A DNA stretch of 64,000 nucleotides from Deltaproteobacteria bacterium (lineage in GTDB: Bacteria; Desulfobacterota; GWC2-55-46; DRQE01), in contig WGFM01000002.1 in NCBI GenBank assembly GCA_015492245.1, forward strand, positions 62,001 through 126,000, given 5' to 3'. Positions 1 through 64,000 of the stretch are shown piece by piece. The position numbers were made by a program, and so were the translations under genes. Position 1 is the first letter of the stretch. The number at the start of each line of letters is the position of its first letter. A model generated the notes under the pieces. It was not told where the DNA came from and searched no databases. It saw only the letters and a program-made list of their open reading frames with translations.

Positions 1-18
1 AAAGAAGACCTGAAGACC

Positions 19-387
19 ATGAAGAAAGCCGTTGTAATCATCATAGTGTTTGCCTTTGTTTCTGCATGGTTTACGCCCCTTTCCTTTGGGGCTGCCAGCA
101 GCCACATATGTAAGCTTACAAACACCCTGTGTAAGAACAAAGAGAGCTGCCCCCTTAAAGAGGGGCATACACACAAGAAGGATGCCCACCAGGAGTGTTA
201 CCTTACCGTCTACAACTCTGGTGATGATATTCAGCCCCTGGCAGGACACGAAAGGTCTCTGCAGTTTTCTGCGGGCATGTCTCTGGGTTTTTTCACACCA
301 GAGGTGGAAAGGCTCGAGTTACAGGCCTCTTTGATAATCGAAGAGGTTTCCCATACCCCCCCAGAAAGACCTCCACAAACAGGCTGA
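19..387 (+). CDS. small secreted Cys/His-rich protein of unknown function
   Basis: ORF with N-terminal hydrophobic signal (MKKAVVIIIVFAFVSAWF); mature part has 4 Cys and a GHTHKKDAH stretch. Confidence 0.6.
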   Translation: MKKAVVIIIVFAFVSAWFTPLSFGAASSHICKLTNTLCKNKESCPLKEGHTHKKDAHQECYLTVYNSGDDIQPLAGHERSLQFSAGMSLGFFTPEVERLELQASLIIEEVSHTPPERPPQTG

Positions 388-449
388 TCCGTAATACTAA
401 CTACTTACTATCTGCGGATTGAGCACAAATAAGTTTGTGGAGGTCTACC

Positions 450-1610
450 ATGAAAGCAAGGTTGATCCACGCGGTATTCTCTCTGCTCATGGTGTTTGTG
501 CTGGCAGAGGCCTCCTATGGGTATATAGGGCTGTGTTGTGGCAAGTGTGGCGGAAACATGCCCATGAACATACCCGGCGGAGGCGTGCCAGAAACCCATG
601 AGATGAGGTTCAAGATACAACCCATCTTCATGAAGATGGAAGGCCTGAGGGACGGCACAGACAGTGTCAGTGTGGACTCCCTCCTTGGCATGCCCTCTGC
701 GGGTAAGTTCATGGCCGTCCCAGAGAGGATGGACATGCAGATGCTTAATCTGGCCGTGGGCTACAGCTTTACCGATGATTTCTTCGCAGGGCTCATGTTC
801 ATGTGGATGAAGAAGGATATGGACATGAAGTTCAACGACATGATGAAGGGCATGTACGGAGAGGGCTATACCATGAAGAGTGAGGGGATGGCAGATACCA
901 TGCTCATGACAAAGTATCGCCTATACACGGATGATCCCCTGATACCCACAAGCCAGGTATCGCTGCTTCTGGGGATGATGCTACCCACAGGCTCCATAGA
1001 TGAGAAGAACAAGGAGCATCCAGACCCTTTAAGAACAGACGAACTCCTGCCCTACGGGATGCAACTTGGCGGTGGCACATTTGACCCCCTACTGGGCATA
1101 CTGTACCAGGGCTCGAGTTCTCCCTGGTGGTGGGGTGCCAACCTGATCTACATACCCAGGTTGTACGATAATCCCAGGGACTGGCGCTGGGGCTCGGAGT
1201 TTCGTTATGATCTATACAGCATGTATCAGTTCCGTTACGACATGGTTGCCTATGCACAGCTCAATGGCAAGGTGCAGGGTAGAATAAAGGGAGAGATGGA
1301 TGTGGCCAGTGATGGCTCATCAGGCAGGGCAACAGATGGAGACCCAGCATCACCCTACATGAGCCCTGCATATGACCCCGACAACTACGGGGGCCATATA
1401 CTCCATACAACCCTGGGGCTTCAGTGGCAGCCTGTGCCCCTGCACATAATAGATGTGGGTGTGGCTCTGCCCATATACCAGGACCTCAATGGCCCCCAGA
1501 TGGAAGAGGACTGGAAGGTGATGTTCACATGGTATGTGGAGATACCAACCCCATCGAGTATAAGGTATACGGGCGAGAAAAAACAGGGCAGAAGCAGGCT
1601 CGGTTTCTGA
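450..1610 (+). CDS. Met-rich outer-membrane/transporter-like protein
   Basis: Longest ORF begins at 435, but ATG at 450 is preceded by GGAGGT. Signal peptide, beta-barrel-like alternation, dense Met clusters (MFMWMKKDMDMKFNDMMKGM). Confidence 0.6.
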   Translation: MKARLIHAVFSLLMVFVLAEASYGYIGLCCGKCGGNMPMNIPGGGVPETHEMRFKIQPIFMKMEGLRDGTDSVSVDSLLGMPSAGKFMAVPERMDMQMLNLAVGYSFTDDFFAGLMFMWMKKDMDMKFNDMMKGMYGEGYTMKSEGMADTMLMTKYRLYTDDPLIPTSQVSLLLGMMLPTGSIDEKNKEHPDPLRTDELLPYGMQLGGGTFDPLLGILYQGSSSPWWWGANLIYIPRLYDNPRDWRWGSEFRYDLYSMYQFRYDMVAYAQLNGKVQGRIKGEMDVASDGSSGRATDGDPASPYMSPAYDPDNYGGHILHTTLGLQWQPVPLHIIDVGVALPIYQDLNGPQMEEDWKVMFTWYVEIPTPSSIRYTGEKKQGRSRLGF

Positions 1611-1638
1611 AGAAAAAAACACTTACGGAGGTAGTGCC

Positions 1639-1914
1639 ATGAGAAGGCTTTTGATACTGGCCATGATCCTTCTATTCCATGGATGCACCATGAGGCCAAC
1701 CCCCATTCCCGAGCCATCATCCACCGCGGCAACACTCTACAGGGAGAAATGCGGCATATGCCATGCGGTGCCACACCCAAAGCGGCATACCTACGAGCAG
1801 TGGCAACACATGATGGATGTGATGGAGAGACATGCCAGAAAGGGCGGCATGGTGCTCCTTACAGAAGAGGAGAAGGGTGTAATCCTTGAGTATCTTAAGA
1901 GGCACTCGAGGTAG
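1639..1914 (+). CDS. small monoheme cytochrome c-like lipoprotein
   Basis: Lipobox-like LLFHGC and a single CGICH heme-c motif. Confidence 0.7.
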   Translation: MRRLLILAMILLFHGCTMRPTPIPEPSSTAATLYREKCGICHAVPHPKRHTYEQWQHMMDVMERHARKGGMVLLTEEEKGVILEYLKRHSR

Positions 1915-1921
1915 GAAGACC

Positions 1922-2458
1922 ATGAAGAGACAGAGACTCATAATGGCTATACTGCTCTTTGCTACCGTGGGATTTGCAGGCCAATCCTGTGCCGATACTC
2001 TCTTCAAGACACTGGGCATCATAGAACCATCTGTAAGGCTGGAGGCTCCTGCCTTCAGCCTTACCTCCTTAGATGGTAAGGAGCTCGGGCTTGAAGAATT
2101 CAGGGGCAAGCTGGTGCTCCTTAACTTCTGGGCAACCTTCTGTGCCCCCTGTAGAGAAGAGATGCCATCCATGGAGAGGCTCTGGCAGAGATTCAAAGAG
2201 AAGGGGCTCGTTATTGTCGCCATAAATGTGGACAGGGGTGGTGCAGACAGGGTCAAAAAGTTCGTGGAAGAGGTTGGGGTTACATTCCCTGTACTCTTCG
2301 ACCCTGAGGGTCGGGTAAGAAGAAACTATGAGATATTCGCATTGCCCACAAGCTACATCATAGGGCGTGATGGAAGGTTTCTTGGTAAGATTGTGGGTGA
2401 AAGAAGATGGGATGAACCAGAGTTTACAGAACTCTTCGAAAGGCTACTTTCCCGCTGA
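1922..2458 (+). CDS. TlpA/ResA-like thioredoxin-fold protein
   Basis: Signal peptide, NFWATFCAPCREEMP (CxxC) motif, thioredoxin-fold C-terminus; ATG at 1922 preferred over 1886. Confidence 0.85.
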   Translation: MKRQRLIMAILLFATVGFAGQSCADTLFKTLGIIEPSVRLEAPAFSLTSLDGKELGLEEFRGKLVLLNFWATFCAPCREEMPSMERLWQRFKEKGLVIVAINVDRGGADRVKKFVEEVGVTFPVLFDPEGRVRRNYEIFALPTSYIIGRDGRFLGKIVGERRWDEPEFTELFERLLSR

Positions 2459-2583
2459 ATATAGCCTGCCTGGCACAACACACCTCACCTGTTGCCAAAC
2501 CTTAATATTGCCGCCATAATTCTGTAACACAGGCATTTTATAATTCAAAATAAGGATTAAGAAGAAAAAAGGAGGGACACCCC

Positions 2584-3603
2584 ATGAGTCTTAAAAACCT
2601 TTTGAGTGGTATTCCTGTAATGTTGATTACACTCTTTACAGCTGGTTATTCACTGGCAGGGAGCACCATCAACGGTGCAGGTGCAACATTTCCTTTTCCG
2701 GTCTATTCTGCATGGGCATATACCTACTACAAGGAGACGGGAATAAGGCTCAACTACCAGTCCATAGGCTCTGGCGGGGGGGTAAGACAGATAGTGAACA
2801 GAACCGTTGACTTCGGTGCCTCCGATGCACCGGTCGAGCCAGAAAAACTCGAAAAAGACGGGCTTTATCAGTTTCCCACCGTCATAGGCGGGGTGGTCCC
2901 TGTGGTGAACCTGCCTGGCATAAAAGAGGGAGAACTGAGGCTCGACAGTGAGACCCTCTGCGGAATATTCCTTGGTGAGATTACAGTATGGAACCATGAG
3001 AGGATAAAGAGGCTCAACGAGGGGCTGGCTCTGCCGTCTAATAAGGTTACGGTGGTTCATCGCTCCGATGGTTCGGGCACAACCGCCATATTTACCACCT
3101 ACCTTAGTGAGACATGCAAGGGCTGGAAGCAGAAGGTTGGTGCAGGAAAGTCTGTAAGCTGGCCTGCCGGCATAGGTGCAAAGGGTAACGAAGGGGTGGC
3201 AAACTATGTAAAAAGGCTCAAGGGTTCCATAGGGTATGTGGAGTTTGCCTATGCAAAGCAGAACAGGATGAGCCATGTAAGGCTTAAAAACCGGGCGGGC
3301 AATTTTGTTGAGCCAGACTTTGAGAGCTTCGAAGAGGCTGCAGCAAGTGGCAACTTTGATGCGGAAAGACACTTCTACCTCTGGCTCGTGAATGCCCCGG
3401 GCAAGAAGGCATGGCCTGTAGCAGGTGCCACCTTCATACTCCTTGCAAGGGAGAAGACAGAGTCCAACAAAAGGGCTGTGAAATTTTTCGACTGGGCATA
3501 CAGAAATGGAGATGAGGCGGCAAAGAGACTTGTCTATGTGCCCCTGCCAGAGAGCCTCAAGAACAGGGTAAGGGACTACTGGCGCAGGAACGGCATATAT
3601 TGA
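2584..3603 (+). CDS. pstS: phosphate ABC transporter substrate-binding protein PstS
   Basis: GAGATFPFPVYSAWAYTY and SGGGVRQI / GSGTTAIFTTYL motifs; upstream of pstCAB. Confidence 0.95.
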   Translation: MSLKNLLSGIPVMLITLFTAGYSLAGSTINGAGATFPFPVYSAWAYTYYKETGIRLNYQSIGSGGGVRQIVNRTVDFGASDAPVEPEKLEKDGLYQFPTVIGGVVPVVNLPGIKEGELRLDSETLCGIFLGEITVWNHERIKRLNEGLALPSNKVTVVHRSDGSGTTAIFTTYLSETCKGWKQKVGAGKSVSWPAGIGAKGNEGVANYVKRLKGSIGYVEFAYAKQNRMSHVRLKNRAGNFVEPDFESFEEAAASGNFDAERHFYLWLVNAPGKKAWPVAGATFILLAREKTESNKRAVKFFDWAYRNGDEAAKRLVYVPLPESLKNRVRDYWRRNGIY

Positions 3604-3637
3604 GTTATCCACAATCTGCCTCCTTATCTCAAGAAAG

Positions 3638-3701
3638 GAAGGGGTCAGCCCATACTGAATCCGTCCCAGCCCCCTCCGAGGTGGGCTGGCTCCTTCTTTT
3701 T
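3638..3701 (+). terminator. intrinsic terminator between pstS and pstC
   Basis: GAAGGGGTCAGCCCA (3638-3652) pairs with TGGGCTGGCTCCTTC (3682-3696): 15 pairs including 2 G-U, followed by TTTTT; competing inner stem CCAGCCC/GGGCTGG. Confidence 0.75.
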
Positions 3702-3796
3702 GAAGCGAACATTAAAGGGTTGTGGATATTGTGTTGCCTGCATGGGTAATTTTGTGTATTCTTTATAAAGACTTTCTGGAGGTGAACCCGTAGAGG

Positions 3797-4732
3797 ATGG
3801 GTAAAGAGAGCAGTCTTTCTGGTTCGCTTTTCTATGTCTTCACTGTCATATCCGCCTTTCTGGTGATACTCTTCCTTCTTGGCATATTCTACATACTCTT
3901 TTCAGAGTCCTACCTTGCCATAAGGGAGTTCGGTCTGATAGGCTTTATCTTCTCCCAGGAGTGGGACCCCGTAAGAGACCTCTTTGGTGCTGCCCCGACC
4001 ATATTCGGTACAGTGGTAACCACACTCCTGGCGCTTCTTTTTGCCATCCCTGTGGCGGTGGGTATAGCCATATTCGTAACAGAGATAGCCCCAGACTATG
4101 TGAAGGCACCTGTGTCCGTTGCCATAGAGCTTCTTGCAGCCATACCGAGCATTATCTATGGTATGTGGGGGCTCTTTACCCTTTCACCCATCATGGCAGG
4201 ATACATCGAGCCAGCGCTTCAGCAGACCCTTGGCAGACTTCCCATTGTTGGCATACTCTTCGAGGGAGTACCCATGGGGATAGACCTCCTTACGGCAAGC
4301 GTTATATTGAGTATAATGATAATACCCCTTATTGCCAGTATCTCAAGGGATGCCTTCAACCTCGTGCCCTCTATAGTGAAGGAGTCTGCCTATGGGGTGG
4401 GTGCCACAAGGTGGGAGGTCATAAAGAAGATAGTGCTTCCATACTCAAAACTCGGCATATTCGGTGGAGTGATACTCGCCATGGGCAGGGCCCTTGGAGA
4501 GACCATGGCCGTTGCATTCGTGCTGGGCAACAAGCATCAGATAACCACCTCTCTGTTCGATGCCGCAGCAACCATAACGGTATCCCTTGCAAACGAGTTT
4601 ACAGAGGCAGACACCGATACATACCTGTCTTCACTGTTCTACCTTTCGCTCATCCTTTTCGCCATAAGCTTTATAACCCTTGGGGCAGCCAAGCTCACCA
4701 TACAGAGGCTGCAGAGAGGCGGGGCAAGATGA
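3797..4732 (+). CDS. pstC: phosphate ABC transporter permease PstC
   Basis: Six-TM permease, [20 protein letters not shown] and EAA-like loop ([14 protein letters not shown]). Confidence 0.95.
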
Positions 4733-5583
4733 GACCCTACAGAAGAAGACGCATAGAGAACCTTGTGGCCATCTCATTGTGCACCCTTTCTGCTGCCATT
4801 GGGCTTTTCTGGCTCTTCTTCATACTCATAGATGTGGTCATAGAGGGTGTGGGCGCGCTGAACCTCGCACTCTTTCTCGAAGACCCGGTGCCAGCCGGGC
4901 TCGAGGGTGGAGGGTTGAGGAACGCCTTCGTGGGCCAGCTCCTTCTCACCCTGGTTGCAGCCCTGCTGGGTGTGCCCGTGGGGCTTCTTGGCGGAACCTT
5001 TCTTGCAGAATATGGCCGGGGCAGCAGGATCGGCCACATCATAAGCCTTCTTTCAGACATAATGACCAGCGTGCCTTCTATAGTGATAGGCACATTCGCG
5101 TATGCAGTGCTGGTAAAACCCTTCGGGCATTTCAACGGATGGGCCGGCTCCTTCGCACTTGCACTCATAATGATACCGATTATAATAAGAACCACAGAGG
5201 AGATGCTCAAACTCGTGCCGTGGGAATTGAGGGAAGCTGCCTTCGCCCTCGGCGCATCCTATTACAGGGTTATACTCTCTATAGTCTACAGGGGCGCTGC
5301 CCCGGGAATCCTTACGGGCATATTGCTCTCCATCGCAAGGGTGGCAGGAGAGACCGCCCCCCTCCTTTTCACCTCATTCAACAACACATTCTTCTCGGTC
5401 GATATGAACGAGCCTGTGCCATCACTCACCGTTACCGTGTTCCAGTATGCCATGGGGCCCTACGAGAACTGGCACGCACAGGCATGGGCAGCATCTCTCG
5501 TAATCACACTCTTTATACTGATAATAACCCTTCTTGGAAGGTTCATCATATTCAGGAGGTATGGCAAGTGGAAGACATTGTGA
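4729..5583 (+). CDS. pstA: phosphate ABC transporter permease PstA
   Basis: Starts at ATG overlapping the pstC stop (ATGA); permease motifs ([28 protein letters not shown]). Confidence 0.93.
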
Positions 5584-6329
5584 TAGATGTGCAGGGGTTA
5601 AGCTTCTACTATGCGGGCAACATCCGTGCACTCAAGGATATAAGCCTTTCCATACAGGCCAACACGGTAACCGCATTCATCGGGCCCTCTGGCTGTGGCA
5701 AGACCACATTCTTAAGGTGTCTCAACCGCATGCACGATCTCTATTCTGGTAACCGTTACGAGGGAAGGATATTGATAGACGGAAGAAACATACTCGATAA
5801 GGATGTGGACCTTATAGAGCTTCGCAGCAAGATAGGCATGGTCTTCCAGAAGCCCACACCCTTTCCCATGTCCATATTCGAGAACATAGCCTTTGGCCTC
5901 AGGCTCATCGGCATAAAGAACAGGACAGAGATAAGCGAGAGGGTGGAAAAGGCCTTGAAGGATGCTGCCCTCTGGGACGAGACCAGGGACAGGCTCCATA
6001 AGTCTGCCTATTCGCTGTCAGGTGGACAGCAGCAACGGCTCTGCATAGCAAGGGCGATAGCCGTCAAGCCCGAGATAGTCCTTATGGATGAGCCCTGCTC
6101 GGCCCTCGACCCCATAGCCACAGGGAAGATAGAGGACCTCATAACCGAGCTCAAGCAGGACTACACGGTCATAATAGTAACCCACAACATGCAGCAGGCT
6201 GCAAGGGTGTCCGACTACACGGCCTTCTTCATGATGGGTGAGCTTGTAGAATACGACAGGACCGAGAGGATATTCACCAACCCGTCTAACAAACTTACAG
6301 AGGACTACATAACCGGAAGATTCGGCTAA
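5568..6329 (+). CDS. pstB: phosphate ABC transporter ATP-binding protein PstB
   Basis: Walker [10 protein letters not shown], signature LSGGQQQR, Walker B IVLMDEP; GTG start preceded by AGGAGGT, overlapping the end of pstA. Confidence 0.95.
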
Positions 6330-6354
6330 CCCCAAAAAAAGGAGGATAGGGTAG

Positions 6355-7020
6355 ATGACAAGGGAGGCATTCAGGAAGGCACTCGAGGGGCTTAAAGAAG
6401 AACTTCTTGAGATGGGCAACATGGTCTCAGGGGCTGTGAAGGATTCTGTGGAGCAGCTAAAGAAAAGAGACCTCCAGGGCTCCAGAAGGCTCATAAAGGG
6501 TGACCTTATAATAAACAAGAAGCGCTTCGAGATAGAGGACCGCTGCCTTTACCTCATAGCCACACAGCAGCCCATGGCAGGAGATCTGAGGATAATAGCA
6601 GCCATACTGAACATCATAACAGACCTCGAGCGCATAGGAGACCACGCAGAGGGCATAGCGAAGATAAACATAATGATAGGCAAGGACCCCCTGGTGAAAC
6701 CCCTTATAGATATTCCCAGGATGAGTGATAAGGCTGTGTCCATGCTCGAGCGTTCACTGAAGGCATTCATAGAGGGAGATGTGGAGACTGCCCACACACT
6801 GTGCAGCGAAGATGACGAGGTTGACGCCCTTTACGAGCAGGTATACAGGGAACTCATAATGCTCATGATAGAGAACCCTAAGATAATAAAGGGTGCAACA
6901 TACCTTCTCTGGGTTGCCCACAATCTGGAGCGCATAGCGGACCGGGTTACCAACATAGCAGAACGCATCATATTCATGGTAACCGGCAGGATGGACGAAA
7001 TCAATGTATCCAAGTATTGA
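6355..7020 (+). CDS. phoU: phosphate signalling complex protein PhoU
   Basis: Two PhoU repeats (IITDLERIGDHAEGIA; HNLERIADRVTNIAE). Confidence 0.95.
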   Translation: MTREAFRKALEGLKEELLEMGNMVSGAVKDSVEQLKKRDLQGSRRLIKGDLIINKKRFEIEDRCLYLIATQQPMAGDLRIIAAILNIITDLERIGDHAEGIAKINIMIGKDPLVKPLIDIPRMSDKAVSMLERSLKAFIEGDVETAHTLCSEDDEVDALYEQVYRELIMLMIENPKIIKGATYLLWVAHNLERIADRVTNIAERIIFMVTGRMDEINVSKY

Positions 7021-7034
7021 GATGCCCTCCTGCC

Positions 7035-7952
7035 TTACATGTCTCTTTGCACAAGAATCCTTGTCCTGTCCAGGATGGTTGCAACTGTATCGACTATGCT
7101 CTTCATGGTAGAGCACTTGGATACAAAAGGCAGCCCCCTCGCGCTGAAGAACGGTTCATATTCATCGCACTCACCGGAGAAGAAGATGAACCTCTTTCCT
7201 ATGGATGGATACTTCTCTACCACACTGTTGTAGAACTCTATTCCATCCATTACAGGCATGTGTATGTCCGATATTATGACGGCGAAGTAGTTGGTCCTGA
7301 GCATGGCCATGGCCTCCACACCGTTTTCTGCGGTTCGCACCACCGTGTTGCCAGAAAGGATTTCTTTGAGCAACTCCCGGGCACTCTCCGAGTCATCCAC
7401 AACGAGCACCTTCTCTTTCCACAGGAAGGGTATCCTTCGCAGTCTGTCTATGTATGCATGGTCTACATCTCTTGCAACCATAAACCGCTCTATGTAGCTT
7501 CTGTGCTGCTCTATGCCAGAGACAAAGGGGATTATCTCCTTGGCACCATACTTTATGCTGTTTATGAGCACCGTGTTTATGGCATCGATGAAGGCATCAC
7601 TCCACTCTATCTCCTCCAGCATGGCAACATATTCCAGTATACCCCTTCCATCGAGCCCCTGGTTTTTGGCCCTTTCGAGACACTCCTCCATTAGTTGGCG
7701 AGAGCGCCTTTTGTCCTCCATGGTTATATTTCTAAGGGTTATACCGAATGTCCTGTAATGGTGTGCCTCGGGGAGCTTTCCTATCCACCTGTCGAACTTC
7801 CATAGGACCTTGGAGTGGCCTTCCTCGTCTTTCGATATTTCTGTGAGGAACTCGAATAGTTCCGTATCCAGCACCACATGTTTTGCCAGCTCTTTATAGA
7901 ATTTGCTTATTTCGTCCTCTTCCTCTATAAGCTCGCGCATCAGGGTACTCAT
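7035..7952 (-). CDS. ferritin/rubrerythrin-like di-iron domain fused to a CheY-like receiver domain
   Basis: N-terminal four-helix pattern with two ExxH motifs (DEEGH; GIEQH) plus Glu in helices A and C; C-terminal REC with VLVVDDSE, ISDIHMP, FFSG, VSK. Confidence 0.8.
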   Translation of the reverse strand: MSTLMRELIEEEDEISKFYKELAKHVVLDTELFEFLTEISKDEEGHSKVLWKFDRWIGKLPEAHHYRTFGITLRNITMEDKRRSRQLMEECLERAKNQGLDGRGILEYVAMLEEIEWSDAFIDAINTVLINSIKYGAKEIIPFVSGIEQHRSYIERFMVARDVDHAYIDRLRRIPFLWKEKVLVVDDSESARELLKEILSGNTVVRTAENGVEAMAMLRTNYFAVIISDIHMPVMDGIEFYNSVVEKYPSIGKRFIFFSGECDEYEPFFSARGLPFVSKCSTMKSIVDTVATILDRTRILVQRDM

Positions 7953-8018
7953 GGCTGTTCACCTCCTCAAGATGATAAAAAGATAAAGACTGCATCTTCG
8001 CTGTGGATGTGAACAGCC
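7953..8018 (-). promoter_or_regulatory. RBS-sequestering inverted repeat in the 5' UTR of the ferritin-REC gene
   Basis: On + strand, GGCTGTTCACCTCC (7953-7966) versus GGATGTGAACAGCC (8005-8018): 13/14 complementary. On the minus-strand mRNA the 3' arm is GGAGGTGAACAGCC immediately before ATG and includes the SD. Confidence 0.65.
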
Positions 8019-8166
8019 CTTATCAAGACTATACCAGCATATTGCTGACAGTCAAGCCATGGAGTGTTATCCTCTCGGGTGGTTTTTACACACTATAACC
8101 ATGCTTTGCCCTTGCACTTGTATCGGTAATATGGTAAAAAAATCTGAGAAACAGGGGGGTTAGGGG

Positions 8167-8526
8167 ATGCTGCTGGGACTCAACCAGAACATAGAATACA
8201 GGGGAGAACTCTACCACATTCAGACCGAGGATGGTGGCAGGAAGAACCCTGTCATAACCACCCTGGTCTTCAAGGATGGCACGATTGTGGCCTCGAGAAG
8301 GACCGGTTACGCAGACATACTGAAGTTTGAAAGGCTCGATTCAGTGGTGAAAGAGCTCATGAGGGAGCAGCACCGTGCCCTCATAAAGGCATTGCTCAGT
8401 GGCGAGCTGGACGAAAGGCTCAAGCCTGTTGAGGCCGCTGCTGGCAAGAGGGAAAAGCCTGCCTTCCAGAAGGAAGAATCCATAGACGATATAATCCTTG
8501 AGCACCTGTCCCTTGATGACAAATAA
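8167..8526 (+). CDS. conserved hypothetical protein (MLLGLNQNIEYRGELYHIQTEDGG type)
   Basis: Clean ORF with compact N-terminal beta-rich domain; function not recognised. Confidence 0.6.
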   Translation: MLLGLNQNIEYRGELYHIQTEDGGRKNPVITTLVFKDGTIVASRRTGYADILKFERLDSVVKELMREQHRALIKALLSGELDERLKPVEAAAGKREKPAFQKEESIDDIILEHLSLDDK

Positions 8527-8582
8527 TCGTTCCCGCTTAACCTTTCTGCAGGGTCTGTATATTCTCTACACAGGAGGTATCG

Positions 8583-9848
8583 TTGAGTAACAGGATAACA
8601 GCCATAAGGGGATTCAACGACATCCTTCCACCCGAAAGCAGGGTGCTGAGCCACATAGAGTATACCGCGATAGAGGTGTTCACATCTTACGGCTTTTCAG
8701 AGATGAGGTTGCCTGTGGTGGAAAAAACAGAGCTCTTCTCGAGAACCCTCGGTGAGACCACCGACATAGTGGAGAAACAGATGTATACATTCTCTGACCT
8801 CTCTGGCACCCCGCTTACCTTGAGGCCCGAAGGCACCGCAGGGGTGGTGAGGGCATATATAGAGCATGCACTCTACACGAAGGCTCCCATACACAGGCTT
8901 TTTTACAGGGGGCCGATGTTCCGCTACGAGAGACCCCAGAAAGGGCGTTATCGCCAGTTCTACCAGGTAGGTGTGGAAGTGCTGGGTGATGAAGGCCCGT
9001 TTGTGGATGCAGAGCTGATGGAGATGCTCTCGGTTATACTGGAAAGAGTGGGGGTGAAGGGGGCTGTGTTCGAGATAAACTCCCTTGGATGCCCCGGGTG
9101 CAGGCAGCCCTTCAGGCAGAGGCTTGGGGGTTTTCTCGAAGAACTGAAGGAAAGGCTCTGTGGGGATTGCACAAGAAGGATGGAGAGAAATCCCCTGAGG
9201 GCACTTGACTGCAAGAACCCCACCTGCAGGGAGCTTACCACCAACGCCCCCGACATATACGACTATATCTGCGAGGGCTGCAGCGCCCACTTCGATGGCC
9301 TGAGGGCAGCACTCGATGGGTTCGGTGTGCCCCACAGGGTGAACCATCGTATGGTAAGGGGACTCGATTACTATACACGAACCGCCTTCGAGGCTGTTGT
9401 TGATTCACCGAGACTTGGGGCACAGAACACCATAGCAGCGGGCGGAAGGTATGACGGGCTTGTAAAGGAGCTCGGTGGGCCCCAGACCCCCTGTTTCGGT
9501 TTTGCGATAGGGATGGAAAGGGTGGCCCTCCTTGTGGATAGATCCCTTATAGGTGAAGAACCCCTTTTCTACCTCATACCCCTTGGCACAGAGCCTCAGC
9601 AGAGGGCTGCGGGGCTTGCCTCTGCCATGAGAATGGCAGGCATGAGGTGTATGATGGAGACCAAAAGGGGGGCCTCCCTTAAGAGCGCCATGAAGCGGGC
9701 AGACCGCCTTGGCGCAGCCTATGTGCTTCTTCTCGGAGAAGATGAGATGAAGGAGCGAAGCCTTACAGTGAGGAATATGACAGACGGCACACAGAGAAGA
9801 CTCCCCCTCGATACCTTCATCGAAGAGCTGAGACAAGGGCTTCCATGA
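8583..9848 (+). CDS. hisS: histidyl-tRNA synthetase
   Basis: RGFNDILPPES, LTLRPEGTAGVVRAY, GGRYDGLV motifs; TTG start with AGGAGGT SD. Confidence 0.95.
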   Translation: MSNRITAIRGFNDILPPESRVLSHIEYTAIEVFTSYGFSEMRLPVVEKTELFSRTLGETTDIVEKQMYTFSDLSGTPLTLRPEGTAGVVRAYIEHALYTKAPIHRLFYRGPMFRYERPQKGRYRQFYQVGVEVLGDEGPFVDAELMEMLSVILERVGVKGAVFEINSLGCPGCRQPFRQRLGGFLEELKERLCGDCTRRMERNPLRALDCKNPTCRELTTNAPDIYDYICEGCSAHFDGLRAALDGFGVPHRVNHRMVRGLDYYTRTAFEAVVDSPRLGAQNTIAAGGRYDGLVKELGGPQTPCFGFAIGMERVALLVDRSLIGEEPLFYLIPLGTEPQQRAAGLASAMRMAGMRCMMETKRGASLKSAMKRADRLGAAYVLLLGEDEMKERSLTVRNMTDGTQRRLPLDTFIEELRQGLP

Positions 9849-10426
9849 GGATACTCTCCGCAGAGTTTGTAAAGAGCTGTGTCAGAAAGGAAGAACTGCC
9901 AAGAGATGGCCTTCCGGAGGTTGCATTTGCAGGCAGAAGCAATGTGGGTAAGTCTACCCTCATAAATACCATAACAGGTAGAAAGAAACTTGCACACACA
10001 AGCTCCACCCCGGGCAAGACCCGCAGGATAAACTACTATCTTGTAAACCGCAGATTCTACTTTGTGGACATGCCTGGATACGGCTATGCACGGGTGTCCA
10101 GGGAGGAGCGAAGAAGATGGCAGAAGATGGTGGAGGGCTACCTTGAGGGCAGGGGCGAGCTCAAAGGGGTTGTGGTGCTGATAGATTCGAGAAGAGAGCC
10201 CGACGAGCTCGAGCGTGCACTCTACGACTACCTGGCCTCTATGGGAAAACCTGTTGTAACCGTTCTCACAAAGGTGGATAAGCTCTCGAAAAACAGGCTC
10301 TCAGGGAGGGTGGAAGCCATAAGAAAGGGCCTGGGGATAGAAAGGGTTGTGCCCTTTTCTGCCCGCACCGGCATGGGCAGAGAAGAGCTTGTTTCCGCCA
10401 TATTCGACCTTCTGGACAGAGATTAA
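9845..10426 (+). CDS. engB: ribosome biogenesis GTP-binding protein EngB (YihA/YsxC)
   Basis: GRSNVGKSTLIN, DMPGYGYA, LTKVDKL; overlaps hisS end. Confidence 0.93.
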   Translation: MRILSAEFVKSCVRKEELPRDGLPEVAFAGRSNVGKSTLINTITGRKKLAHTSSTPGKTRRINYYLVNRRFYFVDMPGYGYARVSREERRRWQKMVEGYLEGRGELKGVVVLIDSRREPDELERALYDYLASMGKPVVTVLTKVDKLSKNRLSGRVEAIRKGLGIERVVPFSARTGMGREELVSAIFDLLDRD

Positions 10427-13400
10427 CCTCGCCCTTCCTTCATGCTCTCCAGTCTTTCCATGTAAAGCCTTCTTATGGCCTCTCTTTTTTCAAGGTAGTA
10501 TTCCATGAACTCTTCCTCGTCGGTGTAGCCAAGCCTTCTTACAAGGGCTCGCACAAGGGGTGAGCCCTTCCTTATGACACATACAGGGGTGTCGTGAACC
10601 ACCCTCATGGTTAGCTCTATCTGTCTGTAGAATCTGTAGGCAGACAGAAGTAGCCGGCACTCCCCGGTGGTGAGGATGCCGGAGTCCTTGAGCCCTTTGA
10701 GTGCTGCAAGGGTGTTCTCTACCCTGATTTCTTCGAGCTTCCAGCCGTGGTGAAGCTGGAGGGTCTGGACCACAAACTCTATGTCCACAAGCCCACCCCT
10801 GCCGGTCTTTATGTCGAACCTTTCGGGTGTTTCCCTCGCAAGCTCTTCTTCCATCCTGCCTCTTATCCTCAGAAGTTCCTCTACATCTTCCTTCCCGAGG
10901 GGTCCTGAGAATATTATATCCTTCAGTTCCCCGACCAGGCCCTGGCCAAACTCTGCTGAACCTGCAACAAACCTTGCCCTTATGGCCGCCTGCCTTTCCC
11001 ACAGCTGTGCCTTTTCCCTGTGGTATCGCAGAAAGGAGTTTTTTGACACCACAAGGGGGCCTGAGCTGCCTGTGGGGCGTAGCCTCGTATCTATGGAGAA
11101 CACGATACCCTCTTTTGTCCTCACAGAGAGTATGCTTATTATCTTCTGGGCACACTTTACATAGAACTCGTGGTCTGTGATGGTCCTGGGGCCATCTGTG
11201 TGCCCTTCTCCATCACCGTAGACGAATACAATATCCAGGTCCGAACCATAGATTAGCTCCCTGCCACCCAGCTTTCCAAGCCCTATTATGGCAAACCTTC
11301 TGTCTCTGGGAAGCCCGTAGGTGGGCCGCAGTGTCTTTATGGCCATATCGAGGGCTGCACCGAGCGAGAGTTCTGCAAGGATGGTGAGCTCCTCAGACAG
11401 CCCTTCGGCAGAGAGGGTGCCTGCAAGGTGCTGTATACCAAGGCGAAAGGTCTCAAGCTTCTTGTAGCGTCTCAGGATGTCGAGCCGGTGCTCGTAATCC
11501 TCTGTTTCAGATAGCAGAGAGCAGAGTTCTCTTTTCATAACATCCTTTTCTTTGTAGGGTATTGCCATCTCTTCGGACAACAGTATGTCAAGGCTTTCTG
11601 GCTGTGCGATTATGGTGTTGGAAAGGAATGTGCTGGAGCCGAATATCTTTATGAGCTCACGCATGAGCGAGGGGTTCTCAGACAGCAGAGAGTAAAGTGT
11701 GGTTCTTGCTCCCACAGAAGAGATGAAGCGCTCCATGTTCAATAGTGCCATGTCTGGGTTGGTTGCCTCCGATGCCCTCATTATAATGTAGGGAAGTATC
11801 CTTTCCCTTAGAAGCCTTGCCCGTTCAGGTAGACGAAGGAAGGCAGCACCGTCTCTCAGTAGCCTTACCCTTTTAGGGCTTTCCGGGTCCTCAAAGCCGA
11901 GCCTTTCGAGTATCTCCTCCATCTCCTCGTCTGTTGTATCCCCTGAGAGAAGGAGCAGCACATCATCGGGTATGTCTCGCTTGAGCTCTTCTTCGGAGCC
12001 ATAGAAGAGGGTGTTGTATATGTGATGAACGGATTCGGTTATGAAGTGGTATCGCTGCCACAACTCATCCTTGCCCCTGAACCCGAGCATCTTTGCAACC
12101 CTTGTGAGTTCCTCTGATGTGCGTGGCAGTGCCTGGGTCTGTGTGCCATGGACTATCTGGAGGCGGTGCTCAACTCTTCTCAGGAATATGTAAGACTCCC
12201 GAAGCAACATGCCATCCTGTTCTGACAGAAGCCCCTTTTCAACGAGCCCGTCTATCGTTTCAAGGGTGCCCAGGGTTCTCAGTGTCCTGTATCTTCCACC
12301 GTATATGAGCTGGAGTGCCTGGCAGAAAAACTCTATCTCTCTTATGCCGCCTCTGCCGAGCTTTACATCCAGTCTGTCCTGTTTTTTCCTCAGAAGCTCT
12401 ATGTCTATACGGGCCTTGAGGTGTTTTATCTCCTCTATTGCTGTGAAATCGAGGTATCTTCTGTACACAAAGGGCTGTATCATCTGGATGAAGCGTTCTG
12501 CAAGGTTGTGGCTGCCTGCCACAGGGCGTGCCTTTATCATGGCAGCCCGTTCCCAGGTCTGCCCCCAGCTCTCGTAGTATATCTCTGCGCTCCTCACAGA
12601 GTTCACTATATCGCCAGATCTTCCCTCGGGCCTCAGGTTAAGGTCAACCCTGAAGGTAAAACCATCCTCTGTTATGGCAGATACAAGCCTTGTAACCCTC
12701 TCTGCCACCTTCGAGAAGAACTCATGGAGGGTCAAAGAGGAGTGTTTTCCCCCTGTGGTGCTACCCCTGTCGCTTGAGTACATGTAGATGATGTCTATGT
12801 CGGACAGGAAGTTCAGCTCCCTTCCGCCAAGTTTCCCAAGCCCTATTACACAGAACTCTGCCCTCTTAAGTGAGCCATCTTCTGCCTCGTACAGCGGGGT
12901 GCCATAGAGGGCTTCAAGCCCTTTAAGGACGAACCCTGTTGCCACCTCGAGGGTGGCCTCTGCAAGCCCTGAAATCTCACAGAAGACATCCTCTATGGGT
13001 GCCTTCTCTGTAAGCTCTCTGGTGCCTATCCTTATGTATTCACGGTTACGGTATCTCCGTAGTATACGGGCCAGTGTGGCCTCATCCTCTACACCCTCTG
13101 TGAGCCCAGAGAGTTCTTCAAGGAATAGCCCCTTGCTTTTTGTCCTTCCAAGCTCTTCATCTGAGATGGTCTTTACATGCTCTGCCGCATTCTGCAGCAC
13201 AAGCCCAACCAGATAGGGGCTTGCCCCGCAGAGAAGGATGAGCCGCTCAAGGTGTTCATCTTCCATGAGCCACCTTATGTGCTGTTCCTCGGCCAGGACT
13301 GTTACGACCCTTTCAAGGTTTACCACCGCAGAGTCTGGATGTGGTGAGCCAAGGGATAGCCCCATTACATCATGGAGCCTTTCCTTAAGGGGTGTTTGCA

Positions 13401-13506
13401 GGAGCCTCTTGAATACCCTGCATGCCTTTGTGCCATCTGGAAAGCCCATTTCTGCAAGATAGGTTGCCACCGTGGTTTCGTCTTTTTTGAGGAGTTCTTC
13501 GAACAT
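10423..13506 (-). CDS. glnE: bifunctional glutamine synthetase adenylyltransferase/deadenylase
   Basis: Two nucleotidyltransferase domains (GLGKLGGRELNFLSDIDIIY and GLGKLGGRELIYGSDLDIVF), 1027 aa. Confidence 0.95.
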   Translation of the reverse strand: MFEELLKKDETTVATYLAEMGFPDGTKACRVFKRLLQTPLKERLHDVMGLSLGSPHPDSAVVNLERVVTVLAEEQHIRWLMEDEHLERLILLCGASPYLVGLVLQNAAEHVKTISDEELGRTKSKGLFLEELSGLTEGVEDEATLARILRRYRNREYIRIGTRELTEKAPIEDVFCEISGLAEATLEVATGFVLKGLEALYGTPLYEAEDGSLKRAEFCVIGLGKLGGRELNFLSDIDIIYMYSSDRGSTTGGKHSSLTLHEFFSKVAERVTRLVSAITEDGFTFRVDLNLRPEGRSGDIVNSVRSAEIYYESWGQTWERAAMIKARPVAGSHNLAERFIQMIQPFVYRRYLDFTAIEEIKHLKARIDIELLRKKQDRLDVKLGRGGIREIEFFCQALQLIYGGRYRTLRTLGTLETIDGLVEKGLLSEQDGMLLRESYIFLRRVEHRLQIVHGTQTQALPRTSEELTRVAKMLGFRGKDELWQRYHFITESVHHIYNTLFYGSEEELKRDIPDDVLLLLSGDTTDEEMEEILERLGFEDPESPKRVRLLRDGAAFLRLPERARLLRERILPYIIMRASEATNPDMALLNMERFISSVGARTTLYSLLSENPSLMRELIKIFGSSTFLSNTIIAQPESLDILLSEEMAIPYKEKDVMKRELCSLLSETEDYEHRLDILRRYKKLETFRLGIQHLAGTLSAEGLSEELTILAELSLGAALDMAIKTLRPTYGLPRDRRFAIIGLGKLGGRELIYGSDLDIVFVYGDGEGHTDGPRTITDHEFYVKCAQKIISILSVRTKEGIVFSIDTRLRPTGSSGPLVVSKNSFLRYHREKAQLWERQAAIRARFVAGSAEFGQGLVGELKDIIFSGPLGKEDVEELLRIRGRMEEELARETPERFDIKTGRGGLVDIEFVVQTLQLHHGWKLEEIRVENTLAALKGLKDSGILTTGECRLLLSAYRFYRQIELTMRVVHDTPVCVIRKGSPLVRALVRRLGYTDEEEFMEYYLEKREAIRRLYMERLESMKEGRG

Positions 13507-13524
13507 GGCACAGGATACCTTGTT

Positions 13525-15189
13525 TTACATCCTCGATGGGGCATCCACACCGAGTAGCCCCAGGCCCTTCCTTACCACCTCTGCCGTGGCCCTGCAGAGG
13601 ATAAGCCTTGCACTCGAAAGCGTCTTATCTTCTGATACCACACGGTGGGTATTGTAGTAGGGATGGAACAGGGCTGCAAGCTCTCTCAAGTAGAAGGTAA
13701 CCCTGTGGGGCTCGAGGCTGGTGGCAGCGGTCTCCACCACCTCATCGAGCCTTGAAAGGTGTTTTATGAGGTCGAGTTCTTCTTTGAGCTCGAGCCTGCC
13801 TAAAAGCTCCACCGATGGTGTGTCTGGAACGGTTATGCCCCTTTCTCTTGCAAACTCCAGTATGCTCATTATCCGTGCATGGCAGTACTGAACATAGTAG
13901 ACGGGATTTTCAGGGGCCTGGCTCTTTGCAAGCTCGAGGTCGAACTCAAGGTGGGCATCTGCCTTTCTTGTAAGGAATATGAACCTTGCCGCATCCCTGC
14001 CAACCTCGTCCATGACCTCGCGAAGGGTTACGAACTCTGCCTTTCTGGTGCTCATGGCAACAGGTTTGCCACCACGCTTGAGGCTTACAAGCTGTATTAG
14101 TATTATCCTGAGCCTTTCGGGGTCTTCCCCCAGGGCACTCAGGAGTGCCCTCATGCGCGGTGCGTAGCCATGATGGTCTGCACCCCATACATCCACTATG
14201 GTGTGGAAACCACGCCTGAGTTTTTCGTGGTGATAGGCTACATCCGAGGCAAAGTATGTGGTCGAACCATCGTTCTTTATGAGAACCCTGTCCTTGTCGT
14301 CGCCAAACATGGTGGTGCGGAACCACAGGGCCCCGTCTTTCTCGTATACCACGCCACGGCCTTTGAGCTCTTCTATTGTTGCCTCAACCAGGTTGCGCTC
14401 GAAGAGGGTCTTCTCGCTGAACCAGTGGTCAAAGCGCACGCCAAAGTCCTCAAGGTCCTTCTTTATGCCCGAAAGGATGGAATCTTTCGCAAACTCTATG
14501 AACAGCTCCCTGCACTCATCGAAAGGGGTCTGTGCGTGTTCTCTGCCGTATCTTTTAAGAAACTCTTCTGCAATGTGCCGTATGTAGTCTCCCTGGTAGT
14601 GGTCTCCAGGAAGTGTAACATCCTTGCCCAGGAGCTCAAGGTATCTTATATAAAGGGAGTGCCCCAGGATGGTCATCTGCCTGCCCACATCGTTTATGTA
14701 GTATTCTCTCGTAACATCGTATCCTGCAGCTTTCAGTATGTTGGAGAGCGCATCTCCCACGGCAGCCCCTCTGCCATGGCCTATGTGGAGTGGGCCGGTT
14801 GGGTTTGCACTTACAAACTCGACCTGCACCTTCTTGCCCTCTCCCACATGGGGGCAGTCTCCATAGGAGTGCTTCTTCTCGAGAATCTCCTTGAGCACCT
14901 CATACCAGCATTCTTTCTTGAGGTGTATGTTTATAAAGCCTGGCCCCTCGACGGTAGAGCGAGCCACACACTCGAGGGCATCTATGGATGGAACGATGAG
15001 CTCTGCAATCTGGCGAGGGGGTCTCTGCTCGCTCCTTGAAAGAAGCATTGCCACATTGGTGGAGAAATCCCCCAGCTCCTCTCTGGGAGGACGCTCGAGC
15101 ATCACCCTTGCAGGGCCATTTATCCTGCCCTCCTCTGTCAGTCTGTCGAGTATGTTCTGGATGATGGATTCAAGCTCTCTCTTCTTCAT
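13525..15189 (-). CDS. argS: arginyl-tRNA synthetase
   Basis: VEFVSANPTGPLHIGHGRGAAVGD signature, class I fold, DALR-type C-terminus. Confidence 0.95.
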   Translation of the reverse strand: MKKRELESIIQNILDRLTEEGRINGPARVMLERPPREELGDFSTNVAMLLSRSEQRPPRQIAELIVPSIDALECVARSTVEGPGFINIHLKKECWYEVLKEILEKKHSYGDCPHVGEGKKVQVEFVSANPTGPLHIGHGRGAAVGDALSNILKAAGYDVTREYYINDVGRQMTILGHSLYIRYLELLGKDVTLPGDHYQGDYIRHIAEEFLKRYGREHAQTPFDECRELFIEFAKDSILSGIKKDLEDFGVRFDHWFSEKTLFERNLVEATIEELKGRGVVYEKDGALWFRTTMFGDDKDRVLIKNDGSTTYFASDVAYHHEKLRRGFHTIVDVWGADHHGYAPRMRALLSALGEDPERLRIILIQLVSLKRGGKPVAMSTRKAEFVTLREVMDEVGRDAARFIFLTRKADAHLEFDLELAKSQAPENPVYYVQYCHARIMSILEFARERGITVPDTPSVELLGRLELKEELDLIKHLSRLDEVVETAATSLEPHRVTFYLRELAALFHPYYNTHRVVSEDKTLSSARLILCRATAEVVRKGLGLLGVDAPSRM

Positions 15190-16015
15190 CTTCTCCTGCT
15201 ATGAGCCTGTAGGCATCGGGCCTTCTGTCGCGCAAAAAGACCCATTCGTTTCTTATGGTGTTTATGAGGTTCAGGTCAATCGTTGCCATCACTATCGCCT
15301 CTGACGAGCCAGCAGGTCTTACCAGAAACTCTCCATCTGGACCAACACAGAAACTCCTTCCGTAAAAGTCCTGTTTTCGTTCCTTGCCAACACGGTTTAC
15401 CCTGACCACAAAGAACCCGTTCGCATGGGCGGTGGCAGAAAGAGACCTTTCCCACTTAAGCCTTGAGTGGTAAAACGCAGATGCTGTGGGCACAAATACA
15501 ACCTCGGCTCCCTTGAGGGCCAGCACCCTGAAACCCTCGGGAAAGAAGGCATCCCAGCATATCTGCACCCCTATGCGTGCAAAGGGGGTGTTGAAGACTG
15601 GAAAGCCCCTATCGCCGGGGGCAAAGTAGAATCGTTCTTCCCACAGTGGTATCTGGGGAACATGCACCTTGCGGTACCTGCCGAGAAGCTTGCCATCTGT
15701 GCCTATGACGAAGGCGGTGTTGAAGTATCTATCGTCGGCCTTCTCGAACATGGGGGCTATAATCACCATGTCCTTCGATGCGGCAACCTCCTTGAGTGCG
15801 GATATGGTAGCACCATCCTCGGCTTCGGCCAGTTTGAGGTTCTCTCTATCCATGGTGTGGGCAAACCATGGGATGTTGAAGAGCTGGGGAAGACATACAA
15901 GCTTTGCACCCTCACGGGCGGCTATCTCTAAAAGCTCTGTGGTGCGCCTGAGAGTGTCTTCTATCTTGTCGCAGGCCATAACCTGTATGGCTGCCACCTT
16001 TATGATCCTTCCCAT
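15170..16015 (-). CDS. carbon-nitrogen hydrolase (nitrilase superfamily; N-carbamoylputrescine amidase-like)
   Basis: Glu/Lys/Cys catalytic context: GRYRKVHVPQIPLWEERFYFAPGD and IGVQICWDAFFPEGFR. Confidence 0.88.
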   Translation of the reverse strand: MGRIIKVAAIQVMACDKIEDTLRRTTELLEIAAREGAKLVCLPQLFNIPWFAHTMDRENLKLAEAEDGATISALKEVAASKDMVIIAPMFEKADDRYFNTAFVIGTDGKLLGRYRKVHVPQIPLWEERFYFAPGDRGFPVFNTPFARIGVQICWDAFFPEGFRVLALKGAEVVFVPTASAFYHSRLKWERSLSATAHANGFFVVRVNRVGKERKQDFYGRSFCVGPDGEFLVRPAGSSEAIVMATIDLNLINTIRNEWVFLRDRRPDAYRLIAGEDEEERA

Positions 16016-16096
16016 AAAAGCACCCCTCTTTATTTGTGCAGTTTTTTAGAGAACTTTTTTGAAGATGGACTCTAAGGGAAAGGTGCCGGGAACAGT

Positions 16097-16420
16097 CTAC
16101 TCCTCTATGATATAGAGTGTTTCGTCCTTTCCTATCATGCCAAGCTCTCTTCGTGCCACCTCCTCGATGTAGCTGGTATCTTCTTTGAGAAGCTCCACCC
16201 TGCGCGAGAGCTCCATGTTCTCGGCTTCAAGGACATTCTTTTTGAGGACTATCCGCTCCTTTTCGTTTTTCAGACGGATTACATCCACAAGCCCCTTTTC
16301 ACCAACTATGGTAAAGATGATTATTATGGTAAGGACTATCCCTATGGCTAAAAGAAAAAACCTTTTCCCCAGGACATCGTCCATCATCATAGGATTATCA
16401 GAGTCCACAGAAAAAGTCAA
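16097..16420 (-). CDS. septum formation initiator family protein (FtsB/DivIC-like)
   Basis: Single TM followed by short coiled coil and VARRELGMIGKDETLYII. Confidence 0.8.
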   Translation of the reverse strand: MTFSVDSDNPMMMDDVLGKRFFLLAIGIVLTIIIIFTIVGEKGLVDVIRLKNEKERIVLKKNVLEAENMELSRRVELLKEDTSYIEEVARRELGMIGKDETLYIIEE

Positions 16421-16446
16421 CTATCTAAAGGATGAAGCCCCTGATA

Positions 16447-16475
16447 TTGCAAATGCTTTGAACTGCTGATATAAT
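16447..16475 (+). promoter_or_regulatory. sigma70-type promoter for the GGDEF gene, inside a 9-bp inverted repeat
   Basis: TTGCAA-N17-TATAAT; flanked by AAGCCCCTG (16435-16443) and CAGGGGCTT (16490-16498). Confidence 0.5.
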
Positions 16476-16632
16476 CTCTTCAGTAATGACAGGGGCTTGA
16501 CCAACCTGTCTTTTCAAGAAAGAGGGGTGTGTATGGGGAAAAACAGTTTTTCTCTGGCCAGCCTATCTTGAAGGAAACCCAGCTTTGATCATCCCATCAT
16601 CAGGCTGTCTCTAATAAAAAGAGCGGTTTTCT

Positions 16633-17913
16633 ATGTCCATGAGATTTTCCCACAAGCTTTTGCTGTCAGTGGTTGTCTTTATGTCTTTAAGCATAGGGAT
16701 AATTCTATATCTTGCCATAACCCATGAGAAGAGTCTCATATCGAGCATACAGCGCGATAACCTGAGACTTGTAAACCGCATAATATTCGACGAGCTTTAT
16801 ACATCCATGAGATACGGAGGTGGAAGGAAAGAGAACAGGGCTATTGTAAAGAGGCTGAATAACATAGAGGGGATAGATGAAGTCAGGCTGATACATGGCG
16901 AGCCTGTGGACAGGCAATTCGGCACAGAGGAGGATGAGATCCCACGGGATGAGCTCGAGAGGCTCGCCATACAGGGAAAAGAGATTATGGAAGAGTTCAG
17001 TGAGAATGGCGCACGGAAAATAAGGTTCATAATGCCTGTGTTCGTCAAGAAAGAGTGTCAGCGATGCCACAGGGCAGAGGTGGGTGAGGTCAACGGGGCC
17101 ATCGCACTTGTTATGTCCCTTGATAAGTACGATGCCATGGTGGATGAAGCTATAAAGAAGTTTGTTGTAACAAGCCTTGTAATGATGGGCCTCGTTGTGC
17201 TTGTGGCTGTTGCGTTCATACTACACTACAATGTAAGGCCCATTGCAGAACTCTATAAGGCAGCAAGGATTATAGGCTCTGGCAACCTGGACTACAGGAT
17301 AGACATAAAAGACGGCGTGGAGATAAACCGTCTGGTAGAAGAGTTCAACAACATGGCACAGAGGCTAAAAGAGAGAACAGAGGAACTCATGAAGCTTAAC
17401 CGCAAGCTCGAGGCCCTATCCATTACAGATGGGCTCACAGGACTGTACAACCACAGATACTTCTACAGAAGACTGGCAGAGGAGATAGAGAGGGCGAAAC
17501 GATATGACAGAAAATTGTCCCTTATAATGGCGGATATAGACAACTTCAAACTCTACAATGATAACCAGGGACATCAGAAGGGCGATATGGTGCTCAAAGG
17601 TGTGGCAGAGTGCATAAAGAACAGATTGAGGATGAACGATGTGCCCGCAAGATACGGTGGTGAGGAGTTTGCCATAATACTGCCTGAGACAGGAAAGGCT
17701 ACGGCAGCAAAGGTTGCAGAAAGAATAAGATGCGAGGTGGAACGCAGGGACTTCCCGGATGAGAAGACCCAGCCAGAGGGTTCCATCACCGTAAGCCTTG
17801 GGGTGGCCACATTCCCTGATGATGGTATAACCATTGATGAGTTTGTGAGAAGGGCGGATGATGCCCTCTACAGGGCAAAAAGAAAGGGCAGAAACAGGGT
17901 GGAGGTTGCATAA
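16633..17913 (+). CDS. membrane diguanylate cyclase with CxxCH-containing periplasmic sensor, HAMP and GGDEF domains
   Basis: Two TM segments, periplasmic KKECQRCHRAEVG, HAMP, RMNDVPARYGGEEF (active site and I-site). Confidence 0.88.
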   Translation: MSMRFSHKLLLSVVVFMSLSIGIILYLAITHEKSLISSIQRDNLRLVNRIIFDELYTSMRYGGGRKENRAIVKRLNNIEGIDEVRLIHGEPVDRQFGTEEDEIPRDELERLAIQGKEIMEEFSENGARKIRFIMPVFVKKECQRCHRAEVGEVNGAIALVMSLDKYDAMVDEAIKKFVVTSLVMMGLVVLVAVAFILHYNVRPIAELYKAARIIGSGNLDYRIDIKDGVEINRLVEEFNNMAQRLKERTEELMKLNRKLEALSITDGLTGLYNHRYFYRRLAEEIERAKRYDRKLSLIMADIDNFKLYNDNQGHQKGDMVLKGVAECIKNRLRMNDVPARYGGEEFAIILPETGKATAAKVAERIRCEVERRDFPDEKTQPEGSITVSLGVATFPDDGITIDEFVRRADDALYRAKRKGRNRVEVA

Positions 17914-17933
17914 GAAGTAAAGGGGGCGCCAGA

Positions 17934-18863
17934 ATGGTTACAGAGAGATGGACAAAAAGTGTGGATGAACTGATAGGACAGGCCATGGAGCATACAGGTG
18001 TTGCCATGGCAATACTGTCTGATGACCTCAATATACGCTGGATCAACAGGACCATGGAAGAACTGACAGGAGTAAAGAAAGACGATGCTCTGAGTATGAC
18101 AACCCCTGCGTTGTTCGCAAAGAGGCTTAAAAGACTCCTTGAAGACGGTGAGGCACTGGAGAAGAGGCTTCTTCTGGCATACAGAAATAACACATCCGTA
18201 GAAGGGCTGGAGTGCCACATACCTGCGCAGGGACGAAGGAAGGAAAGGTGGCTTCTTTTCTGGAGCAGGCCCATCCATGTTAATGGGTTGGGGCGGATCG
18301 AGTTCTTCATGGATATAACGGGCTACAGGATCCATCTTAACGGCATCATGGAAAGCGAGGAGGTCTTCAGAACCATAGCCATGTCGGCGCTGGATGCAAT
18401 AGTAACGGTGGATGGCAAGGGAAGTGTAACATTCTGGAACAGGGCTGCCGAAACAATGTTTGGCTACAGACAGGCAGAGGTCATCGGACGAAAGCTCTAT
18501 AAATTAATAATACCGGAAAAACTGCACAAACAGTTTCTCCACGGGTTCAGAAGGTTCGCCACAACAGGTGAGGGCAGGTTCATAGGAAAAACAGTGGAAG
18601 CAGAAGGTGTAAGAAAGGATGGCACAGAGGTGCCAGTGGAGTTGTCCCTCGCAGCGGTTAAAAGAAATGGTGTCTGGTGTGGAATAGGTATTGTGAGAGA
18701 TATAACGAAAAGGATAGAGATAGAGAAAGAACTTACCCAGAAGATAGATGACCTGGAGCGGATGAACAGAATCATGGTGGGAAGAGAGTTGAGGATGGAG
18801 GAGTTGAGAAAAGAAATCGTCAGATTGAGGAAGCGCATCGATGAGCTTGAAAGTGTTGAATAA
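17934..18863 (+). CDS. double PAS-domain protein with C-terminal coiled coil, no output domain
   Basis: Two PAS repeats (DDLNIRWINRTMEELTGV; GKGSVTFWNRAAETMFGYRQAEVIG) and coiled-coil tail. Confidence 0.8.
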   Translation: MVTERWTKSVDELIGQAMEHTGVAMAILSDDLNIRWINRTMEELTGVKKDDALSMTTPALFAKRLKRLLEDGEALEKRLLLAYRNNTSVEGLECHIPAQGRRKERWLLFWSRPIHVNGLGRIEFFMDITGYRIHLNGIMESEEVFRTIAMSALDAIVTVDGKGSVTFWNRAAETMFGYRQAEVIGRKLYKLIIPEKLHKQFLHGFRRFATTGEGRFIGKTVEAEGVRKDGTEVPVELSLAAVKRNGVWCGIGIVRDITKRIEIEKELTQKIDDLERMNRIMVGRELRMEELRKEIVRLRKRIDELESVE

Positions 18864-21015
18864 AGGCATAGATAGAATAAAAGGGCTGGAGAAAGAGATT
18901 GAAGGCCTGAGGGCTGAAGTTGCAAGGCTTCGGGAGAGAGAGCGTGAGTTCGAGGACACCCGAAGGGCCATGCTCTATATACTGGAAGACCTCAACGAGA
19001 CGGGACACCGCATAATAAAGGCGAAAAGGGAGTGGGAGACAACATTCGATGCAATAAAGGACCCCATCTGTATACACGATGAAAAATACAGGATAATAAG
19101 GGCAAACAGGGCATACAGACAGGCAGCCCGCATGCCCTACGAGGAATTCCTGGGAAGACCCTACTACGAGATATTCCCCTCCACAAAAAGGCCTATATGT
19201 AGCTGTGTCGATGATGGAACAAGACAGGATGTGCTCGAAGAGGTCAGGGTCAAGGGAAAGAAGACATACAGGCTCAAGGTCTATCCTGTAAGAGACAAGA
19301 TGCTCTCGGAGTTTTTCTCTGTCCATGTGCTCGAGGACATAACAGACCAGCGCCGTGCGGAAGAGGAACTCAAGAATAGTTTCGAGAAACTCTGGGAAGA
19401 GAAGGAGAGAACAGCCAATCTCCTTATGATAGCCCATGCAACGGCACATACAACTGACAGACACAGGCTCATAGAAGAGGTGGTCACCTGTTCAAGCAAG
19501 ATAATAGGTTGCGATATATGTATAGTGTATCTACAGGATATGGAAGAAGATGCATTCAGGCTGGAGTATGCAAGAGGGTTGTCCGAGGATGTGCTCTCTC
19601 TTTTCAGAACCACCCCTGTTGATATGGAGTTTTCCATTATAAAAGGCGTTATGGACAAGGGTGTTCCAGTAGTCTATAGCGATGTGGAAGGAGAGCTCAA
19701 GGGCTCTGTGTTCGAAGTGCTCAAGAATGTAAAGAGTATGCTTATAATACCCTTCGAAGGCAAAAGAGGCCCCCTTGGATTCATGCTTGGTGTATTTGCA
19801 AGAGAGGGCTATGAGTCTGTTCAGTTCACACAGAGGGAACTGGAGTTGTTCCATGGCATAGCAGACCAGGTATCACTCTCGCTCGAAGAGGCACACCTCT
19901 ACAAGGAGAGTGTGGACAGGGCAATGGAGCTATCTTACAATATAGAGACCATACGGGTAATGCACGAGATAGACAGATACATACTGTCCACACTTAAGCC
20001 ATCAGAGATATTCGATACAGTAACGCGCATGATTTCCCTCGTTGTGCCAGCAGATGGAACGGCCATACTCCTTGTAGACAAGGACACACAGGAGTTCATC
20101 TACACAGCCGGTTACTCTGTGAAGTCATTCAAGAAAGGAGAGCGTATAGGCTGTGAGGATATGGATGCATCTGTTACACTGAGGACAGGCACCCCGATGT
20201 TCGAGCCCAATTTTAAAGAAAAGAAGGCTATAAAAAGATTCGAAGAGAGGTTGCTCAAAGAGGGGTTCTTCTCTTCGGTCATGCTTCCCCTTGTTGTAAA
20301 AAGGCAGACAGCAGGGGTGCTCATAGCACTGTCGCATCGGCCATCAGGATTTGTGCCGGAAGACCTCTCTACACTGGAGAAGATTTCCACACAGCTCTCT
20401 GTGGCACTGGAGAATGCGAGACTCATGGAGGACCTAGAGGAGTTGTTCTGGGGAACCGTGAGGACCCTTACAGAAACCATAGACGCAAAGAGCAGATGGA
20501 CCGCAGGGCACTCCAGAAGGGTTGCAGAGTTCTCCGTTGCCATAGGAAAGGAACTTGGTATGAGCGAAAGGGAGATTAAAAGATTGGAGCTTGCGGCTCT
20601 GTTGCATGATATAGGGAAGATAGGTGTCTATGAGTCCATCCTGGACAAACCGGCGAGACTCTCAAGGAGCGAGGTGGAGATGATGAGGCAGCATCCCATG
20701 AAGGGGGCTGAAATACTCAAGCCCATAAAACAGCTTGAGGACATAATACCGGTCATAAGACACCACCACGAGTGGTATAATGGCAGGGGTTATCCTGACG
20801 GCCTCATGGCAGAGAAGATACCACTTTTTGCACGCATAATAGCAGTTGCTGACACTGTGGATGCCATGTCTTCTGACAGGCCGTACAGGAAAGCACTCTC
20901 CAGAGAGGCGATAGTGGAGGAACTTAAGAGATTTGCAGGTGTGCAGTTCGACCCACAGTGTGTGGATGCCTTTACAGCAGCACTGTACAGGGGGGTTGTA
21001 TCTGTTCTGCATTAG
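18841..21015 (+). CDS. PAS-GAF-GAF-HD-GYP c-di-GMP phosphodiesterase-type protein
   Basis: HDIGKIG and HHHEWYNGRGYPDGL HD-GYP motifs; N-terminal coiled coil, PAS and GAF-like regions. Confidence 0.88.
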   Translation: MSLKVLNKGIDRIKGLEKEIEGLRAEVARLREREREFEDTRRAMLYILEDLNETGHRIIKAKREWETTFDAIKDPICIHDEKYRIIRANRAYRQAARMPYEEFLGRPYYEIFPSTKRPICSCVDDGTRQDVLEEVRVKGKKTYRLKVYPVRDKMLSEFFSVHVLEDITDQRRAEEELKNSFEKLWEEKERTANLLMIAHATAHTTDRHRLIEEVVTCSSKIIGCDICIVYLQDMEEDAFRLEYARGLSEDVLSLFRTTPVDMEFSIIKGVMDKGVPVVYSDVEGELKGSVFEVLKNVKSMLIIPFEGKRGPLGFMLGVFAREGYESVQFTQRELELFHGIADQVSLSLEEAHLYKESVDRAMELSYNIETIRVMHEIDRYILSTLKPSEIFDTVTRMISLVVPADGTAILLVDKDTQEFIYTAGYSVKSFKKGERIGCEDMDASVTLRTGTPMFEPNFKEKKAIKRFEERLLKEGFFSSVMLPLVVKRQTAGVLIALSHRPSGFVPEDLSTLEKISTQLSVALENARLMEDLEELFWGTVRTLTETIDAKSRWTAGHSRRVAEFSVAIGKELGMSEREIKRLELAALLHDIGKIGVYESILDKPARLSRSEVEMMRQHPMKGAEILKPIKQLEDIIPVIRHHHEWYNGRGYPDGLMAEKIPLFARIIAVADTVDAMSSDRPYRKALSREAIVEELKRFAGVQFDPQCVDAFTAALYRGVVSVLH

Positions 21016-21112
21016 TGATGAACAGGGGCCAAATACTTGACAGAGCGGCTCTTTTGTCTTCTGTTGGAAACCATGCCCCATTATGTATATAACTGTCAGA
21101 AACCACTGGTCT

Positions 21113-22765
21113 ATGATGAGAAGATTTAAAGATATATTGCGTAACCTCTCCATAAGACACAAGATGATGGTCATATCCCTTTCTGTTACGGGTATTGCCA
21201 TCTTTCTGGTAAGTGTAATCCATATAATAGACGAGGTCATAATACTCAGAGACTCTGTGGGGCATGAGCTTGAGACAAGGGCAAAACTTATGAGCCATGG
21301 CCTTGCCCTCTCGCTCAGAGGAGGCGACACAGAAAGGACAGAGCAGATTCTTCTGCTTCTAAGAGGCACCCCCCATGTGGTGCAGGCGGTAGTCTACAGA
21401 GGCGACGGCACAGTTGTTGCGACATATACCAAAGAGAGGTGGGGTGCTTCCACCCCCTCTTACAGGAACAATAGCTACATCTACTACGATATTCGTAGCA
21501 TCCACATGTTCTACCCCATAGAGGATAGTGGTGGGACAGTTGGCACACTCTATCTCGAGTCAGACCTTACAGGGATATACGCACACTTTAAAAGCCATCT
21601 TGCAGGGTTTTTGATTATAGTGGTTGTCTCCTTCGGGGTGGTATACATATTTCTTGCAAAGGTGCAGAACTGGATTACAGAGCCCATACAGAGACTCATA
21701 GAGCTTATGCACAGTGTCTCTTCGAGACGCGACTACTCTGTGCGCGCCACGGTAGAAAGCCGTGACGAGATAGGAACCCTTGTCGCAGGATTCAACTCCA
21801 TGATAGAGGAGATAGACAAAAGAGACAGAGAACTCGAGACAAGGGTGAAGGAGAGGACCACGGAACTCAACAGGACACTCAGTGAGATGGAGTCCTACAA
21901 GGACAGGCTCGAGGATGCCTGCAGGAAGCTCAAGGAGTCCGAGAAGAGCCTTGTGCAGGCCGCAAAGCTTGCATCCCTGGGAGAACTGGGTGCAGGTATA
22001 GCCCATGAGCTCAACAGCCCCCTTGCAGGAATACTGTCCATAACCGAGGTGCTCCTTAAAAGGGTGGATAGGGAGGAGCCCAACTACTTCTTTCTCGAAA
22101 AGATAAAGGATGCTGCCCTGAGGGCAAGAAACATTATAGTGGACCTGCTTTCCTACTCGCGACCCACCAGGGATATAATGGAACCCCTGGATGTGAACGA
22201 TGTTGTAAAGTCCACACTCTCTCTTTTCATATCAGAGCTCAAGACCACCTCTGTGGAGATACATGAAGAACTCTCTACAGAGCTTCCGCCTGTCAAGGGG
22301 AATAAGGGGCAGTTGATGGAGGTCATCCTGAATCTCATAAAGAACGCAAGGGATGCCCTCTATGGTTCCGGCAGCATCTACATAAGAACAGGGCTTACGG
22401 AGAGGAGCAACAGGAAGTTCGTCTTCTGCGAGGTGGAGGATACAGGCCGTGGTATACCAGATGATGTGAAGGACAAGATATTCGATCCGTTCTTTACAAC
22501 CAAGGAGAAAGGTGGTGGACTCAATGTAGGGCTCGGACTCTGTATCTGCAAAAGTATAGTAGATGTACATGGCGGCACCATAGAGTTTGAGACAACACTT
22601 GGAAAAGGTACCGTCTTCAGGATTCTTCTGCCTGTGTACAGGGATGATACACTAAAGAAAGGAGGAGGGGATAATGCAGGAGGCGATACCTCTGGGAAGG
22701 GAACAGAGAAAGAGAAAGAAGATGCCGGCTCAACCGGTAAAGAAAAAGATACTGATTGTAGATGA
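21113..22765 (+). CDS. membrane sensor histidine kinase (extracytoplasmic sensor, HAMP, HisKA, HATPase)
   Basis: GAGIAHELNSPLAGIL H-box, NLIKNARDAL N-box, DTGRGIPDDV, GLGLCICKSIV; start could be 21083. Confidence 0.88.
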   Translation: MMRRFKDILRNLSIRHKMMVISLSVTGIAIFLVSVIHIIDEVIILRDSVGHELETRAKLMSHGLALSLRGGDTERTEQILLLLRGTPHVVQAVVYRGDGTVVATYTKERWGASTPSYRNNSYIYYDIRSIHMFYPIEDSGGTVGTLYLESDLTGIYAHFKSHLAGFLIIVVVSFGVVYIFLAKVQNWITEPIQRLIELMHSVSSRRDYSVRATVESRDEIGTLVAGFNSMIEEIDKRDRELETRVKERTTELNRTLSEMESYKDRLEDACRKLKESEKSLVQAAKLASLGELGAGIAHELNSPLAGILSITEVLLKRVDREEPNYFFLEKIKDAALRARNIIVDLLSYSRPTRDIMEPLDVNDVVKSTLSLFISELKTTSVEIHEELSTELPPVKGNKGQLMEVILNLIKNARDALYGSGSIYIRTGLTERSNRKFVFCEVEDTGRGIPDDVKDKIFDPFFTTKEKGGGLNVGLGLCICKSIVDVHGGTIEFETTLGKGTVFRILLPVYRDDTLKKGGGDNAGGDTSGKGTEKEKEDAGSTGKEKDTDCR

Positions 22766-23102
22766 TGAAGAATCAATCGGAATAGGCATGACCGAGATAT
22801 TGAAAGATGCGGGTTTCATGGCACACTATGTTACAGATGGCGTGAAGGCAGTTGAAGAGATGTCGAAGATCCGCTACGACCTTATCTTTATGGATATAGT
22901 TATGCCCAAGATGAACGGCCTTGAGGCATTCCGGAAGATCAAGCAGATAAACAAGGATGCAAAGGTGGTGCTATTTACAGGTTTCTATAAGGATGCAGAA
23001 AAGATAATATTCGAGGGTATAAAGGAAGGTATGATAGAAGAGTTTCTGAGGAAACCCTTCTTTGCAGAGGAGATAATAAATATCGCCAGAAAGTACGCAT
23101 AA
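22722..23102 (+). CDS. response regulator, receiver domain only
   Basis: KILIVDDEESIG, FMDIVMPKMNG, LFTGF, RKPF; overlaps end of HK gene. Confidence 0.88.
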   Translation: MPAQPVKKKILIVDDEESIGIGMTEILKDAGFMAHYVTDGVKAVEEMSKIRYDLIFMDIVMPKMNGLEAFRKIKQINKDAKVVLFTGFYKDAEKIIFEGIKEGMIEEFLRKPFFAEEIINIARKYA

Positions 23103-23234
23103 GTCCAGAACCACCTTCCTGTCATGGGGCGCCTTCGATCCGGGGCAAATTTTCTCTTGACAGTTACAAAACCCTCTGTTAGTTTTTACTTTTCTATATC
23201 AAGATAAGAGTCGGGAACAAAAGGAGGCACTCCA

Positions 23235-24386
23235 ATGAGAAAGGATTACCTGCTTGCCCCGGGGCCAACCCCAGTTCCATCGAGGGTGCTGCTTGCAATG
23301 GCACAACCTGTAATACACCATAGAACGCCACAGTTCTCCAAGGTGTTCGAAGAGGCAGCCACCCTTCTTAAACATGTCTTTCAAACAGAAGAAGATGTGC
23401 TCATCCTGGCATCCTCTGGCACAGGTGCCATGGAGAGTGCGGTTACAAACCTGTTCTCACCAGGCGACGAGGTGGTTGTGGTAAACAGTGGAAAGTTCGG
23501 CGAAAGGTGGGGACAGATAGCTGAAAGCTACGGGCTCAAGGTGCACTGGATAAATGTGGAATGGGGCAGGGCGGTCGACCCGGCAGTGGTAAAAGAGGTG
23601 ATGGACAACAACCCCGACACAAAGGGCATACTCTGCCAGGCAAGCGAGACATCCACCACTGTGCAGCACCCTGTAAGAGAGCTTGCACAGCTCACAAAGG
23701 ATCATGATGCCATAATAGTGGTAGATGGTATTACAGCCGTTGGTGTTATGGACATACCCATGGACGAGTGGGGTATAGATGTGCTCGTAAGTGGCTCGCA
23801 GAAGGCGTTCATGCTTCCTCCAGGGCTTGCCTTCATAGCTCTGAGCAAGAAGGCATGGGAGTTTGCAGAAAGGGCCGGATGCCCCAGGTATTACTTCGAC
23901 CTCAAGAAGGAAAGAAAGAACCTTGCCAAACAGACAACCGCCTATACTCCTGCAGTCTCTCTTATAACAGGGCTGAGAGAGGCACTCCTTATGATAAAGG
24001 AAGAGGGGCTTGAGAATGTCTTCAAAAGACACGAGGTTCTGGCACGGGCAGCACGGCAGAGCATGAAGGCACTGGGTCTGAAGCTTCTTGCCCCTGAAAG
24101 CCCCAGCCTTGCTGCAACAGGGGTATATCTGCCAGAAGAGGTGGATGGGGCGAAGTTTGTAAAGTACTTAAGAGACACAATGGGTGTTACGGTGGCAGGT
24201 GGACAGGACAAACTCAAGGGCAAGATATTCCGTATAGCACACCTTGGTTACATAGATACATTCGACATGATTACCGCTGTCTCTGCCGTGGAGATGGGGC
24301 TTTCGCTGTTCGGCTACAATGTGGATATGGGTAGAGGGGTGGCAGAGGCAGAGCGGATACTTCTTGAAAGATACAAAAAACCGTGA
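23235..24386 (+). CDS. alanine/serine-glyoxylate aminotransferase family protein
   Basis: LLAPGPTPVPSRVLLAMAQPVIHHRT and VSGSQKAFMLPPGLAF PLP-lysine motif. Confidence 0.9.
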   Translation: MRKDYLLAPGPTPVPSRVLLAMAQPVIHHRTPQFSKVFEEAATLLKHVFQTEEDVLILASSGTGAMESAVTNLFSPGDEVVVVNSGKFGERWGQIAESYGLKVHWINVEWGRAVDPAVVKEVMDNNPDTKGILCQASETSTTVQHPVRELAQLTKDHDAIIVVDGITAVGVMDIPMDEWGIDVLVSGSQKAFMLPPGLAFIALSKKAWEFAERAGCPRYYFDLKKERKNLAKQTTAYTPAVSLITGLREALLMIKEEGLENVFKRHEVLARAARQSMKALGLKLLAPESPSLAATGVYLPEEVDGAKFVKYLRDTMGVTVAGGQDKLKGKIFRIAHLGYIDTFDMITAVSAVEMGLSLFGYNVDMGRGVAEAERILLERYKKP

Positions 24387-24399
24387 GGTGATGTGAAAG

Positions 24400-25986
24400 A
24401 TGATGAGAGTCCTTATAAGCGACAGCCTGCCACCTGTGGCAAGGGAAATATTCGAGAAGACAGGCAAGCTCAAGTGTGATTTCGAGCCGAAGATAACCGC
24501 CGAGGAACTCAAGGAGCGGATAAAGGACTACCATGGCCTCGTGGTGAGAAGCCGAACGAAGGTTACAGCCGAGATACTCGAGCGTGCCACCAATCTCAGG
24601 GTAATTGGAAGGGCGGGCACAGGGGTTGACAATATAGATGTTGAGAGGGCAACCAAGATGGGTGTGGTGGTCATGAACACCCCGGGGGGTAACACCATAA
24701 CCACAGCAGAACATACAATAGCCCTCTTGTTTGCACTGGCAAGAAACATCCCGCAGGCAGATGCCTCGTTGAAAAAGGGCGAGTGGGAAAGAAAGAAGTT
24801 CGAGGGTGTGGAACTTACAGACAAAACCCTGGGGGTGATAGGGGCTGGAAACATAGGCTCTGTGGTTGCCCAGAGGGCGCTGGGGCTCAAGATGAATGTT
24901 ATAGTATACGACCCGTACATATCCGAAGAGATGGCAGACAGGATGGGGGTAAGGCTTGTAACCCTGGATGAGCTCTTCAGAGAGAGTGATTTTATAACCA
25001 TACATGTCCCCCTCACACAGGATACCAGGAACCTTATAAACAGGGACACCATAAAGAAGATGAAAAAGGGGGCAAGGATAGTAAACTGCGCAAGAGGTGG
25101 TATAGTCAACGAGGCAGACCTCTATGAAGCCATAAAGGAGGGGCATGTGGCGGGCGCGGCCGTGGATGTGTTCGAAAAGGAGCCTCCTCCAGAGGACCTG
25201 CCACTTCTTGGCCTCGAGAATGTGGTTGCAACCCCACACCTTGGTGCATCCACCCGGGAGGCACAGACCAAGGTGGCAAGGGCCATCGCAGAGCAGATGG
25301 CAGACTACCTCATAAATGGAACCATAAGGAACGCCGTCAATGTGCCATCCATTCCGCAGGAGCTTCTGGAGATACTCAGGCCCTACATATCTCTGGGAGA
25401 AAGACTCGGCAGCTTCCAGGGCCAGCTCCTTAAGGGTAGAATCGAGGAGGTTACCGTAGAGTACAGCGGGGATGTGGTGGAATACGATGTAGCACCCATA
25501 ACCATAGCCTGTATAAAGGGCATGCTTGAGCAGATTATGGAGCAGAACATAAACTTCGTCAATGCACCCCATGTTGCAAAGGAGAGGGGCATAAAGGTGG
25601 TGGAGGTGAAGAGCTCAAGGCCGATAGACTTTGCGAGCTCCATAACCGTGAAGGTCAAAGGAGGTGGCGAGGAGCACCTCGTTGAGGGAGCACTCTTCGG
25701 AAAGGCCGACCCAAGGATAGTCAAGATAGACAAGTTCTTCCTCGATGCCATACCAGAGGGGTATCTGCTGGTCATACACAACGAGGACAAGCCAGGGGTT
25801 ATAGGAAAGGTGGGCACCCTTCTTGGAGACAACAACATAAACATAGCAAGGCTCCACCTCGGCCGAGAGGCCATAGGTGGAGAGGCCGTATCTGTCTGGA
25901 ATATCGATACACCCCTTCCAGAAGAGCTGATGAAGAAACTTGCAGAGCTACCTTACATAATATCTGCCGTCATGGTAAGATTATGA
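24400..25986 (+). CDS. serA: D-3-phosphoglycerate dehydrogenase
   Basis: GRAGTGVDNID, GAGNIGSVVAQ, NCARGGIVNE, C-terminal ACT domain (LVIHNEDKPGVIGKVGT). Confidence 0.95.
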   Translation: MMRVLISDSLPPVAREIFEKTGKLKCDFEPKITAEELKERIKDYHGLVVRSRTKVTAEILERATNLRVIGRAGTGVDNIDVERATKMGVVVMNTPGGNTITTAEHTIALLFALARNIPQADASLKKGEWERKKFEGVELTDKTLGVIGAGNIGSVVAQRALGLKMNVIVYDPYISEEMADRMGVRLVTLDELFRESDFITIHVPLTQDTRNLINRDTIKKMKKGARIVNCARGGIVNEADLYEAIKEGHVAGAAVDVFEKEPPPEDLPLLGLENVVATPHLGASTREAQTKVARAIAEQMADYLINGTIRNAVNVPSIPQELLEILRPYISLGERLGSFQGQLLKGRIEEVTVEYSGDVVEYDVAPITIACIKGMLEQIMEQNINFVNAPHVAKERGIKVVEVKSSRPIDFASSITVKVKGGGEEHLVEGALFGKADPRIVKIDKFFLDAIPEGYLLVIHNEDKPGVIGKVGTLLGDNNINIARLHLGREAIGGEAVSVWNIDTPLPEELMKKLAELPYIISAVMVRL

Positions 25987-26021
25987 CTGTTACAAGACTA
26001 ACACTTGAAAAATAGAAGAGA

Positions 26022-27023
26022 ATGAAAGACCCATCTTCCATATCCCTGCCAAGAGGGGTAAGAGACATCCTACCCGAAGAGGCAGAAAGGATATATTCTG
26101 TAGAGACCACCATAACAGATGTGTTCCACAGACAGGGCTTCCGCAGGGTTATAACCCCTCTCGTGGAGTATGTGGATGTGCTCTCAAGGGGGCTCGATGA
26201 GCGGCTCAAGGAAAGGCTATTCAAGTTCATAGACCCCCTTACGGGCAGGGTGGTTGCCATAAGACCTGATATAACCCCACAGATAGCTCGCATGGTGGCA
26301 ACGAAGATGCGCACAGAGGGGCTGCCGCTCAAGCTCTACTACAATGAGAATATCTTCCGCAGTACAAAACCCGATGATACATCCACTGTGGAACTGTTGC
26401 AGATAGGTGCCGAGTATATATCGGAGAAGGCACTGCCAGAGATAGATGCAGAGATGATAACCATGGCCATGGAGGCCCTCAACAGGCTCGGCATAGAGGA
26501 CTTCAGAGTTGACATAGGCGAGATGGGGTTCATAAAGGGCATAATGGCAGGGCTCAATGTGTCGGCCGGTACAGAGGAACTCATAAAAGATGCCATAGCA
26601 AAGAAGGACGGAGGGGCACTGAAGGAGCTTGTAGATGAGAACATGGACACCATAGGTGAGGAAGCAGCAAGGTTGCTCCTTTCACTTACAGAGCTCTATG
26701 GAGATACCACGGTTGTTGACAGGGCACTTGAGCATGTAAAAGAGGAGGGGTTGAGAGAACACCTTCTCTATGTAAAGAAGGTCGTCGATATTGTTGGTTC
26801 AAATGGTTTTGCCGATAATATCACCATAGACCTCGGGGAGGTAAGGGGTTTTGCCTATTACACCGGTATAATATTCGAGTGTTTCTGTGGCAGGATGTCA
26901 AGCCCCGTTCTGAGTGGAGGCAGATACGACAACCTCATGGCATCCTATGGGTACGATGTGAAGTCCACGGGTTTTGCCTTCGATGTGGCAGGCCTTGTTG
27001 CAATACTTTCCAGAGAGGTATAA
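26022..27023 (+). CDS. hisZ: ATP phosphoribosyltransferase regulatory subunit HisZ
   Basis: HisS-like class II fold, RGVRDILPEEAERIYSVE, 333 aa, lacks full HisRS C-terminus. Confidence 0.85.
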   Translation: MKDPSSISLPRGVRDILPEEAERIYSVETTITDVFHRQGFRRVITPLVEYVDVLSRGLDERLKERLFKFIDPLTGRVVAIRPDITPQIARMVATKMRTEGLPLKLYYNENIFRSTKPDDTSTVELLQIGAEYISEKALPEIDAEMITMAMEALNRLGIEDFRVDIGEMGFIKGIMAGLNVSAGTEELIKDAIAKKDGGALKELVDENMDTIGEEAARLLLSLTELYGDTTVVDRALEHVKEEGLREHLLYVKKVVDIVGSNGFADNITIDLGEVRGFAYYTGIIFECFCGRMSSPVLSGGRYDNLMASYGYDVKSTGFAFDVAGLVAILSREV

Positions 27024-28325
<1,302 letters not shown>

Positions 28326-28342
28326 GAGGCATCAGGGAAGAT

Positions 28343-29194
28343 ATGGCACAGATAATAGACGGCAAGGCGATAGCACAGAGGGTGAGAGAGGAGATCAAAG
28401 AGGAGGTGGATGAGCTCAAAAGAAGGGGGATAACCCCTGGGCTTGCGGTTGTGTTAGTTGGTGAGGACCCGGCCTCAAGGATATATGTGAGGAACAAGAA
28501 GAATGCGGCAGAGAAGACGGGTATAAACTCCTTCGAGCACCACCTTCCAGAGGATACCCCGCAGGACGAGCTTCTAAGGCTTGTAAGAAGGCTCAACGAG
28601 GATGACAATGTCCACGGCATACTGGTTCAGCTTCCCCTGCCCGCACATATAGACACGGCAGTGGTTATAGAGGCCATCTCGCCAGAAAAGGATGTGGATG
28701 GCTTCCATCCATACAATGTGGGCAGACTCCTTACAGGAAACCCCATCTTCGAGCCATGCACACCAAAGGGCATAATGGAGCTCCTTAAAAGAAGCGGGAT
28801 AGAGCCTGCTGGCAGGGATGCCGTTGTTGTTGGTAGGTCCAACATAGTGGGCAAGCCTGTGGCCCTGATGCTGCTCGCACAGAACGCAACGGTTACGGTG
28901 TGTCATTCCAGAACCCGCCATATAGAGAGAAAGGTTTCAGAGGCAGACATCCTTGTATGTGCCGTTGGTAGAGCCGGGTTCATCAGGGGCGGGTGGATAA
29001 AAGAGGGAAGTGTGGTCATAGATGTGGGTGTGAACAGGCTCGAAGATGGCAGCCTTGTGGGCGATGTGGAGTTCGAGGAGGCAAGAAGGAGGGCAGCCCA
29101 TGTAACCCCTGTGCCCGGTGGGGTGGGTCCAATGACCATAGCCATGCTTCTTTCCAATACTGTGCTTGCTGCAAAGAGGCGAGCCGAGGGATGA
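28343..29194 (+). CDS. folD: bifunctional methylenetetrahydrofolate dehydrogenase/cyclohydrolase
   Basis: [47 protein letters not shown]. Confidence 0.97.
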
Positions 29195-29838
29195 TTATAA
29201 CGAAAAAGAAGAGTCCTGAAGAGATTCTCAAAACCCTCGATGGCTTTGAGAATATATACCTTTTCGGTTGCAACGCCTGTGCCCAGCAATGCAGGACCGG
29301 CGGCAGCGAAGAGCTCGATGAGATGGAAGGACTCCTAAAGGAGCAGGGCTTCAGTGTGTGTGGCACAGCCCTCCTTGAAGAAACCTGTTACCGTCAACTT
29401 GTGCTCAAGACCTTGAGGCAGGATGAGGCCACAAAAAAGGCCGATGCCTTCCTGGTGCTGTCCTGTGGGGCAGGTGTCAAGACCGTCTCCGACTGTGTGC
29501 CCGAAGAGGTGCCGACACTGCCAGCCCTCGATACCATCTTTCTTGCGAGCGTTGAGAGGGTGGGCAGGTTCTTCGAGGGATGCTCCCTCTGTGGTGAATG
29601 TGTGCTCGCAAGGACAGCAGGTGTATGTCCACATACAGAATGCCCCAAGGGGTTGCTTAACGGACCCTGTGGTGGCATGCACGATGGCATGTGCGAGGTA
29701 GACCCGCAGAACGAGTGTGCATGGGCAAGGATATACAAAAAACTCAAAAAACAGGGTAGAATGGATACTATGAGGGAACATGTGCCCCCGAAGGACAACT
29801 CTGTGAAGACACGGCCAGGAAGACTCCTTTTAAGATAG
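29191..29838 (+). CDS. methylenetetrahydrofolate reductase C-terminal/MetV-like zinc-binding protein
   Basis: Cys-rich C-terminus ([32 protein letters not shown]); ATG overlaps folD stop. Confidence 0.8.
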
Positions 29839-29844
29839 ACTCCC

Positions 29845-31023
29845 ATGGGCTACATGGACAGATACATAAAATTCCTTGCAAGGTACATAAAACTCGATTC
29901 CTATCCGGTCTGCTGTTCAACCAGAGAGCGCAGGATGAGACAGGATTTGAGAAAACACAATCTTCTCGTATATACCGACAGGCTGGGCTCTTTCAGCTAT
30001 GGTTACGACCATCCCATGAGACCCGCAAGGTTGAGGCTAACCCATGAAAGGCTTAAAAGATACGGGCTTGTAGATGAGAAAAACCTTGTAGAACCAGGAG
30101 AGGTTACAGAAAAGGAGCTTCTCTGGTTCCATACAGAGGACTACATAGAGGTGCTCAGGAAGGCAGACAGCGCAATACTGCCAGAGGATGCCGCAAGGTA
30201 TGGGCTTGGTATGGGAGACAACCCTGTGTTCAAGGGGGTGTTCCAGTGGTCTCTCTTGACTGTGGGTGGGTCTCTGATTGCAGCGGAGTTTGTGGCATCT
30301 GGAAAGAGTGATGTTGTCTTTAACATATCCGGTGGGCTGCACCATGCCATGCCATCGAGGGCAAGCGGGTTCTGCTACCTCAACGACCCTGCCATAGCCA
30401 TACACTATCTCCTGAGGAAGGGCAAGAGGGTTGCCTATGTGGATATAGATGCACACCATGGCGATGGAGTGGAGAGGGCATTCTACAGGGAGCCGAGGGT
30501 GCTCACCATTTCGATACACGAGGACCCTCGATACCTCTTCCCTGGAACGGGTCTTCCGCAGGATATGGGCGAGGGAGCTGGCCGTGGTTTCAGTGTGAAT
30601 GTGCCTGTTCCTCCGGGCACAGGGGATGTTCTGTTCCTCAAGGTCTTCGAGGAGGTGGTGCCTCCGTTTATCGAGGCATTCGAGCCTGATATACTGGTTA
30701 CACAGCTTGGTGTGGACACCCTCAGGGGTGATCCCATAACACATCTTGAGCTTACAACCTATGGGTTCGAGACCATGGTGAGATGGTTCAGAACAACTGG
30801 TATACCCTGGGTTGCACTCGGTGGTGGGGGATACAATGTGGAGCATGTGGCAAATGCATGGGCCATAGGGTGGGCTGTGATGAACGATATGGAGGTGCCC
30901 CAGGAGTTAAAAGACGAGCCCATGGAGAAAGAGCCCTCAAGGAGACACATTGAAGAGGTGGAGAAGACAGTAAGGTTTCTCAAGGAGAATGCGTTGCCAC
31001 TTGTAAAGAAGAAGGAGTGGTGA
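29845..31023 (+). CDS. histone deacetylase/AcuC family protein
   Basis: GGLHHAMPSRASGFCYLND, VDIDAHHGDGVERAFY, VALGGGGYN. Confidence 0.9.
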   Translation: MGYMDRYIKFLARYIKLDSYPVCCSTRERRMRQDLRKHNLLVYTDRLGSFSYGYDHPMRPARLRLTHERLKRYGLVDEKNLVEPGEVTEKELLWFHTEDYIEVLRKADSAILPEDAARYGLGMGDNPVFKGVFQWSLLTVGGSLIAAEFVASGKSDVVFNISGGLHHAMPSRASGFCYLNDPAIAIHYLLRKGKRVAYVDIDAHHGDGVERAFYREPRVLTISIHEDPRYLFPGTGLPQDMGEGAGRGFSVNVPVPPGTGDVLFLKVFEEVVPPFIEAFEPDILVTQLGVDTLRGDPITHLELTTYGFETMVRWFRTTGIPWVALGGGGYNVEHVANAWAIGWAVMNDMEVPQELKDEPMEKEPSRRHIEEVEKTVRFLKENALPLVKKKEW

Positions 31024-32132
31024 TGATAATAGGCGTTCCAAAGGAGATAAAGGAGGCAGAATACAGGGTGGCGATGGTGCCCTCTGGTGTCAGGGCACTT
31101 GTAGAGAAGGGACACACGGTGCTCGTTGAGAAAGGAGCCGGCACAGGCAGTGGTATCCAGGATGATGAATATGTGGACGCAGGTGCCAGGCTCGTGCAGG
31201 CTGCCGCAGAGGTGTACTCACAGGCAGAACTTGTGGTGAAGGTGAAAGAACCACTTGAAGAGGAATATCCCCTCCTCAGGGAGGGCACAACCCTTTTCAC
31301 CTTTCTTCATCTTGCAACAAAAAAGGGGCTTGCCAGGGTGCTCCTCGAAAAGAAGATTACCGCCATAGGCTATGAGACCCTTGAGACAGAAGAGGGGCTG
31401 CCAATACTCAAGCCCATGAGTGAGATAGCAGGAAGGATTTCTGTGCTTCTGGCGTCCTATTTCATGCAGAAGCACATGGGTGGAAGGGGGCTTCTTGTAA
31501 GCGGGGTGCCAGGGGTTGAGAGGGCGAGGGTCATTGTAATAGGTGGTGGCACCGTGGGGCTCAATGCCGCAAGGACTGCTGTGGGGCTGTATGCCGATGT
31601 TACGGTGCTCGATGTGGATGCAGAAAGGCTCAGGGCTGTAGATGCGCTATTTCCAGGCCGTGTAACAACCCTTTTTTCCAACAGCTACAATGTGGAGCAG
31701 GCTGTCAAAGGAGCAGATATACTGGTGGGATGTGTGCACATACCGGGCCTGAGGACCCCACGGATAGTTACAGAAGATATGGTAAAGGCCATGAAGAAGG
31801 GTAGCATCATAATGGATGTTGCGGTTGATCAGGGTGGATGTGTTGAGACCATAAGAGCCACAACCCACAGTGAGCCTGTCTACGAGCTGCACGGCATACT
31901 CCACTATGGTGTTACCAACATACCAGGGGCTGTGCCAAGAAGTTCCACATTCGCACTCGCCAATGTTACACTTCCCTACATACAGGCCATCGCAGACGCT
32001 GGACCCAGAGAGGCCATAGGAAAGGACAGGGCCTTGCAGAGGGGTGTCAATACCATGGGTGGCTGCATAACACACCCCAATGTCGCCAGGACACTGGGTA
32101 TGGAATATGGCCCTGTTGAAATGGTAGACTGA
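31023..32132 (+). CDS. ald: alanine dehydrogenase
   Basis: MIIGVPKEIKEAEYRVAMVPSG, VIGGGTVGLNAARTAVGL, DVAVDQGGCVET. Confidence 0.95.
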   Translation: MIIGVPKEIKEAEYRVAMVPSGVRALVEKGHTVLVEKGAGTGSGIQDDEYVDAGARLVQAAAEVYSQAELVVKVKEPLEEEYPLLREGTTLFTFLHLATKKGLARVLLEKKITAIGYETLETEEGLPILKPMSEIAGRISVLLASYFMQKHMGGRGLLVSGVPGVERARVIVIGGGTVGLNAARTAVGLYADVTVLDVDAERLRAVDALFPGRVTTLFSNSYNVEQAVKGADILVGCVHIPGLRTPRIVTEDMVKAMKKGSIIMDVAVDQGGCVETIRATTHSEPVYELHGILHYGVTNIPGAVPRSSTFALANVTLPYIQAIADAGPREAIGKDRALQRGVNTMGGCITHPNVARTLGMEYGPVEMVD

Positions 32133-32156
32133 AAGAAAACGAGATAAGCCATCGCC

Positions 32157-33218
32157 ATGACAGTAAGGACCCTGAAAGACAGCCTTCTGGCATTTCTTGT
32201 TCTTGCCCTTCTTGGCGGGTGTATGCCGGCCCTTGAGGTGCCCGAGGCAGAGAAGGCCGCCCTCTACCAGGAGGCCCAGAGGCAGCGTGAGCTTGCATTC
32301 TCCCTGTACATAAGGCGCGAGGAGAGGCTCTGGAATGTGGCCCTGCCCCTTTTGAGGGCAGCAAGCAGGTTCTGTGAAGACAACAGGGGATACTCCTACG
32401 GGTTTGTCATACACGATGCTAACTCCTATGGAGAGGAGTACCGCCAGATAGCGAGAAGATACTTTTCCATCTACGACGATGGTATCTACATAAGGTATGT
32501 GCATCCGGAGATGGCGGCAGGAAGGATGGGACTTGAGGGGGGAGACCGCATACTCTCTGTAAATGGCATACCCACAGAGGGTATGACGAGGAAGGAGCTG
32601 GGCTCGCTCATAAAGAGCTCCACAAAGAGGTTGAGCCTTACAGTAAGAAGGGATGGCGATGTGGAGGAGTTCGAGCTCGTCCCTGATGCCGTCTGTGGCT
32701 ACAATGTAAGGCTTGTGGTGCACGATGCGGTCAATGCCTTTGCAGATGGACAGAATGTAACCATAACCACAGGGATGATGCGTTTTACCGAGAGCGACCG
32801 GGAACTCGCCCTCGTTGTGGGCCACGAGATAGCCCACAATGCCCTTGGACACATCAGGAAGACCCAGGGCAACATACTCGTGGGCACCCTTTTCGACATA
32901 CTCATAGAGTCAACCACAGGGGTCTCCACAGAGGGGCTCTTTGGAAGGCTCGGCAGTCAGATGTTCAGCCAGGAGTTCGAGGCAGAGGCAGACTACATGG
33001 GGCTCTACATCGTGGCAGGGGCAGGCTACGAGATAAAGGAGGCCCACTACTTCTGGCGAAGGATGGCGGTGGAGCATCCAGGCTCCATAAAGACCAACTT
33101 TTCTGCCACACACCCATCTACCCCCCAGAGGTTTGTCGCCCTTGAGAATACCGTAAAGGAGATAGAGGAGAAGAGGAAGGCAGGCCTGCCCCTTGTTCCA
33201 GAGAAGAGGGCGAGGTAG
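32157..33218 (+). CDS. M48-family metallopeptidase lipoprotein with internal PDZ domain
   Basis: Lipobox LLGGC, PDZ-like GDRILSVNGIPTEG, VGHEIAHNALGH, EFEAEADYMGL. Confidence 0.88.
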   Translation: MTVRTLKDSLLAFLVLALLGGCMPALEVPEAEKAALYQEAQRQRELAFSLYIRREERLWNVALPLLRAASRFCEDNRGYSYGFVIHDANSYGEEYRQIARRYFSIYDDGIYIRYVHPEMAAGRMGLEGGDRILSVNGIPTEGMTRKELGSLIKSSTKRLSLTVRRDGDVEEFELVPDAVCGYNVRLVVHDAVNAFADGQNVTITTGMMRFTESDRELALVVGHEIAHNALGHIRKTQGNILVGTLFDILIESTTGVSTEGLFGRLGSQMFSQEFEAEADYMGLYIVAGAGYEIKEAHYFWRRMAVEHPGSIKTNFSATHPSTPQRFVALENTVKEIEEKRKAGLPLVPEKRAR

Positions 33219-33225
33219 TCTGGCC

Positions 33226-34512
33226 CTAAAGGAGTATGCCTGCTATGGTTGCCGTCATGAACCCTGCCAGTGTGCCTGCAAGAAGGGCCTTGAGGCCCAG
33301 CCGTGAGACCTCTTTCTTCCTTCGTGGCACGAGCCCTCCGATGCCTCCTATAAGGATCGCAAGGCTGCCGAAGTTTGCAAAGCTGCAGAGCGCATAGGTG
33401 GCAATCACAACAGAGCGGGGGCTCAGTGAGCCATCTTCTATGTAGCCCTGCAGCATCTGGTAGGATATGAACTCGTTGAATATGACCTTTATGCCAAGAA
33501 GTCGCCCAACCTCAACCGATTCCTCCCAGGGCACCCCCATTATGAACGCAACGGGAGAGAAGAGATAGCCCGTTATATCCCCGAAGGAGGTGCCAAGCTG
33601 GCCAAGGAGGCTATCGAGCATGCCTATTACAGACACAAAGGCTATGAGCATGGCACCTATGGTGAGTGCGAGTTTCAGCCCCTCGGTAGCACCTGTTGCA
33701 AGTGCCTCTATGGTGTTTGCATCATCACTCTCAATATCCACGGTGGAAATGTTGTCGGTGGTGGAAGGGCTTGTCTCTGGCACGATGAGTTTTGCCATGA
33801 CTATGCTTGCAGGTGCACTCATCACAGAGGCTGCCAGAAGGTGGCCTGCATCTGCCCCGAAACTCACATAGGCGGCCATCACACTGCCTGCTATTGTCGC
33901 CATAAAGCCTGTCATAAGGCAGAAGAGTTCGGACCTGGTCATCCTCTCTATGTATGACTTCACCCCTGTTATGGCCTCTATACCCATGAAGACAAAGGCA
34001 CTGGAGGTGAAGGCCTCTATGCCCGTTGCCTGCATGGTTCTTCTCATCACCCATGCCATGCCCCTTATTATCGCCTGGAGTATGCCGTAATGATACAGAA
34101 CAGCCATGAGGGATGAAACGAATATTATTGTGGGCAACACCTTGAAGGCCACTATGGCACCCATCGATGGATCATCAACAAGCCTTCCAAAGAGAAAACC
34201 TGCCCCGATGTCGGTAAAGTTCAGTAGCTGTGTCATTACAAGCCTTGCCACATCGAAGACCACATAGCCTACGGCTGTCTTGAGTATGACAAGGGCAAAG
34301 AGAAACTGCAGGGCCACTCCCCACAGCACAAGCCTTATGTTTATGGCCCTTCTGTTTTCGGACAGAAGCACCCCTGTGAGTATGAACAGGAGGAGCCCGG
34401 CACCACTCAACAGCTGTTCAATCAACTCTTGGAAGACCTCCTTTGATGGTTTTGAGCTTCCAGAGGATGATAATATGGCAGCACTTTTGGTGTCAAGCCC
34501 TGCAGAGCGCAA
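33226..34512 (-). CDS. concentrative nucleoside transporter (NupC/CNT family)
   Basis: FVFMGIEAITGVKSYIERMTRSELFCLMTGFMATIAGSVMAAYVSFG and GxxFNEFISY motifs; N-terminus may be over-extended. Confidence 0.88.
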   Translation of the reverse strand: MRSAGLDTKSAAILSSSGSSKPSKEVFQELIEQLLSGAGLLLFILTGVLLSENRRAINIRLVLWGVALQFLFALVILKTAVGYVVFDVARLVMTQLLNFTDIGAGFLFGRLVDDPSMGAIVAFKVLPTIIFVSSLMAVLYHYGILQAIIRGMAWVMRRTMQATGIEAFTSSAFVFMGIEAITGVKSYIERMTRSELFCLMTGFMATIAGSVMAAYVSFGADAGHLLAASVMSAPASIVMAKLIVPETSPSTTDNISTVDIESDDANTIEALATGATEGLKLALTIGAMLIAFVSVIGMLDSLLGQLGTSFGDITGYLFSPVAFIMGVPWEESVEVGRLLGIKVIFNEFISYQMLQGYIEDGSLSPRSVVIATYALCSFANFGSLAILIGGIGGLVPRRKKEVSRLGLKALLAGTLAGFMTATIAGILL

Positions 34513-34583
34513 CCTCTGGGGCTACCCATTAAGCACTTGATTTATTCTATGGGGATGGTATCTTTTAAAGATAGCCTTTTGTT

Positions 34584-35714
34584 ATGGACCTTGAATTCAA
34601 ACCATCAGAACCGCTTACCCTGGGGATAGAGCTTGAGATTCAGCTTATAGACCCTGTAACACTTGAGCTCAAGCACACATCCACAGAAATCATAGAGGGG
34701 CTCAAAGGGATAGAGGGCACTGTAAAGCACGAGTTCTTTCTGTCCAACCTTGAGCTCAACACCCCTGTATGCAGGACCATGGAAGAGGCGGAAGAAAGGC
34801 TCTATGGGGAGTTGGCCCTCATACTGGAGGAGGCCAGGAGGCAGGACACCCTTTTGTGGCTTTCTGGCACCCATCCGTTCTCTCCATGGAGAGGACAGCG
34901 CCTTACGGACAAACCACGCTACAGGATGCTCGCAGAAAGGCTTGGCATCGTTTCCCGCAGGTTCAACATATTCGGCCTCCATGTGCATGTGGGTATAGGG
35001 GATGGACAGAGGTGTATAGACATAATGAACAGAGTTCTCTACTACCTGCCCCATCTTCTTGCCCTCTCGGTCAACTCGCCCTTCTGGGAGGGCGAGCCCA
35101 CGGGGCTGCATTCTTACAGGACGAAGGTGCTCGAGAACCTTCCGATAGCAGGGCTACCCTTTTACTTCAAGGACTGGGATGAGTATAAGAGTGTTGTCAA
35201 CACCTATCTTGTTACAGACACCATAACCACCATACGGGAGATATGGTGGGACATGCGCCCCCACCCTGACTTCGGCACCCTCGAGTTCAGGATATGCGAC
35301 ATGCCGCTTACACTCAAGGAGGTTCTGGCGATAACAGCGCTCATACAGGCACTGGTGCGCAAGACGGGAAGGGATGTGGAAGAAGGAATATCCTTCAGAA
35401 GGCCCCATTCTGCCATAACGAGGGAGAACAAGTGGAGGGCCGCAAGATACGGGCTCGACGGAAGGTTCATAACAGCCGATGGTAGAGACACGGTGCCAGT
35501 AAGAAAGGCCATAGAGGATGTGCTCTCCATGGTGGAAGAAGATGTAAAGAGGCTCGGCACGGGGATGTATATAGACGGGGTGGAGGAGATAGCCTCGTCC
35601 AGAACGGGCTCTTCCATACAGATTGCTGAATACGAGAAGGAGGGTAGCCTCAAGGCGGTGGTGAGAGAGCTTTCCCGGAGGCTTGAGAGGGAGGTAAAGG
35701 GTTGGCAGAGCTGA
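34584..35714 (+). CDS. carboxylate-amine ligase, glutamate-cysteine ligase type 2 (YbdK-like)
   Basis: LTLGIELEIQLIDP, SGTHPFSPW, FGLHVHVGI, TLEFRICDMP. Confidence 0.88.
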   Translation: MDLEFKPSEPLTLGIELEIQLIDPVTLELKHTSTEIIEGLKGIEGTVKHEFFLSNLELNTPVCRTMEEAEERLYGELALILEEARRQDTLLWLSGTHPFSPWRGQRLTDKPRYRMLAERLGIVSRRFNIFGLHVHVGIGDGQRCIDIMNRVLYYLPHLLALSVNSPFWEGEPTGLHSYRTKVLENLPIAGLPFYFKDWDEYKSVVNTYLVTDTITTIREIWWDMRPHPDFGTLEFRICDMPLTLKEVLAITALIQALVRKTGRDVEEGISFRRPHSAITRENKWRAARYGLDGRFITADGRDTVPVRKAIEDVLSMVEEDVKRLGTGMYIDGVEEIASSRTGSSIQIAEYEKEGSLKAVVRELSRRLEREVKGWQS

Positions 35715-37228
35715 GGGCAACAGGGGGTGTGGTGGCGGCAGGCCATCCCCTTACGGCAAGGGCAGGGGCACGGATGCTCGAGCGTGGTGGAAATGCCTTC
35801 GATGCGGCCATTGCATCTGTTTTTGCATCCTGTATGTGCGAGTCCGCCCTTACGAGCCCTGCAGGTGGTGGGTTCCTTCTGGGGCATGTGGGAAGAGAAG
35901 GGGTTACCCTGCTCTATGACTTCTTCAGCAACACCCCTGGCAGGGGTCATACAGAAAGGAAGGACTCCCTTGAGTTCTTCCCCATAGAGATAAACTTCAT
36001 AGGCACCCCGCAGGAACTCTACATAGGCCGTGGTTCTGCTGCGGTGCCATCCACCATGGCAGGGCTCGATGAGGTATACAGGCGCCATGCCACACTCCCC
36101 CTCGAAAGGCTTCTCGAACCCACCATAGAGTATGCACAGGATGGCATAGTGCTCAACGAGAGACAGGCTGAAATTATCGGCATACTCTCGCCAATGCTTA
36201 CCCTTACAGAGGAGGGCAGGGAGATATACGCCCCCTCTGGCAGTGTGCTGAAAGAAGGTGATGTAATAAAGAATCCAGCACTCGCAGAGACACTTCGCTA
36301 TCTTGCAAGAGAAGGGCTCGGTGCATTCTTTACAGGCCATATAAGGGATGCCATAGTTGCCACATTCTCTCCACCCAGGGGGCTTATAACAGAAGAGGAC
36401 TTGAGGGAATACTGTGTGGCCGAAAGGGAACCGCTGGTCTTCGAGTATCGCAACAACTACATATACACCAATCCGCCTCCATCTGCAGGGGGACTGCTCA
36501 TGGGGTTATCACTGAAGCTACTTGAAGAATATGAGCCAGAGGGACTCGGCCACAACAGCGCCGAATACATAAGGCTTCTTTACAGCATTATGAAGACAGC
36601 CGACGGGGTGAGAAGGGACGAGGAGAACCCTTTGAGTGATGAGTTTGTCCGCCTCTGCAGGCAGAGGCTTGCCCATGGCAACACAACACATATCAGTGTC
36701 ATGGATGAAGAGGGCAATGCCGTAAGTGTTACAACCTCTGTGGGGATAGGCTGTGGCCATATGATACCTGGCACAGGCATTATGATGAACAACATGCTCG
36801 GTGAGGACGAACTCAACCCCGATGGGTTCCACCGGTATCCACCAGGGGTGAGGCTTGCCTCCATGATGTCTCCAGCCATAATAATGGATAGAGACGGAAC
36901 ACCCGCCCTTGTGCTTGGCACAGGGGGAAGCAAGAGGATAAGGAATGCAATGGTTCAGGCAATAGTGAACATGCTGGACTTCGGGTTTCATCCCCAGAGG
37001 GCAGTGGAACTCGCTCGTGTGCACTGGGATGGCGAGATACTCCAGCTCGAAGAGGGCATAGACCCTGCGGTAAAGGAGGCCCTCGAAAGAGAGGGCATAA
37101 GGTGTAACCTCTGGAAGAGAAGGCACATGTACTTTGGTGGTGTCAATATTGCTGCAAGGGATGGGACAGGCTTCCGCGCAGGGGCAGACCCCAGAAGAGG
37201 AGGTTCTACAGTTGAAGTCAGGGGATAG
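35702..37228 (+). CDS. ggt: gamma-glutamyltransferase
   Basis: GNTTHISVMDEEGNAVSVTTS with nucleophile Thr; TTG start overlapping ybdK end; no obvious signal peptide. Confidence 0.9.
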   Translation: MAELRATGGVVAAGHPLTARAGARMLERGGNAFDAAIASVFASCMCESALTSPAGGGFLLGHVGREGVTLLYDFFSNTPGRGHTERKDSLEFFPIEINFIGTPQELYIGRGSAAVPSTMAGLDEVYRRHATLPLERLLEPTIEYAQDGIVLNERQAEIIGILSPMLTLTEEGREIYAPSGSVLKEGDVIKNPALAETLRYLAREGLGAFFTGHIRDAIVATFSPPRGLITEEDLREYCVAEREPLVFEYRNNYIYTNPPPSAGGLLMGLSLKLLEEYEPEGLGHNSAEYIRLLYSIMKTADGVRRDEENPLSDEFVRLCRQRLAHGNTTHISVMDEEGNAVSVTTSVGIGCGHMIPGTGIMMNNMLGEDELNPDGFHRYPPGVRLASMMSPAIIMDRDGTPALVLGTGGSKRIRNAMVQAIVNMLDFGFHPQRAVELARVHWDGEILQLEEGIDPAVKEALEREGIRCNLWKRRHMYFGGVNIAARDGTGFRAGADPRRGGSTVEVRG

Positions 37229-38426
37229 ACTTCTCAAGGAGCTCAAAGAGAGGGTCTCCAACATTACGGCAAGGCTTGTGGAGATAAGGCGGGACATTCA
37301 CAGCCATCCGGAACTGTCCGGCATGGAGCAGAGGACATCACGCCTTGTTGCGGAGGTCTTGAGAGAATGTGGCATAGAGGTAAGAGAGGGGGTTGGCGGA
37401 TATGGTGTGGTTGGAATACTCAGGGGCAAGAGGCCAGGAGGTGTTGTGGGCCTCAGGGCAGATATGGATGCCCTTCCAATGGAGGATATAAAGGCGACAC
37501 CATATGCATCGAGGGTAAAGGGTGTTATGCATGCCTGTGGACACGATGTGCACACAGCAGCACTTCTTGGTGTGGCGATGGTGCTCTCATCGCTCAAGGA
37601 TAGAATAAGTGGCACAGTGAAATTCATCTTCCAGCCCTCTGAAGAGAGTGGCCCAGGGGGGGCAAAGCCCATGATAGATGAGGGAGCCCTGAAAGAGCCA
37701 ACCCCTCAGATAATGGTTGCCCTGCACTGTTACCCCGAGCTCGAGGCGGGCAAGATAGGCTGCAAGGATGGGGTTATGACCGCCTCTTCCGACAGGTTCA
37801 CCATAACCATAAGGGGCAGAAGCGGGCATGCCTCAAGGCCGCACAGGACCGTGGATGCCATACTGGTTGCATCCATGACCATCAGTGCCATACAGCACAT
37901 AGTGAGCCGCAGGACAGACCCACTGCACCATGCGGTCATATCGGTAGGCACCATAAACGGAGGCACAGCGCCCAATATAATAGCAGACAGGGTGGAGATG
38001 AAGGGCACGGTCAGAACCCTCGACAGGGATGTGCGCCAGAAGATACCCCACTACATAGAGATGATACTCAAGGGCATAACCACGGCCACAGAGGCAGCCT
38101 ATGACTTCCACTACGAGTTCGGTAGCCCCTCTGTGATGAATAACCCACAGGTTACAGACCTTGCAAGGGAGGCCATAAAAGAGGCACTCGGAGAGGGCGC
38201 CCTTGTTGAGCTCGAAGAACCACAGATGGGCTCAGAGGACTTCGCCTGCTTCGCAGAGAGGATACCTGCCACATTCTTAAGGCTTGGTACCTCAAACCCA
38301 AGGAAGGGTATAGAATCTTCCCTCCACACACCAGACTTCGATGTGGATGAAGACTCCATAGGGGTGGGGGTTACCGCCCTATCATGGATAACCATCAAAT
38401 ACCTTCTTGAAGGAGGCAGAAGATGA
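37212..38426 (+). CDS. M20 family metallopeptidase/amidohydrolase
   Basis: RRDIHSHPELSG, GLRADMDALP, HACGHDVHTAALLG; in-frame TTG 37212 with AGAGGAGG SD is a better start than 37134. Confidence 0.9.
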   Translation: MKSGDRLLKELKERVSNITARLVEIRRDIHSHPELSGMEQRTSRLVAEVLRECGIEVREGVGGYGVVGILRGKRPGGVVGLRADMDALPMEDIKATPYASRVKGVMHACGHDVHTAALLGVAMVLSSLKDRISGTVKFIFQPSEESGPGGAKPMIDEGALKEPTPQIMVALHCYPELEAGKIGCKDGVMTASSDRFTITIRGRSGHASRPHRTVDAILVASMTISAIQHIVSRRTDPLHHAVISVGTINGGTAPNIIADRVEMKGTVRTLDRDVRQKIPHYIEMILKGITTATEAAYDFHYEFGSPSVMNNPQVTDLAREAIKEALGEGALVELEEPQMGSEDFACFAERIPATFLRLGTSNPRKGIESSLHTPDFDVDEDSIGVGVTALSWITIKYLLEGGRR

Positions 38427-38743
38427 GCCAGTATGTGGTGGTCTTCATGACCGCACCTGATGAGGAGGTTGCCGCAAGGATTGGCAGACAGGTTATCGAA
38501 GAGGGGCTCTGTGCCTGCTGCAACATCCTGGGCCCAATACGCTCCATATACAGATGGAAAGGCAGGGTCCATGACGAGAAGGAAGTCCTCTGTGTGTTGA
38601 AGACAAGAACCGCCCTTTTCGAAGGCCTCAAAAAGAGGGTAAAGGAGCTACATCCCTACCAGGTGCCAGAGGTTGTGGCACTTCCCATAGAAGATGGGCT
38701 TTCGGAATACCTCGGCTGGATAGATGAGGTTACAGCAAAGTAG
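38423..38743 (+). CDS. cutA: divalent cation tolerance protein CutA
   Basis: CutA fold sequence: VIEEGLCACCNILGPIRSIYRWKG, VKELHPYQVPEVVALPI. Confidence 0.93.
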   Translation: MSQYVVVFMTAPDEEVAARIGRQVIEEGLCACCNILGPIRSIYRWKGRVHDEKEVLCVLKTRTALFEGLKKRVKELHPYQVPEVVALPIEDGLSEYLGWIDEVTAK

Positions 38744-38794
38744 CCTCTTTTCAGGCTGAGCCCTCCTGCCTTACTGCCAGGTCTTCTAAAGTTT

Positions 38795-38824
38795 TTGACA
38801 ACTCTTCCCCTGATGCAATATAAT
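38795..38824 (+). promoter_or_regulatory. sigma70-type promoter upstream of lepA
   Basis: TTGACA-N18-TATAAT. Confidence 0.7.
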
Positions 38825-38871
38825 AAAATATTCTGTGTTTAAAGAAGAGAGGCTGTAGACAGGCTATTACC

Positions 38872-40674
38872 ATGGTTGATATGAAGAGGATACGCAACTT
38901 TTCCATCATAGCCCATGTGGACCACGGTAAATCCACGCTTACAGACAGGCTCCTTGAGCTGACAGGGGCTGTTACAGAGCGTGAGATGAAAGAGCAGTTT
39001 ATGGACAAGATGCCCCTTGAGAGAGAAAGGGGCATTACCATAAAGGCGCAGACTGCAAGGCTTCGCTACAGGGGCCGGGATGGCAAGGAATACATACTCA
39101 ACCTCATAGACACACCCGGGCATGTGGACTTCAGCTACGAGGTCAGCCGCAGTCTTTCTGCCTGTGAGGGTGCCATACTCGTTGTGGATGCTTCCCAGGG
39201 GGTGGAAGCCCAGACCCTTGCACATCTCTACACAGCCGTTGACCTGGGGCTCGAGGTCTTCTGTGTGCTCAACAAGATCGACCTGCCACAGGCAGACCCC
39301 GAAAGGGTCAAGAAAGAGATAGAGGAGGTGTTGGGGATACCGGCTGACGATGCCATACCTGCAAGTGCAAAGGAAGGTGTGGGCATAGAGGAGATACTCG
39401 AGGCCATAGTGGGGCGCATACCCCCACCAGAGGGCGAGCCCACAGCCCCGCTCAAGGCACTCGCCTTCGATAGCTGGTATGACTCCTATCAGGGGGTGGT
39501 GGTCCTCGTAAGGGTATTCGATGGAGTCCTCAGGAAGGGGATGAAGATAAGATTCTTCTCCACCGCGAAGACCTACGAGGTTGAAAGCCTTGGGGTGTTT
39601 GCACCCCATCCCACTGTTGTGAAGGAGCTCGGAGCAGGTGAGGTGGGTTTTCTTACAGCCAGTATCAAGGATGTAAGGGATGTCAATGTGGGAGACACCA
39701 TAACAGAGGCCGAAAGGTCTGCCCCCGAGCCCCTGCCAGGGTTCAGAAAACTGAAGCCCATGGTCTACAGTGGGCTCTATCCGGTGGACTCGGCCCATTA
39801 CGAAGAGCTCAAAGAGGCCGTGGCAAGGCTGCATCTTAATGATGCATCATTTACATACGAGCCAGAAAACTCTCTTGCGCTGGGGTTTGGTTTCAGGTGT
39901 GGATTCCTTGGACTTTTTCACATGGAGATTGTAAGGGAAAGGCTTGAAAGGGAATATGGCATAGAGCTTATAACCACGGCCCCAACGGTTGTCTACAGGG
40001 TTACAAAGAGGGATGGCCAGCTGATCAATATTGAGAACCCTGCAAACCTGCCACCACCAAACCACATAGAGAGGTTCGAGGAGCCATACATACTGGTTAC
40101 CATACACATACCCGCAGAGTTCGTGGGAGTTGTGATAAGACTCTGTGAGGCAAGAAGGGGCATACAGAAGGGGATAAACTATATTACCACCACAAGGGTG
40201 GTGCTCGAATACGAGATGCCCCTTGGCGAGGTGGTTACAGACTTCTACGACAGACTCAAGACCATAAGCCGTGGATATGCCTCCATGGACTACGAGCACA
40301 TAGGCTACCGCAAGGCAGAGCTTGTAAAGCTCGACATCCTTCTTAACGGTGAGCCCGTGGATGCCCTCTCCGTTATAGTGCCGAAGGAGAGGGCCTACCA
40401 GAGGGGTAGAGAGATAGTGGACAGGATGCGCCACGTTGTCCCACGCCAGCTCTTCGATGTGGTAATACAGGCCGCCATCGGAGGGAGGGTGATAGCAAGA
40501 GAGACGGTAAAGGCACTCAGAAAGAATGTAACCGCAAAGTGCTACGGCGGAGATGTAACAAGAAAACGCAAGCTCATTGAAAAACAGAAGGAGGGAAAGA
40601 AACGGATGAAACAGGTTGGCCGAATAGAACTGCCACAGGAGGCCTTCCTTTCCATACTATCCACAGGAGATTGA
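38872..40674 (+). CDS. lepA: elongation factor 4
   Basis: [28 protein letters not shown], LepA-specific C-terminus. Confidence 0.97.
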
Positions 40675-40680
40675 AGAATA

Positions 40681-41382
40681 ATGGCAAAGAAAGAGGAGAG
40701 GGAAGAGGCGAAGAAGAGAAAAAGGAGCGTACTTCGAGAGACCATAGAGGCCATACTCATAGCCTTCGTTCTCGCCATGCTCATAAGGACATTCGTGGTG
40801 CAGGCATTCAAGATACCCTCGAGTTCCATGGAAGACACCCTGCTCATAGGAGACCACATCCTTGTGAGCAAACTATCCTATGGGCTGCAGGTGCCAAAGC
40901 CACATATACTGGGATGGCATGTGATAAGACTGGTGGGGTTGCCAGTGATGGTGCTGCCCATAGTTGACTCGGAGTTGAAACCCCTCTGGGGAGAGTTGCA
41001 AAGGGGCGATGTGATAGTCTTCAGGTTTCCACAGGACAGAACCAAGGACTTCATAAAGAGGGTTGTGGCTCTCCCAGGTGAAACTGTCGAGATAAAAGAA
41101 GGAAATATATACATAGATGGTAGACCCTGGAAGGAGAACTTCGGGGTGCACAAAGGAGGAGTCTCGGGAGAGATGAGGGTGGTCGATAACTTCGGCCCCT
41201 ACATGGTGCCACAGGGATGTGTGTTCGTCATGGGAGACAACAGGGACAGAAGCTACGACAGCCGATTCTGGGGATGCGTCAACATAGAGGACATAAAGGG
41301 AAGGGCCTTTATGATATATTTCTCCTGGGACCACGAAAGAGACCGCATCAGGTTCAGCAGGATAGGAAAGTACATCCGGTAA
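40681..41382 (+). CDS. lepB: signal peptidase I
   Basis: PSSSMEDTLLIGDHILVSK, KRVVALPGETVEI, MGDNRDRSYDSRFWG. Confidence 0.95.
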   Translation: MAKKEEREEAKKRKRSVLRETIEAILIAFVLAMLIRTFVVQAFKIPSSSMEDTLLIGDHILVSKLSYGLQVPKPHILGWHVIRLVGLPVMVLPIVDSELKPLWGELQRGDVIVFRFPQDRTKDFIKRVVALPGETVEIKEGNIYIDGRPWKENFGVHKGGVSGEMRVVDNFGPYMVPQGCVFVMGDNRDRSYDSRFWGCVNIEDIKGRAFMIYFSWDHERDRIRFSRIGKYIR

Positions 41383-41397
41383 AGCGGTTGAAATCCG

Positions 41398-41421
41398 GAA
41401 GCCTTAATGATATAAGGCTTC
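41398..41421. other. perfect 8-bp hairpin between lepB and xerC
   Basis: GAAGCCTT-aatgatat-AAGGCTTC directly upstream of the xerC start. Confidence 0.45.
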
Positions 41422-41425
41422 TTGT

Positions 41426-42340
41426 ATGGAGATGAAAGTATACATAGCGGAGTTCCTCGAATACCTGAGGGTGGAAAAGGGGGCCTCTTTCCATACTGTA
41501 GAGGCCTACAGAAGAGATCTTACGCAGTTTTCAGGGTTTCTCAAGAGAAGTGTCCATAAGAGTATCCCTGTGGACAGGATAAAGGAGTCCCACATATTGT
41601 CCTTTGCGGGCTCTCTCCACAGGGACAGGCGCCGTGCCACCATAGCAAGGAAGCTCTCCAGTATTAAGAGCTTCTTTACATTCCTTGAGCGCAAAGAGGT
41701 GGTAAGGAAGAACCCGGCCTCCCTTGTAGTGCTTCCAAGGGTCGAGAAATACCTGCCATCGGTGCTCACCGTGGAGGAGGCAGAAGAGCTGGTAGAGGCC
41801 CCTCTCTGTGTGGAGGACAACAACGACAATGCCACAAGGGACAGGGCAATCCTTGAGCTGCTCTACTCTTCGGGCATAAGGGTGAGCGAGCTTGTGGCCC
41901 TTAAGCTCAGAGACCTCGACCTTGAGAAAGGCTATGTGAGGGTGCTCGGCAAGGGCGGGAAGGAAAGGCTACTGCCTGTGGGAAGGTTTGCCATAGAGGC
42001 ATTGCGGACATATATTAAGATGAAAAGAGAGACAGAAGGGGCAGATGCCCCCCTGTTTGTGGGCAGAGCGGGCAGGCCCATATCGAGAAAGACTGTGGAA
42101 AGGGTGGTAAAAAAATATGCCCGACTCAGCGGGATAAACAAGATGCCTTCACCACACACATTAAGACACAGCTTTGCAACACATCTTCTCGAAGGTGGTG
42201 CAGACTTAAGAAGCATACAGGAGATGCTGGGACATGCAAGCCTCTCTACAACCCAGCGATACACGAAGGTTACCCTCAGGCACTTAAGCGAGGTGTACGA
42301 CAGGACACATCCACGGGCAGGGAGGAGATACGATGACTGA
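41426..42340 (+). CDS. xerC: tyrosine recombinase XerC/XerD
   Basis: Core R-Hxx[56 protein letters not shown]. Confidence 0.9.
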
Positions 42341-42869
42341 TTACTTCAGGGGAACCACCATAATAGCGGTAAGAAGCGGTGGCAGGGTTGCCATAGCAGG
42401 GGATGGGCAGGTAACCCTCGGGCAGACCGTCATGAAAAGGGGTGCGGTGAAGATAAGAAGGATGTGCGAGGGAAAGGTGCTCGTTGGGTTCGCAGGCTCA
42501 ACAGCCGATGCACTCACACTTTTCGACAAGTTCGAGTCCAAGCTGGAACACTACCGTGGCAACATAACGAGGGCTGTGGTTGAGCTCGCAAAGGACTGGA
42601 GAACGGACAGGGTCCTGAGAAGGCTCGAGGCACTCCTTGTAGCCGTGGACAAAGACCACAGCTTCATAATATCAGGCACAGGAGATGTTATAGAGCCCGA
42701 AGAAGGTATTGCAGCCATAGGCTCTGGAGGGGCCTTTGCATTGAGTGCGGCAAAGGCACTTGCAAGACACACCGATAAGAGTGCCCGAGAGATAGCCGAG
42801 GAGGCCATAAAGATAGCCTCGGAGATATGTGTGTATACCAACGAAAACATAACAGTCGAGGAGCTTTAG
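42333..42869 (+). CDS. hslV: ATP-dependent protease subunit HslV
   Basis: [29 protein letters not shown]; followed by hslU. Confidence 0.96.
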
Positions 42870-42881
42870 GAGGATCAATCT

Positions 42882-44234
42882 ATGAGGAGTTTCACTCCAA
42901 GAGAGATAGTGTCTGAACTGGACAAATACATAATAGGCCAGAAGGAGGCAAAACGGGCTGTGGCGATAGCGCTGCGCAACAGGTGGCGCCGTCAGCAGGT
43001 AAGCCCGGAGCTTCGCGACGAGATAGCACCAAAGAACATAATAATGATAGGGCCCACAGGGGTGGGTAAAACAGAAATATCAAGACGCCTTGCACGCCTT
43101 GCACAGGCACCATTCATAAAGGTGGAGGCAAGCAAGTTCACAGAGGTTGGCTATGTGGGTAGAGATGTGGAAAGCATCATAAGAGACCTTACAGAACTGG
43201 CAGTAAAGATGGTGAAAGACGAAGAGACAAAAAGGGTGCTCCTCAAGGCACGAGAGCTTGCAGAAGAAAGGCTGCTGGACTATCTACTTCCACCTGTGCC
43301 AGCACCTGCCTACCCAGCACCGGCAGAAGAGGATGAAAAGAAAGAACAGGCCCAGCGGGATACAAGAGAGAAGCTGCGTGCACTTCTGAGGGATGGCAGG
43401 CTCGATGACAGAGTTATAGAGATAGAGCAGACAGAACAGAAGATACCGGTGGTGGAGATATTCTCCTCAGCAGGGGTGGAGGAGATGGATATGAACATAA
43501 AGGATATGTTCTCAAACCTCTTCCCAAAAAGGACCAAGAGAAAGAAGGTGAAGGTCAAGGAGGCCTTCGAGGTGCTCACACAGGAGGAGGCACAGAAGCT
43601 TATAGACATGGACAAGGTAGTAAAAGACGCCGTAGAGAGGGTGGAACAATCGGGCATAGTGTTCATAGACGAGATAGACAAGATAGCAGGTAGACACTCG
43701 GGCTCAGGGGTGGATGTATCGAGAGAGGGTGTGCAGAGAGACCTCCTGCCCATAGTGGAGGGCTCTACCATCAACACAAAATACGGAATGGTCAAGACCG
43801 ACCACATACTCTTCATAGCCTCCGGGGCATTCCACATTGCAAAGCCATCTGACCTTATACCAGAGTTCCAGGGGCGTTTTCCCATAAGGGTGGAGCTGAA
43901 GCCCCTGGGTGAAGAAGAGTTCGTAAGGATACTCACAGAGCCAGAGAATGCGCTCATAAAACAGTACAGGGCACTGCTTGAGACAGAGGGTATAGAGCTG
44001 GTCTTTACAGACGATGCCACCCGGGAGATAGCAAGGGTGGCAGCCCATGTGAACGACAGGATGGAGAACATCGGGGCAAGAAGGCTTCATACCATACTGG
44101 AGAAGGTGCTCGATGATGTGTCCTTCAGCGCACCAGACCTTGAGACAAGAAAGGTTGTGATAGACAGCAACTATGTGAAGGACAGGCTCTCTGGAATACT
44201 TAAGGACGAAGACCTTTCACGCTATATACTCTAA
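42882..44234 (+). CDS. hslU: ATP-dependent protease ATPase subunit HslU
   Basis: [47 protein letters not shown]. Confidence 0.97.
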
Positions 44235-44242
44235 AGGACAGG

Positions 44243-45112
44243 ATGTGGAGGATGAAGAAACATCTGCAAAAGATAAGGATACTCCTCGAGGCACTCCCCT
44301 ACATAAAGAGGTTCTACGGTAAGACTGTTGTAATAAAGTATGGTGGGAGTGCCATGATAGAGGACTCCCTCAAGAGAAGCTTTGCCCAGGACATGGTGCT
44401 CCTCAAATATGTGGGCATAAACCCTGTGGTAGTGCACGGTGGCGGGCCACAGATTGCAGGGCTTCTGCACAGGCTCGGCAAGGAGACACGCTTTATAAAG
44501 GGTATAAGGGTTACAGACACCGAGACCATGGATGTGGTGGAGATGGTCCTTGGGGGAAAGGTGAACAAAGAAATAGTGGGGCTTATAAACCACTACGGCG
44601 GAAAGGCAGTGGGTGTAAGCGGCAAGGATGCCCACTTCATAAAGGCAAGACCCATTAAGATGAAGGGCGAAGAGCTGGGGCTTGCTGGCGATGTGGCAGA
44701 TATTGACCCATCCATCATAAGAAGCCTCGAGGACAGTGATTTCATTCCGGTTGTTGCACCCATAGGCGGAGATGATAAGGGGCAGAGCTACAATATAAAT
44801 GCAGATATAGTTGCCGGAAGACTTGCAAGTGCATTGAGGGCAGAAAAGCTCATACTCCTTACAGATGTGGAAGGGGTGCTCGATGAGGATAAAAAGCTCG
44901 TCCCATCACTCAGCCTCGCTGCGGCAAGAAGCCTTATAAGAAGGAAGATTGCAAAAGAGGGTATGGTGCCCAAGCTCAGGTGCTGCATGGAGGCGGTTGC
45001 AAAGGGGGTCAACTCTGCCCATATAATAGATGGCAGGGTGGAGCATGCGGTGCTTCTCGAGGTCTTCACAGACGCAGGTGTGGGAACGGTCATAAGGCTT
45101 AGAAAAGAGTGA
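44243..45112 (+). CDS. argB: acetylglutamate kinase
   Basis: [19 protein letters not shown]-terminal [13 protein letters not shown]; alternative ATG at 44252. Confidence 0.95.
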
Positions 45113-45117
45113 GTCCC

Positions 45118-45999
45118 ATGGATACCTCACCTGGAAAGAGCATATTCGATCTCATACTGTGGGTGGAGGACAGACTCAGAGAGTGCGAGGTGGCCGAGCC
45201 AAGAAGAGAGGCACTCTTCATGCTGTCCCATCTCATGGGGATAAAACCCACAGAGCTTTTGAGAAGGTTCAGCCACAGGATGAATGGCTCGAAGGTGGCG
45301 GTCCTCGATGAGTGGATAGAGCGAAGGGCAAGGTGTGAGCCCCTCCAGTACATACTGGGACAGACAGAGTTCTGGGGGTTGAGTTTCGTTGTAGATGCAT
45401 CGGTTCTCATACCACGGCCTGAGACAGAACACCTCGTCGAAGAGGCCCTGAGGCTCTTGAGGGCCATGCCACCAGAAGAAGAACTCAGGGTGTGCGATCT
45501 CTGCACAGGCTGTGGCTGCATAGCCATAAGCATTGCCAGAGAGATACCCTCTGCAAGGATTGTTGCCACCGATATATCCCCAGCGGCACTCAACATGGCA
45601 CACAGGAACGCAGAGCTGAATATGGTGGAAGACAGGATAAGGTTTTTAGAGGGAGACCTTCTCTCACCCCTTAAGGACTACAGAGACACATTCCATGTTA
45701 TGACCACCAACCCACCCTATGTGAGAAGGGAAGAGCTCCATGATCTACAGCCAGAGGTAAGGCTCTATGAGCCGGCCCTGGCACTCGATGGAGGCGAAGA
45801 GGGGCTTTCTTTCACGAAGGCCATAGTTGAGAAAGGCCCCTGCTACATAAGGCATGGTGGCTATCTTGTGGTGGAGATAGGCCACGGGCAGAAAGAGGCG
45901 GTGGTGGAGATGTTCGAAGAGAGCGATGAGTTCGAACAGGTGTGGGTAAGGAAGGACTACTCTGGCATAGACCGTGTGGTTGCAGGAAGGAGGAGGTAG
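45118..45999 (+). CDS. prmC: release factor glutamine methyltransferase PrmC
   Basis: VLIPRPETEHLVEEAL, VCDLCTGCGCIAISIA, TTNPPYVRREEL (NPPY). Confidence 0.94.
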   Translation: MDTSPGKSIFDLILWVEDRLRECEVAEPRREALFMLSHLMGIKPTELLRRFSHRMNGSKVAVLDEWIERRARCEPLQYILGQTEFWGLSFVVDASVLIPRPETEHLVEEALRLLRAMPPEEELRVCDLCTGCGCIAISIAREIPSARIVATDISPAALNMAHRNAELNMVEDRIRFLEGDLLSPLKDYRDTFHVMTTNPPYVRREELHDLQPEVRLYEPALALDGGEEGLSFTKAIVEKGPCYIRHGGYLVVEIGHGQKEAVVEMFEESDEFEQVWVRKDYSGIDRVVAGRRR

Positions 46000-46005
46000 G
46001 AGAGC

Positions 46006-47202
46006 TTGAGGCAGGCCGATGTGATAGCACTTACAGAGAGGTATGTTGCAAGCACATACAGGCGTTACCCCGTGTGTTTCGTAAGGGGCAGTGGGGCAAG
46101 GCTGTGGGATACAGAGGGAAGGGAGTATCTGGATTTCGTCTCAGGGCTTGCGGTTACAAACCTGGGGCACAGCCATCCCAGGGTGGTTGAGGCCATAAAG
46201 AGACAGGCAGAAAGGGTTCTGCATACATCCAACCTCTACCACATAGAGCCACAGGCAAGGCTCGCAAGGCTGCTCTGTGAGAGGAGCTTCGCAGACAGGG
46301 TCTTTTTCTGCAACTCAGGGGCAGAGGCAAACGAGGCAGCCATAAAGCTTGTTAGAAGATACTTCAACCTCAGGGGTGAGAACCGCTACAAGATTATCAC
46401 CATGGAGAGATCCTTCCATGGAAGAACCTTCTTTTCCATGACAGCCACAGCACAGGAGAAGATACACACAGGGTTTGGCCCACTCCCAGAGGATTTTGTC
46501 TATGTGCCCTTCAACGATGTGGAGGCCCTGAAGGCTGCCATAGATGAGGAGACAGCGGCCATCATGGTTGAGCCCGTACAGGGCGAAGGTGGGGTGAGGC
46601 TGCCAGAGGAGGGCTACCTCGAAGAGGTAAGGAAGATATGCGACAGTGAGGGGCTACTTCTTGTGTTCGACGAGGTTCAAACAGGCGTTGGCAGAACAGG
46701 TAGAATGTTTGCCTATGAACACTATGGTGTGGAGCCAGATGTTATGACCCTTGCAAAGGCCCTTGCAGGTGGTATACCCATAGGTGCAATGCTCGCAAGA
46801 GAAGAGGTTATGGCAGCATTCGACCCTGGCACACATGCATCCACATTCGGTGGAAACCATCTTGCAACAGAGGTGGCCGCAACGGTTGTTGAGACCGTAC
46901 TGAAAGAGGGACTACTTGAGAACTGCCAGAGGGTGGGAGAATACCTCATGGCAGGCCTTTCAGGGCTTAAACATAGCCATCCATTTATAAAGGAAGTTAG
47001 GGGAAGGGGACTCATGGTGGCCATGGAACTCTCCATAGATGCTGCACCCATTGTGGATGAGTGTTTGAAGCGTGCCCTCCTTGTTAACGCAACGGCAGGC
47101 AGGGTGTTGAGGTTTCTTCCACCCCTTGTAATAGAAGAGAAGGATGTAGACCAGATGCTCGAGCTGTTGAGGGCTGTGCTCTATGGATTCAAAGAGGGTT
47201 AA
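46006..47202 (+). CDS. argD: acetylornithine aminotransferase
   Basis: NSGAEANEAAIKLVRRY, FDEVQTGVGRTG, TLAKALAGGIPIGA; TTG start. Confidence 0.93.
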   Translation: MRQADVIALTERYVASTYRRYPVCFVRGSGARLWDTEGREYLDFVSGLAVTNLGHSHPRVVEAIKRQAERVLHTSNLYHIEPQARLARLLCERSFADRVFFCNSGAEANEAAIKLVRRYFNLRGENRYKIITMERSFHGRTFFSMTATAQEKIHTGFGPLPEDFVYVPFNDVEALKAAIDEETAAIMVEPVQGEGGVRLPEEGYLEEVRKICDSEGLLLVFDEVQTGVGRTGRMFAYEHYGVEPDVMTLAKALAGGIPIGAMLAREEVMAAFDPGTHASTFGGNHLATEVAATVVETVLKEGLLENCQRVGEYLMAGLSGLKHSHPFIKEVRGRGLMVAMELSIDAAPIVDECLKRALLVNATAGRVLRFLPPLVIEEKDVDQMLELLRAVLYGFKEG

Positions 47203-47356
47203 CCTCTCTTCTCAGAGGCCCTTCCATCAAGCCCCATAATCTGCCCGATTCAGTATCGCTTACGGCCTTTCTTGTCCTCTCCAGTATGCGCACCCTCTTT
47301 CCACCCCTGATATTATAAAAGATAATGTGCAGAAGGGTCAGGCCCTGTAAAATGTT

Positions 47357-47386
47357 TTGACATGAGCCACGGGATTGGTATAGAAT
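47357..47386 (+). promoter_or_regulatory. sigma70-type promoter upstream of the sensor kinase
   Basis: TTGACA-N16-TATAGA / N18-TAGAAT; followed by hairpin GTCCT-caaaac-AGGAC at 47412-47427. Confidence 0.5.
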
Positions 47387-47468
47387 TAAAAAAGATTAAT
47401 GAAGTTTTTTTGTCCTCAAAACAGGACTAAAAAGGTCTTAAAAATCTCAAAGCCGGGAGGCCGCACCG

Positions 47469-48539
47469 ATGTTCATAGACCAGGCTCTCGACAACATAGA
47501 CTGTGCCATACTCTTCACAGACCAGGAGCACAGAATACGGTGGATGAACAGGAAGGCTCGTCAGTGGTTTACAGGGCTCGATGTGGGAAAACGGCGGGTC
47601 TGCTACAAGACACTCTCATTCGGCCATGGTTTCTGCACCATATGCCCCACCGGTAGAACCATAGACTATGGTGTGCCAACCCACTACGAGTTTACTATCC
47701 CATCAGAAGACAGGCAGAGAAACCTCGAGGTGCTGGCCATCCCCATGTGGGATGAGGGCATAAGGACCATGGTGATGGAGGTGGTGATGGATGTTACGAG
47801 GGCCAGGGTGGTCAGAATAAAGGAAGAGGCCATGATGGCACAGATAGAGAAGATGGCCGCCCTGGGACAACTTGCCGCAGGGGTTGCACATGAGCTCAAC
47901 ACCCCGCTGGGAACACTGTCCATAATATCCGATGAGCTGGGGCGTATACTCGATGCCTCGCAGAAAAGAAGTATACCCAGAAGGCTCCTGCACGAGTACA
48001 TACAGGATATGCGCGGAGAGATAGAAAGGTGTAGAGGCATAATACAGGACCTCCTCGGCTTTTCCAGACAGGGCCTATACCAGTTCACGATGACGGATAT
48101 AAACCAGCTCGTATCCAAGGTGGTGGAGTTCATACAGAAGGGTGAGAAGAAATACAACATAGGGATAGAAAAGAGGCTTGACCCCGCACTTCCACATGTG
48201 ATGACAGACAGGGATAGATTCAGGCAGGTGGTCTTCAATGTGATAAAGAACGCCATGGAGGCCATAGACAGAGAAGATGGCCTCGTAGAGATTGCAACGG
48301 AAAAGGAGGAATGCTGCGTGCGTGTCTCCATAAGGGACAATGGCTGTGGTATACCGGAAGAGAACCTTAAAAAGGTCTTCGAGCCATTCTTTACCACAAA
48401 GTCTGTGGGGCATGGCACAGGGCTGGGACTTTCGGTAAGCTATGGAATCATGAGGGATCTCAAAGGAGAGATAAGGATTAAAAGCAGGATGGGCGAGGGA
48501 ACACTGGTCATGCTCATCCTGCCAATCTCCGAAACATAG
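47469..48539 (+). CDS. cytoplasmic PAS-domain sensor histidine kinase with CxxCP motif
   Basis: PAS-like FTDQEHRIRWMNRKA with CYKTL...FCTICPTG; GVAHELNTPLGTL, NVIKNAMEAI, GTGLGLSVSYGI. Confidence 0.9.
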   Translation: MFIDQALDNIDCAILFTDQEHRIRWMNRKARQWFTGLDVGKRRVCYKTLSFGHGFCTICPTGRTIDYGVPTHYEFTIPSEDRQRNLEVLAIPMWDEGIRTMVMEVVMDVTRARVVRIKEEAMMAQIEKMAALGQLAAGVAHELNTPLGTLSIISDELGRILDASQKRSIPRRLLHEYIQDMRGEIERCRGIIQDLLGFSRQGLYQFTMTDINQLVSKVVEFIQKGEKKYNIGIEKRLDPALPHVMTDRDRFRQVVFNVIKNAMEAIDREDGLVEIATEKEECCVRVSIRDNGCGIPEENLKKVFEPFFTTKSVGHGTGLGLSVSYGIMRDLKGEIRIKSRMGEGTLVMLILPISET

Positions 48540-48552
48540 AGGGTGTGGGACA

Positions 48553-49869
48553 GTGGCAAGGATACTTATCCTCGATGACGATAGGGTCTTCCGCAGAACA
48601 CTTGATAGAGCGTTCTCCTCAAGAGGGTATGAGGTGTGGTCTGCAGGATGCCCTGAAGAGGCCATAAAGCTTGCCTCGCAGATAGAGTTCCACTGTGCAC
48701 TCATAGACATGAGAATGCCGGGGATGAACGGCCTCGATGTCATAAAAGAACTGAAGGAGATAAGACCCTCCATAAAGAACATAATCCTTACAGGACATGC
48801 CTCCATAGAGGATGCTGTGAGGACCATAAAGCTTGGTGGTTATCACTACCTGACCAAGCCATGCAACATGGAAGAGATAGACAGGGTGATAAACGAGGCG
48901 CTGAAAAACAGCCCCTCCATAGTGGAGGAAGGCCAGGCAGAATACCATGGAATCGTTGGCAGAAGCAGTGGAATAAGAAGGGTGGTGGAGCTGATAGAGC
49001 TCATAAAGGATATGGACCTGCCGGTACTTATATGTGGAGAGAGTGGCACAGGTAAAGAGCTTGTGGCAAGGGCGATACACAAGGCAAGTAAAAGGAAGGA
49101 CAAACCATTTATAGCGATAAACTGCGCCTCTTTGAAGCCGGAACTGCTGGAAAATGAGCTCTTTGGACATATAAAGGGCGCATTTACAGGTGCCATGGAG
49201 AACAAAGAGGGGCTTGTAAGCATGGCCAATGAGGGCACGCTCTTCATAGACGAGATGGGAGACATGAACCTCGTGGTGCAGGCAAGCCTTCTGAGGTTTA
49301 TAGAGACAGGCACCTTCAGACCACTTGGTTCAACCAGAGAGCAGAGGGTTAACACCAGAATAGTTGCAGCCATAAACAGGGATATAGAAGAAGAGGTGCA
49401 GAAAAAACGGTTCCGTGAAGACCTCTACTACAGACTAAATGTATACCGCATCAACATACCCCCCTTGAGGGAACGAAGAGAAGATATAGAGATGCTCGCA
49501 AGACACTTCATGGCAAGACTCTCCGAGCTGAGGGGGACTTCTGTAAGGTTGTCCGATGGTGCCACAGGAAGGCTTCTTACCTATGACTGGCCAGGCAATG
49601 TGAGGGAACTCTTCCACCTTCTCGAGAGGGTATGTGTCCTGAGAAGGGATGCGACCACCATTACAAGGGCTCACATCGAGGACGCCCTTGGCTCAACCAC
49701 GGCAAGGCCACTATCCTCTGTAAGCCCCCTGAAGGAGAGCGAGAAACGCCATATATTGACCATGCTGAAACTCCACAGGTGGAACATAACACAGACGGCA
49801 AGGGCCCTCGGTATAGACAGAAGGACGCTGCAGAGAAAGATGAAACAATATGGCCTGCGCAGGGACTGA
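48553..49869 (+). CDS. NtrC-family sigma-54-dependent response regulator
   Basis: REC domain, GESGTGKELVARAIH, GAFTGA loop, C-terminal Fis-type HTH (TQTARALGIDRRTLQRKMKQYG). Confidence 0.95.
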   Translation: MARILILDDDRVFRRTLDRAFSSRGYEVWSAGCPEEAIKLASQIEFHCALIDMRMPGMNGLDVIKELKEIRPSIKNIILTGHASIEDAVRTIKLGGYHYLTKPCNMEEIDRVINEALKNSPSIVEEGQAEYHGIVGRSSGIRRVVELIELIKDMDLPVLICGESGTGKELVARAIHKASKRKDKPFIAINCASLKPELLENELFGHIKGAFTGAMENKEGLVSMANEGTLFIDEMGDMNLVVQASLLRFIETGTFRPLGSTREQRVNTRIVAAINRDIEEEVQKKRFREDLYYRLNVYRINIPPLRERREDIEMLARHFMARLSELRGTSVRLSDGATGRLLTYDWPGNVRELFHLLERVCVLRRDATTITRAHIEDALGSTTARPLSSVSPLKESEKRHILTMLKLHRWNITQTARALGIDRRTLQRKMKQYGLRRD

Positions 49870-49967
49870 CAAACCCACCACATGCGGCAGAGTTGAATAA
49901 AACCTGCGGAATACCCCCCGATTAACAACCCTTCTTACCTTTCATTGCCCTATGGGTAATACCATGA

Positions 49968-49984
49968 TGCCACACCCTGGGGCA
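49968..49984. promoter_or_regulatory. candidate NtrC-type upstream activator dyad
   Basis: TGCCACACCCTGGGGCA: 9 of 12 defined positions match the classical NtrC site TGCACC-N5-GGTGCA; about 95 bp upstream of the predicted start. Confidence 0.35.
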
Positions 49985-50051
49985 GATGGAGTGCACCCGC
50001 CCATCCGTGTAACCCATTGATTTCAGTAGAAAAATGCCCTCACAGTCTGCA

Positions 50052-50068
50052 TTGGCAGGAATGTTGCA
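50052..50068 (+). promoter_or_regulatory. sigma-54 promoter (-24/-12)
   Basis: TTGGCAGGAATGTTGCA, GG-N10-GC spacing; single mismatch to TGGCACG-N4-TTGCA core. Confidence 0.8.
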
Positions 50069-50123
50069 GATAAAGACCTCTGCACCCCGGTTATTCTTAC
50101 AAAACTTCTAAGGAGGTAGGGTT

Positions 50124-50759
50124 ATGGCAAAGAGGCTTCTGTGTGCAGTTGTATCCATATTCATTCTTTCCATCTTTTCTGTGCCAGCCGGTGCAGAGCT
50201 TGGCGGACAGGTCTTCTACCGGTATTCCATTCCCAACCTGAGCGATAACAGGGGAGGTGAGGTCTTCACAGACACCCTTGGTGCAGCAGGGCTCAACAGC
50301 GATGACGGTGAGTGGGCAGTGGCTGCAGGTCTGGACCTTCCGCTTGCAACAGGGCTTGGCCCTGGCACGCTTCTGGGCGAGATAATGGTGGAATACGCAC
50401 GGTTTTCAGCAAAGAGGGTGCGCCAGACAACATCGGCACTGCTTGGTGGGACGGATAACTCCAATGTAACGGTCTCCGAGCTGATGGTGCTTGTGGCTCC
50501 AAAATACAGGCTTGAATACATGGATGGAAAGCTGCGCCCCTGGATAATACCGGCAGGTCTTGCGTTCCTCGTGAATTCTCCACCATCTGATGACACCACA
50601 TACCTCGATATTGGATACCACATGGGTGTTGGTGTGGAGTACAGGCTTACAGAGCTCCTTTCAACAGGTGTTGACTATCGCTACACCATAGCATCTGGTG
50701 AGCCCGACATAAAGACAAGTTATTCCACCCTTGGCCTGTATCTGGGAATAAACTTCTGA
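50124..50759 (+). CDS. outer-membrane beta-barrel protein
   Basis: Signal peptide, aromatic/amphipathic beta-strand pattern, C-terminal LYLGINF (terminal Phe). Confidence 0.7.
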   Translation: MAKRLLCAVVSIFILSIFSVPAGAELGGQVFYRYSIPNLSDNRGGEVFTDTLGAAGLNSDDGEWAVAAGLDLPLATGLGPGTLLGEIMVEYARFSAKRVRQTTSALLGGTDNSNVTVSELMVLVAPKYRLEYMDGKLRPWIIPAGLAFLVNSPPSDDTTYLDIGYHMGVGVEYRLTELLSTGVDYRYTIASGEPDIKTSYSTLGLYLGINF

Positions 50760-50778
50760 TGCGGCAGAAAGACCGCAT
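50759..50778 (+). other. hairpin at end of beta-barrel gene
   Basis: ATGCGG-cagaaaga-CCGCAT, perfect 6-bp stem overlapping the stop codon; no U tract. Confidence 0.35.
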
Positions 50779-50803
50779 GAGGCAGTATTGCACAGCAGAG
50801 TAG

Positions 50804-50960
50804 AAAACAGATTGTAAATGCAGAGGAAAACCGGGGTGCAATCCCAATCTGTTGTGCACCAGTGCCGCAGACGGAAATGTCCCTGGAAAAGAATTGCTGC
50901 GGTGAAAAACACAACGAAAACAAAGAGATAAGTGGTGCAGAGAGACTGTGGTATGCATAT
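50804..50960 (+). ncRNA. candidate structured leader RNA upstream of the cytochrome oxidase operon (cobalamin-riboswitch-like core)
   Basis: Nested perfect stems AACAGATTG/CAATCTGTT, GTTGTG/CACAAC, CCGCAG/CTGCGG; core GAGGAAAACCGGGGTGCAATCCCAATCTG-N4-GCACCAGTG resembles the conserved B12-riboswitch core, but the downstream B12 box is degenerate. Confidence 0.3.
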
Positions 50961-51035
50961 TGCTACTAACAGGGTAGGCACCATGTCTTACAGTCAGGCT
51001 GTAAATTATAAAAACATTCAGGAGGTGCAAGTATA

Positions 51036-51806
51036 ATGGCAAACCATACGGCTGAGCATGAACTTAAGTGGCATACCAGCTACTGGCCACTGATAATGAG
51101 TGTGGGCATCCTCTTTTTCGTGCCCCTCGCTTTTGTCTTCTACTTTGTCTATGAAAACGCATTTCTTACCGCCATATCTCTTGGCATAGGGGCACCACTT
51201 ACGCTCATATCCATAGCTGGCTGGATAAGGGAAGGGTTCGAGGACATCCACGGATACAACCAGGGCCTGAGTGTATGGGCCATGCCAGTATTCATAGTGG
51301 CAGAGGCACTGCTGTTTGCAGGTTTCTTTGCGTCCTACTGGGTGCTGCGCCTTACCGCGCCTGTTTGGCCACCGCTGGGCACCCCACATGAGATGCCCTT
51401 TCTGGTGCCAATAATGATGACAATAATACTTGTTACATCGAGTGTAACCATACACATGGCAGAGACCATGCTCGAGAAGAGAAAGGACATGAACTGGTTC
51501 GTCATATGGCTCTTCATAACCATAATACTCGGGGTGGTCTTCCTGGGGCTTTCCGTATACGAGTGGATAGAGCTCTATCACGAGGGCTTCACACTGAGCA
51601 CCAATGTTTACTCATCTTCGTTCTTCTCAATAACAGGGTTCCACGCTTCCCATGTGCTGGTGGGAATAGGCATATTCCTGTGTATCCTTGTTCCAGCCCT
51701 GGGTGGCAGGGCCAATCTGGCCTTTGTGAAGTCTGCCTCCATGTACTGGCACTTTGTGGATATAGTGTGGTTGTTTGTTGTCTCACAGCTTTACTTCTGG
51801 AAGTAA
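51036..51806 (+). CDS. cytochrome c oxidase subunit III
   Basis: Seven-TM COX3: GFFASYWVLR, GFHASHVLVGIGIFL, YWHFVDIVWLFVVSQLYFW; GGAGGTG SD. Confidence 0.93.
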   Translation: MANHTAEHELKWHTSYWPLIMSVGILFFVPLAFVFYFVYENAFLTAISLGIGAPLTLISIAGWIREGFEDIHGYNQGLSVWAMPVFIVAEALLFAGFFASYWVLRLTAPVWPPLGTPHEMPFLVPIMMTIILVTSSVTIHMAETMLEKRKDMNWFVIWLFITIILGVVFLGLSVYEWIELYHEGFTLSTNVYSSSFFSITGFHASHVLVGIGIFLCILVPALGGRANLAFVKSASMYWHFVDIVWLFVVSQLYFWK

Positions 51807-51830
51807 AAACCTGAAAGGAGTGTGGATCTT

Positions 51831-52550
51831 ATGAGGACATTCTTCAAAACCCATGCAATCATCTTTCTTCTGGCGCTCATCCTTCCTGTGTCATCCCATG
51901 CCTCAACGGACAAGGGTGTGCCAGACCTTGTGGTGGAATGGGATACACTCTGGCACCATATGATGATAGACATAACCGTTATAGGCATGATCTTTGCCAT
52001 TGTAACCCTGTATCTTATGTTCAAATACAGGAGAAGGACCCCTGACGAAGAGGGCGGAAGGTTCAGGCTTTCCACCCTTGGGGTTATGGGATGGACGCTG
52101 ATACCTGCCTTTATATTCTTGGCAGATGACATATTCCTTGCCGCAAAGAACTTCGAGGTGTGGCAGAAATATCGCAATGTGCCTGAGAACGCCTATGTGG
52201 TGGAGGTGGAGGCCTACATGTGGGGATGGGATGTAAAGTATCCCGAGGAAGAGATAGTGCTGACCAATGAGATGGTGGTGCCACAGGACAGGCCCGTCAT
52301 GGTGCGGCTCAAGAGCAGAGATGTGGTGCACAGTTTTTTTGCCCCTGAGCTGAGGGTTAAGTGGGATGCGGTGCCAGGGATGGTTACATACCTGTGGTTC
52401 AACACACACAAAGGGGGTGAATATCTGTTCACCTGCACAGAGTACTGTGGGTTGCTTCATTCCGGGATGTACGGAAAGATAAGGATTGTCCCTCCTCAGG
52501 AGTTCACAAGATGGATTGAAGATCATAGAGAGAAAGGAGGAAAGATATGA
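51831..52550 (+). CDS. cytochrome c oxidase subunit II with CuA site
   Basis: VVHSFFAPELRVKWDAVPG and CTEYCGLLHSGMYG CuA ligands; ATG 51831 with AAGGAG SD. Confidence 0.93.
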   Translation: MRTFFKTHAIIFLLALILPVSSHASTDKGVPDLVVEWDTLWHHMMIDITVIGMIFAIVTLYLMFKYRRRTPDEEGGRFRLSTLGVMGWTLIPAFIFLADDIFLAAKNFEVWQKYRNVPENAYVVEVEAYMWGWDVKYPEEEIVLTNEMVVPQDRPVMVRLKSRDVVHSFFAPELRVKWDAVPGMVTYLWFNTHKGGEYLFTCTEYCGLLHSGMYGKIRIVPPQEFTRWIEDHREKGGKI

Positions 52551-54205
52551 GTACCGCCGTAGAGAGCAAAACCAGAGAGGGTGGTTTCAGCCTCAAAGAG
52601 TGGATATTCACGACAGACCATAAAAGGATAGGCATACTGTATCTTATAGGTTCTTATGCCGCCTTTGCGGTGGCAGGTATTATGGCCATGCTCATGAGAA
52701 CCGAGCTCTCGAGCATCGGGCCAACCATAACAGAGAATCCAAACACCTACAATGTATGGCTCTATTTTCATGGGGCCGCAATGATACTGGGTTATCAGAT
52801 ACCGGCACTTACAGGGTTCTTTGCAAACTACTATGTGCCCCTTATGATAGGCGCAAAGGATGTTGCCTTTCCAAGGCTTAATGCCCTGAGTGTGTGGCTC
52901 TTCTGGATGGGTATAGTGCTGGCGCTTCTTACCTTTGTGGTGCCGGACCCCCCTGACATAATGTGGACAGGCTATCCTCCCTATTCGGTCATAACCCAGG
53001 GCAACACGGCTCTTTACACATTCACGGTGCTTCTTATAGGGTTTTCCTCCATAGCCGGAGGGGTCAACTTCCTTACCACCATAATATACATGCGTGCGCC
53101 TGGCATGACATGGGGCAAGCTCAACATGTTCATATGGTGCATCCTGACTGCCTTCATAATACAGATAATATTTGTGCCCGTGCTCGGCACAGCGGTAACC
53201 ATGATTTCCTTCGACAAATACCTGGGCACAACCTTCTTCAACGCCTCGATGGGTGGCACCGCGGTGCTCTATGAGAACCTTTTCTGGTTCTACTCTCATC
53301 CTGCCGTGTATGTAATACTGTTGCCTGCCATGGGGATCATCTACGAGATAGTTGCAACCTTTGCACGCAACAACATCTTCAACTATCGTGGTATTCTTTA
53401 CGGCGGTATATGGGGTGTGGTCGCCCTTGGTGGTATCGTGTGGGCACATCACCTCTATGTTGCAGGCATACCCGACTGGATGAGCCTCATACATGTGTTC
53501 CTGACACTTCTTATAAGTGTGCCCGTGGGGCTTCTCATGATAGGCATCGTGGGCACCCTTTACAAGGGCGCCATAGAGTACAGAACCCCCATGCTCTATG
53601 CCGTGGGCTTCGTGTTCCTCTTCCTTATAGGAGGACTGACTGGCATACCGAATGCCATGTCCAGCATATACATCCACATAACCGAGACCTACTGGATACC
53701 GGGCCACTTCCACTATGTTATGGCCCTGTCGGTTACATTTGCCATCATAGGTGGGACATACTACATATTCCCCAAGATGACAGGGAGGATGTATCACGAG
53801 GGGCTTGGCAAGCTGGGCTTCATACTGCTCTTTGTAGGGGCCAACATAACATTCTTTCTTACCATGGTCCTTGGTGTAAGGGGTATGCCCAGAAGATACT
53901 ATGACTACCCCCAGTTTCCAGAGTTCGAGGGTATACAGCAGCTGATAACCTATGGCTCCTATGTGATACTTGCAGGGTCTGTGGTGATACTTGCGTCCTG
54001 GGTCTACGGGCTTGTGCGGGGCGAGAAGGCCGTGGCAAACCCATGGGGCTCGAGAAGTCTTGAGTGGACCCATACGCCTTCTCCACCACCACCAGGGAAC
54101 TTTAAAGAAGTGCCCCAGCTTTCAGAGGACTGGAGCCCCTATGGATATGGCAACGGAAAGAGGGAAGAAGAGAAGGGTGAAGACCTTGAGCCTGCTCGCC
54201 CTTAA
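52547..54205 (+). CDS. cytochrome c oxidase subunit I, A-type heme-copper oxidase (YSHPAVY variant)
   Basis: HGAAMILG, FWFYSHPAVY, WAHH, GHFHYVM heme/CuB ligands. Confidence 0.95.
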   Translation: MSTAVESKTREGGFSLKEWIFTTDHKRIGILYLIGSYAAFAVAGIMAMLMRTELSSIGPTITENPNTYNVWLYFHGAAMILGYQIPALTGFFANYYVPLMIGAKDVAFPRLNALSVWLFWMGIVLALLTFVVPDPPDIMWTGYPPYSVITQGNTALYTFTVLLIGFSSIAGGVNFLTTIIYMRAPGMTWGKLNMFIWCILTAFIIQIIFVPVLGTAVTMISFDKYLGTTFFNASMGGTAVLYENLFWFYSHPAVYVILLPAMGIIYEIVATFARNNIFNYRGILYGGIWGVVALGGIVWAHHLYVAGIPDWMSLIHVFLTLLISVPVGLLMIGIVGTLYKGAIEYRTPMLYAVGFVFLFLIGGLTGIPNAMSSIYIHITETYWIPGHFHYVMALSVTFAIIGGTYYIFPKMTGRMYHEGLGKLGFILLFVGANITFFLTMVLGVRGMPRRYYDYPQFPEFEGIQQLITYGSYVILAGSVVILASWVYGLVRGEKAVANPWGSRSLEWTHTPSPPPPGNFKEVPQLSEDWSPYGYGNGKREEEKGEDLEPARP

Positions 54206-54998
54206 GCTGTTCTTCCTTGTGGCTGCCACAGAGGCTTCGGCCTCTGTGGACAGAGACTTCATGCGCTCTGCCTTCCAGAAGGCAAACAGTGCCATAGGCT
54301 CGAGGATAGGGAATCACACCCTTGTAGACCACAGGGGGGAGAGATTCGGTATCAGAGAGCTTCGGGGTAGACCAGTCGTTGTGAGCTTCATATACACAGA
54401 GTGTGCCAGCACATGTGCCGCCATAACCATGGCCATAGAGCGGGCATTGAAGAAGGCCTCCCCTGATATGCTGGAGAGATTCGTGGTGCTCACCATAGGG
54501 TTCGATACCGAGAGGGATACCCCCAGAAGGCTCTCGGAATATGCCAGACCATTCATGGACAGGTACAGAAACTGGCTCTTCGCAACGGCCGATGCCAATA
54601 CCATACAGAGGTTCACAGGTGAGACAGGCTTCTGGTTCAGAAAGAATTCAGGGGGAGGGTTCGACCATCTGAACATGGTTACCATAATAGATGACGAGGG
54701 CAGGATATACAAACACATATACGGTATCGACTTTGAGGCAGACGAGGTGCTCGAACCCCTCTATGCCATAATCAACAGAGAAGAGGGGCCTGCCAGGCCA
54801 CCTGATGCATCGGCAGGGGTGTTGGATGCGCTAAAACTTCTTTGCTACAGCTATGACGAGGCAACAGGAACCTACAGGCCTGACTACACATTCCTCATGA
54901 CAGTTGGAATGTGGATCGTGGTGCAGGTAGTGGGTGTGGCTTTTGTAATATATCTCTTTAAAGGAAGGAGGGATGCGGTAGGAAAGAAGAAAGGCTGA
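54141..54998 (+). CDS. SCO1/SenC-like copper chaperone with C-terminal TM
   Basis: FIYTECASTCAAIT (CxxxC), FDHLNMVTIIDDEG; start may be GTG 54177. Confidence 0.88.
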   Translation: MDMATERGKKRRVKTLSLLALKLFFLVAATEASASVDRDFMRSAFQKANSAIGSRIGNHTLVDHRGERFGIRELRGRPVVVSFIYTECASTCAAITMAIERALKKASPDMLERFVVLTIGFDTERDTPRRLSEYARPFMDRYRNWLFATADANTIQRFTGETGFWFRKNSGGGFDHLNMVTIIDDEGRIYKHIYGIDFEADEVLEPLYAIINREEGPARPPDASAGVLDALKLLCYSYDEATGTYRPDYTFLMTVGMWIVVQVVGVAFVIYLFKGRRDAVGKKKG

Positions 54999-55007
54999 AG
55001 AGCCACA

Positions 55008-55090
55008 CACCCCCATCCCTTCATTCAAAAGGAAAGCCCCCTTTCTTGATGAAGAAAGCCTCCTTACCGAAGGGATGGGGGTGATTTTTT
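55008..55090 (+). terminator. intrinsic terminator of the cytochrome oxidase operon
   Basis: Perfect 15-bp stem CACCCCCATCCCTTC (55008-55022)/GAAGGGATGGGGGTG (55069-55083), then A-TTTTTTT; inner hairpin CTTTCTT-gatg-AAGAAAG. Confidence 0.85.
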
Positions 55091-55092
55091 TC

Positions 55093-55121
55093 TTGACATT
55101 CTACCCACTGTAGAATACCAT
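55093..55121 (+). promoter_or_regulatory. promoter with embedded repressor operator for the BlaI-like gene
   Basis: TTGACA-N17-TACCAT; the 17-bp spacer is exactly the dyad TTCTAC-ccact-GTAGAA (55099-55115). Confidence 0.75.
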
Positions 55122-55557
55122 GATAGATATGAAGTCCTTTCTTAAAAGCTTCAGAATAGGCAAGGCAGGCGGAGAGGCCCTTGGCCCGCTTGAGAGTGCC
55201 ATAATGGATGCCCTCTGGCACAAGGGGGGTGTTACAGGGAGAGCAGTATACAGAGAGGTACTAAGGAGCAAGAAGGTTGCCTACACCACTGTTCTTACAG
55301 TGCTTGAAAGGCTTGTGGGCAAGGGGCTCGTAAGAAAGAAGAAGAGTGAGGAAGGGTATGTCTTTTCAGCCCTGTACTCTAAGGAGGAGTTCGAAAGGAT
55401 GGTCTCGAGAGAGGTGCTAAGAGGGGTGCTTGAACTTTCCCAAACTACTGCTATAGTTAACTTTGTGGACCTGCTTGCAGAAGAGGATCCAGGAGAACTC
55501 GAAAGACTGCGAAGACTCGTTGAGGAGAAAAGCCTTGAACTGGGCAGGAAAGACTGA
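55120..55557 (+). CDS. BlaI/MecI/CopY-family transcriptional repressor
   Basis: LGPLESAIMDALWHKGGVTGRAVYREV winged helix, YTTVLTVLERLVGKGLV; conserved N-F (AIVNFVD) in the C-terminal helix; ATG 55129 may be the real (leaderless) start. Confidence 0.9.
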   Translation: MIDMKSFLKSFRIGKAGGEALGPLESAIMDALWHKGGVTGRAVYREVLRSKKVAYTTVLTVLERLVGKGLVRKKKSEEGYVFSALYSKEEFERMVSREVLRGVLELSQTTAIVNFVDLLAEEDPGELERLRRLVEEKSLELGRKD

Positions 55558-56452
55558 TATAGCAACATACATAAAGGCAGGGCTTGTTGCCTTCATAGTA
55601 TCGGCTCTGTTGCTTGTGGTGCTTGGTGTGGTCAGGCTTTCGGGGCTCTTCTATGACCTTGTGGAGTGGTGCAGGAGTGTGGTGGAAGGTTGTCTGCCCT
55701 ATCTCTCGGCAGATATTATACTCTTCTGGTTTTCCGGGGGGCTCATAGTTGCAGGGTTCATCTACGCAACCGTAAAGAACACAGCAGGTCTTCTGCGGGG
55801 ATACTGGCGTATAAAGAGTTTTCCCATTCACCACACAACTGGCTCATCCAGTGTTGTGCTCATAAAGGACGACTCTCTGGCAGTGGCCTTCACCCAGGGG
55901 CTTCTGCGTCCAAGGATATACATATCCACAGGGCTCATGAAGAGTCTCTCAAGGGAAGAGCTTCTGGGGGTGGTCTACCACGAGATGCACCACAAAAGAA
56001 GAAAAGACCCCCTGAGGATACTGGGGCTGTCTTTCATGAAAGATGCCCTCTTCTACCTTCCTGTTGGAAGATACCTTGAAAAAAGGATATTGAGGCTCAA
56101 GGAGTTTGAGGCAGACAGAACCGCAGCCCTGCGGCTTGAAAGCCCTGTGCCCATAGCAAGGGCACTGCTCAAGCTCAAGGAGTCCTTTATCCTCAGGCAG
56201 CCAGGAGGAGCATATATCACCGGATATGAACTTAAAGAAAGGATAGATGGACTCCTGGGCAGAACAACACACATTGTGCATGGAAGACCCTCTGCCGGGT
56301 TTCTTATTAAAAACATGGTGATAGTGGTGATGCTCCTTGCGGGGCTTCTGATGCCGGTCTTTGCTACAGAAGACTACACCTGCACCACCAAACACTGCAC
56401 CCACCACATGGAAAAACTGGGGAAGGTATGCGAAACACACTGTCATACATGA
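55535..56452 (+). CDS. BlaR1/MecR1-like M56 membrane metalloprotease with Cys/His-rich C-terminal tail
   Basis: VVYHEMHHKRRKDPLR (HExxH), multiple TMs, C-terminal EDYTCTTKHCTHHMEKLGKVCETHCHT; TTG start with GAGGAG SD, overlapping blaI-like end. Confidence 0.87.
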   Translation: MNWAGKTDIATYIKAGLVAFIVSALLLVVLGVVRLSGLFYDLVEWCRSVVEGCLPYLSADIILFWFSGGLIVAGFIYATVKNTAGLLRGYWRIKSFPIHHTTGSSSVVLIKDDSLAVAFTQGLLRPRIYISTGLMKSLSREELLGVVYHEMHHKRRKDPLRILGLSFMKDALFYLPVGRYLEKRILRLKEFEADRTAALRLESPVPIARALLKLKESFILRQPGGAYITGYELKERIDGLLGRTTHIVHGRPSAGFLIKNMVIVVMLLAGLLMPVFATEDYTCTTKHCTHHMEKLGKVCETHCHT

Positions 56453-57777
56453 GGAAAGGTGTTTTTTTGTCATCTATTTCTACATTGTGTAGAACGGGCT
56501 GTATCCTTCTGGTCCTTCTCATGCTGTTTGTTGTAGGCCATCCTGTTCCATCAGGGGCTGCCGGCACAAAGGAGCCCACGGGGCTTCAGGCGCTTATAGA
56601 TTATGCACTTCAGAACAACCAGCTCATAAAGGCGAGAAAGGCAGAGCTTGAGGCTACGAAAAACAGAAAGCCATGGAAAGAGGCGTTCGATGATCCCATG
56701 CTCTCATACATCCATCCAGTAGAACCTGTTGAGACCAGAAGGGGACCACAGGAAAGAACCCTCGGGATAACACAGAAGCTGCCTTTCCCGGGAAAACTGA
56801 GGCTCGAAGGAGAGATAGTCTCCAAGGAGATAGAGGTGGCAAGGCTTCTCTACGAGATGGCGATAAGGGATGTGGTTACAGAGGTGAAGAAACTCTACTA
56901 CGAACTTTACTATCTCGACAGGGCCATAGAACTGGAAGAGGAGAACCGAAAGATACTGGCCTACTTCAAAGAGCTTGCCATGAAGAACTACAGTGTGGAT
57001 GAGAAGGCACTCACCCCGCTTATAAGGGCAGAGGCAAAGTATGAGCGGGCATGGAACATGCTCGTGATGCTGAAAGAGAGAAGACACACCATAAGCGCAA
57101 GGCTCAATGCCATACTTAACAGACCACCAGCAGAAAAGATAGATAGAACAGAGGACATAACACCCGAGCCTGTAGGTGTATCGATAGATGTGCTCTACGA
57201 GATGGCAAAGGACATAGAAGAGATACGCACAAAGGAGAACGAGTTGAGAAAGGCAGAACTTTCGGAGAGGCTTTCGAGGCTCGTCTATTACCCGGACTTT
57301 ACACTGGGGCTTGTGTACACAGAAATAGGCGAGAGCGATATGCCCGTGGAAGACAGCGGAAAGGACGCCCTCTCTTTCATGGTGGGCATAAACATACCCC
57401 TGTGGGCAGAGAAGAACAGAGGCAGGGTTGAAGAGCAGGTGAACAGAAGGCTTTCTGTAGAGCGCAAGAAGGAGCTTGTCCTTAAAGAGGTGCTCAACAG
57501 GGTAAGGGATGCCTACTACTCGATGCTCGAGAAATACGAACTCATAGGCAGCTACCGTGATGAGCTCATACCCATGGCAAAAGAATCCATGAATATAGCA
57601 GAGGCATGGTATGAAAACGGCATAGGTGGGCTTGGAGAACTGCTCGAGACAGAGAGCATGTGGATAAACTTCAGAAGGGCCTACTATAGAACAGTTGCAG
57701 ATTACCTTAAGTATACTGCAGAGCTTGAAAGGCTCACAGGGTTTAACAAAAAAGAGCGGGAGGCTTCCTTAAGATGA
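56449..57777 (+). CDS. TolC/CusC-family outer-membrane efflux protein
   Basis: OEP coiled-coil repeats; ATG overlapping preceding stop (ATGA); signal peptide. Confidence 0.88.
   Translation: MRKGVFLSSISTLCRTGCILLVLLMLFVVGHPVPSGAAGTKEPTGLQALIDYALQNNQLIKARKAELEATKNRKPWKEAFDDPMLSYIHPVEPVETRRGPQERTLGITQKLPFPGKLRLEGEIVSKEIEVARLLYEMAIRDVVTEVKKLYYELYYLDRAIELEEENRKILAYFKELAMKNYSVDEKALTPLIRAEAKYERAWNMLVMLKERRHTISARLNAILNRPPAEKIDRTEDITPEPVGVSIDVLYEMAKDIEEIRTKENELRKAELSERLSRLVYYPDFTLGLVYTEIGESDMPVEDSGKDALSFMVGINIPLWAEKNRGRVEEQVNRRLSVERKKELVLKEVLNRVRDAYYSMLEKYELIGSYRDELIPMAKESMNIAEAWYENGIGGLGELLETESMWINFRRAYYRTVADYLKYTAELERLTGFNKKEREASLR
56478..56494. promoter_or_regulatory. second copy of the BlaI-like operator dyad
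   Basis: TTCTACATTGTGTAGAA, same TTCTAC-N5-GTAGAA as at 55099-55115; overlaps TTGTCA-N17-TAGAAC promoter-like pair. Confidence 0.7.
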
Positions 57778-59045
57778 AGGGAAAGATAAATACGCTCTGT
57801 CTTGTGCTGGTCTGTCTGGCCATCATAGGAGGTGTTACAGCTGCATACCTCTATCTAAAAAAGGATACTCCTTCCATGGAGATGGCAGAGCATGCCGCAC
57901 ACAGGGCAGAGAAGAAAAAGGAGAAGAAGATACTTTACTGGCGGGCACCCATGGACCCAACCTACATATCCGACAAGCCAGGAAAGTCTCCCATGGGGAT
58001 GGACCTCATCCCCGTATATGAAGGAGAAGAGGAAGAGGCAGGTATCGTCAAGATAGACCCCCGTGTTGTGCAGAGCATAGGGGTGAGAACAGAGAAGGTA
58101 GAAAGGATGCCCCTCAGAAAGAACATAAGGACCGTTGGAAGGGTGGACTATGACGAGAAGAAACTCTACCACATACACACGAAGATAGATGGATGGATAG
58201 AGAAGCTCTATGTGGATTACACAGGCCAGCTCGTAAAGAAAGACGAGATGCTCCTCGAGATATACAGCCCACAGCTTGTGGCAGCCCAGGAGGAATACCT
58301 TCTTGCCAGAAGATACAGTAAAGAGGTGAAACTTGAAGGCATAAAGGAGTTCGACCTTCTCGAGCTCAGCCGCAGAAGGCTCGAGCTCTGGGATGTGCCC
58401 CCCCATCAGATAGAAGAGCTCGACAGGACAGGCACCATCATGCGAACCCTCCACATACACTCGCCTGTCAAGGGTATCGTGGTGGAAAAGCCAGTAAGAG
58501 AGGGCATGTTCGTAAAGCCTGGCACGAAACTCTACACCATAGCAGATCTATCCACCATATGGGTATACGTGGATATATACGAGTACGAGCTACCGTGGAT
58601 AAAGGCAGGCGATGTGGCGGAACTGACACTTACAAGCCAGCCTGGCAGGACATACCGTGGCAGGGTGAGCTTCGTATATCCCTTCATGGACCCCAAAACG
58701 CGTACCAACAAGGTAAGGCTTGAGTTTTCAAACCCAGGGTTCGAGCTCAAACCAGATATGTATGCCGATGTATCAATAAAGGCATCCATAAGAAAAGAGA
58801 GCATAGTGGTGCCCAAGGAGGCGGTTATAAGGTCAGGAGAGAGAAATGTGGTAATCCTCTCTCTCGGAGAGGGTAGATTCATGGCAAAGGAGATAACCCT
58901 GGGTGTGGAAGGTGGAGAGTGGTATGAGGTCAAAGAGGGACTGAAAGAGGGGGACACAGTGGTTGTTAGCGCACAGTTCCTCATAGACTCGGAGAGCAGG
59001 CTCAAAGAGGCCATCGGAAAGATGAGCGGCATGCACCACCATTAA
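57774..59045 (+). CDS. cusB: CusB-family RND periplasmic adaptor with N-terminal heavy-metal-binding domain
   Basis: ILYWRAPMDPTYISDKPGKSPMGMDLIPVYEGEE, GRVDYDEKKLYHIHTKIDGWIEKLYVDYTGQ; C-terminal GMHHH. Confidence 0.9.
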   Translation: MKGKINTLCLVLVCLAIIGGVTAAYLYLKKDTPSMEMAEHAAHRAEKKKEKKILYWRAPMDPTYISDKPGKSPMGMDLIPVYEGEEEEAGIVKIDPRVVQSIGVRTEKVERMPLRKNIRTVGRVDYDEKKLYHIHTKIDGWIEKLYVDYTGQLVKKDEMLLEIYSPQLVAAQEEYLLARRYSKEVKLEGIKEFDLLELSRRRLELWDVPPHQIEELDRTGTIMRTLHIHSPVKGIVVEKPVREGMFVKPGTKLYTIADLSTIWVYVDIYEYELPWIKAGDVAELTLTSQPGRTYRGRVSFVYPFMDPKTRTNKVRLEFSNPGFELKPDMYADVSIKASIRKESIVVPKEAVIRSGERNVVILSLGEGRFMAKEITLGVEGGEWYEVKEGLKEGDTVVVSAQFLIDSESRLKEAIGKMSGMHHH

Positions 59046-59090
59046 AAGACTTCCCGTAAAAAAGACTTACACAAGGCAGGGCATTAAAGG

Positions 59091-62000
59091 ATGCTTAAAA
59101 AGATAATAGAGTTCTCCATAAACAACAGGTTCCTGGTTATAGTGGGCACCCTCCTCATAATAGGCTGGGGTATATTCAGCATAAAGAACATACCACTTGA
59201 TGCCATACCAGACCTCAGTGATGTGCAGGTAATAATATACACCGAGTATCCGGGCCAGGCCCCGCAGGTGGTCGAAGACCAGATAACATACCCCATTGCC
59301 ACGGTGATGCTCAGTGTGTCCGGGGCAAAGGTTGTGAGGGGGTATTCATTCTTCGGTTTCTCCTTCGTGTATGTGATATTCGAGGACGGCACAGACATGT
59401 ACTGGGCACGAAGCAGGGTGCTGGAATACCTCAACTATGTGGCAGGAAAACTTCCCCCAGGGGTTACTCCAAGCCTTGGGCCCGATGCAACAGGGGTGGG
59501 ATGGGTATACGAGTATGCACTGGTGGATAGAACGGGCAGATACGACCTTTCAGAACTCCGTAGCCTTCAGGACTGGTTCCTCAGATACGAGCTCCAGACA
59601 GTGCCGGGTGTGTCAGAGGTTGCAAGCATAGGCGGGTTTGTAAAGCAATACCAGGTTGAGGTGGATCCGAACAGGCTCCTTACCTACAACATACCGCTTC
59701 AGAAGGTGAAACATGCCATACAGCGCTCAAACAACGATGTCGGTGGCAGGGTGGTGGAGATGGCAGAGACGGAGTACATGGTAAGGGGGCTGGGCTACAT
59801 AAGGGGCATAAAGGACATTGAGAACATAGTTGTGGATGTGGACCAAAAGGGCACCCCCGTATTGCTTCGAGACATTGCCTACATCCATACAGGCCCGGAA
59901 CTCAGAAGGGGCCTTGCAGAGCTCGACGGCGAGGGCGAGGTTGTGGGTGGCATAGTGGTAATGCGTTACGGAGAGAACGCCCTCAAGGTTATAGATGCCG
60001 TAAAGGAAAGGCTCGAGGAACTCAAAAAGGGACTTCCAGAAGGGGTGGAGGTTATTTCAGTCTATGACCGCAGCAAGCTCATCCACAGGGCAGTGGAAAC
60101 ACTCAAGAAGAAGCTGATAGAGGAGATAATAGTTGTAACCCTTATATGTGTACTGTTTCTTATGCACCTGAGGAGTGCCCTCGTTATCATCATAGCCCTT
60201 CTTTCAGGGGTGCTCGTCTCGTTCATAGTCATGTATTACCAGGGTATAAACGCAAACATAATGAGCCTTGGCGGTATAGCCATAGCCATAGGGGCGATGA
60301 TAGATGCTGCCATAGTGATGGTGGAGAACGCCCACAAAAGACTCGAAGAGGCTGCCAAAAGGGGTGAGGATGTAGACCGCTGGCATGTAATAATGGGTGC
60401 GGCAAAGGAGATTGGGCCGTCGCTATTTTTTGCACTCCTCATAATAACATTCTCGTTCCTGCCCGTCTTCAGCCTCCAGGCCCAGGAGGGTCGCCTTTTC
60501 AGCCCCCTTGCCTTCACAAAGACCTATGCCATGGCGGGCGCCGCCATACTGGCAATAACACTGGTGCCAGTGCTCATGGGCTACCTCATAAAGGGCAAGA
60601 TATTCCCTGAAGAGAAAAACCCCATGGGAAGAGTCCTCGTGGCAGTGTACAGGCCTGTTGTGTACTTCGCACTGAAATACAAGAAGACCACCATAGTGGT
60701 ATCTATACTCATACTTGTAGCCACGGTTGTGCCCTACAAAAGGCTGGGCTCCGAGTTCATGCCACCCCTCAACGAGGGCGACATACTCTACATGCCCACC
60801 ACCCTGCCAGGCATATCCATAACAAAGGCAAGGGAGATATTGCAGCAGACAGATAAGATACTCAAGACCTTCCCAGAGGTGGAACATGTGTTCGGAAAGA
60901 TAGGCAGGGCAGAGACCCCCACAGACCCTGCCCCGCTTACCATGATAGAGACAACGATAACACTCAAGCCACCTGATGAGTGGCGCCCAGGCATGACCAT
61001 GGAAAAACTCATGCAGGAGATGGACAGGGCCATAAGGTTCCCAGGGGTTACAAACGCATGGACCATGCCCATAAAGACCCGTGTGGACATGCTCTCTACA
61101 GGTATAAAGACCCCTGTGGGTATAAAGATAGCAGGAGACGACCTTAAGACCATAGAGGAGATAGGCAGACACATAGAGGGCCTTATCAAGGATGTGCCGG
61201 GCACGCTCAGTGTCTACTCCGAGAGGGTTACAGGCGGAAACTACCTCGACTACGAGATAGATCGGCTCAGTGCGGCCCGATACGGGCTGACCGTGGGGGA
61301 TGTGCAGGATGTTATCCAGTCTGCCATAGGGGGGATGAATATAACCACCACTGTGGAGGGCAGAGAACGATACCCCGTGAACCTTCGCTACCCGAGGGAA
61401 TTGAGGGATGATATATCCAAGCTCGAGCGAATCCTCATACCCACACCCACGGGCACACAGATACCGATAGCACAGGTTGCCAGTATGAAGATAAGGAAGG
61501 GACCCCCCTCGATAAAGAGCGAGAACGCAAGGCTAAACGGCTGGATATATGTGGATATAAGGGACATAGATGTGGGAACCTATGTGGAGAAGGCAAAGGA
61601 AGTGGTGGAAAAGAATGTGAAACTTCCAAAGGGATATTCCATAACATGGAGCGGGCAGTACGAATACATGGAGCGGGCGAAGAAAAGGCTCATGGTGGTG
61701 GTGCCCCTTACCATAGCCATAATACTGTTTCTCCTGTATCTGCACTTCAACAATGTGGTGGAGTGCCTCATCATAATGGTCTCTCTGCCCTTTTCCGTGG
61801 TTGGTGGGGTATGGCTCATGTATCTTCTGGGCTACAACATGAGTGTGGCCGTGGGGGTGGGCTTTATCGCCCTTGCGGGTGTGGCAGTGGAGATAGGTAT
61901 AATAATGCTCGCATATCTGGACCTCATGTATAAAGAACGATACCTCCATGGTGGCATAAACACCACGGAGGAACTCTATGAGGCCATAGTGGATGGGGCT

Positions 62001-62219
62001 GTAAGACGCATAAGGCCAGTGATAATGACCTTTGCCATGATTGTAGGAGGGCTTCTGCCCATAATGTGGGGCACAGGCACGGGCTCCGCGGTTATGAAGA
62101 GGATTGCAGCTCCCATGGTGGGTGGAATGGTGTCAGCCACGGTGCTTACACTACTGGTAATACCTGCCATATATGCATTGTGGAAGGGTATGTATATCAA
62201 AAAGGAGGGGCAGAAATGA
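59091..62219 (+). CDS. cusA: CusA-family heavy-metal RND efflux pump
   Basis: 1042-aa [32 protein letters not shown] and [10 protein letters not shown] typical of Cu/Ag pumps. Confidence 0.93.
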   Translation: [1042 protein letters not shown]

Positions 62220-62563
62220 AGGAGATAAAGGCATACATAAGGCCCGAGAAGATAGAAGAGGTGGTGCACACACTGGAAGAGAACGGTGTGCCCCTTGTCA
62301 CAGCTATAGAGATAAAGTGTGTTGGAAAGGGTCTGAACGAGGAGAAGGCACGCTATTCTATGGACTATACAGAAAAGTACTGCCCCTTTGTGAAGATAGA
62401 GATAGTCTGTAGCCGTAGGGACACGGAAAAGACGGTCAAACTTCTTCGGTCCTGTGCATGGACAGGACATCCAGGTGATGGGATGATATTTGTAAGCACT
62501 GTGGACGAGGCCATAAACATAAGAACAGGTGCAAGGGGAGAAGAGGGGGTGAGCCTCTGGTAG
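62216..62563 (+). CDS. PII-like (GlnB-superfamily) protein in metal-efflux operon
   Basis: MKEIKAYIRPEKIEEVV, TGHPGDGMIFV, INIRTGARGEE; ATGA overlap with cusA. Confidence 0.85.
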   Translation: MKEIKAYIRPEKIEEVVHTLEENGVPLVTAIEIKCVGKGLNEEKARYSMDYTEKYCPFVKIEIVCSRRDTEKTVKLLRSCAWTGHPGDGMIFVSTVDEAINIRTGARGEEGVSLW

Positions 62564-62584
62564 TCTGCCAGAGATGTTTTGGGC

Positions 62585-63292
62585 CTATTCGTCCTTTGCA
62601 CAGCGGAACCCCAGGTTGTTTATGCGTGTTTCAGTCGGGTAGCCCACCCTGAAAAATGTTCTCGCGAATCTGTGGGTAAGACCCCAGGATCCCCCCCTTA
62701 CCACCTTTGTGTGCTCGTCGTAGTCAGAATCTGTCCACTCCCACACATTGCCTGCCATGTCATGGGCACCGTAGGGGCTTTCGCCCTCCTCGTATGTGCC
62801 GACAGGGGTTGTTCCCACAATGCCCGAGAGGCTTGTGTTGGCCCTCTCCTGTGAGAACTCGTTACCCCATGGATACAGGCGGCCGTCCGTGCCCCTGGCT
62901 GCCTTCTCCCATTCCTCTTCTGTTGGTAGCCTTTTGCCAGCCCACTCGCAGTAGGCCTGTGCATCCTTGAGACTGACGAATACCACAGGATGGTCTTCCT
63001 CATCCTTGGGATAGCCATACACGGTCCAGTGTGGTGGCTCGGGGTGTCTGGTCTCTTTTACGAACCTTTTATACATGGCCTCTGTAACCTCGAATCTGTC
63101 TATCCAGAACCCCTTGAGGTGGAGCCTTCTCTCTGGCCTTTCGTCTTCTTCACCGAGGGAGCTTCCCATTGTGAACTCTCCTGCTGGCACAAAGACCATA
63201 TCCTCTGGCCTTCTCTCGCATCCTGAAAGAACCATGGAGGCCGTAACACAAAAGAGTAGCAATATGGAGCCTGCTTTTATAAGTCCTGCCAT
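62585..63292 (-). CDS. SUMF1/formylglycine-generating-enzyme-fold lipoprotein
   Basis: Lipobox VLSGC, FVPAGEFTMGS, RLPTEEEWEKAARG, DMAGNVWEWT, GFRCAKD. Confidence 0.85.
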   Translation of the reverse strand: MAGLIKAGSILLLFCVTASMVLSGCERRPEDMVFVPAGEFTMGSSLGEEDERPERRLHLKGFWIDRFEVTEAMYKRFVKETRHPEPPHWTVYGYPKDEEDHPVVFVSLKDAQAYCEWAGKRLPTEEEWEKAARGTDGRLYPWGNEFSQERANTSLSGIVGTTPVGTYEEGESPYGAHDMAGNVWEWTDSDYDEHTKVVRGGSWGLTHRFARTFFRVGYPTETRINNLGFRCAKDE

Positions 63293-63324
63293 CCCTGTCC
63301 CATAGACCCCTGCGTGAAAGTGAT

Positions 63325-64000
63325 TTACTCTGGCCCATCCTTTGCGCAGCGAAACCCGCCATCGTTACCTGCACCACCCGGCAGGTAGTAATGGCGTGTG
63401 GATGAACGGGCGAATATCTTGCCTATTATGTAATGGCCCAGCACACTTCCAGAGCCACCTCTTAGGATGCGGTATTTCCTTCCATAATCCTTTATGTTTG
63501 CCCTGTTACCAGGGTATGGCTCGTACCAGGCATCCACCCATTCCATCACATTGCCTGCCATATCGTATACCCCGTAGTAGCTTCTATCCTCGGGGTAGCT
63601 TCCCACAGGGGCAGTGTCTCCTGTTGTGAGGTTTGCCTTCTTCTCATCGTATTCGTCTCCCCAGGGGTATGTCCATCCGTTGGGTCCCCTGGCAGCCTTC
63701 TCCCATTCCTCTTCTGTGGGCAGTCTCTTGCCAGCCCACTTGCAGTAGGCCTGTGCATCGAACCATGTAACATTGTTTACAGGGTGGTCTGCCCTGCCTG
63801 TGGGGTATGTTCTGCCGTTCCAGTTTCTGGGTGGAGGAAGGCCTGTGGCATCTATGAACTTCTTGTACTGGGCGTTTGTAACCTCGTAGCGGTCTATGTA
63901 GAAGCCCTTGAGGTAGAGCTTTCTCATGGGTCTTTCATCCTGGTAGAACCTTCCAGAGCGAAGCCCGAACTCCTTGCCCAGCCCCTGGGTGTCCACCTGG
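63325..64000 (-). CDS. SUMF1-fold protein, 5' end beyond window
   Basis: RLPTEEEWEKAARG, YDMAGNVMEWVD, GGFRCAKDG; reading frame stays open to the window edge. Confidence 0.82.
   Translation of the reverse strand, partial: QVDTQGLGKEFGLRSGRFYQDERPMRKLYLKGFYIDRYEVTNAQYKKFIDATGLPPPRNWNGRTYPTGRADHPVNNVTWFDAQAYCKWAGKRLPTEEEWEKAARGPNGWTYPWGDEYDEKKANLTTGDTAPVGSYPEDRSYYGVYDMAGNVMEWVDAWYEPYPGNRANIKDYGRKYRILRGGSGSVLGHYIIGKIFARSSTRHYYLPGGAGNDGGFRCAKDGPE

Follow-up and report, generated by a model that had tools for sequence, protein, structure and literature searches.

This locus raises the question of what a BlaI/BlaR1-type pair responds to when its genes run directly into those of a CusCBA-type efflux pump and its membrane protease lacks a penicillin sensor. 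Its features, within the 64,000-nucleotide stretch of DNA that was analysed (the window), are collected in Table 1. Comparison with related genomes suggests that the pair is probably a copper-responsive, and possibly also silver-responsive, switch of the BlaI/BlaR1 type, copper being the most likely signal; the choice between copper and silver is based on the homology of the pump and the content of the regulon.

Table 1 Features of the blaI-m56-cusCBA locus, with positions in the window.
Feature	Position	Strand	Basis or remark
Sigma70-type promoter: TTGACA 55093-55098, 17-nt spacer, -10 TACCAT 55116-55121	55093..55121	+	Sequence and same layout in relatives
Operator 1 (TTCTAC-N5-GTAGAA, a perfect inverted repeat), which fills the spacer of the promoter	55099..55115	+	Sequence, pattern search
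blaI (BlaI/MecI/CopY-family repressor, 145 aa)	55120..55557	+	Pfam PF03965; PDB matches 2g9w, 1sd4, 1okr
N114-F115 of the repressor	55459..55464	+	Aligned by HMMER with the cleavage bond N101-F102 of MecI and BlaI
m56 (M56 membrane metalloprotease, 305 aa; TTG start)	55535..56452	+	Three hydrophobic peaks, without penicillin-sensor domain
C46 and C53 of M56, predicted extracytoplasmic loop TM1-TM2	55670..55693	+	40-protein alignment
Catalytic HEMHH (H149, E150, H153) and E190 of M56	55979..56104	+	Invariant, 40/40
Cys/His tail of M56, residues 279-305, predicted extracytoplasmic	56369..56449	+	Conservation and purifying selection
cusC (CusC-type outer-membrane factor)	56449..57777	+	Pfam OEP 1.9e-34; start set by comparison with same-genus locus L074
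T7 run ending exactly 9 nt ahead of operator 2	56462..56468	+	Comparison of loci
Operator 2, TTCTAC-N5-GTAGAA, m56/cusC junction (here inside the cusC start)	56478..56494	+	Sequence, comparison
cusB (CusB-type adaptor with heavy-metal-binding domain HMBD)	57774..59045	+	Pfam HlyD_D23 1.1e-83, HMBD
cusA (CusA-type RND pump with three Cu/Ag methionines)	59091..62219	+	TIGR00914

All five genes overlap or abut, in agreement with the coupling of blaI, m56 and the pump genes proposed earlier from the letters of the DNA (the sequence-only reading). The m56 start is preceded 7 nt upstream by a Shine-Dalgarno sequence, GAGGAG, and m56 overlaps blaI; the cusC start overlaps the m56 stop (ATGA at 56449), cusB overlaps cusC, and cusA begins 45 nt past the end of cusB. 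CusA scored 1324 bits against E. coli CusA and 1290.7 bits against TIGR00914 (cut-off 701), and its methionines M568, M618 and M667 correspond to M573, M623 and M672 of the E. coli protein, all three being kept. For CusB, the NCBIfam CusB model was the best match, with a score under its cut-off. Directly upstream of blaI lie COX2, COX1 and SCO1 (51822-54998), in an order identical to that in the same-genus locus L074. A gene for a P-II-family protein (62216-62563) comes right after cusA, and such a protein is also labelled near cusA in relatives L059, L060 and L075.

Of 97 genomes, 51 contained relatives of the M56 protein (E up to 1e-5), some of these being weak matches to other metalloproteases, and about 50 genomes with relatives belong to the same class as the source. 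A profile search of contigs brought up 14 loci in deltaproteobacterial MAGs and two in Streptomyces, the match in the latter covering part of the query only. BlaI adjoins M56 in 45 of 49 loci, and a full CusCBA set lies beside M56 in 33 of 37; as the relatives are phylogenetically related, these genome and locus counts are not independent.

Taken as a single protein, the M56 sequence gave weak Pfam scores (M56, 29.7 bits with a cut-off of 31; M48, 7e-9). A profile built from 40 relatives, which align with about 36% overall identity, retrieved BlaR1 (8exp) as the first PDB match with an E-value of 2.7e-10. The AlphaFold model, with a mean pLDDT of 85 and low confidence in the tail (block means 63-71), also had BlaR1 as its best PDB match (E 1e-4), at a TM-score of only 0.44. 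The HExxH...E gluzincin site expected on the M56 fold is present, with its four residues conserved in all 40 aligned proteins, and sequence and comparison support the protein as an intact BlaR1-fold protease. Hydrophobic peaks were observed at residues 15-33, 61-79 and 257-275. The region following TM2 is strongly positive (K+R 4.45 versus D+E 0.15), while loop 1 shows the opposite bias; this positive charge between TM2 and TM3, absent from loop 1, places loop 1 and the C-terminal tail outside the cytoplasm and the protease inside.

Beyond the last TM, Pfam detected no domain, leaving only a 27-residue tail in place of a C-terminal penicillin-binding sensor domain; both the missing domain and the short Cys/His tail had been pointed out from the sequence, and the tail is as quoted there, conserved, and predicted to be extracytoplasmic from the charge distribution. 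It has the pattern C283-x4-C288-x10-C299-x3-C303, together with H287, H290, H291, H302 and H304. All sequences of the 40-protein alignment have C283 and C303, 39 have C288, 39 have C299, and 36 have H302. A comparison of m56 in two congeneric species shows 11 changes in the last 28 codons, of which 10 are synonymous and one is non-synonymous, as compared to 51 synonymous and 45 non-synonymous changes in the preceding 148 codons. The m56 tail is under strong purifying selection. A second pair of cysteines is located in the loop between TM1 and TM2, with C53 invariant (40/40) and C46 present in all 37 sequences where the column exists. In BlaR1, loop EL1 contacts the sensor domain and relays the signal via helix alpha3 (PMC9834060). 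By analogy, we infer that the C46/C53 loop could do the job of EL1.

The window contains exactly two copies of the inverted repeat TTCTAC-N5-GTAGAA, which start at 55099 and 56478, and TTCTAC is the sole arm of a 6-5-6 palindrome that occurs there twice. The first copy fills the spacer of the promoter, and about 43 loci show this promoter-operator layout ahead of blaI, with a -10 element that is mostly TATATT, TATAAT, TATCAT or TATTAT. A search of 61 relatives with the pattern TTGACWTTCTACN5GTMGAATA gave 76 matches in 47 genomes, and none with the reversed control pattern. Phylum-wide, the pattern was found in 14 of 395 sampled genomes, all inside the class of the source. In a 2x2 table for the 61 relatives, compiled manually from two outputs and covering related, non-independent genomes, operator and strong M56 match were both present in 45, both absent in 12 and discordant in 4 (Fisher 4e-9). 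Where they are not next to m56, the matches stand before genes for YHS/HMA copper ATPases, YHS proteins and small Cys-rich membrane proteins, before further CusCBA operons, and before BlaI-CusC-CusB loci that have no m56. The genome of the window itself has operator matches, one of them carrying one mismatch, ahead of two ATPases scoring above the cut-off of the copper-ATPase model (TIGR01511). BlaI is the likely binding protein for these putative operators, given their position and co-occurrence. These comparisons support conservation across one class for the tail and the gene order, as well as for the promoter-operator and a wider copper regulon, and the proposal that the BlaI/M56 pair controls copper (or silver) efflux gains comparative support from gene order, operators and regulon. 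Near-identical operators and flanks were also seen at L093:3145 and L096:6152, one of which is followed by a copper ATPase, and the unit looks repeated or mobile.

The content of this regulon also bears on whether the pair reads a different signal, such as Zn, Hg, thiol/disulfide or envelope stress, with the tail serving as a redox or structural zinc element. Four cysteines and several histidines could equally bind Zn or form disulfides. The signal can, moreover, vary within the family, as indicated by a paralogous BlaI/M56/CusCBA-like set in the same genome (L034:6250-14140), in which the tail reads CNHEYC...CPSD...C...C and the operators have a 4-nt spacer; this spacer and tail type recur in L053 and L085. 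Against a different signal for the present pair, the regulon consists of copper export functions (Cu-ATPases, CusCBA and YHS proteins) and CusA keeps its Cu/Ag methionines, and we regard such a signal as unlikely.

CsoR was not found in 59 of the 61 relatives searched, and the two genomes that carry it have neither M56 nor the operator. The BlaI/M56 pair need not be the sole copper sensor in these bacteria, as the search covered CsoR and other regulators such as CueR or CusRS may be present. In two further genomes (G022 and G033), M56 occurs without an adjacent BlaI, and a separate BlaI-CusC-CusB locus lies under the same promoter-operator, an arrangement that fits a protease acting in trans.

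The repressor contains a Penicillinase_R domain (PF03965, 84.5 bits, 9e-24; cut-off 22.6). Since the -10 box overlaps the ATG at 55120, its start may instead be the ATG at 55129; if the promoter is used with this start, the transcript may be leaderless or nearly so. The possibility that the repressor senses copper itself, with M56 only turning the repressor over or doing something else, has its model in Firmicutes CopY/CopR, which belongs to the same repressor family and has copper-export target genes; CopY senses copper via Cys-x-Cys motifs and binds RNYKACANNTGTMRNY (PMC7253601). The repressor does match the CopY/TcrY model TIGR02698, although at 40.4 bits it falls far under the cut-off of 122, and solo BlaI genes without an adjacent M56 are found under the same promoter. 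In contrast to CopY, the window repressor contains no cysteine (relatives carry 0-2) and the C-terminal Cys-x-Cys metal motifs were not found in it, so it is not CopY-like. The CopY-type operator TACANNTGTA was likewise not found in the M56/BlaI family, whose sites are of the TTCTAC-N5-GTAGAA type. With the co-occurrence of M56 and operator across genomes and the strict conservation of the tail, direct sensing by the repressor appears very unlikely.

BlaR1 cleaves its repressor BlaI at Asn101-Phe102 and undergoes autocleavage at Ser283-Phe284 (PMC9834060). The N-F pair picked out in the sequence-only reading does align with the MecI bond, but it is not supported as evidence for the cut site: S-F occupies this position in 40 of 50 aligned rows, and N-F in five, including MecI itself, i.e. 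in only four family sequences. N-F was hence rejected as a family-wide cut site. S-F would still suit the protease, given the autocleavage of BlaR1 at such a pair, and is a plausible cut site in the repressor by this analogy. The conserved Phe at the putative cut position could instead be structural.

Among the 50 loci with enough sequence, 39 have the second operator just past the m56 stop. A T-run of 5-9 precedes it at 37 of 38 N5 sites, with a gap of 9 nt in 34 and 10 nt in 3. Searching the 61 relatives genome-wide for T5-N9-operator gave 39 matches, most of them at the m56/cusC junction, and none with the control. An intrinsic terminator at the T-run was considered and rejected, the preceding 45 nt folding no better than shuffled sequences (mean z -0.37). 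A sigma70 promoter at operator 2 was also rejected: only 9 of 39 loci have T as the sixth base of the would-be -10 (TAGAAn), and no conserved -35 abutting the operator was found across the loci compared. Roadblocking of polymerase by repressors is established in general (PMC10310618); no precedent for the T-run geometry was found in that source. We hypothesize that operator 2 and the T-run form a repressor-gated roadblock, at which polymerase would stall at bound BlaI with the RNA 3' end in the T-run and release, so that cleavage of the repressor would set read-through into cusCBA.

In the mechanism we propose for the copper-responsive switch, a repressor dimer would fill the -35/-10 spacer without copper and shut the promoter, and would also occupy operator 2 ahead of cusC. 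Periplasmic Cu(I)/Ag(I) would be coordinated by the tail Cys/His residues, perhaps together with C46 and C53, and binding would move the loop and the following TM helix, as for EL1 and helix alpha3 in BlaR1. This movement would open the cytoplasmic HExxH site, and the opened protease would cut the repressor on the N-terminal side of the conserved Phe, at N-F in this protein and at S-F in most relatives, derepressing blaI-m56-cusCBA and the wider copper regulon. The complete version of this scheme, in which the tail peptide and loop Cys pair are the sensor and the repressor acts both by promoter occlusion at operator 1 and as a T-run roadblock at operator 2, is put forward only tentatively. A role of the tail in supplying metal to the pump, as a periplasmic chaperone or loading site and not as the sensor, conceivable for an extracytoplasmic peptide encoded directly beside cusC, is highly improbable, because the tail is kept in L058, where m56 is unlinked from cusCBA, and in L051, where the next genes are not CusCBA.

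Like staphylococcal BlaR1/BlaI and MecR1/MecI, the system has an M56 gluzincin membrane protease, an adjacent gene for a same-family repressor with Phe at the P1' position, and promoter palindromes. It differs in having the 27-residue Cys/His tail and loop Cys pair instead of the penicillin-sensor domain, and operators of the TTCTAC-N5-GTAGAA type at copper exporters instead of the BlaR1/MecR1 operator arms TACANNTGTA. A response of a BlaI/BlaR1-type pair to copper has a precedent in PetR/PetP of Synechocystis sp. PCC 6803, a copper-responsive pair of a BlaI-type regulator and a BlaR1-type protease, with a regulon of plastocyanin/cytochrome c6 and two further proteins and not efflux (PMC7896320). 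BlaI-M56-TolC-CusB-CusA/CzcA operons with the same gene order are annotated on gammaproteobacterial plasmids, from Salmonella (IncC), Shewanella, Pseudoalteromonas and Glaciecola. Their M56 proteins share about 27-42% identity over part of the sequence and have tails without Cys (HH...H), and their pumps lack the CusA methionine context at that site. Four such plasmid operons (L176, L177, L178 and L180, including Salmonella IncC) have His-only tails, and the sensor ligands may track the metal of the pump. On a Paenibacillus plasmid (L181:5235-8390), BlaI-M56 is followed by CopC and CopD, and the M56 protein has no Cys/His tail. Copper-linked BlaI/BlaR1-type regulation (PetR/PetP) and same-order BlaI-M56-RND plasmid operons are thus already known, and by title and abstract no description of a Cys/His-tailed M56-BlaI-CusCBA arrangement was found in the literature. 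New here are the conserved tail and loop cysteines, the operator in the promoter spacer and its copper regulon, and the T-run/operator element at the m56/cusC junction; the sequence-only reading had not reported the operators, their regulon, the C46/C53 pair or the T-run/operator element.

If the copper-responsive reading is correct, the BlaR1 protease module would be a general, retargetable transmembrane sensor, in which a minimal metal-binding peptide can take the place of the penicillin domain. With a sensor of 27 residues, the passage of the signal through the membrane in M56 receptors would become directly testable by mutation. In addition, the analysis provides a candidate copper-export regulon for this class of uncultured bacteria, where only 2 of the 61 genomes searched carry CsoR.
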